The position numbers were made by a program, and so were the translations under genes. A DNA stretch of 25,219 nt from positions 1 to 25,219 of IMG/VR virus record IMGVR_UViG_3300036945_000500. One strand, given 5' to 3'. Below, piece after piece: positions 1 through 25,219 of the stretch. Below the pieces are notes generated by a model that made no database searches, was not told the origin of the DNA, and saw only the letters and a list, made by a program, of their open reading frames with translations. Position 1 is the stretch's first letter, and the number at the start of each line of letters is the position of its first letter. This stretch comes from a virus.

Positions 1-5
1 GTTAG

Positions 6-95
6 TGGAGGAGACGGTGAGATTCGAACTCACGGAGCCTGTTAGGACTCATCTGGGTTCAAGCCAGATACATTAAACCACTCTGACACGTCTCC
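6..95 (-). tRNA. tRNA-Ser (anticodon UGA)
   Basis: A cloverleaf with a long variable arm can be folded on the minus strand. The acceptor stem is GGAGACG paired with CGTCTCC (7 bp). The anticodon arm is ATCTGG / CCAGAT with loop CTTGAAC, giving anticodon TGA (reads UCA). The T-arm loop is TTCGAAT. The 3' CCA is encoded. The discriminator base appears to be U, unlike the G usual in bacterial tRNA-Ser. It is the last gene of the tRNA cluster in transcription order inside the window. Confidence 0.93.
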
Positions 96-100
96 GTTAT

Positions 101-175
101 TGGGCAGAAAGACGGGTTACGCTCCCTGTCTACCTGTTTCACAGACAGGTGTGCTGCTATTACACTATCTACTGC
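101..175 (-). tRNA. tRNA-His (anticodon GUG), atypical T loop
   Basis: Minus strand. The anticodon arm CCTGT / ACAGG has loop CTGTGAA, giving anticodon GTG. A 5' G opposite a 3' C just before CCA fits the G-1:C73 identity pair of tRNA-His. The rest is irregular: the T loop reads AGCGTAA instead of TTCRANN, only three T-stem pairs are firm, and the acceptor stem contains a T-T mismatch. It lies 5 nt from tRNA-Ser and 11 nt from tRNA-Trp. It may be a decayed or structurally odd tRNA rather than a fully normal one. Confidence 0.65.
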
Positions 176-186
176 ATATTACTTAC

Positions 187-260
187 TGGCACAGCGTGAA
201 GGAATCAAACCTCCGTTAGCGGATTTGGAATCCACAGTCCTGTCACTGAACGAACGCCGC
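187..260 (-). tRNA. tRNA-Trp (anticodon CCA)
   Basis: Minus strand. The acceptor stem is GCGGCGT with ACGCTGT (one terminal G-T and one internal G-T pair), with discriminator G and encoded CCA. The anticodon arm GTGGA / TCCGC has loop TTCCAAA, giving anticodon CCA for UGG. The T arm GGAGG / CCTTC has loop TTTGATT. It is separated from tRNA-Pro by 4 nt. Confidence 0.9.
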
Positions 261-264
261 GTAT

Positions 265-342
265 TGGTCTGTGTGGATGGATTTGAACCACCGATTTCCT
301 GCTTCCAAGGCAGGTAGATTAACCAGACTTTCTCACACACAG
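265..342 (-). tRNA. tRNA-Pro (anticodon UGG)
   Basis: Minus strand. The acceptor stem CTGTGTG / CACACAG is perfect (7 bp), with discriminator A and encoded CCA. The anticodon arm CCTGC / GCAGG has loop CTTGGAA, giving anticodon TGG (reads CCA). The T arm GGTGG / CCATC has loop TTCAAAT. It is separated from tRNA-Tyr by 7 nt. Confidence 0.93.
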
Positions 343-349
343 TTTGTTT

Positions 350-434
350 TGGTGGATCCTCTAGGAGTCGAACCTAGTTGCCATAAGGCCACAGATTTAC
401 AGTCTGCTGCAGTCGCCAATGCTGCTCAGAATCC
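350..434 (-). tRNA. tRNA-Tyr (anticodon GUA)
   Basis: Minus strand, class II fold with a long variable arm. The acceptor stem is GGATTCT / AGGATCC, with discriminator A and encoded CCA. The anticodon arm CAGA / TCTG has loop CTGTAAA, giving anticodon GTA. The T arm CTAGG / CCTAG has loop TTCGACT. Its 5' end lies one nucleotide past the stop codon of the HNH endonuclease gene, so the two must be cut from one transcript. Confidence 0.94.
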
Positions 435-435
435 T

Positions 436-741
436 TTATTTGTTTTGTCTATTCAAAGATCCTGCAGAATAATTGCAGGACGTATGACTAAAAGCTATAT
501 TGTTTAAATCAAAGTATAAGCCAACAGGGTCATCTGAATGTAGCCATGATTGCTTGTGTTCAATAGATAAATCTTTTATATCTGTAATCTCCAGACCACA
601 ATGATGACATAAATTATTATCGGTTTTCTTGACTAAATCAAACATGATTTGTTTAACTAATCTATTTCTAGCAGTACCTAATGGCATTCCTAGTTGTTCT
701 ACTTTTACCTTGTCAATATTTCTATATTTAAAATCACCCAT
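436..741 (-). CDS. HNH endonuclease within the tRNA cluster
   Basis: 101-residue protein with a compact HNH/zinc fold: CHHC (C45, C48), then LSIEHKQSW (H62 region), then NNIAFSHTSCN with the last H-x2-C-N at residues 86-90. Phage proteins of this type are free-standing nicking or homing endonucleases. The reading frame stays open up to 828, through tRNA-Asn. The ATG at 741 is chosen because a strong GGAGG lies 6 nt upstream and the upstream extension would be tRNA sequence. The gene fills the space between tRNA-Asn and tRNA-Tyr, as expected for a mobile intergenic endonuclease. The target site cannot be read from the sequence. Confidence 0.85.
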   Translation of the reverse strand: MGDFKYRNIDKVKVEQLGMPLGTARNRLVKQIMFDLVKKTDNNLCHHCGLEITDIKDLSIEHKQSWLHSDDPVGLYFDLNNIAFSHTSCNYSAGSLNRQNK

Positions 742-772
742 ATTTAACCTCCGTTGTAATGAGTATTGTTCT

Positions 773-851
773 TGGCTCCGGATGTCGGAATCGAACCGAC
801 CTAACCATTGATTAACAGTCAAGCCCATGCACCTTGCTCGGGTTTTCCGGA
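773..851 (-). tRNA. tRNA-Asn (anticodon GUU)
   Basis: Minus strand. The acceptor stem is TCCGGAA / ATCCGGA (six pairs plus an A-A at position 7-66), with discriminator G as in bacterial tRNA-Asn and encoded CCA. The anticodon arm TTGA / TCAA has loop CTGTTAA, giving anticodon GTT. The T arm GTCGG / CCGAC has loop TTCGATT. It is the first recognisable tRNA of the cluster in transcription order. Confidence 0.94.
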
Positions 852-858
852 ATAAATA

Positions 859-1029
859 AGTATGAGAGGTAACCCATACTTGTTCTTAGTACTTCACCAA
901 CGACACCACTCATCAAGTGGATTAGCTACTAAGTTTCTCTATCCTTGTGGGTTTCGCCAAAGAGCTGTGGCTGGTCTGATTAGGACGCGTATAGAAGAAC
1001 CCGCATGCTAAGATGAGGGCCGTGTTTCC
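859..1029 (-). ncRNA. Gene-free structured leader of the tRNA transcript
   Basis: About 170 nt between a promoter-like site (start near 1029) and tRNA-Asn contain no ORF and no complete tRNA. On the minus strand, 885-933 folds with a perfect 7-bp closing helix (CTTAGTA / TACTAAG) around an inner hairpin CCACT / AGTGG (906-920). A second hairpin, AGTATG / CATACT, lies at 859-880. The closing helix looks like a tRNA acceptor stem, but the enclosed element is only 49 nt, too short for a tRNA. It could be a degenerate tRNA, a processing signal or a small phage RNA. Confidence 0.4.
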
Positions 1030-1046
1030 TATTAGGCTCCAGCTAG
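1024..1046 (-). promoter_or_regulatory. Predicted phage RNA polymerase promoter for the tRNA cluster
   Basis: The minus strand reads TAGCTGGAGCCTAATAGG, close to the window consensus TAGYCGGWRCCTAATAGG. By analogy with T7 (...TATAG) the start would be the G at 1029. The element overlaps the last codons and stop of the thioredoxin gene and points into the tRNA region. Confidence 0.7.
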
Positions 1047-1295
1047 AAACTTACGAGTCTCTTCTAGAGTCATTGCACCACTCTGTTTGCGTAGTACATT
1101 ACCTTCAGAATCTTCTAAGATAAAGTATGGTACACCTCGGATTTGGTGTTTGATTAGAATCTCTTTATCCTGAGCAGCATCAATCTCTTCTAGTGTAGTA
1201 TTAAACTCACCTCCAAGGTCAATATCTTTAAGGATTTCAGTCATCATTTTACATGGACCACACCATTCAGTGTATACTTTAGTTAGTTTGTTCAT
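1032..1295 (-). CDS. Thioredoxin
   Basis: 87-residue thioredoxin-fold protein with the redox motif WCGPCK at residues 12-17 and the cis-proline segment RGVPYF near residue 54. It is shorter than E. coli thioredoxin (108) because the N-terminal strand and helix are missing, as in many phage thioredoxins. Its start overlaps the stop of the ribonucleotide reductase gene (ATGA), so the pair is translationally coupled, and the natural role is to reduce the C-terminal cysteines of that reductase. A second possible role, as a processivity partner of the T7-like DNA polymerase, is inference only. The stop codon lies inside a promoter-like element. Confidence 0.92.
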   Translation of the reverse strand: MNKLTKVYTEWCGPCKMMTEILKDIDLGGEFNTTLEEIDAAQDKEILIKHQIRGVPYFILEDSEGNVLRKQSGAMTLEETRKFLAGA

Positions 1296-3163
1296 AGTTC
1301 ACAGCCTCCTGCTGTACATGCGAGTGTTTGAGCACCTTCTACATTGTCACGGTCTTCAACGAAGAGTTCCCAGTCAATGGAAGGAAGAGTATCGAGTAGA
1401 CGCTTATAGGTTGAGCTATCAGTGTTCTCGTAGGGAGCTTGTCGGTAAGTACCACCGTCATCAGGTAGGAAAGAGATACCAGTACACTCGTCAAAGTGTT
1501 CATATACCCATGCACCAACCATAGGCCACTCATGCTCTTTAACAGAGATAGTTACAGATGGTTTGTGTTCACACCAGTGACGTTGATAAGCTAACCAGAT
1601 CTCAAGATGTTGAATAGCAGTTAAGTCTTCACGAGTAAACCCGGGTGAACGCATAGGGAAGCTAAACACAGATGTCTGGTCTGGCTTCATTACGCAGTCT
1701 TCATTAGGGATACCTTGAGAGATCAAGAACTGAGTCAATGGATCCTTCTTATCCTGACGAATACGGCGAATGTAGTATGGAGCATGACCCGCATGGATGC
1801 CACTAGATGTCAATGTCAACTGAGACACTGTACCTTCTGGCTTAACACAAGTAATAGCTGCAGACTCAGGTACACCTAAGATCTCAGCCCACTCCTTGTT
1901 AGTCTCACGGGCTACATCACGGAGTTCTGATAGTAGTGCTTCTAGGTCACAACCTTCACCACGGAGAATAGCGTTATCAAGGATACCTGTCATAGATACA
2001 CCTAGTAAACGTTCCTGCTCTGTGTTCTGTTTCCATACATCACGTAGGTAAGGGAAGTCAGTTAAGGTAGACTGCATAGTACCCATGATAGTAGCAAAGC
2101 GAACCTTCAACTTGAGTGATTCAATAGTATCACCTGCTTCGACTACAATGGTAGAAAGGTTACAGAACTGATATGGCTTAAGAATAATCTCTGAGCAAGG
2201 GTTAGTACCGTACTGTACGTCTTTTGCCCGGCGACCCCACTTAGATGCCATAATCTGTGATGCTTCACGGTTGAAGATACCACGTTCACCTGAGTGACTG
2301 TTATAGATATCTAACCATTCCTTCATGAACTCACCAACAGATGGTTTAGTCTGGTATACTGCTGAGTTATTAGCTAGGGCGCGTTCGCCAAAGCCTTTCC
2401 ACCATTCACCAGCTTTAGCTGTGGCATGGTCACGGTCAGACAAGTCACCTAAGCTAATCATAGCTGAACGGCGTACACCACCTACCACTACTACTTCACC
2501 GATCTTACACATGATGTCATGTGCTTCGATGTTCTTTAGCTTACGACCCTTAGCTTTAGTGAACTTCTTAACTGTGTAGTTAAACAAAGATACCAAAGGC
2601 TCTGGACCACTAGCACGACCACCAAAGGTTTTTAGTGGAGCACCTGCTGGACGTACATTAGATACATCCCATGTAGGGATAATACCTTTGTATAAGCAGT
2701 CAACGAGTTCTTGGAAGGCATAACACCAACCTTCTTTGCTGTCCTCTACTACAATCAGGTGTTCTGACTGGTGTAACTGAGGTACAACAGGGAGCTGCTG
2801 AGTATATTGAGACTCACATGAGAAGCCTACACCAGTACCACATAGTAAGATGTACATTGCTTCATCGAAACAACGCTGATGGTCTACAGGTAGGTAGCTA
2901 CAGTTATAAGCAGCTACGTGAGTCCTGCGGAGTGCCTCACCTGCAGTCATAATTGAGCGCATTGAGGGGAGGGTACTTAGTGTCTTGATTTCGTTGTTTA
3001 ACATACCCCAGATGCTGTCTGTGGTATCTAGTTTACCTGCTAATTGTTCTTTAAAGAAGTCTGTCCAGCGGTCTGCTGTTTCATCCCAGTTCTCACGGCG
3101 CTTTTTCTCAGGGAGATAGCGAGCGTAGCGGGATTTAGCGATAAGTTCTTGATATGAGTTCAT
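1292..3163 (-). CDS. Class II (B12-dependent) ribonucleotide reductase
   Basis: 623 residues, resembling monomeric adenosylcobalamin-dependent ribonucleoside triphosphate reductase (Lactobacillus enzyme 739). Visible signatures are YNCSY with C88, NPCSEI with C323 and E325, C334 eleven residues later (matching the C408/C419 spacing of the Lactobacillus enzyme), GTVSQ near 444, and a C-terminal redox pair C616/C621 in ACTAGGCEL. These supply the thiyl radical and the reducing cysteines. It makes deoxynucleotides without oxygen and needs coenzyme B12 from the host. AAGGA lies 4 nt before the start, preceded by an A/C-rich leader from the promoter at 3183-3205. Thioredoxin follows with a 4-nt overlap. 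Confidence 0.93.
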   Translation of the reverse strand: MNSYQELIAKSRYARYLPEKKRRENWDETADRWTDFFKEQLAGKLDTTDSIWGMLNNEIKTLSTLPSMRSIMTAGEALRRTHVAAYNCSYLPVDHQRCFDEAMYILLCGTGVGFSCESQYTQQLPVVPQLHQSEHLIVVEDSKEGWCYAFQELVDCLYKGIIPTWDVSNVRPAGAPLKTFGGRASGPEPLVSLFNYTVKKFTKAKGRKLKNIEAHDIMCKIGEVVVVGGVRRSAMISLGDLSDRDHATAKAGEWWKGFGERALANNSAVYQTKPSVGEFMKEWLDIYNSHSGERGIFNREASQIMASKWGRRAKDVQYGTNPCSEIILKPYQFCNLSTIVVEAGDTIESLKLKVRFATIMGTMQSTLTDFPYLRDVWKQNTEQERLLGVSMTGILDNAILRGEGCDLEALLSELRDVARETNKEWAEILGVPESAAITCVKPEGTVSQLTLTSSGIHAGHAPYYIRRIRQDKKDPLTQFLISQGIPNEDCVMKPDQTSVFSFPMRSPGFTREDLTAIQHLEIWLAYQRHWCEHKPSVTISVKEHEWPMVGAWVYEHFDECTGISFLPDDGGTYRQAPYENTDSSTYKRLLDTLPSIDWELFVEDRDNVEGAQTLACTAGGCEL

Positions 3164-3182
3164 GGAGTCCTTGTTTGTTGTT

Positions 3183-3205
3183 GTTCGGTATTAGGTACCG
3201 ACTGA
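3183..3205 (-). promoter_or_regulatory. Predicted phage promoter for the reductase-thioredoxin operon
   Basis: The minus strand reads TCAGTCGGTACCTAATACC, matching the core GGTACCTAATA of the other copies but with CC instead of GG at the start site. It begins right after the RNA polymerase stop codon. The leader that follows is rich in CAA repeats and ends in AAGGA ahead of the reductase ATG. Confidence 0.65.
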
Positions 3206-3206
3206 A

Positions 3207-5408
3207 TTAGCAAAAGAAATACTTTGAGTTATAAACGTCTTGGAGGTCTAAACTTCCGGTCTCAGGCTGAGGGAAAGTGAATGATTCTTTATTCTCCATG
3301 AGAGTATCTTGTAGAGTGTTAAAGAAGTTTTCTGTATCATACTGAGCAATGAAGTTCATCTTAGTTACTTCTTGTAGAAAGTCCACTTCATTAGCGTGAG
3401 TACTAAAAGAATCATGAACTGCACCGAAGCTACCGTTAAAGCCAACAATAGTATTAGCCATGTGAGCAGCATCATAGGAATGTACAACGTTAGGGCTAAT
3501 ACCCGAAGCAAAACTCCTACGGCATGGTACTTTTTCCCCAGTTTCTTTATTGAGGACATCCACTTTGATAACGTGCATGATACGACCATCTTTATTTCCC
3601 GTAATGCCTCGTATCGTACCTCGCTGTTTGCGTTCGTGCTGAAGATAAGCTTTGTAAACCACAGGGAAGCCACTAGGAGTGTGCCAAGTAAGGTTATTTC
3701 TACCGGAGTTAAGTTCATGTTCTGCAATCTTCTGTAAGTATTTAGTTGTTTTAAGTGGACCAGCACATACAGTGTTGATAGCCTTAATCAAGTTACCTGC
3801 CAGAGTATCACACTGATCTTGATCAATGTTATACTTAACAGTAAAACCTTCTACGTGGCAATCATCATACATGTTCTTGGCGATACGTTGTTTACCTGCT
3901 GAGTAAGCACGAGTCATAGAGCCTCGTTTAGCGATACCCTTACGGATATGCTTCATAGGCATTTGCTTCTCTGTAAACCAGTCAGGCATGATGGTGATAA
4001 GTTCTTTAGCAACAGCTACGTAGAAGTCTTTCTGGATAGGAGTAGGTACTAAGGACACTAATGTACCTGCTTGTTTATCCTTAGACATAGCTGCAAGATG
4101 TTGCCAGCCGTTATTAGAACCATCAATAGGAATAGGGAACCCTGACATGTACTCTTGTCGGAGCATCTTTGACTGATTGTATCCCTCGATTTCTAAACAA
4201 GCAGCTAAGAAGCTATAAGGCTTTTCAGCTGACATGTTGATGATACGATGACGCGCAACTTTCTTAATAGACTCCATGTTGTTATCAACCCAAGCAGCAC
4301 GATCATCTAATGTCATTTTGTCTAAGGAGATAGTATCAAGACCTTCTTCTTGTAGGTAAGCTTTGTAGTCAGTCTTAAAGTAGCTTGGGATTTCATCGAT
4401 GTTAAACGAAGTATTGTAGCAAGCTGCTGTATGTACCTTTAACCAGAAGAAACCTTTTTCACTGACATGCTTTTTGTTAGCGAATAAAAAGAGACTACGA
4501 GCTAAGTCACTACCTTGGAACTCAAGGAATGATTCAGCATAGTAGACTCGTCCACGATAGTCACAAGAGACTTCTTGATAGAAGGTCTGGTCATTAACTA
4601 ATCGTGCTTTCTTCAGTACTTGATTGTACTCGAAGTACTTACTCAGCATGCGCTGTAGCTTAGGGTCTTTCTTACCCATGAACTTAGTACCATCTAAGTG
4701 GTTAAGCTTCTTAGGTAAGTTAAGGTTCTCATGGTGAATGTTGTATACAAAGATCTCACCATTCTCATCAACCAAGTCAAGAGTTTCTGAAGGGTATGTA
4801 TTCTCCATAGCCTCTAGCACTGGAATGTTTAGTTTCCAAGGCTGTTGGCGTAATGTTTCTAGACTCTTGATGAACGGTTTGTCTAGGTACTCATGGAACA
4901 ATCGACTGTTAGACCAGCCTTTGATGAACGGTTCTTTAGTAAGATGACTATACAAACCAGTGATAGGTAGTAGCGGTTCAAATGATGTGCCGATTAACGT
5001 GGGCTTAACATCATCTGTTTGGTTAACAATACGTACCATGTATGGAGCCTTACGACCGTCATACTCACGGAAGATATCGATTAGACCGTCTTGTAAGAAG
5101 GTTTCAAGCAATAGGTCTCCGAGCGAGAGGGTTGATTTGATGTTGTGTTCATCTGTACCAATAGCCCTTGCGATTCGTTTTCCAATAAGGTCACTAGCGA
5201 AAGTGAGCTTAACAGAGGCTGAATGGGTTGCATTTTTATTTCGAATGCAGTAACGTAGTAGAGTGTCCCATGATTCATTTATAAACCTTTCTAGATCGTA
5301 TTCCCATGTGGGGTGGTATGCAAGGAGACGCGCACCCTCATTATAGATCTTATCTGAGTTTAATACTACCTTGGCTACTCGTTCAGTAAGATATTGTGTT
5401 GGATTCAT
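3207..5408 (-). CDS. T7-like single-subunit DNA-directed RNA polymerase
   Basis: 733 residues (T7 RNA polymerase 883; the N-terminal domain is shorter). Catalytic elements are in order: CDYRGRVYY at 282-290; PIPIDGSNNGWQH with the metal ligand D429 (T7 D537); KRGSMTRAY with K494 and Y502, spaced exactly as T7 K631/Y639; SPNVVHSYDAAH near 638-649; and VHDSF with the second metal ligand D666 (T7 D812). The C-terminus is YFFC, in place of the T7 FAFA foot. It should transcribe this genome from the TAGYCGGWRCCTAATAGG elements. It sits at the end of the replication module, 6 nt after a small gene and just before the reductase operon, not at the early end as in T7. Confidence 0.97.
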   Translation of the reverse strand: MNPTQYLTERVAKVVLNSDKIYNEGARLLAYHPTWEYDLERFINESWDTLLRYCIRNKNATHSASVKLTFASDLIGKRIARAIGTDEHNIKSTLSLGDLLLETFLQDGLIDIFREYDGRKAPYMVRIVNQTDDVKPTLIGTSFEPLLPITGLYSHLTKEPFIKGWSNSRLFHEYLDKPFIKSLETLRQQPWKLNIPVLEAMENTYPSETLDLVDENGEIFVYNIHHENLNLPKKLNHLDGTKFMGKKDPKLQRMLSKYFEYNQVLKKARLVNDQTFYQEVSCDYRGRVYYAESFLEFQGSDLARSLFLFANKKHVSEKGFFWLKVHTAACYNTSFNIDEIPSYFKTDYKAYLQEEGLDTISLDKMTLDDRAAWVDNNMESIKKVARHRIINMSAEKPYSFLAACLEIEGYNQSKMLRQEYMSGFPIPIDGSNNGWQHLAAMSKDKQAGTLVSLVPTPIQKDFYVAVAKELITIMPDWFTEKQMPMKHIRKGIAKRGSMTRAYSAGKQRIAKNMYDDCHVEGFTVKYNIDQDQCDTLAGNLIKAINTVCAGPLKTTKYLQKIAEHELNSGRNNLTWHTPSGFPVVYKAYLQHERKQRGTIRGITGNKDGRIMHVIKVDVLNKETGEKVPCRRSFASGISPNVVHSYDAAHMANTIVGFNGSFGAVHDSFSTHANEVDFLQEVTKMNFIAQYDTENFFNTLQDTLMENKESFTFPQPETGSLDLQDVYNSKYFFC

Positions 5409-5414
5409 TGTTCT

Positions 5415-5759
5415 TTAGGGTAAGTTGTTTTTCTTGGCAAAGGAATAGAAGTCTTTAGATGAGAACTTACCATCATTGAATTCAATTAAGGTGTCACCTA
5501 ATGCTTTATGGTAGTCTAGCTTTTCAAGTTCACGAGCAATTTGTTTGTTACTATCTTTAAGCCAGTAACCACCATCCCATTCGTGAAAGTACTCAAAACT
5601 ATTTTCCCATTTCCAGCGGAATAAATTAGCAAAGAAGCCATCTTCGTATTCTGCTTTTCTTAGTTGAGCGCGATGCTCAATGCCTTTAATACGTTCCTCG
5701 TTATCCTTCATTAAGGTTTCAAGGTACAAGCGGTAGTTGTCAAGTTTAATTAATGCCAT
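5415..5759 (-). CDS. Hypothetical protein, 114 residues
   Basis: No family recognised. The protein is charged, predicted helical and soluble, rich in aromatic residues in the middle (FRWKWENSFEYFHEWDGGYW, residues 47-66), with a C-terminal segment DGKFSSKDFYSFAKK. The ATG overlaps the primase-helicase stop codon (TAATG), and the RNA polymerase starts 6 nt after its stop. It is therefore translated between two replication/transcription genes and may assist one of them; that is inference from position only. Confidence 0.75.
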   Translation of the reverse strand: MALIKLDNYRLYLETLMKDNEERIKGIEHRAQLRKAEYEDGFFANLFRWKWENSFEYFHEWDGGYWLKDSNKQIARELEKLDYHKALGDTLIEFNDGKFSSKDFYSFAKKNNLP

Positions 5760-7363
5760 TATTCGAAATCCACAAAAGAAGTTTGATTTAGACGGCCTGT
5801 TTTAGCATCATACGATGTGCTACCACAGTCACCAGTGCGACCAGTGTGTCGGCATTTAAGGACACGGAGTCGGATTGTGTTACGGACTTGTTCCATCTCA
5901 GCAACCATATTACGGCAGAAGGCAATGATATCGAACGAGATTTGTTTGATAGAGCCTGAGCCTTTGATGTCATCGATAGAAGGCATGTGACCTTCTTCGA
6001 ATGGCTTTTCACCTTTACGCAAGTGAGATACAACACCTAACCAGATGTTATGCTTCTTAGTGATCTTGAGTAGGTCAGACATGAAGGAGTCAACTGCTTC
6101 GTTACCTGTCTTACCCTTAACACCTTCAGATACAGCAATAGTAATGTGGTCAAGGATAATGTACTTACAACCCATCAATGCTAGGTGTTCAATCTTATCA
6201 ATCAATGACTCATCACTAACAGAACCTTGGTGGTCAAGTAGTACTAAGCGTTCATCACCGAAGACAGTCTTGAATGCTTTATACTGTTCTTCCTCGGAGA
6301 TATCAGCTGACTTAAGATCTTTCTTAAGCTGCATACCAATGAACTTCTCTGCAGTATCACCTACAGACTCTTCAAGTGATACCATACCTACCATGTCTTG
6401 AGTCTTGTCTAGGATTTCTAGGACAATCTCTTTGATGACAGTAGATTTACCTGAGCCAGTACCTGAAGTGAACAGTACGATCTCACCGAGACGCATACCG
6501 AAGAGCTTGTCATTGAGTGAGTTCAAACAAGAAGGGTAGGCTAGGGATACAACAGACTGCTTAAGTTTGAATTGTTCCCATACAGCTTCACCCTTGACTA
6601 CATCAGAAGGGCTGTATGTAACTGCATTGAAGATACAGTTCATTAGAGCTGCAGAACCTTGTTTGATTAGTACATCACAAGGGTCTTTCTCGGGTAGTGA
6701 TGCTACCTTTACTTTATCGTAGCCGATAATCTTAGCTGCAGCTTGAACAGCTTTCTGACCGGGTTCATCCATGTCAAACATCAATACGACTTCATCGAAC
6801 CCACGTAACCATTCACGCTGTTCGAGAATCATTGATGTAGCAGAGGCAGAAGGTAGTGCTACCGCTGGATAGAACCGTTGGTACTTGTCGTATTGGGCTT
6901 GTGCTACAGCGAGCGCATCAAGCTCTCCTTCACATATGACGATTCGTTTACCACCAGTAGCGTTTGCTTGTCCAAAGAGTTGTATGCCTTTAAAGTCACC
7001 GTGGATGACAAATGACTTAGGTAACTTTCGTTCTTTGTAAGCCACGACCATTCCATCTTTAGTGTAAGGATAAAAATGACTAGCCATAGTACCGTCTTCA
7101 GCATACGAAACTTTAACTCCGTATTGAGCTGCGACAGTTTTAGTGATACCTCGTTCTTGAAATCCTCGTGTGTCATAATTTGTAATCTCGTTTAGTGTGT
7201 GCATGTTGTAGTCTTCAGTGTGATATTCGGTTGGTGTATATGCGGGGTCGATTGGAGATGACTTCTGGCAACTAAAGCAGAAGCCATGTGAGTCATCTTC
7301 TTTGTAGCTAAACGCATCGGATGATGAACATTTAGGACACGGTGCGTGGATCCATCGTGACAT
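5759..7363 (-). CDS. Primase-helicase (T7 gp4-like)
   Basis: 534 residues (T7 gp4: 566). The N-terminal zinc-binding domain has C9, C12, C29 and C32. The TOPRIM primase domain has CEGELDALA with E146 and MFDMDEPG with D197/D199. The C-terminal RecA-like helicase has Walker A SGTGSGKST (300-308), Walker B YIILDH (401-406), and SHLRKG near 446 (helicase motif H3-like). The short tail TSFVDFE ends in acidic and aromatic residues, as in gp4 where the tail touches the polymerase. It unwinds DNA and primes the lagging strand. It follows a 55-residue gene by 3 nt and is coupled to the next gene by TAATG. Confidence 0.96.
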   Translation of the reverse strand: MSRWIHAPCPKCSSSDAFSYKEDDSHGFCFSCQKSSPIDPAYTPTEYHTEDYNMHTLNEITNYDTRGFQERGITKTVAAQYGVKVSYAEDGTMASHFYPYTKDGMVVAYKERKLPKSFVIHGDFKGIQLFGQANATGGKRIVICEGELDALAVAQAQYDKYQRFYPAVALPSASATSMILEQREWLRGFDEVVLMFDMDEPGQKAVQAAAKIIGYDKVKVASLPEKDPCDVLIKQGSAALMNCIFNAVTYSPSDVVKGEAVWEQFKLKQSVVSLAYPSCLNSLNDKLFGMRLGEIVLFTSGTGSGKSTVIKEIVLEILDKTQDMVGMVSLEESVGDTAEKFIGMQLKKDLKSADISEEEQYKAFKTVFGDERLVLLDHQGSVSDESLIDKIEHLALMGCKYIILDHITIAVSEGVKGKTGNEAVDSFMSDLLKITKKHNIWLGVVSHLRKGEKPFEEGHMPSIDDIKGSGSIKQISFDIIAFCRNMVAEMEQVRNTIRLRVLKCRHTGRTGDCGSTSYDAKTGRLNQTSFVDFE

Positions 7364-7366
7364 AGG

Positions 7367-7534
7367 TTAATTCCAGTCTCTGTTTTCTCGAATCTCCCTG
7401 AGCATTTGTCTACGCTCATGGGCTTGTTGTTGAGTTTGTTTCTTTTCTTTGAACTTGTTTTTGAATTCATCCTTCAATGAGACCTCATCCTCATACTGGA
7501 CATTCTTGATTGGTAGTTTTAATTTCTTACTCAT
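7367..7534 (-). CDS. Small hypothetical protein, 55 residues
   Basis: A short ORF fills the gap between the SegE-like and primase genes. Its ATG overlaps the last 8 nt of the upstream gene and its TAA lies 3 nt before the primase ATG. The product begins MSKKLKLPIKNVQYEDEV and continues as a highly charged helix rich in K, E, Q and R (coiled-coil-like), ending RENRDWN. No family recognised. The tight junctions on both sides are the main support. A nucleic-acid or protein-binding helix is possible but not shown. Confidence 0.7.
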   Translation of the reverse strand: MSKKLKLPIKNVQYEDEVSLKDEFKNKFKEKKQTQQQAHERRQMLREIRENRDWN

Positions 7535-7949
7535 ACGATTTAGGTTTTAAAAACTTGACAGCTCCAATGTTTCCGTTGTACCAGAGACGTTCACCATCAG
7601 GTGTTTCATCTCGTGATAAGACCTCACATTGCCATTGCTCTTGGACTTCGCTATACGTAAGATCTCCGGGGCCACAACACCATTTGTAAATAACAAAAGT
7701 AAATGATTCAAATCCGTAGTACTCAATATCATCAAGGAGTTCTCGACAGGAGGATTTATATGATCGCCAATCACTCTCTGTTCGAGTAACCCTTCTTCGC
7801 TTAAGTCCGGGTACTGTCTTTCTTGATACACTTATTAACTGCTTTCTGCCGATGTATCGGCGTCCTGATTGGAGGTTTTCGACATAGTAGATGAATCCAA
7901 AGGCATCGTCTGGTCTGTCTGTGAGAGGGTGCCAGTGTCCGTATTCCAT
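7527..7949 (-). CDS. SegE-like GIY-YIG endonuclease
   Basis: 140 residues. The catalytic pattern FIYYVENLQSGRRYIGRKQL at 19-38 corresponds to GIY...YIG. It is followed by SDWRSYKSSCRELLDDIEYY, an F-x-F block near 82-84, E102 (SEVQEQWQCEVL) and the terminal YNGNIGAVKF. This layout matches free-standing phage GIY-YIG endonucleases of the T4 SegE group. The GIY motif starts so early that the start at 7949 is needed, which makes the first 38 codons overlap the end of the exonuclease gene in another frame. It could be a homing nuclease or a domesticated replication or recombination nuclease. Confidence 0.8.
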   Translation of the reverse strand: MEYGHWHPLTDRPDDAFGFIYYVENLQSGRRYIGRKQLISVSRKTVPGLKRRRVTRTESDWRSYKSSCRELLDDIEYYGFESFTFVIYKWCCGPGDLTYSEVQEQWQCEVLSRDETPDGERLWYNGNIGAVKFLKPKSYE

Positions 7950-8683
7950 GTTAAACGTTCTTTCAATTCTTCAAAGTTGAGATGTCGTAGGTCATCAAGA
8001 GACTCACGCATGTAGATGCAGTTAGCACATTTCAGGAAGTTATTTTCCCATGTTTCAGGTTGTTTCGTTTTCCAGATCTCGATAACCTTATTCCACAGTA
8101 GGTTATTAGGTGTGTCTTTAGTAAGCTTGATAGCTGTCTTTTCACCTACACCACGTAGCCCATGAATGTTATCTGTAGCATCACCTGTTAAGACCTGCAT
8201 CATCAAGAAGCGGTAAGCCTCTGAATCATCCATGAAGTAAAATTCTTTCTTACGAAAGTTGTAGTGCCAACCTGGAATACAGTTAAGGTCTTTATCGATA
8301 TGAGCTACTACATAAGGACGACCTTCATCTAGAGCTTTCTTAGCGTAGATAGAACAGTAGTCATCAGCCTCACCGTCTTCACCTTTAGTACAGAACTCTT
8401 CAGCATACTCGTATAGCTTCTCGATACGCTCTTTGATCTCTGGTTCGATAGTATCCTTACGAGTGTTCTTATACTCAGGGTCACAGATGTACCTGAAGTT
8501 GTTAGAACCTTTCATGAAGATAAGAGCAGAACCAGAGTCAGTAGTCTCGATGATATCTTTAATAAAGTTATCAAGAGCTTTCTTAGCTAGTGCTGGTGAA
8601 GGTGTAGTGAAAGCAATTTGATAGACAATACTGTCAACGTCAATGATTACTTCCTCGAAGTTATGTTCAACTTCAGACATCAT
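7835..8683 (-). CDS. 5'-3' exonuclease (T7 gp6 / FEN-like)
   Basis: 282 residues (T7 gp6: 300). Acidic motifs of the flap-nuclease superfamily are in order: IIDVDSIVY with D16/D18; YKNTRKD (71-77); GEADDYC (about 103-109); AHIDKDL; and LTGDATDNIHGLRGVGEKTA, the helix-hairpin-helix with two aspartates near residue 170. It would remove RNA primers, degrade host DNA and process ends for recombination. The last 38 residues are a Ser/Thr-rich tail (TSNQDADTSAESS at the end) encoded over the start of the SegE-like gene, so the tail is probably a by-product of overprinting. Confidence 0.93.
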   Translation of the reverse strand: MMSEVEHNFEEVIIDVDSIVYQIAFTTPSPALAKKALDNFIKDIIETTDSGSALIFMKGSNNFRYICDPEYKNTRKDTIEPEIKERIEKLYEYAEEFCTKGEDGEADDYCSIYAKKALDEGRPYVVAHIDKDLNCIPGWHYNFRKKEFYFMDDSEAYRFLMMQVLTGDATDNIHGLRGVGEKTAIKLTKDTPNNLLWNKVIEIWKTKQPETWENNFLKCANCIYMRESLDDLRHLNFEELKERLTWNTDTGTLSQTDQTMPLDSSTMSKTSNQDADTSAESS

Positions 8684-8843
8684 TTAACCACGCCTCAAAG
8701 TTAATCATTCGACCTGCCTTGAATGCGTCAGCAATAGACTCATACATAAAACCTGCTATCACGAACGGGAATACAAGGACTAAGTAGGTTGTAGCTACCA
8801 AAATACGAATAATAATTTGTAAAGATTTAATGAACTTCTGCAT
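8673..8843 (-). CDS. Small membrane protein, 56 residues
   Basis: The product begins MQKFIKSLQIIIRI and has one strong transmembrane helix (about residues 10-34, VATTYLVLVFPFVIAGFMY), then an amphipathic tail ending EAWLNDV. The frame is open up to 8918, but the ATG at 8843 is preceded by AGGA with proper spacing and avoids a long overlap with the DNA polymerase gene (remaining overlap 17 nt). Its stop overlaps the exonuclease start by 11 nt. The function is unknown. Confidence 0.7.
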   Translation of the reverse strand: MQKFIKSLQIIIRILVATTYLVLVFPFVIAGFMYESIADAFKAGRMINFEAWLNDV

Positions 8844-10677
8844 ATGTTTTTCCTGTGTGGGCATCACCGCCCATGCAATTAATACCAAACCACTTAGGCG
8901 CTTCAGTGAACGCTTCAATAGATAACTCTTTTACTTCCTGCTCAAACTGTTCAGGAACCACAATTGCAAATTCATCATGGTAATGTAGAGCAAAGTAGTG
9001 AGGGATTCTACGCTTACGCATCTCATCCTGCATGTATACTGCTGCAGCTTTACAAGTGATACCTTCTGCTGTTTGTAAGACATAATTTAATACCTGATGT
9101 TGAGAACTTACGAATACAATACGACCATCTAGACCTCGGACCCAAGCGTTCCCTTTACCAAACGCAGCTTCAGTTCGCTCGAATTGTCCTGAGAGCTTGG
9201 CTTTAAGTTCGGCAAGTCCGGGGATTGAATTTTCGAACTTGGACATAGCTTCTTGTCCAGCTTTAGCATCACGCTTTCCGGTAAGGATACTGCCCAGTTT
9301 AAGTGCCCCGCCTCCAAAGAGGAACGCGTACAAGAATGGCTTAGCAAGTTTACGTGTTGTACCAATAGCTTCTGCGTTTCGAGTGTGGACATCTCCATTG
9401 ATTACCTCATTAGTAAAATCATCGTTGCCGATATAGTGGCAAAGACCACGCATTTGGTTACCAGCAGAGTCAGCCCCGATAATGACTGTCCCAGGCTCAC
9501 ACTGAAGTAATCCACGCATCTCTTTGCCATAAACAGCGTCAACACTAGGTAGATTAGCAATAACCTCGTGGCGACACCTAAAGGTAGGAGTACCAATAGT
9601 CCACATACGACCATGAAGACGGTGGTCTGGATGTTCTGTTGATTCACGAATCCATCCTTCTAAGATACCCTTACGAGCACGTAGCGTATAGTACTCGCTG
9701 ATTAGCGGAGCACCACCACCTAGAACTTCTAATGAAGTCTCTGTGATCTTAGGGGATTTGTTAACGAACTTACCATTAACACGTTCAACGTTCCATTCAT
9801 CAGGTACCCATCCGATAGAGTACAAGTAGTCTTTTACTACTTCAATACTACCCACTTTACCTTGTTCAAAGGAGATACGAGAATACGGGCCTTCAATCGG
9901 ACGAGTTGTCTTACCTGTTTCTTGGTCATATCCGAAGTGACGTACAGTGGCCACAGTGTAGCATCCATCTTTACGCCATGCAGGTGTTTTGAATTCATCA
10001 GGCTTATCTTTCTTGATACAACGTAGACCAATCAAAGGCTCTAAGACACCTTCGATACGTTCCATTTCGTTATTCATACGAGTCAGTAGTGTCTGAGCAC
10101 CAGCCATATCAAAGACCCAACCCTTACTACGGATGCCAGCCTCGATAGCAGCAAAGCGATTCTCAACTTCAAGACCCTTAGCGTACATAGGGAATTTACT
10201 AATGATCTTCTTAGCTTCTTCTACTAAGATCTTGTACACCTTAACGTTTAGTTCAACGTCACGGATACAGTAGGTAAGCATCTCTTGAGTGAATCCACTT
10301 TCCCAGTCATTGAACTCTAGCTTAGGAAATCCAAGCTTAGAACCCCAACCCTCAAGACCATGCTTATGATCTCGTTTGAATTGGTTAGTTTGAGACATAA
10401 TCCAGGTGTCAATAACCTTTACTGATTCTGGTGGTGACCATCCAGTGAGATGCTTGAGAACAACCAAGTCGTAACCAATAAAGTTATGACCATAAATGAT
10501 ATCAGCTTTGCTAATGAAATCAAGGCCATCATTGAGTGTAGGTAAGTTAGGGTCATAGTCAGAGAATGAGTGTACCTCTCCGGTGTCTGAGTTGATAGCA
10601 ACCATACACCAGATTTTATTTACATGTGGCATAAGACCATTGGTCTCGATGTCAACACACAATCTTAGTTTAGTCAT
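8827..10677 (-). CDS. T7-like family A DNA polymerase
   Basis: 616 residues (T7 gp5: 704). The 3'-5' proofreading domain has DIE (D9, E11), GHNFIGYD (D70) and YCIRDVE (D140). The polymerase domain has motif A GADSAGNQMRG (D403), motif B with R442, K446 and Y450, spaced as T7 R518/K522/Y526, and motif C HYHDEF (H567, D568, E569). The stretch before PYSRISF (about 215-265), where T7 carries the thioredoxin-binding loop, looks shorter but still basic. It replicates the phage genome with the encoded primase-helicase and SSB. It is coupled by ATGA to the metalloprotease-like gene upstream. Confidence 0.97.
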   Translation of the reverse strand: MTKLRLCVDIETNGLMPHVNKIWCMVAINSDTGEVHSFSDYDPNLPTLNDGLDFISKADIIYGHNFIGYDLVVLKHLTGWSPPESVKVIDTWIMSQTNQFKRDHKHGLEGWGSKLGFPKLEFNDWESGFTQEMLTYCIRDVELNVKVYKILVEEAKKIISKFPMYAKGLEVENRFAAIEAGIRSKGWVFDMAGAQTLLTRMNNEMERIEGVLEPLIGLRCIKKDKPDEFKTPAWRKDGCYTVATVRHFGYDQETGKTTRPIEGPYSRISFEQGKVGSIEVVKDYLYSIGWVPDEWNVERVNGKFVNKSPKITETSLEVLGGGAPLISEYYTLRARKGILEGWIRESTEHPDHRLHGRMWTIGTPTFRCRHEVIANLPSVDAVYGKEMRGLLQCEPGTVIIGADSAGNQMRGLCHYIGNDDFTNEVINGDVHTRNAEAIGTTRKLAKPFLYAFLFGGGALKLGSILTGKRDAKAGQEAMSKFENSIPGLAELKAKLSGQFERTEAAFGKGNAWVRGLDGRIVFVSSQHQVLNYVLQTAEGITCKAAAVYMQDEMRKRRIPHYFALHYHDEFAIVVPEQFEQEVKELSIEAFTEAPKWFGINCMGGDAHTGKTYAEVH

Positions 10678-11159
10678 AGTAGTTTATCTGCATACATTAC
10701 AGTGTAGAAATGTTCGAACACACGAGCCTCTACCTCACATGGGTCAAAGAAGTATGACTCACGAGAAGATTCTTTATCGTATGAACATTTAGGAACCCTA
10801 AACCCATCGCGCTTAGTTAAGTGCTGGCACACATGAACGAATTCATGGCACATGATGTATAGGAATAGTTGCTTGGTGAAGTAGTTGTTTTCCCAGTCGC
10901 TGAGGTATGGGTCACGAATCTGTACAAGGATACGACCAGCATTATCTTCACCGTGGATAGTCATACCCATCTCTTCGTTATCATCTGCGTATTCTACACA
11001 GGCAATACTAACTTTGTACTTTTCTTCAACGACTTTCACATTGAATCGACTACAGTAGTCAGCAAGAATGTTGAAGAATACCTTAGCAACTTGGTCTTCA
11101 GCAGCAGGTAAGCAAGCTACTTCTACCTGTACGGTAGGGAATCGTTTATCCTTCCTCAT
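10674..11159 (-). CDS. Putative zinc metalloprotease-like protein
   Basis: 161 residues. CHEFVHVCQHL at 104-114 carries the HExxH zinc motif (H105, E106, H109). A later DPCEVEARVFEHFY (139-152) offers a glutamate as the third ligand, as in gluzincins. The order (predicted beta-rich N-terminus, HExxH helix, Glu helix) recalls SprT-like and related minigluzincins, but no family is assigned with certainty. It could cleave a host or phage protein or have a structural zinc site only. It overlaps the preceding small membrane gene by 14 nt and the DNA polymerase by 4 nt, so it is made together with the replisome. Confidence 0.75.
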   Translation of the reverse strand: MRKDKRFPTVQVEVACLPAAEDQVAKVFFNILADYCSRFNVKVVEEKYKVSIACVEYADDNEEMGMTIHGEDNAGRILVQIRDPYLSDWENNYFTKQLFLYIMCHEFVHVCQHLTKRDGFRVPKCSYDKESSRESYFFDPCEVEARVFEHFYTVMYADKLL

Positions 11160-11337
11160 TGATCTTCTTCCATGTTACGTTAGGAGAACCTAACTCGGTT
11201 AATTCTTCAGCCATTTCCATTAAGAGTTCATTGAAGCTCTCTATTGTCTCATCACGATCACTGAGTTGGTATTGTAGGTACACAATATAAAACAATGAGC
11301 ATAAGAGAAGGAGGTTTGTCCAGCCTTCTGTTAGCAT
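11146..11337 (-). CDS. Small membrane-anchored protein, 63 residues
   Basis: The N-terminal hydrophobic segment (residues 7-22, TNLLLLCSLFYIVYLQ) looks like a membrane anchor. It is followed by an acidic helical part (SDRDETIESFNELLMEMAEE) with coiled-coil character. The topology resembles small phage inner-membrane or spanin-like proteins, but there is no lysis gene nearby and no lipobox. The start adjoins the dCMP deaminase stop (TAATG) and the end overlaps the metalloprotease-like gene. The function is unknown. Confidence 0.72.
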   Translation of the reverse strand: MLTEGWTNLLLLCSLFYIVYLQYQLSDRDETIESFNELLMEMAEELTELGSPNVTWKKINEEG

Positions 11338-11783
11338 TAAGTTAATCCTGTTTTAGCTAACCAAGCAGGGTCAGCGAGACTGTTCTGAGGTAGCGTATGG
11401 TTGATAGCTACACCCATCTTGCGTAGGAAGTCTACACCATCCATACACTTATATTCACTGCTGTATACTACTCGCTTAATTCCCACACTAAAAATAAGTT
11501 TAGCGCAATCAATACAAGGAGAGCAGGTGCAATAAAGAGTAGCACCGATAGTACTGCTATTCGAACGCGCCACCTTAGCGATGGCTTGAGCCTCCGCATG
11601 TAGTACGGTATTTGTTTGAGTGTCGTTGTTAGTTTTTGGAGGTGTACCATTATAAGAGAATGAAATAATGTTGTCGTCTTTAACGATTAATGCACCAACC
11701 TTACGGTCTTCTGCATACGATTGTTGTGCTGTTAACTCAGCGATTCGCAGGTAGAATTCATCCCAGTCACGTTGAGATTTCAT
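11337..11783 (-). CDS. Deoxycytidylate (dCMP) deaminase
   Basis: 148 residues with the zinc-dependent cytidine/dCMP deaminase fold: HAE (H62, E64) and PCIDC (C90, C93) provide the zinc ligands and proton shuttle. SFSYNGTPP near 41-49 is the substrate-loop motif of dCMP deaminases, and RKVGALIV starts the core. It makes dUMP from dCMP, the precursor of dTMP. No thymidylate synthase is visible here, so it would feed a host enzyme or a phage gene outside the window. It overlaps the 50-residue gene upstream by 4 nt. Confidence 0.92.
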   Translation of the reverse strand: MKSQRDWDEFYLRIAELTAQQSYAEDRKVGALIVKDDNIISFSYNGTPPKTNNDTQTNTVLHAEAQAIAKVARSNSSTIGATLYCTCSPCIDCAKLIFSVGIKRVVYSSEYKCMDGVDFLRKMGVAINHTLPQNSLADPAWLAKTGLT

Positions 11784-11932
11784 AAGTATTCCTCGTAGCT
11801 TTCAATGTATTTACGGTTGATCTCAGACAGTTCTTTAAGGGTTTCAATCAGTAGTTCTTCTTGAAACACGTTAATAGGTTTAGAGAAAATCAAAGTAACG
11901 TTAAGAGAGTTTGTTTCTGTTTCAATAATCAT
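11780..11932 (-). CDS. Small hypothetical protein, 50 residues
   Basis: A short ORF fills the gap between the MazG-like and dCMP deaminase genes, overlapping both by 4 nt (ATGA at each end). The product begins MIIETETNSLNVTLIFSK, a beta-like stretch, followed by a helix LLIETLKELSEINRKYIESY. No family is recognised. The two coupled junctions make it very likely to be translated. Confidence 0.72.
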   Translation of the reverse strand: MIIETETNSLNVTLIFSKPINVFQEELLIETLKELSEINRKYIESYEEYL

Positions 11933-12198
11933 TTGAGTACCCCATGTTCTTTATCCCAATAGTTGTAGTTCATTAGCTTATGGTCATATGCTTTAAGGAT
12001 AACACTTCGGTCTAACTCCCATTGGTTAGACAGGAGATCGAGCATGCACTTCAGTTGACCAATTTCTACTTCGAGATGGTGTTTGTTAGTAACTCCTGTT
12101 TCAGGGTGATGATGGTTCAGAGTAAATCGAAAACACTTACTGATAGCTTGGATTACTTCAGCACATTCCTCTTGGGTGGCTACAGGGATTAGATTCAT
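11929..12198 (-). CDS. MazG-like nucleotide pyrophosphohydrolase
   Basis: 89 residues. EECAEVIQAISKCFRF (10-25) and LEVEIGQLKCMLDLL (42-56) give the paired ExxE helices of the all-alpha NTP pyrophosphatase (MazG) group. The usual second-motif ExxD appears here as EIGQL, so D is replaced by Q, which may weaken metal binding. Members hydrolyse (d)NTPs or lower ppGpp. The gene lies in a nucleotide-metabolism run and overlaps both neighbours by 4 nt. The family call is good, but activity is uncertain because of the substitution. Confidence 0.7.
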   Translation of the reverse strand: MNLIPVATQEECAEVIQAISKCFRFTLNHHHPETGVTNKHHLEVEIGQLKCMLDLLSNQWELDRSVILKAYDHKLMNYNYWDKEHGVLK

Positions 12199-12341
12199 TG
12201 TTCGATGTCCTCGATGTTTACGATTTGATATGTTTCATTCTTGTTGAGTTCTGCTGACATAGAGTCAATAAGGTATTTGACTTCATCTTCAGATGACTCT
12301 TCAAGAAAGTATACTACGGTTACTACTGTTTGCTTTTTCAT
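12195..12341 (-). CDS. Small hypothetical protein, 48 residues, first gene after a promoter
   Basis: The product begins MKKQTVVTVVYFLEESSEDE and ends IVNIEDIEQ. It is an acidic alpha/beta miniprotein with no recognised family. The ATG lies about 11 nt after the predicted transcription start of the promoter at 12346-12369, and no Shine-Dalgarno sequence is visible in that short leader. The stop overlaps the MazG-like ATG (ATGA). It may act partly to load ribosomes for the downstream operon. Confidence 0.65.
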   Translation of the reverse strand: MKKQTVVTVVYFLEESSEDEVKYLIDSMSAELNKNETYQIVNIEDIEQ

Positions 12342-12345
12342 GGTG

Positions 12346-12369
12346 TGTTCTCTATAAGGTACCGTCTCG
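12346..12369 (-). promoter_or_regulatory. Predicted phage promoter for the MazG-to-polymerase operon
   Basis: The minus strand reads CGAGACGGTACCTTATAG. The GGTACCT and ATAG parts match the other copies; one core base differs (TTATAG for TAATAG). The likely start is the G at 12352. It lies in the 38-nt gap between the DNA ligase stop and the 48-residue gene. Confidence 0.62.
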
Positions 12370-12379
12370 GGTTTGCATG

Positions 12380-13258
12380 CTACATATCGATCTTGTCCCG
12401 GAACCCAAGGAAGATAGGGTGTCGTGGCTTATCTTTAACCCCAATAGGGAAGTGTTTGTACTTGACAATAGCCCCTTTAAGTTGTTCCTGATCCCTCCAG
12501 AAATTTGTTCGATCATCAGAGTCGAAACCTGAGCCAATGTTAAATTCAACTCCGTCACTTGTTCTGCACACAAGAGCACCGAGAGTTCCTTTACCTCGGA
12601 GTCCAGCCTTACTAGTTGACCTCTTAGTGCGTCCAAGTTCATTTGTTTCTGCTTCGTTTCCATTGTGCATTTCTTCTTCGAATCCTACAATAGTAGCCTC
12701 AGCATCTTCGAAGCGTTTAAGCTTAAAGGCATTAGCTTCTTTCATAGTACAACGACCGTACTTGTATTTACCTTTGAAGTTACGAATGATTACTCCTTCA
12801 TAACCGTCATTGAGGTATTCTTCCTCAATCTCTAGTAGCTCTTGTTTGTTAGCTGCTTCATATCGTAGTACATGAGTATGGTTAGGCCATTCACTATGGT
12901 ATTCGTGAGGCATAGTACGACCAATATAGTCACTAATTGTATCATCCCACCAGTCGAAATGGTAGAACATAAAGTCACCTACTTTATCATGTGACATAAC
13001 AAAAGAGTTAGTATCACGATAGACAGTAGGTGATGTTGGAGAACCAACAATTAGTTCACCATCCATACCATGAAAGGTAACAGCATTATCAGATGCCCAT
13101 TGTTGGATGTGCTTGTTAGGGATAGGCTTAAGGGTACGGCTTAATGCTACTCCATCTTTAATTAGACAGCGGATACCATCTAGCTTAGGAGTCACAATAA
13201 CAGGATACTTGAGAGTATCTAAGTCAGGTAACTCTCGTGGTAATAACATTGGTTTCAT
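12380..13258 (-). CDS. ATP-dependent DNA ligase
   Basis: 292 residues (T7 ligase 359). The nucleotidyltransferase motif I is KLDGIR with the adenylated lysine K25. MDGELIVG near 65-72, FYHFDWWDD (motif IIIa region), YEGVIIRN (motif IV) and FKLKRFED (motif V) follow. The rest (TIVGFEEEMHNG to FLGFRDK) is the OB-fold. It seals nicks on the lagging strand and in recombination. The coding region ends just before the promoter at 12346 and is coupled by ATGA to the gene upstream. Confidence 0.95.
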   Translation of the reverse strand: MKPMLLPRELPDLDTLKYPVIVTPKLDGIRCLIKDGVALSRTLKPIPNKHIQQWASDNAVTFHGMDGELIVGSPTSPTVYRDTNSFVMSHDKVGDFMFYHFDWWDDTISDYIGRTMPHEYHSEWPNHTHVLRYEAANKQELLEIEEEYLNDGYEGVIIRNFKGKYKYGRCTMKEANAFKLKRFEDAEATIVGFEEEMHNGNEAETNELGRTKRSTSKAGLRGKGTLGALVCRTSDGVEFNIGSGFDSDDRTNFWRDQEQLKGAIVKYKHFPIGVKDKPRHPIFLGFRDKIDM

Positions 13259-13497
13259 TTAAAAGCCTCATCAGCAGTTGCATATAAGAGTTCTTCAGCT
13301 ACAACTTTTCCAACTGAGCTTACAAAACCAGTAATGTAGTATCGGATTGTTAAACTGATTTCATCTGGCTTCCAGTTATCAGCCATCACAATAGGCTGAA
13401 TAGACTTTACAGTTAGCTTACTTACTGATTCTCCATCTCGAAAGTATACAGTGTCATTGATGCTAAATTTAGGCGTGAATGTCCATGTTTTGTTCAT
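13255..13497 (-). CDS. Hypothetical protein, 80 residues
   Basis: A predicted mostly beta small domain: KFSINDTVYFRDGESVSKLT resembles the start of small SH3-like barrels common in phages (a sequence of the form 'F..GD.V.f.....' ), but no family is assigned. It overlaps the DNA ligase by 4 nt and the GIY-YIG gene by 1 nt. Confidence 0.7.
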   Translation of the reverse strand: MNKTWTFTPKFSINDTVYFRDGESVSKLTVKSIQPIVMADNWKPDEISLTIRYYITGFVSSVGKVVAEELLYATADEAFK

Positions 13498-14102
13498 TAG
13501 TCTTTCCTTAAGTTGTTACTCATGTTGTAATACAGATGACTCTTAGTAGCTTTCAGCGTGATGATTAGTTGAGTTTCCAACTCATGCATCTCTTGATCAG
13601 TACCATACGCTAGGATTGTACGGATGAATCTTGAGGGGCATTCATTGTACTCTGCGATAAGGCTTTCACTGCTGCAGACATATCCATCATCAGCTGTTCC
13701 CTTGTGCTTTCCGATATACTTTCTATCGGTGTCTTTGTTTGTCCAAAGATAAACAAATGACTCACCGCTGTTGCTGTAGGCGTTAGTCTCGGCGGGGACT
13801 TCGACATTGTATTCTCCCTTGATATGGTCTTGCCATATTTCTTTTACATAAGCAACCATAGGTTTGCCTTTAGGTGCTCGCCACATGACTACGAATGAAG
13901 GACTACTTTCGTTTTCACAGAGATGTTCATAGACCCATTTGTTATGGAGTCCTGTATACTCAGTGTCACCGATAGTAACCTTCACCATAGACTTACCTGA
14001 GTCGGAGGTATATTCTTCAACTTCATCTACAGTACACTCGTAGATATCGAAGAGCTTATCACTACCTGCAACCCATCGTTTAACTGTCTTGATTAAGTTC
14101 AT
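13497..14102 (-). CDS. GIY-YIG endonuclease-like protein with an extra N-terminal domain
   Basis: 201 residues in two parts. The C-terminal half has FVYLWTNKDTDRKYIGKHKG at 116-135, a GIY-YIG type core, followed by SRFIRTILAYG, an ELETQLI helix with a likely catalytic glutamate (about 174-176), and a final YYNMSNN. The N-terminal half (1-110), with a CTVDEVEEY segment and VTIGDTEYTGLHNKWVYEHL, is not recognised and may bind a partner or DNA. It could be a nuclease fused to a targeting domain. It overlaps the zinc-ribbon gene by 23 nt. Confidence 0.7.
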   Translation of the reverse strand: MNLIKTVKRWVAGSDKLFDIYECTVDEVEEYTSDSGKSMVKVTIGDTEYTGLHNKWVYEHLCENESSPSFVVMWRAPKGKPMVAYVKEIWQDHIKGEYNVEVPAETNAYSNSGESFVYLWTNKDTDRKYIGKHKGTADDGYVCSSESLIAEYNECPSRFIRTILAYGTDQEMHELETQLIITLKATKSHLYYNMSNNLRKD

Positions 14103-14283
14103 TCCATCCTTCTAGTTGTTGTTGTTGACCTGTCCAGTCACAGTCTTGGCAACGAGCTTTTGCATCTGCGTCACATAGTTTTACAGAGTGACAGTACATT
14201 TCATAGTTGTTGATATCCCATGATGTTTCTTCGTATACAAGTATTTTAGTACTCATGCATTCAGGGCAATGTAATAGTGTCAT
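14080..14283 (-). CDS. Small zinc-ribbon protein, 67 residues
   Basis: Two cysteine pairs are seen: CPEC (6-9) near the start and CQDC (45-48) after a 35-residue loop, followed by WTG, a standard zinc-ribbon knuckle. Similar small phage proteins are common and of unknown role. The start overlaps the upstream stop by 4 nt (ATGA). Confidence 0.75.
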   Translation of the reverse strand: MTLLHCPECMSTKILVYEETSWDINNYEMYCHSVKLCDADAKARCQDCDWTGQQQQLEGWNELNQDS

Positions 14284-14432
14284 TGTGTTAACATATATAA
14301 GCCCACGTTACCGAGAGCATATCCAAAGTAGGTTATTGACATACCGATATTACCTTTAGTGAATTGTTCTATAGAGATATAGAGATACACTAAGCCGATA
14401 CCAGCGATTAAGACAGGAGATTCAACTTGCAT
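14280..14432 (-). CDS. Small membrane protein, 50 residues
   Basis: The product begins MQVESPVLIAGIGLVYLY and holds two hydrophobic stretches (about 6-19 and 31-48) separated by EQFTKGN, so a two-helix hairpin in the membrane is likely. It overlaps the zinc-ribbon gene by 4 nt and the upstream zinc-finger micro-gene by 25 nt. No family recognised. Confidence 0.6.
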   Translation of the reverse strand: MQVESPVLIAGIGLVYLYISIEQFTKGNIGMSITYFGYALGNVGLYMLTQ

Positions 14433-14575
14433 ACATGCTCCTTGTACTCTTTAGAAGTTATCCATAGAGACTTACATCGATGGCATTCATAGATGTAGTT
14501 TATATTGACTCTACCGTCTAACTTGGAGGTGTACGTTTTAACTATTCGAGGTGGGTGGATATTCGCAGAGGCCAT
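14408..14575 (-). CDS. Small zinc-finger-like protein, 55 residues
   Basis: The product begins MASANIHPPRIVKTYTSKLD and contains ECHRCKSLWITSKEYKEHVC (30-49): C-x2-C, 11 residues, H-x-C, an arrangement of a single zinc finger. It overlaps the neighbouring genes by 38 nt and 25 nt, larger than usual for this genome, which lowers confidence slightly. The intact metal-ligand pattern argues for a real protein, perhaps nucleic-acid binding. Confidence 0.6.
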   Translation of the reverse strand: MASANIHPPRIVKTYTSKLDGRVNINYIYECHRCKSLWITSKEYKEHVCKLNLLS

Positions 14576-14735
14576 TATCAATTAGTTGTTGAGCCATACG
14601 CTGGTATGAGCCTTGTAGGTTATTGATTGTGCGAGTATTGATTAGGTATTGGAATCCTTTGATAGTTCTTTCCATATTTAAGTTACCTGATTCGAATTCA
14701 ATAATGAAGTCTACTACATCAAATGGTTTAGTCAT
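14538..14735 (-). CDS. Conserved small phage protein, 65 residues
   Basis: It contains DFIIEFESGNLNMERTIKGF and FQYLINT...LQGSYQRMAQQLIDNGLC, a pattern I recognise from many phage small proteins of unknown function (a DUF-type family). It is helical and soluble. The stop of the upstream 43-residue ORF lies inside its first codons, so the two are coupled. Confidence 0.78.
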   Translation of the reverse strand: MTKPFDVVDFIIEFESGNLNMERTIKGFQYLINTRTINNLQGSYQRMAQQLIDNGLCEYPPTSNS

Positions 14736-14859
14736 ACTTTTGGGTTCTCACTTCTTCAATTTGTTCAATAGATGGTGTAGCGGAGAACTCAAACTCAGCT
14801 AAGAATTTGAGTCCTTCGTATACCCGTAGACGGTCTGCGAGTATAAGTACTAATCTCAC
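14728..14859 (-). CDS. Possible small protein with GTG start, 43 residues
   Basis: The gap between two genes is spanned by an ORF starting with GTG that overlaps the upstream TGA (GTGA) and ends 8 nt inside the next gene. The product would begin MRLVLILADRLRVYEGLKFL, then an acidic helix SIEQIEEVRTQKYD. The exact gap filling is the evidence. There is no ATG and no family. Confidence 0.5.
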   Translation of the reverse strand: MRLVLILADRLRVYEGLKFLAEFEFSATPSIEQIEEVRTQKYD

Positions 14860-15299
14860 TTGAGTTCGCTTAAGAAGCCAATGATAGTACCTTCACGCTC
14901 AAGGATTTCGAGGCAACGAGTATACCAGACTACTTTACGTACTTCTTGTAGTTCGTTATCTTTCTTACCCATACGCATGAGGTACTTATAGATTTGACCG
15001 AGTAAATGCTTTTTCAAGCCTTCTTTACCAAGGATAAATTCCATACATTCGATATACTGGTAGTTACCTACGATACCTTGGTAGTGGTCTGGGTTGATTT
15101 GGTCTTTGGTCATAGGTGTAGTTAAGATTTTGAAAGAGGTTTGGTGTTCATCAATTTCTTGATTGTATGATTTAGCGAATGTTTCAGGCCATACTTTCTT
15201 TGTTAGGTATTGGTCATAGAAGTCTTGTTTGTTATCAACACCGAATTCACGTTTGTAGTCTGCAGCTTTCCACAGCTGTTTGTCATTATCAATAAACAT
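14856..15299 (-). CDS. T7 gp1.7-like protein (DUF3310 domain)
   Basis: 147 residues with the start at 15299, chosen because AAGGAG lies 7 nt upstream; the frame is open to 15341. The C-terminal part INPDHYQG...YIECMEFIL...KKHLLGQIYKYLMRMGKK, ending in VVWYTRCLEIL, is the DUF3310 pattern found in T7 gene 1.7, described as a nucleoside mono/diphosphate kinase without a Walker motif. The N-terminal part (about 60 residues) has no recognised domain. A role in dNTP supply fits the neighbouring nucleotide genes. Confidence 0.8.
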   Translation of the reverse strand: MFIDNDKQLWKAADYKREFGVDNKQDFYDQYLTKKVWPETFAKSYNQEIDEHQTSFKILTTPMTKDQINPDHYQGIVGNYQYIECMEFILGKEGLKKHLLGQIYKYLMRMGKKDNELQEVRKVVWYTRCLEILEREGTIIGFLSELK

Positions 15300-15531
15300 C
15301 GCCATTCTCCTTGATTTTAGTATCTTCGTAGGGTGCAGCAAAGCGGCGATAGAACTCTAGTTTAGCACCTTCTAAGGCACCTACTACGTCATTGATACTT
15401 TGGTATGATACACCTGTATCGCTCATGTATGCAATACATAGTTCAGTCAGCATGAAGTTTAATTCACCTGCTGTTATTGGTACATCTTTGGTTTTAAGTT
15501 TAATACGGCGGTCAGATTTGATGTATGGCAT
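15289..15531 (-). CDS. Conserved small phage protein, 80 residues
   Basis: MPYIKSDRRIKLK, AGELNFMLTELCIAY, then INDVVGALEGAKLEFYRR and a closing PYEDTKIKENGDVY form a pattern seen in many phage genomes, with no known function. Its ATG follows the stop of a 29-residue ORF (TAATG), and it overlaps the gp1.7-like gene by 11 nt. In other phages this protein often lies near nucleotide-metabolism genes. Confidence 0.8.
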   Translation of the reverse strand: MPYIKSDRRIKLKTKDVPITAGELNFMLTELCIAYMSDTGVSYQSINDVVGALEGAKLEFYRRFAAPYEDTKIKENGDVY

Positions 15532-15620
15532 TAGATATGTACCTTTGCTGGTTTAAATAGTTGAGAGATTACGCATACAGATGCGAAACATACAATACAA
15601 GTCCAGATGATAGCAAACAT
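15531..15620 (-). CDS. Tiny membrane protein, 29 residues
   Basis: The ORF starts with an ATG that overlaps the endonuclease VII stop (TAATG) and ends with a TAA overlapping the next ATG (TAATG), filling the gap exactly. The product FAIIWTCIVCFASVCVISQL (residues 2-21) is one hydrophobic helix with a short basic tail. Both junctions are diagnostic of real translation in this genome. Confidence 0.6.
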   Translation of the reverse strand: MFAIIWTCIVCFASVCVISQLFKPAKVHI

Positions 15621-16024
15621 TAGTTTTGTTCTTTAAATGATTTTAGGTATTTTACAGCATTGGATAGGTTTTCTTCTGATTCGTAGAATTTCCCTAATCC
15701 AATATTACATGAGGAACATAAGAGTTTTCTTATTTTTCCTGTGTTGTGGTTATGATCAATTACTGCTGAGTTTTCATCTTTGTCACCTTTACTGAATCTA
15801 CCAGATAATGCTATTTCTTTTTGGCAAATTGCACATTTATGGTTTTGTTCGTTTAGTAATTTTAAACGATCACCATTAGTTATGCCATATTTTGATAACA
15901 GTTTTGAGCAAGTATGGCATTGCTTATGTTGTATAATTCCTTTTGGTCCTGCTCTAGATGTTGGGCATAAATTATTACATCCTTCATGTTTACAGATTAG
16001 TCTTTCATCGTTTTCTTTGTACAT
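15620..16024 (-). CDS. Recombination endonuclease VII-like nuclease
   Basis: 134 residues. CAICQKE (C64, C67), VIDHNHNTGKIRKLLCSSCN with D90, H91, H93, C103 and C106, then IGLGKF: the His-Cys/ββα-metal fold of T4 endonuclease VII, which cuts branched DNA. A second cysteine cluster at the N-terminus (C11, C16, C20, C36, C39) suggests an extra zinc site. Phages use this family to resolve Holliday junctions or as homing nucleases. It is the first gene after the promoter at 16029-16052. Its ATG is about 10 nt from the predicted start, and AGGAGG forms both the promoter end and the ribosome-binding site. Confidence 0.9.
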   Translation of the reverse strand: MYKENDERLICKHEGCNNLCPTSRAGPKGIIQHKQCHTCSKLLSKYGITNGDRLKLLNEQNHKCAICQKEIALSGRFSKGDKDENSAVIDHNHNTGKIRKLLCSSCNIGLGKFYESEENLSNAVKYLKSFKEQN

Positions 16025-16028
16025 TGGT

Positions 16029-16052
16029 ACCTCCTATTAGGCTCCGACTAAC
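16029..16052 (-). promoter_or_regulatory. Predicted phage promoter merged with a ribosome-binding site
   Basis: The minus strand reads TTAGTCGGAGCCTAATAGG, close to consensus, continuing AGGTACCAATG. The predicted start (G at 16034) gives RNA beginning GGAGGUACCAAUG, so the Shine-Dalgarno sequence is the very 5' end of the message. Confidence 0.72.
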
Positions 16053-16057
16053 CAATG

Positions 16058-16465
16058 TCACAGATATTCGCAGATGATAGTGTCACAAGCTTTATCGACA
16101 GTTGAACGCCATTCAGTGACAAGGGACTCAAAGAATGGGTGGATAATAGAAGCATCAGCTTTGAATGCTACTACGGGTTTACGTAGGACATACGAAGCGT
16201 AGAATACTTCCATAGCAGTACCATGCTTGGCTACTGTTGGGTTATCAAGGTTGACAAGGATAATGTCAGACTCTTGAATGTCTCGTAGGTCTAACTCGAA
16301 GATACGTTTCATAGCACGTTGTTCGAAGTTATGGATACGGCGAGTAGGGTCTAAGGTTAGGACATCATTTTGGATTAGTTGCCATGTAGCAATGTTACGC
16401 CAACCCTTAGCGGATTCAGCCGATACATGTTCCATTGGACCTGCTAGGTATACAGTACGTTTCAT
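16058..16465 (-). CDS. Nucleoside 2-deoxyribosyltransferase-like protein
   Basis: 135 residues. YLAGPME (6-12) is the N-terminal substrate motif of the nucleoside 2-deoxyribosyltransferase/DUF4406 group. LDLRDIQESDIILVNL and GTAMEVFYASYVLRKPVVAF contain the catalytic-type glutamate region (ME in GTAMEV). The family transfers deoxyribose between bases or cleaves deoxynucleosides, and in phages is thought to recycle nucleotides. It starts with an ATGA overlap with the next upstream gene and ends just before the promoter at 16029. Confidence 0.8.
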   Translation of the reverse strand: MKRTVYLAGPMEHVSAESAKGWRNIATWQLIQNDVLTLDPTRRIHNFEQRAMKRIFELDLRDIQESDIILVNLDNPTVAKHGTAMEVFYASYVLRKPVVAFKADASIIHPFFESLVTEWRSTVDKACDTIICEYL

Positions 16466-16626
16466 ACATTATCCTTTAACATTTCTTGGTAGATTTTTAC
16501 TGCTTCGTCATGACCTTGCCAGTTGTCTACACCAGCAGCGTCTAAAGCTTCACCCCATAAGGCAGCTTTAACTAGGTCATCGTATTCAGAGCGGTTAATA
16601 ATCATTTCGTGTTTACTTAGCGTCAT
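16462..16626 (-). CDS. Conserved small phage protein, 54 residues
   Basis: The product begins MTLSKHEMIINRSEYDDLVK and contains AALWGEALDAAGVDNWQGHD, a pattern I associate with small phage proteins of unknown role. The frame stays open to 16713 but would overlap the next gene by 100 nt. The ATG at 16626 follows AAGGAG by 10 nt. The ATG at 16605 is an alternative start. Confidence 0.65.
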   Translation of the reverse strand: MTLSKHEMIINRSEYDDLVKAALWGEALDAAGVDNWQGHDEAVKIYQEMLKDNV

Positions 16627-16777
16627 CACTTTGATACTCCTTGCAGTCAATGCTAAAGTCACTGATAGCGATAGGGAAGTCAGTACTACCCCACCACTTA
16701 GTACCGCCTTCAATCACTTTATCAGTAATTTGTCGGTGGCATTCTTTGTTTTGACATTTTGCATTACAGAATGTCAT
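16613..16777 (-). CDS. Small cysteine-rich phage protein, 54 residues
   Basis: The product begins MTFCNAKCQNKECHRQITDK and later has WWGSTDFPIAISDFSIDCKE. The four cysteines and a histidine (C4, C8, C13, H14, C47 region) suggest zinc binding. Similar small phage proteins with the 'PIA.SDFS..C..Y' ending are familiar but uncharacterised. The start at 16777 lies just after the upstream TGA; ATGs at 16795 and 16792 are possible. Confidence 0.68.
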   Translation of the reverse strand: MTFCNAKCQNKECHRQITDKVIEGGTKWWGSTDFPIAISDFSIDCKEYQSDDAK

Positions 16778-16778
16778 A

Positions 16779-16961
16779 TCACGATAGCACATCATCTGTA
16801 TTAGCCTTGTTGAGTTTGTTTGCGTAGTCGTTAGCTTCTTTTGAGGTCAGAAACATTACTGCATCGTTGTAGCTGATATCTTTACCTGCTACACCGTAGT
16901 ACATACGATCGAAGCTATGTTTACCGAATACAAAGTAGTGGTCTAGCTCAGATGTCTTCAT
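16779..16961 (-). CDS. Hypothetical protein, 60 residues
   Basis: Unrecognised. The product starts MKTSELDHYFVFGKHSFDRM, then a helix with SKEANDYANKLNKAN, ending VLS. It overlaps the upstream gene by 14 nt and abuts the cysteine-rich gene downstream. Confidence 0.65.
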   Translation of the reverse strand: MKTSELDHYFVFGKHSFDRMYYGVAGKDISYNDAVMFLTSKEANDYANKLNKANTDDVLS

Positions 16962-17208
16962 CTTTGAATTCTTCTAAGAATTGTTGTACGATATAGTCTT
17001 TAACTCCTTCATCAATGATAGGTGAGATATCACGGTTGTGGTGGTCAGAGATCATAGACATCTTTTCAATGTAACATTCCTCTGGATAGTCAGGTTCATT
17101 TTTTAAACCGTAGTTATCAAGAGAACCTTTTTCTTCAGGCTGATAGTACATATCACACATGAATGTGATTTTGGTTTCTTCATCGAAGTAAATATAGTCG
17201 TGGTTCAT
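16948..17208 (-). CDS. Hypothetical acidic protein, 86 residues
   Basis: The start at 17208 is chosen because its ATG forms an ATGA with the stop of the 45-residue gene upstream; the frame is open to 17283. The product begins MNHDYIYFDEETKITFMCDM and is strongly acidic (many D and E, ending FKDEDI). No family is recognised. The low pI could fit a DNA-mimic or protein inhibitor, but nothing specific supports that. Confidence 0.65.
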   Translation of the reverse strand: MNHDYIYFDEETKITFMCDMYYQPEEKGSLDNYGLKNEPDYPEECYIEKMSMISDHHNRDISPIIDEGVKDYIVQQFLEEFKDEDI

Positions 17209-17342
17209 GTTGATAACACTTGTAGAGTCATGTTGATTGCTTGCACAATCATCATTTGTTCTTGTGGATGCAGTTGATCCCAAGGTCGGCTGTTAGGAAA
17301 ATGTTCTTGCATTTTCTTATAGTATTGTTCTACATCACTCAT
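17205..17342 (-). CDS. Small hypothetical protein, 45 residues
   Basis: The ORF starts within the last 8 nt of the RNA ligase gene and ends in an ATGA overlap with the next gene. The product begins MSDVEQYYKKMQEHFPNSRP and contains WDQLHPQEQMMIVQAINMTL, resembling small phage proteins with a 'W..L.P..Q......N..L' pattern. It is helical. The function is unknown. Confidence 0.68.
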   Translation of the reverse strand: MSDVEQYYKKMQEHFPNSRPWDQLHPQEQMMIVQAINMTLQVLST

Positions 17343-18363
17343 TTGTTAGTAACCATTCATTGTTAATTGCTTTGAAAGAACTATCATTATCGAGACACTT
17401 GAATACAACTCCTTCTGCTGGTTTGTTGATAAGGAACGAGATACCTTGACAACCTTCGAGGATAGTCTCTACGGTCTCATCTGCAAGGGTTTGTATTGTA
17501 ATCATTGGTACAGCACGAAGACCCATGTGTTTAGTCATTGAGCGAGTGTACTCACAATCTAGATACTGTTGGTTATCGATATCGTACATATCGTACACAA
17601 AGAATGTGTGCTCAGACAGTTCGTAGTAGTTACCTTGGATGCCGGGACCACAGAGTTCGCCTTGGATAGCCCAGTTATTACGGGTGGTAGGCATGGATTC
17701 ATTGAGCTTTAGTTTAAGAGCCATAGCAACAAAGGCGTTACTAGTATCTTCAATTTTAAGGTCGATGTTACGAGAGCATACACCGAAGACACCGTCTTTG
17801 AGGTACACAGTCATTGAGGAACCATCAAGCTTCTCAGTGACTTCCCACAATGATGGTTCTCTAGACCACGCTTCAACAGTACGGCTTAGGTTTTGAACTC
17901 GTTCTTGGTCTGTTTTACGGATGAATTGAGGGAAATTACCTTTCATCATGCCACGTAGTTGAGCTGGAATTTCGAGTTCCCACTTGAGGATACCTAAGAA
18001 TTCTGTTAGGTCTTCACCTTCAGTTACACCGAATTCATACCCTAGAGAGCTTTTAGGGATTTCAGATAGTGGTAGTAACAAACCTTGACTGATTTGCTTT
18101 TTGAGTTTAACCGTTTTGAGTCGTTCACCCTTAACGCCTTTGTATTCTTTAGGTTCTTTACCTGCTTTAGTCAGGAATGGAGCTACTTCGTTAGGAACCC
18201 ACGAGTCAATTTCTAGGTACACACATAAGTCACCTACTTCATACAAACCTTTTTGACATACTACTTTCCAACCATCTACAGTAGCTGTTTCAATTTTGTC
18301 AGCATCAGGAATAGGTGTTAGAGCAGAGATTCGGCGAATAGTTGCTAGTTTACGGTCAGTCAT
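17335..18363 (-). CDS. RNA ligase (Rnl5/DRB0094-like)
   Basis: 342 residues. The N-terminal part (1-115), with RKLATIRRISALTPIPDADK and VDGWKVVCQKGLYEVGD, is the OB-type domain typical of the Deinococcus DRB0094/Naegleria Rnl5 ligases. The nucleotidyltransferase core has motif I EKLDGSS with K178, IQGELCGPGIQGN (233-245), FFVYDMYD (254-261), AEGVVFK (motif IV, E317) and SFKAINNEWL (motif V, K331). It should seal nicked RNA, including broken tRNAs. With six phage tRNA genes in the window, tRNA repair after host anticodon cleavage is a reasonable role but is inferred. Confidence 0.9.
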   Translation of the reverse strand: MTDRKLATIRRISALTPIPDADKIETATVDGWKVVCQKGLYEVGDLCVYLEIDSWVPNEVAPFLTKAGKEPKEYKGVKGERLKTVKLKKQISQGLLLPLSEIPKSSLGYEFGVTEGEDLTEFLGILKWELEIPAQLRGMMKGNFPQFIRKTDQERVQNLSRTVEAWSREPSLWEVTEKLDGSSMTVYLKDGVFGVCSRNIDLKIEDTSNAFVAMALKLKLNESMPTTRNNWAIQGELCGPGIQGNYYELSEHTFFVYDMYDIDNQQYLDCEYTRSMTKHMGLRAVPMITIQTLADETVETILEGCQGISFLINKPAEGVVFKCLDNDSSFKAINNEWLLTNE

Positions 18364-18364
18364 A

Positions 18365-18649
18365 TTAGGATCCCATCATTTCAACATAAGGTTTGTACAT
18401 AGTGTTACGAGTCTCGAAGCTACCGTCATCAAACTTATTAAGCACAGATGAGGTACGTACTTTATCAGAACCCCATGCAGGATGATTAACAGTACGTACA
18501 TGAGCTACCTCATGACCTTCAAACATATCTGTATCAAAGATAGGTGTACCTACAAAGAACACAACTGGCTTTTCGTAGTCAGCTGGGCGTTCTTCGAGAT
18601 GTTTGCTGTATTGAATAGCAGTGTTAATAGATCCGATATCACCGATCAT
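18365..18649 (-). CDS. Hypothetical protein, 94 residues
   Basis: Not recognised. It contains KPVVFFVGTPIFDTDMFEGH and HEVAHVRTVNHPAWGSDKVR, then a C-terminal KPYVEMMGS, and looks like a compact alpha/beta protein. The HEVAH string resembles an HExxH zinc motif, but there is no further protease signature. It ends 1 nt before the RNA ligase ATG and is coupled to the upstream gene by ATGA. Confidence 0.68.
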   Translation of the reverse strand: MIGDIGSINTAIQYSKHLEERPADYEKPVVFFVGTPIFDTDMFEGHEVAHVRTVNHPAWGSDKVRTSSVLNKFDDGSFETRNTMYKPYVEMMGS

Positions 18650-18804
18650 TGTGTTTCCTTTACTTCTTCAACATAAACTTCACCGGGGTCAAAACCTAGG
18701 TCAAGATAGACTTCATCATAGACAGCGGATTCAGATGTTCCTTCAGTGTAGTATTCTACGGTTGAACCTGAATCATAGTTGATACATACCCAAAATGTTT
18801 TCAT
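18646..18804 (-). CDS. Small hypothetical protein, 52 residues
   Basis: The ORF overlaps both neighbours by 4 nt (ATGA). The product begins MKTFWVCINYDSGSTVEYYT and is acidic, ending GEVYVEEVKETQ. The beta-strand pattern and conserved-looking aromatic residues suggest a small folded domain. No family recognised. Confidence 0.7.
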   Translation of the reverse strand: MKTFWVCINYDSGSTVEYYTEGTSESAVYDEVYLDLGFDPGEVYVEEVKETQ

Positions 18805-19040
18805 TTTAGTTCCTTAAGGGCTTTACGGATACGAGCAGCTTTGCTGCGGTCATTTCTTAATTCTGTTTTCCAGAAGTTTAGTTTCTTGAATTCATCTGAC
18901 GTTTCGTTTGCTAGTAGGATATCACAACGGTCGTAGTAGTTGGATACTGCTGCTTTGTCAAAAGCGATATCATCTTCTAGCTCATTTAAATTATTAGTTA
19001 ATGCTTGTCGTGCTAGTACTCGTGCTGAATGGCTGATCAT
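18801..19040 (-). CDS. Hypothetical helical protein, 79 residues
   Basis: The start at 19040 is chosen because AGGA lies 7-8 nt upstream; the open frame to 19082 would run into a terminator hairpin. The product begins MISHSARVLARQALTNNLNE and is almost entirely helical and charged, with coiled-coil character and a basic C-terminus (RSKAARIRKALKELK). No family recognised. Confidence 0.7.
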   Translation of the reverse strand: MISHSARVLARQALTNNLNELEDDIAFDKAAVSNYYDRCDILLANETSDEFKKLNFWKTELRNDRSKAARIRKALKELK

Positions 19041-19064
19041 AGGTGTTCCTTTTGGATAGAAGAA

Positions 19065-19116
19065 ATAAAAAAGCCCGTTCAACAGACTGGTGGGTCTGCC
19101 GAAGGGCTAGTTTTTA
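19065..19116 (-). terminator. Rho-independent-type terminator after the SSB gene
   Basis: On the minus strand the hairpin AGCCC (19108-19104) with GGGCT (19076-19072), supported by an inner CAGAC / GTCTG pair, is followed by a run of six T. On the plus strand the same hairpin is followed by AGTTTTTA, so it may work both ways. It separates the SSB gene from the downstream small genes. Confidence 0.75.
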
Positions 19117-19134
19117 TAGTGGGTAATCGTCAGT

Positions 19135-19662
19135 TCAGAAGTCTGCTGGTGAGTGGCCTGTTGGGGCTGGTTCATCACCGTCATCATCGAAGTCAACGAA
19201 GTTACTATTCTTTGGTTCGTATTTAACGAGGTTAGATACTTGTACTGCAGTGAGCATTACAGAGGTACCTTCTTTAGTTACAACACCTTTAGGTGTCTTG
19301 ATTTGGTAGTCTTTCAAGAACACCATGACGTTACCTACAGAGCCATTACCGATGGTCTTAGGGTCGAGTGGCTGTTTGCTTATATCAACGACACGTACTT
19401 TAGTGGCATCTGTACCGTCTTTCTTTTGAGCTTTCTTCTTGAGGTTAATAGATACTTTACCTGTATCTTTACCGTCACGGTCTTTGACAGGCTTAGTCTT
19501 ACCGTAGGCTTCGAGTTCTGCAGCACGCTTTTTATCCACTTGAACGGAGATTTCGTACTGCTCGACTCCGAAGGGCGCTACTGGCTTGTCGAGTTTAACC
19601 CAGTGGAGTTCAACGTTCTTGATGATTTCGTTGCGGCCTTCAGTGTTTTGAGCTTGTGTCAT
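19135..19662 (-). CDS. Single-stranded DNA-binding protein (T7 gp2.5-like)
   Basis: 175 residues (T7 gp2.5: 232). The N-terminal part EGRNEIIKNVELHWVKLDKP and repeated basic strands (INLKKKAQKKDG) fit an OB-fold, and the C-terminus is a typical acidic tail, DFDDDGDEPAP...PADF, ending in Phe as in gp2.5, which uses it to contact polymerase and helicase. AAAGGAAAACAAA precedes the ATG. It is monocistronic-looking: an upstream intergenic region with promoter-like sequence and a terminator right after it. Family assignment rests on tail and context more than on motifs in the core. Confidence 0.8.
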   Translation of the reverse strand: MTQAQNTEGRNEIIKNVELHWVKLDKPVAPFGVEQYEISVQVDKKRAAELEAYGKTKPVKDRDGKDTGKVSINLKKKAQKKDGTDATKVRVVDISKQPLDPKTIGNGSVGNVMVFLKDYQIKTPKGVVTKEGTSVMLTAVQVSNLVKYEPKNSNFVDFDDDGDEPAPTGHSPADF

Positions 19663-19704
19663 TTTGTTTTCCTTTTGGAAGATAGTTAGTTTACGGTGAA
19701 TTTG

Positions 19705-19728
19705 CTAGATGGTACCTATTAGAAAATA
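19705..19728 (+). promoter_or_regulatory. Predicted plus-strand phage promoter for the packaging gene
   Basis: The plus strand reads CTAGATGGTACCTATTAGAA, sharing GGTACCTA-TAG with the minus-strand promoters; the likely start is the G at 19722. The reverse strand also contains CTAATAGG, so a minor minus-strand activity toward SSB is possible. The 28 nt that follow are AT-rich and lead to GAGG upstream of the ATG at 19750. Confidence 0.6.
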
Positions 19729-19749
19729 AATTTAAAAAGAGGTACACAA

Positions 19750-20139
19750 ATGAGCGAAGTTAAATTAGGGAAGGGTTTTAATCCTAAATCCCTAGATAAT
19801 CTCAAGAGGATTACTCCTGAGACGGCTAGAGCAAATCAGCTGAAGAGCGTTGTAGCTAAACAGGCTAATATTGCGGCTAGAGAACAGTTCAAGCTTAACG
19901 CTAAGAACTTTATTCAGGTGATGGATGAGCTACCAAAGCTTTCTCCATTAGACGTTATGCGAATGGCAATTCACAAAGCTATCGCTGAGGATAATTATGA
20001 GGATGCTGCTCGATATGCCTCCTTGTTGGCAGAGTATGAGAATCCTAAGTTAGCCCGTATTGAACAGACTAACACTAATCGTACTGCAGACCTTTCAGAT
20101 GAAGAGTTGCAAGAGATTATTCGTAAAGAAGGTTTATAA
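19750..20139 (+). CDS. Probable small terminase subunit-like DNA packaging protein
   Basis: 129 residues, the only plus-strand gene in the window. The N-terminus MSEVKLGKGFNPKSLDNLKR, a helical middle with LSPLDVMRMAIHKAIAEDNY and EDAARYASLLAEYENPKLAR, and the closing DLSDEELQEIIRKEG are typical of phage small terminase subunits, which recognise DNA for packaging and oligomerise through helices. No DNA-binding motif is certain, and the large terminase is not in the window. It has its own promoter-like site, GAGG ribosome-binding site and terminator. An alternative is a different DNA-binding or scaffold protein. Confidence 0.6.
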   Translation: MSEVKLGKGFNPKSLDNLKRITPETARANQLKSVVAKQANIAAREQFKLNAKNFIQVMDELPKLSPLDVMRMAIHKAIAEDNYEDAARYASLLAEYENPKLARIEQTNTNRTADLSDEELQEIIRKEGL

Positions 20140-20143
20140 AATA

Positions 20144-20174
20144 AAGAGAGAATCAATTACGATTCTCTTTTTTA
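20144..20174 (+). terminator. Terminator after the plus-strand packaging gene
   Basis: AGAGAATC (20147-20154), loop AATTAC, then GATTCTCT (20161-20168) followed by a six-T run form a strong Rho-independent hairpin. The minus strand also has a T-rich tail after the hairpin, so transcripts from the promoter at 20190 may also stop here. Confidence 0.85.
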
Positions 20175-20189
20175 TTCCTACTTAGAGAT

Positions 20190-20212
20190 GTTCCCTATTA
20201 GGTTCCGGCTAA
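20190..20212 (-). promoter_or_regulatory. Predicted phage promoter facing the plus-strand cassette
   Basis: The minus strand reads TTAGCCGGAACCTAATAGGG, one of the two best consensus copies; likely start G at 20195. It overlaps the stop codon of the gene at 20209-20394. Transcription would meet the hairpin at 20168-20147 within 30 nt and continue antisense to the packaging gene if it reads through, reaching SSB. Confidence 0.72.
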
Positions 20213-20394
20213 GACAAAGTCCAAGTTACGGTAGCTGTTTGCATTTTACCTAGCTCGTAGAACGCCATATCTTCAGGGTCAGCGTCATCATCGTGGTAGT
20301 TACGGAATTGACGGAATGCTTCTTCTGGACTTTCACCAAACGCTACATCAGCACCACGACAACAGTTGTGTTCTTGGGTCATACACATCCACAT
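20209..20394 (-). CDS. Conserved small phage protein, 61 residues
   Basis: The product begins MWMCMTQEHNCCRGADVAFG and has SPEEAFRQFRNYHDDDADPE then AFYELGKMQTATVTW. The 'SPEEAFRQF' plus 'FYEL' pattern occurs in small phage proteins of unknown role. AAAGG lies 8 nt before the ATG at 20394; an alternative ATG is at 20382. The stop is inside the promoter at 20190. Confidence 0.7.
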   Translation of the reverse strand: MWMCMTQEHNCCRGADVAFGESPEEAFRQFRNYHDDDADPEDMAFYELGKMQTATVTWTLS

Positions 20395-20398
20395 ATGA

Positions 20399-20725
20399 TT
20401 AACCTTTCTTGGACAAATAGAGAGCCATACGAGTAGCTAACGGGTAGGTTACCTCAGAGTACATACCTTCGTTTTTGTACTTTTCAGGTACTTCAAAGGC
20501 AGTAAACAGAGCATGCATACCGTTGAGTTCGTTGGTAGCTTCTGTATGGAGCTTTGAGTAGTAGTCTTTGTTACTCTGAGCGTATGATAGCTCTTTCTTA
20601 ACAGACTCTAATTCTGTTTTGTACTTCTTGTTATCTTCATAGATAGTTTTAACTTCAGCATCAGTGAGAGTGATGTTGATTGTTTCGAGGTCAGTGCCAG
20701 ATACAGAGATAGAGATTGTGTTCAT
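20399..20725 (-). CDS. Hypothetical coiled-coil protein, 108 residues
   Basis: The N-terminal segment MNTISISVSGTDLETINITL is beta-like, followed by TDAEVKTIYEDNKKYKTELE and a long charged helix to about residue 68, predicted coiled coil, then a compact end with VPEKYKNEGMYSEV. Not recognised. The spacing to the next gene is 4 nt. Confidence 0.72.
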   Translation of the reverse strand: MNTISISVSGTDLETINITLTDAEVKTIYEDNKKYKTELESVKKELSYAQSNKDYYSKLHTEATNELNGMHALFTAFEVPEKYKNEGMYSEVTYPLATRMALYLSKKG

Positions 20726-20734
20726 GATGTGCCC

Positions 20735-20989
20735 TTAGATTGAATGGTATTTAGTTACTGTTACTTGAACGGGTTTTACTTCGTCAATATCGATGTCACC
20801 ATACTCGTAGTCAGAGTAATAGTTACCTGAACGATTATGGATTACACGATAGAATTTGTTATCAAATTTTACGATGTCTTCACGGGAAGAGTAGTCTTTG
20901 TAGTCGTTTTCCCAGTCACCTTGTTGGATTACTTCAACGGTTTCAAGGTAGTCGTTATCTTCATCAAGTAGGATTTTATTTAAGTTCAT
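20735..20989 (-). CDS. Hypothetical acidic protein, 84 residues
   Basis: Very acidic, rich in D, E and Y (GDWENDYKDYSSREDIVKFD, then SGNYYSDYEYGDIDIDEVKP). The ATG overlaps the upstream stop by 1 nt (TAATG). No family recognised. Acidic early phage proteins are sometimes inhibitors that mimic DNA, but nothing specific shows that here. Confidence 0.7.
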   Translation of the reverse strand: MNLNKILLDEDNDYLETVEVIQQGDWENDYKDYSSREDIVKFDNKFYRVIHNRSGNYYSDYEYGDIDIDEVKPVQVTVTKYHSI

Positions 20990-21210
20990 TACAGTACGCC
21001 TTTACAAACAGTTTGATAGATATCATACAGGGTATCACCAGCTTCTTTACAAGTTGGGATATCGTTTTCGAACCCATTATCTTGGACTAATTCGAATAGT
21101 TTTACACCACTTAAGTGACTAATAGCTGAATACAACACTTTCAGCTCTTTATCGCTTAAGGTTAGAACGTGTGTTTGTGTTGTTACTGTGGTAGATACGA
21201 TTTCACTCAT
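20989..21210 (-). CDS. Hypothetical protein, 73 residues
   Basis: A Thr/Val-rich N-terminus (MSEIVSTTVTTQTHVLTLSD) leads into a helix KELKVLYSAISHLSGVKLFE. The layout (beta strand ending in LTLSD, then a helix with small hydrophobic residues) resembles that of the protein at 23563-23910, and both may belong to one broad phage family. It is coupled to its upstream neighbour by an ATGA overlap. The function is unknown. Confidence 0.7.
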   Translation of the reverse strand: MSEIVSTTVTTQTHVLTLSDKELKVLYSAISHLSGVKLFELVQDNGFENDIPTCKEAGDTLYDIYQTVCKGVL

Positions 21211-21725
21211 GCGCGTTTTTCCAATTCAGCTAATACAGCTGCTTTAGCTAGTGAGAGTTTTCCTAATTGCTTGATGATGTAAGCATTATCAGAAGCACGA
21301 AGACCAGCTAGTTCCTCTTGTTTTTGAGCTATGTTTGATAACAGTTGGATGAGTTGTTCTGGTGAGGCAGTCTCGATGGTAGTTGTGAATACGATTGTTT
21401 GTGTTGTGAAGATGTTGTTTGACATAGGTTCTTTCGTGGTTGGAATTTCAGCACAAGGGTTTTGATTAACAATACTAGGAGCTACAAAGTAACAGGCTGA
21501 TACATTATCATAAGTTACTAGCTCAAGGCTTTTAGCTTGGCAACAGACGCCGTACGGACTTCTTTCAAGTAAATCAGCAATGGCATGCACTGATAGATTA
21601 CCTGCTGTGATTTCTACACGCAATAGCTGTTTTTCGTAGTTACTCCATATCTTACCGTGGTTTTTAGGCAGTGCAAGTGATGCGTTGTTAACCTCTTTGA
21701 AAGTTGCGAATATGATTGGTTTCAT
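21207..21725 (-). CDS. Hypothetical protein with a Myb/HTH-like N-terminal segment
   Basis: 172 residues. The N-terminal part GKIWSNYEKQLLRVEITAGN followed by AIADLLERSPYGVCCQAKSL (47-66) has the look of a helix-turn-helix (W-x2-E...L, IA-x2-L-x-R-S-x2-G-V), as in phage proteins that contact DNA. The middle has a Thr-rich beta stretch (NNIFTTQTIVFTTTIETASP), and the C-terminus is helical (QLLSNIAQKQEELAGL...LAELEKRA). No family fixed. A transcription or DNA-binding role is a guess from the first 66 residues. Confidence 0.7.
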   Translation of the reverse strand: MKPIIFATFKEVNNASLALPKNHGKIWSNYEKQLLRVEITAGNLSVHAIADLLERSPYGVCCQAKSLELVTYDNVSACYFVAPSIVNQNPCAEIPTTKEPMSNNIFTTQTIVFTTTIETASPEQLIQLLSNIAQKQEELAGLRASDNAYIIKQLGKLSLAKAAVLAELEKRA

Positions 21726-22033
21726 GTGTGCATAACTTGTTTGATAGGTGTTTTACTGATAGCATTAGCGCATGCAGGGCAAGGTTTAGCTAACAAATAA
21801 GAACCAGACTTTCCTGTTCTGAAGATATGAATAGAATGTGCTTTGGTTAAATCTTTGCATCGGATGATAGCATCAATCTCAGCATGTAGGAATATCTTTT
21901 CAGGTAGACCTACTGCTGCAGCACACTCAGCTTGGTACGGATGAGACTTTGTATAGTTGTTTTTACCTATACTAAGCACTCTGCCCCGTTTGTCGTAGAT
22001 AACTGCGGTTAAATACTGCTTCTCCTTTTTCAT
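21722..22033 (-). CDS. Small cytidine/deoxycytidylate deaminase-like protein
   Basis: 103 residues with the zinc-deaminase signature: HAE (H50, E52) in FLHAEIDAII and PCPAC (C85, C88) in LLAKPCPACANAI, preceded by the core strand YLTAVIYDKRGRVLSIGKNN. It is shorter than the dCMP deaminase at 11337 and lacks the SYNGTPP substrate loop, so the substrate (free base, nucleoside or nucleotide) is unclear. It overlaps the upstream gene by 62 nt because the first core strand begins at residue 7, and is coupled to the next gene by ATGA. Confidence 0.82.
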   Translation of the reverse strand: MKKEKQYLTAVIYDKRGRVLSIGKNNYTKSHPYQAECAAAVGLPEKIFLHAEIDAIIRCKDLTKAHSIHIFRTGKSGSYLLAKPCPACANAISKTPIKQVMHT

Positions 22034-22379
22034 TGATTTTACCTACTATACGAGCTTTCTTACGGTTGAATACTACTTGGTTTTTGCCATATTTGACTTC
22101 TGATTTGGGTACTTCTAGAATAGCTAGTCTGTTACGAGTTTTTTTATGGTGGGTTAGATGGTCTTGATTCCACCATTTGAAGAACTGCTTTAGAGACCTA
22201 CAACCACACCAAAAAGGGCTACCGTTAATTAGATGCTTGCGTAGACCATCTTGCCAAGGTGTTGGTAAATTAATCCACTCGTTTGTCAGTTTAACGTAGG
22301 TGTTTGAATAACGATGACCACCTTGTAGGCGATCACCAATGACTTCACAACGGTACACTAACACAGTATCAGTCATCAT
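21972..22379 (-). CDS. Hypothetical basic protein, 135 residues
   Basis: Not recognised. Basic and rich in aromatic residues (SLKQFFKWWNQDHLTHHKKT near 62-81), with a C-terminal VVFNRKKARIVGKINEKGEA. The pattern VYRCEVIGDRLQGGH at 8-22 suggests a small alpha/beta domain; nucleic-acid binding is possible from the charge. The last 62 nt overlap the deaminase start in a different frame, unusually long for this genome. Confidence 0.65.
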   Translation of the reverse strand: MMTDTVLVYRCEVIGDRLQGGHRYSNTYVKLTNEWINLPTPWQDGLRKHLINGSPFWCGCRSLKQFFKWWNQDHLTHHKKTRNRLAILEVPKSEVKYGKNQVVFNRKKARIVGKINEKGEAVFNRSYLRQTGQSA

Positions 22380-22575
22380 TCCCTCCGAATGTTACACCTG
22401 AACCTTTCACATACTTAACCCAGATGAGTTTACCATCTAGAAAGCATTTTTGAACCCCTGTTACGGGGTCAAATACGATACATTCCTTATCTTTAACTGA
22501 TTTACGAACTCTAACGATGAGTTGTCGGTAGATTTCTGAAGCCTCTTCGGGATTCCGTGGTAGTAAGCTTGGCAT
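22369..22575 (-). CDS. Hypothetical protein, 68 residues
   Basis: The product starts MPSLLPRNPEEASEIYRQLI, then beta-rich VRKSVKDKECIVFDPVTGVQ and KCFLDGKLIWVKYVKGSG. Its start lies 65 nt inside the upstream membrane-protein gene, and its end overlaps the next gene by 11 nt. A GGA-containing stretch lies about 10 nt upstream of the ATG. No family recognised. Confidence 0.6.
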   Translation of the reverse strand: MPSLLPRNPEEASEIYRQLIVRVRKSVKDKECIVFDPVTGVQKCFLDGKLIWVKYVKGSGVTFGGNDD

Positions 22576-22708
22576 TTAGGTTCTTTCCTTTGTCTGTTTC
22601 TCTTGAATCAAGGATTTCTTTACGTTTCTTTTCAGAGCGTCTTGTATACCATACTTTGAATAGAGCCATAAACATGAGCCATACAAGGAGTATGATAAAC
22701 CAGATCAT
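22511..22708 (-). CDS. Small membrane protein, 65 residues
   Basis: The N-terminal transmembrane helix MIWFIILLVWLMFMALFKVW is followed by a strongly basic cytoplasmic tail (RRSEKKRKEILDSRETDK). The topology would be N-out/C-in by the positive-inside rule. The start forms an ATGA with the upstream stop. The tail overlaps the next gene and may be partly dictated by it. Confidence 0.65.
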   Translation of the reverse strand: MIWFIILLVWLMFMALFKVWYTRRSEKKRKEILDSRETDKGKNLNAKLTTTESRRGFRNLPTTHR

Positions 22709-22926
22709 AACACATGTTTGTTAAGTGCGTTAGAGATTGAACCCATTAGAGTTGATAGTTGTTGTTGCTCTTTAGGTTCTTTAGCATAGTGGCCATACAC
22801 AACACTTGGTACAGTTACATTACGTTTCATGAGTTTATGTATTAAGTTGATTTCTTCTTGAGTTTCAAAGGTTATTGTGAATTCTACTGGCTTGAATGCT
22901 GGTTCTGTTTTTGAGTTGAGTTTCAT
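22705..22926 (-). CDS. Hypothetical protein, 73 residues
   Basis: The product contains KPVEFTITFETQEEINLIHK and KEPKEQQQLSTLMGSISNAL: a beta strand followed by two helices. This 'ITFET-EE--LIH-L' start is a pattern seen in small phage proteins that lack known roles. It overlaps the upstream gene by 1 nt (TAATG) and the membrane protein by 4 nt. Confidence 0.7.
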   Translation of the reverse strand: MKLNSKTEPAFKPVEFTITFETQEEINLIHKLMKRNVTVPSVVYGHYAKEPKEQQQLSTLMGSISNALNKHVL

Positions 22927-23243
22927 TAGATAATCTCCGCTTTGACTGGTGTACCGTGTTCATTGAAGGTTACTTTGATATTGTCAGCACATGGCTGTTG
23001 ATCAGCAGTAGCCCATAAGTGACCGCTTCGAGGGCATACATGAACATGGATGTTAGCAGTACTGATTTGAAGTTTGAGAGTGAATTCATACATATTATTG
23101 CTCACTCGGTAGACGTCACTAGGGAATTCGTAAGGAGCTACTTTATCCCATACTTCACTTTCATTTCTACGAAACCATACGGTTTTACCACGGATAAAGT
23201 CACTAACGATGTATGGATGGAATCCACGATAGATGTGTTTCAT
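22926..23243 (-). CDS. Hypothetical protein, 105 residues, paralogue of the next gene
   Basis: It shares a layout with the protein at 23243-23566: a helical start, RGKTVWFRRNESEVWDKVAP, then a PSDVYRV beta segment, and a closing IKVTFNEHGTPVKAEII. The same order (GKT-x-R, SD-x-YR, K-x-TF, KAEVI/KAEII) is found in the neighbour, so the two probably arose by tandem duplication. The 'GK-x-V-x-(Y/F)R' block also occurs in widespread phage proteins of unknown function. Both junctions overlap by 1 nt. Confidence 0.7.
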   Translation of the reverse strand: MKHIYRGFHPYIVSDFIRGKTVWFRRNESEVWDKVAPYEFPSDVYRVSNNMYEFTLKLQISTANIHVHVCPRSGHLWATADQQPCADNIKVTFNEHGTPVKAEII

Positions 23244-23566
23244 TAGATTACCTCTGCTTTGGTTAGTTTATTATCTTCGAATGTTAGTTTGATACGTTTA
23301 GTATTCTCACACATTGATACATGCATGTATGGTCTAGAAGAACAGAAGCCATTTGTTTTGAGAGCGTCTTCAAAGTGAGCTGCTAGTACATATTTAACTT
23401 CATGGTTAGGTTGGATACGATACTCGAAGTCACTAGGGTAGAAAGAGATGTCACCACGGAAAGGGTTTTTGGGTATCCATTCATTATCTTTTACTTTTGG
23501 ATCTGTACTACGATACTCAATAGTTTTGCCTTCTGTATAGGCTTTGATTATTTCAATTAGATTCAT
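23243..23566 (-). CDS. Hypothetical protein, 107 residues, paralogue of the previous gene
   Basis: The product starts MNLIEIIKAYTEGKTIEYRS, then WIPKNPFRGDISFYPSDFEY and RIQPN, a central YVLAAHFEDALKTNG, and the ending KLTFEDNKLTKAEVI. This follows the 'GKTIEYRS...W...EYRI.P' pattern common in phage proteins that are named only as hypothetical. It overlaps the upstream gene by 4 nt (ATGA). Compared with the paralogue it carries an extra insertion before the FYPSDF block. Confidence 0.72.
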   Translation of the reverse strand: MNLIEIIKAYTEGKTIEYRSTDPKVKDNEWIPKNPFRGDISFYPSDFEYRIQPNHEVKYVLAAHFEDALKTNGFCSSRPYMHVSMCENTKRIKLTFEDNKLTKAEVI

Positions 23567-23910
23567 TCTTCATCCTTAGTAATGAGATAACGGGAGTTGT
23601 AAGAAGAGGTATCAACAAGAAAGAAGTCTTTAAAGCTATACTTTCTACTTGTCCACCCTGTATCTGCTCTGGTACTATAGTTCTGCAACCCTTCCCAGAT
23701 ACTATCTGTTATACGTCTGGTATCACCTCCACCAATAACATTACCACAGATAGCAACAATAACATCTACTTGTTCTTGTGTTAAAGTAACTTCATATACT
23801 TGTTCTTCTTTCATTACATACTTAGTCTTAGATTCATAAGTAGTAGTAACTACAGGGATGGTCTCTGTGATAGTATCATAGGATACTTTGGTGTATGGAT
23901 TAACGTTCAT
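23563..23910 (-). CDS. Hypothetical protein, 115 residues
   Basis: The N-terminus is Thr-rich beta (ITETIPVVTTTYESKTKYVM), then EVTLTQEQVDVIVAICGNVI and GGGDTRRITDSIWEGLQNYS. The 'LTQEQVDVIVAICGN-GGG' helix matches a common phage theme without known function. GAGG lies 8 nt before the ATG. It is the first gene after the promoter at 24036 and the repeat-rich AT segment. Confidence 0.7.
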   Translation of the reverse strand: MNVNPYTKVSYDTITETIPVVTTTYESKTKYVMKEEQVYEVTLTQEQVDVIVAICGNVIGGGDTRRITDSIWEGLQNYSTRADTGWTSRKYSFKDFFLVDTSSYNSRYLITKDEE

Positions 23911-23944
23911 TGATAAACCTCTTTGATTAACTTCATTGATGATG

Positions 23945-23996
23945 TTCTCTTAAGATATTCTCTTATGATAGTCTCTTAAGAATGTCTTATAGGAAT
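23945..23996. repeat. Three tandem 13-bp repeats (plus a degenerate fourth)
   Basis: Plus strand: TTCTCTTAAGATA (23945-23957), TTCTCTTATGATA (23958-23970), GTCTCTTAAGAAT (23971-23983), then a weaker GTCTTATAGGAAT (23984-23996). The repeats are head to tail with no spacers, in a gene-free AT-rich segment between the gene at 23910 and the promoter at 24036. They could be protein-binding iterons. Confidence 0.8.
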
Positions 23997-24017
23997 ATCA
24001 TTAATAATATCCCTATA
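23988..24017. repeat. Inverted repeat beside the 13-bp repeats
   Basis: TATAGGAATAT (23988-23998) and ATATCCCTATA (24007-24017) pair over 11 positions with one G-T, around an 8-nt AT-rich loop. It has no T-run on either side, so it is not a standard terminator. It lies between the promoter and the direct repeats. Confidence 0.75.
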
Positions 24018-24035
24018 ATAACCCAACGGAAGGGA

Positions 24036-24059
24036 AAATCCCTATTAGGTTCCGGCTAC
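24036..24059 (-). promoter_or_regulatory. Predicted phage promoter at the candidate origin
   Basis: The minus strand reads GTAGCCGGAACCTAATAGGG, identical in its core to the copy at 20190; likely start G at 24042. The transcript enters the inverted repeat and the tandem repeats before the gene starting at 23910. Confidence 0.72.
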
Positions 24060-24083
24060 GGAATGGATGTCAGACAAGGTAAC

Positions 24084-24428
24084 TTACTTTTTCTTACTCT
24101 CTTTCTCGATCATTTCATCTAACTTAGAGTTAACGATAGTAAGAAGCTTAGAACCAAATTCTTTAGCTTCTGGAGTTTCAACAACACGCTCAACAGCGTA
24201 AGCACCTACCATCAGATACATAGTTTTCTTAGCAGGTACAAAGATGATGAAAAGAGCACTGAGAGCGATAGCTACAGTAGTTCGTTTAAAGATATGCTGT
24301 GCTCGCATTGAGTCATCCATCACAGCACTCATACCTGAGATGAATGCTATAATACACGATACAACGAGAATGATACCAGCGATACACCCGATATTTTCGA
24401 GTACGTCAATGAAGTAGATTGTCCACAT
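24084..24428 (-). CDS. Conserved phage membrane protein, 114 residues
   Basis: The product begins MWTIYFIDVLENIGCIAGII and has two transmembrane helices (about 3-29 and 51-65, the latter IALSALFIIFVPAKKTMYLM), then a soluble tail with VVETPEAKEFGSKLLTIVNS and a Lys-rich end. The 'FVPAKKTMY' block after the second helix is familiar from phage membrane proteins of unknown role. The frame is open to 24575, but the extension has no membrane-protein character; the ATG at 24428 is favoured by this and by the MWTIY start. The alternative starts are 24551 and 24575. Confidence 0.72.
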   Translation of the reverse strand: MWTIYFIDVLENIGCIAGIILVVSCIIAFISGMSAVMDDSMRAQHIFKRTTVAIALSALFIIFVPAKKTMYLMVGAYAVERVVETPEAKEFGSKLLTIVNSKLDEMIEKESKKK

Positions 24429-24599
24429 GTGGATGCCCTTTAGATAGTTTTTGATGATGGTTCTATGGGTATAGTTTGGAAAGGTATATTGGTTTTGTAC
24501 CCTCAAGAATTCCCTCTCAGAACCCCGAAATCTCCCGAGAATCTCCGCCATGACACTCGTTCTGGTATACTCCACTCAGAATATACCCAAGGAATGTCA

Positions 24600-24622
24600 T
24601 AATGGTACCTACTAGGAGCTGT
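24600..24622. promoter_or_regulatory. Promoter-like element readable on both strands
   Basis: The plus strand reads GGTACCTACTAGGAG; the minus strand reads AGCTCCTAGTAGGTACC. Both resemble parts of the consensus (plus: GGTACCTA-TAGG; minus: CCTA-TAGG). The minus orientation would serve the membrane-protein gene downstream; the plus orientation has better upstream bases but no plus-strand gene follows in the window. Confidence 0.4.
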
Positions 24623-24623
24623 T

Positions 24624-24869
24624 TTACATAGTCCTATTCCTGCCCATCTCCTGTTCTGCTAGGTATTTGTCGTACGCGTATGCCTCTCGCTGGTATTTGG
24701 TGAGTTCTTCGATGAATTCTTGTAGGAGAATCATCAGATTAGGCGCTTCTTGGTGGTATTTTGTTATTTTGATGATCTCTTGGTACCCTCTTAGCAACAA
24801 AGCTAGGTTATTTACGTCCACTGAGGACATTTCTAGGTTGAATGTCCCTCGGTGCTTAGTTAACCGCAT
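24624..24869 (-). CDS. Hypothetical protein, 81 residues
   Basis: Not recognised. It is predicted to be a helical protein with an N-terminal TFNLEMSSVDVNNLALLLRG and a long helix LLQEFIEELTKYQREAYAYD. AGGAGA lies 7-8 nt before the ATG. The stop lies next to the two-way promoter-like site at 24600. Confidence 0.7.
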   Translation of the reverse strand: MRLTKHRGTFNLEMSSVDVNNLALLLRGYQEIIKITKYHQEAPNLMILLQEFIEELTKYQREAYAYDKYLAEQEMGRNRTM

Positions 24870-24973
24870 GATTTCTTCTCCTGTTTTGTGTTAAACCTAC
24901 GAAATTTGTAAGAAGAGCGTTGTTTCAGCTCTTCCTCCGTGTATTTCCTCTTAGATTCGGACGAGTTGGTCAT
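24860..24973 (-). CDS. Possible small basic protein, 37 residues
   Basis: An ORF starts inside the end of the gene at 24951-25199 and ends 10 nt inside the next gene. The product begins MTNSSESKRKYTEEELKQRS and continues YKFRRFNTKQEKKSCG; the composition is protein-like and basic. The gap-filling position and overlaps support it, but no clear ribosome-binding site is seen, and a perfect 7-bp hairpin (GAAGAGC / GCTCTTC) in the same stretch offers another explanation. Confidence 0.4.
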   Translation of the reverse strand: MTNSSESKRKYTEEELKQRSSYKFRRFNTKQEKKSCG

Positions 24974-25199
24974 ATGTAGCCGTGTATTCGACCATAGTTC
25001 CATCGAGATCTACGATAGTACACATCTGTTCGAGTGCTGCCTTGGTAGAAGCGTATGCGAAGGCGATAGGACGACCCTCAACGTCAGCAGACATGAGAGC
25101 GTTGCATGAGAATTCTTCGAGAGATTCGTAGAGAGCCTCCCATGAGTCCATTCCGAACTGTTCTGGTGTGAGGGGATTGAGCAAGAGGTATTTTGTCAT
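24951..25199 (-). CDS. Hypothetical protein, 82 residues
   Basis: The product begins MTKYLLLNPLTPEQFGMDSW and has EALYESLEEFSCNALMSADV and a closing VEYTATYDQLVRI. It is acidic, alpha/beta-like, not recognised. TAGGAGAAATACC upstream of the ATG is a good ribosome-binding site. It is the first gene of the window in the direction of transcription; its own promoter lies outside. Confidence 0.72.
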   Translation of the reverse strand: MTKYLLLNPLTPEQFGMDSWEALYESLEEFSCNALMSADVEGRPIAFAYASTKAALEQMCTIVDLDGTMVEYTATYDQLVRI

Positions 25200-25219
25200 G
25201 GTATTTCTCCTAGTTGACG

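Follow-up and report, generated by a model that had tools for sequence, protein, structure and literature searches.

The 173-nt gap at 23911-24083 of the viral DNA studied here is, in our reading, a phage promoter followed by an AT-rich leader, with an even chance of being at the same time one of two places at which this phage group carries an origin element of the T7/T3 type. That the promoter belongs to the phage's own RNA polymerase is near certain from its sequence, and from the layout the transcribed part of the gap is very likely the untranslated leader of gene 23910-23563. For a T7-type replication origin at this place we see the balance as about level, judging from the layout, from calibration on known origins and from the pattern of one element per genome. 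If the reading is true, an uncultured group of phages with 60-64 kb genomes replicates by T7-style transcription priming, and a simple test that recovers the known origins of T7 and T3 as well can predict its origin from sequence alone.

The analysed stretch, called the window, is a virus record of 25,219 bases. Phages of the group have genomes of ~60-64 kb and encode a T7-like RNA polymerase. Together with it, the window encodes a T7-type DNA polymerase and a primase-helicase, as well as an exonuclease, DNA and RNA ligases and a ribonucleotide reductase. A search of named phages gave neither near nor distant DNA matches to the window, and among named polymerases that of Roseobacter phage CRP-7 comes closest, with 31% identity. 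The features discussed below are collected in Table 1.

Table 1 Features of the gap, of the second promoter site and of the polymerase gene in the window.
Feature	Position	Strand	Basis or remark
Single-subunit (T7-like) RNA polymerase, which would read the promoters	3207..5408	-	PHROG 414, E=9e-102
Conserved gene against its neighbours' direction	19750..20139	+	without family match
Terminator-like hairpin between convergent genes, ~30 nt past the second promoter	20147..20168	-	hairpin search
Second, identical promoter	20192..20211	-	exact copy; AT dyad behind it in relatives without the 24039-24058 promoter
Gene next downstream of the promoter (115 aa)	23563..23910	-	without family match
Wider degenerate 13-nt periodic array, into ribosome-binding site and start codon	23898..23987	-	TRF, lag self-match
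9-codon frame MKLIKEVYQ; TGA overlaps the next gene's ATG	23907..23936	-	sequence
Three 13-bp tandem units, plus strand TTCTCTTAAGATA / TTCTCTTATGATA / GTCTCTTAAGAAT	23945..23983		repeat searches, shuffles
AT-rich inverted repeat (dyad)	23987..24018	-	16-nt arms at 88%; as RNA, 14-bp stem
Mini-hairpin GGGA-UUU-UCCC at the predicted transcript start	24032..24042	-	RNA fold
Promoter of phage single-subunit RNA polymerase, TAGCCGGAACCTAATAGGGA, predicted +1 at 24042	24039..24058	-	exact second copy, relatives, covariation
Upstream gene, 163 aa, unknown function	24084..24575	-	family match, PHROG 3878

A promoter of the phage-polymerase type

The initial annotation placed a near-consensus promoter in the gap. 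A promoter is present there, not of the sigma-70 type but an exact match to the consensus of the phage polymerase; a search of 23911-24083 for sigma-70 promoters found none. TAGCCGGAACCTAATAGGGA has two exact copies in the window, accompanied by degenerate ones, and seven matches with at most three mismatches compare with 0.025 per Markov simulation. In the genomes of relatives the consensus TAGYCGGWACCTAATAGRRA stands upstream of genes and tRNAs, a repetition beyond chance.

The cognate polymerase is encoded, and its residues change alongside the promoter bases. G008 and G012 carry the promoter form TAGTTGTCCCCTAATAGRRA in place of TAGYCGGWACCTAATAGRRA. The substitutions Q595H, K606P, D607K and M611R are among those that set their polymerases apart from all the others. 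The bases concerned are -12 to -8, which changed in this one clade with the specificity-loop region of the polymerase. By a gapless count back from the shared SGI(A/S)PN motif, residue 607 corresponds in T7 numbering to N748, which falls inside the specificity loop. The specificity loop of T7 RNA polymerase comprises residues 739-770 (PMC4411677). IMG/VR contained 110 stretches with a related polymerase, of which the best 80 were used. Among these 80 loci, polymerases with KH for KQ and PK or TK for KD in the specificity-loop region go with G(T/A)CC-CCTAATA promoters, the remaining loci that show promoters have the GG(W/other) type, and the split is consistent wherever loop and promoters are both visible. 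Intermediate forms also occur, namely TK/N with GACC, and KD/R with GGCC in L079. Due to this covariation, the identity of the promoter is close to certain even without an experiment.

The promoters of the window resemble those of the T7/T3/SP6/KP34 class in their length of ~20 bp, the GGGA start, recognition at -12 to -8 and covariation with the loop; they differ from that class by their own consensus TAGYCGGWACCTAATAGRRA and the clade form TAGTTGTCCCCTAATAGRRA, for neither of which a literature search limited to related terms found a report. Contigs L143 and L144 share CCTAATAGGGATTTTCCC, which we take as chance because a matching promoter context is absent there. Loci L010-L089 offer naturally occurring variants of polymerase/promoter specificity, and such pairs of changed specificity lend themselves to the study of promoter recognition.

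The probable leader and its 13-bp units

The gap has the extent first described and is flanked on both sides by minus-strand ORFs. Two gaps of similar length in the window, at 12199-12379 and 852-1031, hold a small ORF or promoter or border a tRNA. Read on the minus strand, the gap contains in this order the promoter, the 5' mini-hairpin, the AT-rich dyad, the 13-bp units, the 9-codon frame and the start of gene 23910-23563. The ribosome site of this gene, AAAGAGG at 23918-23924, lies inside the MKLIKEVYQ frame, and the overlap of frame and gene makes translational coupling possible. Of four close relatives, L003, L004 and L005 keep the start codon of the frame and L006 lacks it. In the same three, the mini-hairpin sequence GGGATTTTCCC (24042-24032) is retained; L006 has GGAATTTTCC. 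The inverted repeat of the initial annotation exists and is larger than the 11 bp given there, as the arms extend over 23987-24002 and 24003-24018. An Rfam scan of 19000-25219 gave no matches.

The three tandem 13-mers are real, at 23945-23957, 23958-23970 and 23971-23983. They are the best period-13 triplet of the window, with a mean pairwise identity of 0.85 that none of 1000 dinucleotide shuffles reached. TRF reported a second period-13 array at 23898-23940, adjoining the three units; the periodicity therefore extends through the ribosome-binding site and the start codon. The lag-13 self-match of the gap tract is 0.66 versus 0.30 in shuffles and ranks first of 22,536 leader-by-lag tests in 16 sequences. 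Further copies of the 13-bp unit were not found elsewhere in the window.

Such units had been likened to iterons or operator sites, each of which a phage protein would bind in order to open the DNA or control the promoter. Iteron origins of plasmids and some phages do share with the gap short head-to-tail direct repeats in an AT-rich intergenic stretch, and the repetition is far beyond chance. Against this stands the variation among relatives with both flanking genes in place: L003 has two units, L005/G003 a similar set, L004/G001 altered units with an inserted hairpin, and L006/G002 little beyond one unit, with the three-unit array absent and a period of 14 nearer the start codon. At the corresponding leader of G021 (reverse complement, ~2816-2980) there are 4.2 copies of TATAACCTGAGAA, and at the corresponding place in L184 there is ATATTATATAAGA, both with a 13-bp period and unrelated sequence. 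This recurrence of the period can be counted in favor of protein-binding units, but direct repeats kept in sequence and spacing were not seen: relatives range from loss of the three-unit array to several units. In seven first-promoter tracts (window, G001, G003, G011, G021, L184, L003) and in G009 the highest-ranking lag is 13; in G002, G007, G008 and G016 it is 14. Since lag 13 returns with unrelated sequences, it is the period and not the sequence that tends to recur. Fixed binding sites fit the units poorly; duplication within an AT-rich tract fits them, with or without a spacing constraint. The tested proteins encoded next to the gap, some of them without family match, included no recognised replication-initiator or repressor family, which may be a further difference from iteron origins. 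Given also that the unit occurs nowhere else in the window, we regard iterons or operators as very improbable and do not retain this part of the initial annotation.

The initial annotation also held that tandem repeats are foreign to T7 origins, which is true only in part. The AT block of the T7 primary origin contains three TWARAGA elements spaced by 13 and 12 nt (NC_001604, 5964-5998), the only triple cluster of this motif within 40 nt in T7; as the motif was selected with both sequences already in view, the cluster is no more than a lead. We considered the 13-nt period as a general mark of origins and rejected it: T7 1.1B (z 2.4) and OL (z 2.0) have it as their top lag only weakly, and T3 and CRP-7 lack it. 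T7 furthermore carries 13-bp-spaced tandem repeats of TAAAGA at 282-345, upstream of phiOL. The units of the gap could be the counterpart of such repeats near the T7 genome ends and take part in concatemer processing or packaging; however, the assemblies of the relatives are circular maps or fragments, nothing places a genome end at the gap, and we give this idea hardly any credence.

A more serious alternative is that the gap is a leader and nothing else. A strong promoter and a structured AT-rich 5' UTR would then set mRNA stability and translation of 23910-23563, and the units would be duplicates of a Shine-Dalgarno-like AU-rich segment without any part in replication. This agrees with the continuation of the 13-nt period through ribosome site and start codon, with the likeness of AAGAGA in each unit to the actual site AAAGAGG, and with L006/G002, where a ribosome-site unit is visibly duplicated at period 14. 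The leader also folds better than shuffles (z -2.7), though its base pairs lack compensatory changes among the three close sequences usable for covariation. We judge a leader-only role a real contender that falls somewhat short of an even chance; what weighs most against it comes from the second promoter site.

AT-rich tracts behind two alternative promoters

In T7, the primary origin lies at phi1.1A/phi1.1B, secondary origins exist, and origin use depends on T7 RNA polymerase; phi10 and phi17 are known as ordinary promoters only. For calibration we expressed the AT content of the 100 nt after each promoter as a percentile within its own genome. T7 promoters then rank with 1.1B at 99.8, OL and 6.5 at 99.7, OR and 17 at 97.3 and phi10 at 96.3. 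In T3, OL and 1.05 reach 99.8 and 6.5 reaches 99.4, and in the T3 record the primary origin is annotated as 5682-5758, directly after phi1.05. As phi10 and phi17 also score high, the statistic is not specific. The original papers on the T7 origins are cited in PMC5997990 and PMC6963530.

In the window, the promoters at 24039-24058 ("first") and 20211-20192 ("second") are both at the 98.9th percentile. First-site promoters of relatives lie at 98.3-99.9 in six of seven cases (the exception is G013, 72nd percentile) and second-site promoters at 97.6-100 in 12 of 14. The 84 other promoters have a median of 65, with three at or above 97.5; the difference between site and other promoters has a Mann-Whitney p of ~1e-9, a value that ignores the kinship of the relatives and uses site labels assigned after the data were seen. 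Thus the proposal of an AT-rich block behind a phage promoter, on the model of T7, gains support from both the relatives and the T7/T3 calibration. In T7 (phi1.1A/phi1.1B and AT block, 5848-6007) and T3 (phi1.05, 5682-5758), as in the gap, a promoter is followed directly by a top AT-rich tract, in an untranslated gap that extends up to a small gene's ribosome site. The gap has one promoter in place of the T7 tandem, which is no strict difference, as T3 also has one. It departs from T7 and T3 by its pronounced 13-bp array and AT dyad, by the placement of the element at either of two promoters, and in that initiation here is something we infer from layout and comparison only. CRP-7 has a similar order of early genes and a promoter with AT-rich tract at 2028 (+), 99.3, and at 38278 (-), 96.1; its promoter motif AGTCCMYTATTAAAAGGRA is different and the 13-bp array is absent. 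Being cultured, CRP-7 makes the layout testable.

Nine genomes or loci have the first promoter with its AT-rich tract (window, G001, G002, G003, G010, G011, G013, G021, L184). In these nine, the second promoter is followed by a spacer of 15-41 nt with an AT content of 0.55-0.67 and then by the terminator. Nine others show no first promoter in the available sequence (G007, G008, G009, G012, G014, G016, G019, L187, L189; weaker evidence in L187 and L189, which are short contigs), and their second-site spacer is 40-66 nt or longer, with an AT content of 0.76-0.89 and mostly an AT dyad. In these 18, the AT-rich dyad stands behind one of the two promoters and never behind both. On the polymerase tree, whose backbone is resolved only in part, the arrangement switches three times, and starred branches force one switch. 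In the relatives, the second-site tract has convergent genes on its two sides and a terminator behind it, and leads no immediate gene. It is therefore not an ordinary leader, which is our main reason to prefer an origin role over a leader-only role. As half of the relatives keep the element at the second promoter, the conserved unit would be the element and not the gap, if a single origin is shared. Among the points that speak against an origin are the general AT-richness of untranslated leaders, the single promoter ahead of the AT block, the low score of G013 and the relatives' lack of independence from each other.

At an origin of the T7/T3 type, the phage polymerase would initiate at 24042 and open the AT-rich tract. 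Some transcripts would stop or serve the phage DNA polymerase, working with the primase-helicase, as primers, and the rest would run on as mRNA for the block of small genes from 23910. The 13-bp units would serve as a changeable means of building the AT-rich tract rather than as fixed binding sites. We further speculate, and consider it unlikely, that promoter and AT dyad, often with a 13-bp period, form a single relocatable origin cassette behind either early promoter; conservation of the period of the array and not of its sequence would then suggest that transcription-primed origins obey a spacing rule or are subject to a copying mechanism. GC and AT skew were also inspected. Their minima are scattered around the early region without singling out the site, and skew follows gene direction, so it was not used as origin evidence and counts, if anything, against the site.

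G015 is the exception to the two-site pattern and matches neither site. It has three tandem phage promoters near 14.8 kb and beyond them a long AT-rich intergenic region (14300-14905, minus strand), a candidate for an origin at a third location. At 19706-20211 of the window, a plus-strand gene among minus-strand genes, preceded by a degenerate phage promoter at 19706-19725 (+), faces the second promoter and its terminator-like hairpin, and a short terminated RNA would be expected from the second promoter. At the other end of the window, genes for five tRNAs (Ser, Trp, Pro, Tyr, Asn), interrupted by an HNH endonuclease ORF, occupy 6-851 on the minus strand, downstream of a promoter at 1026-1045 (-).
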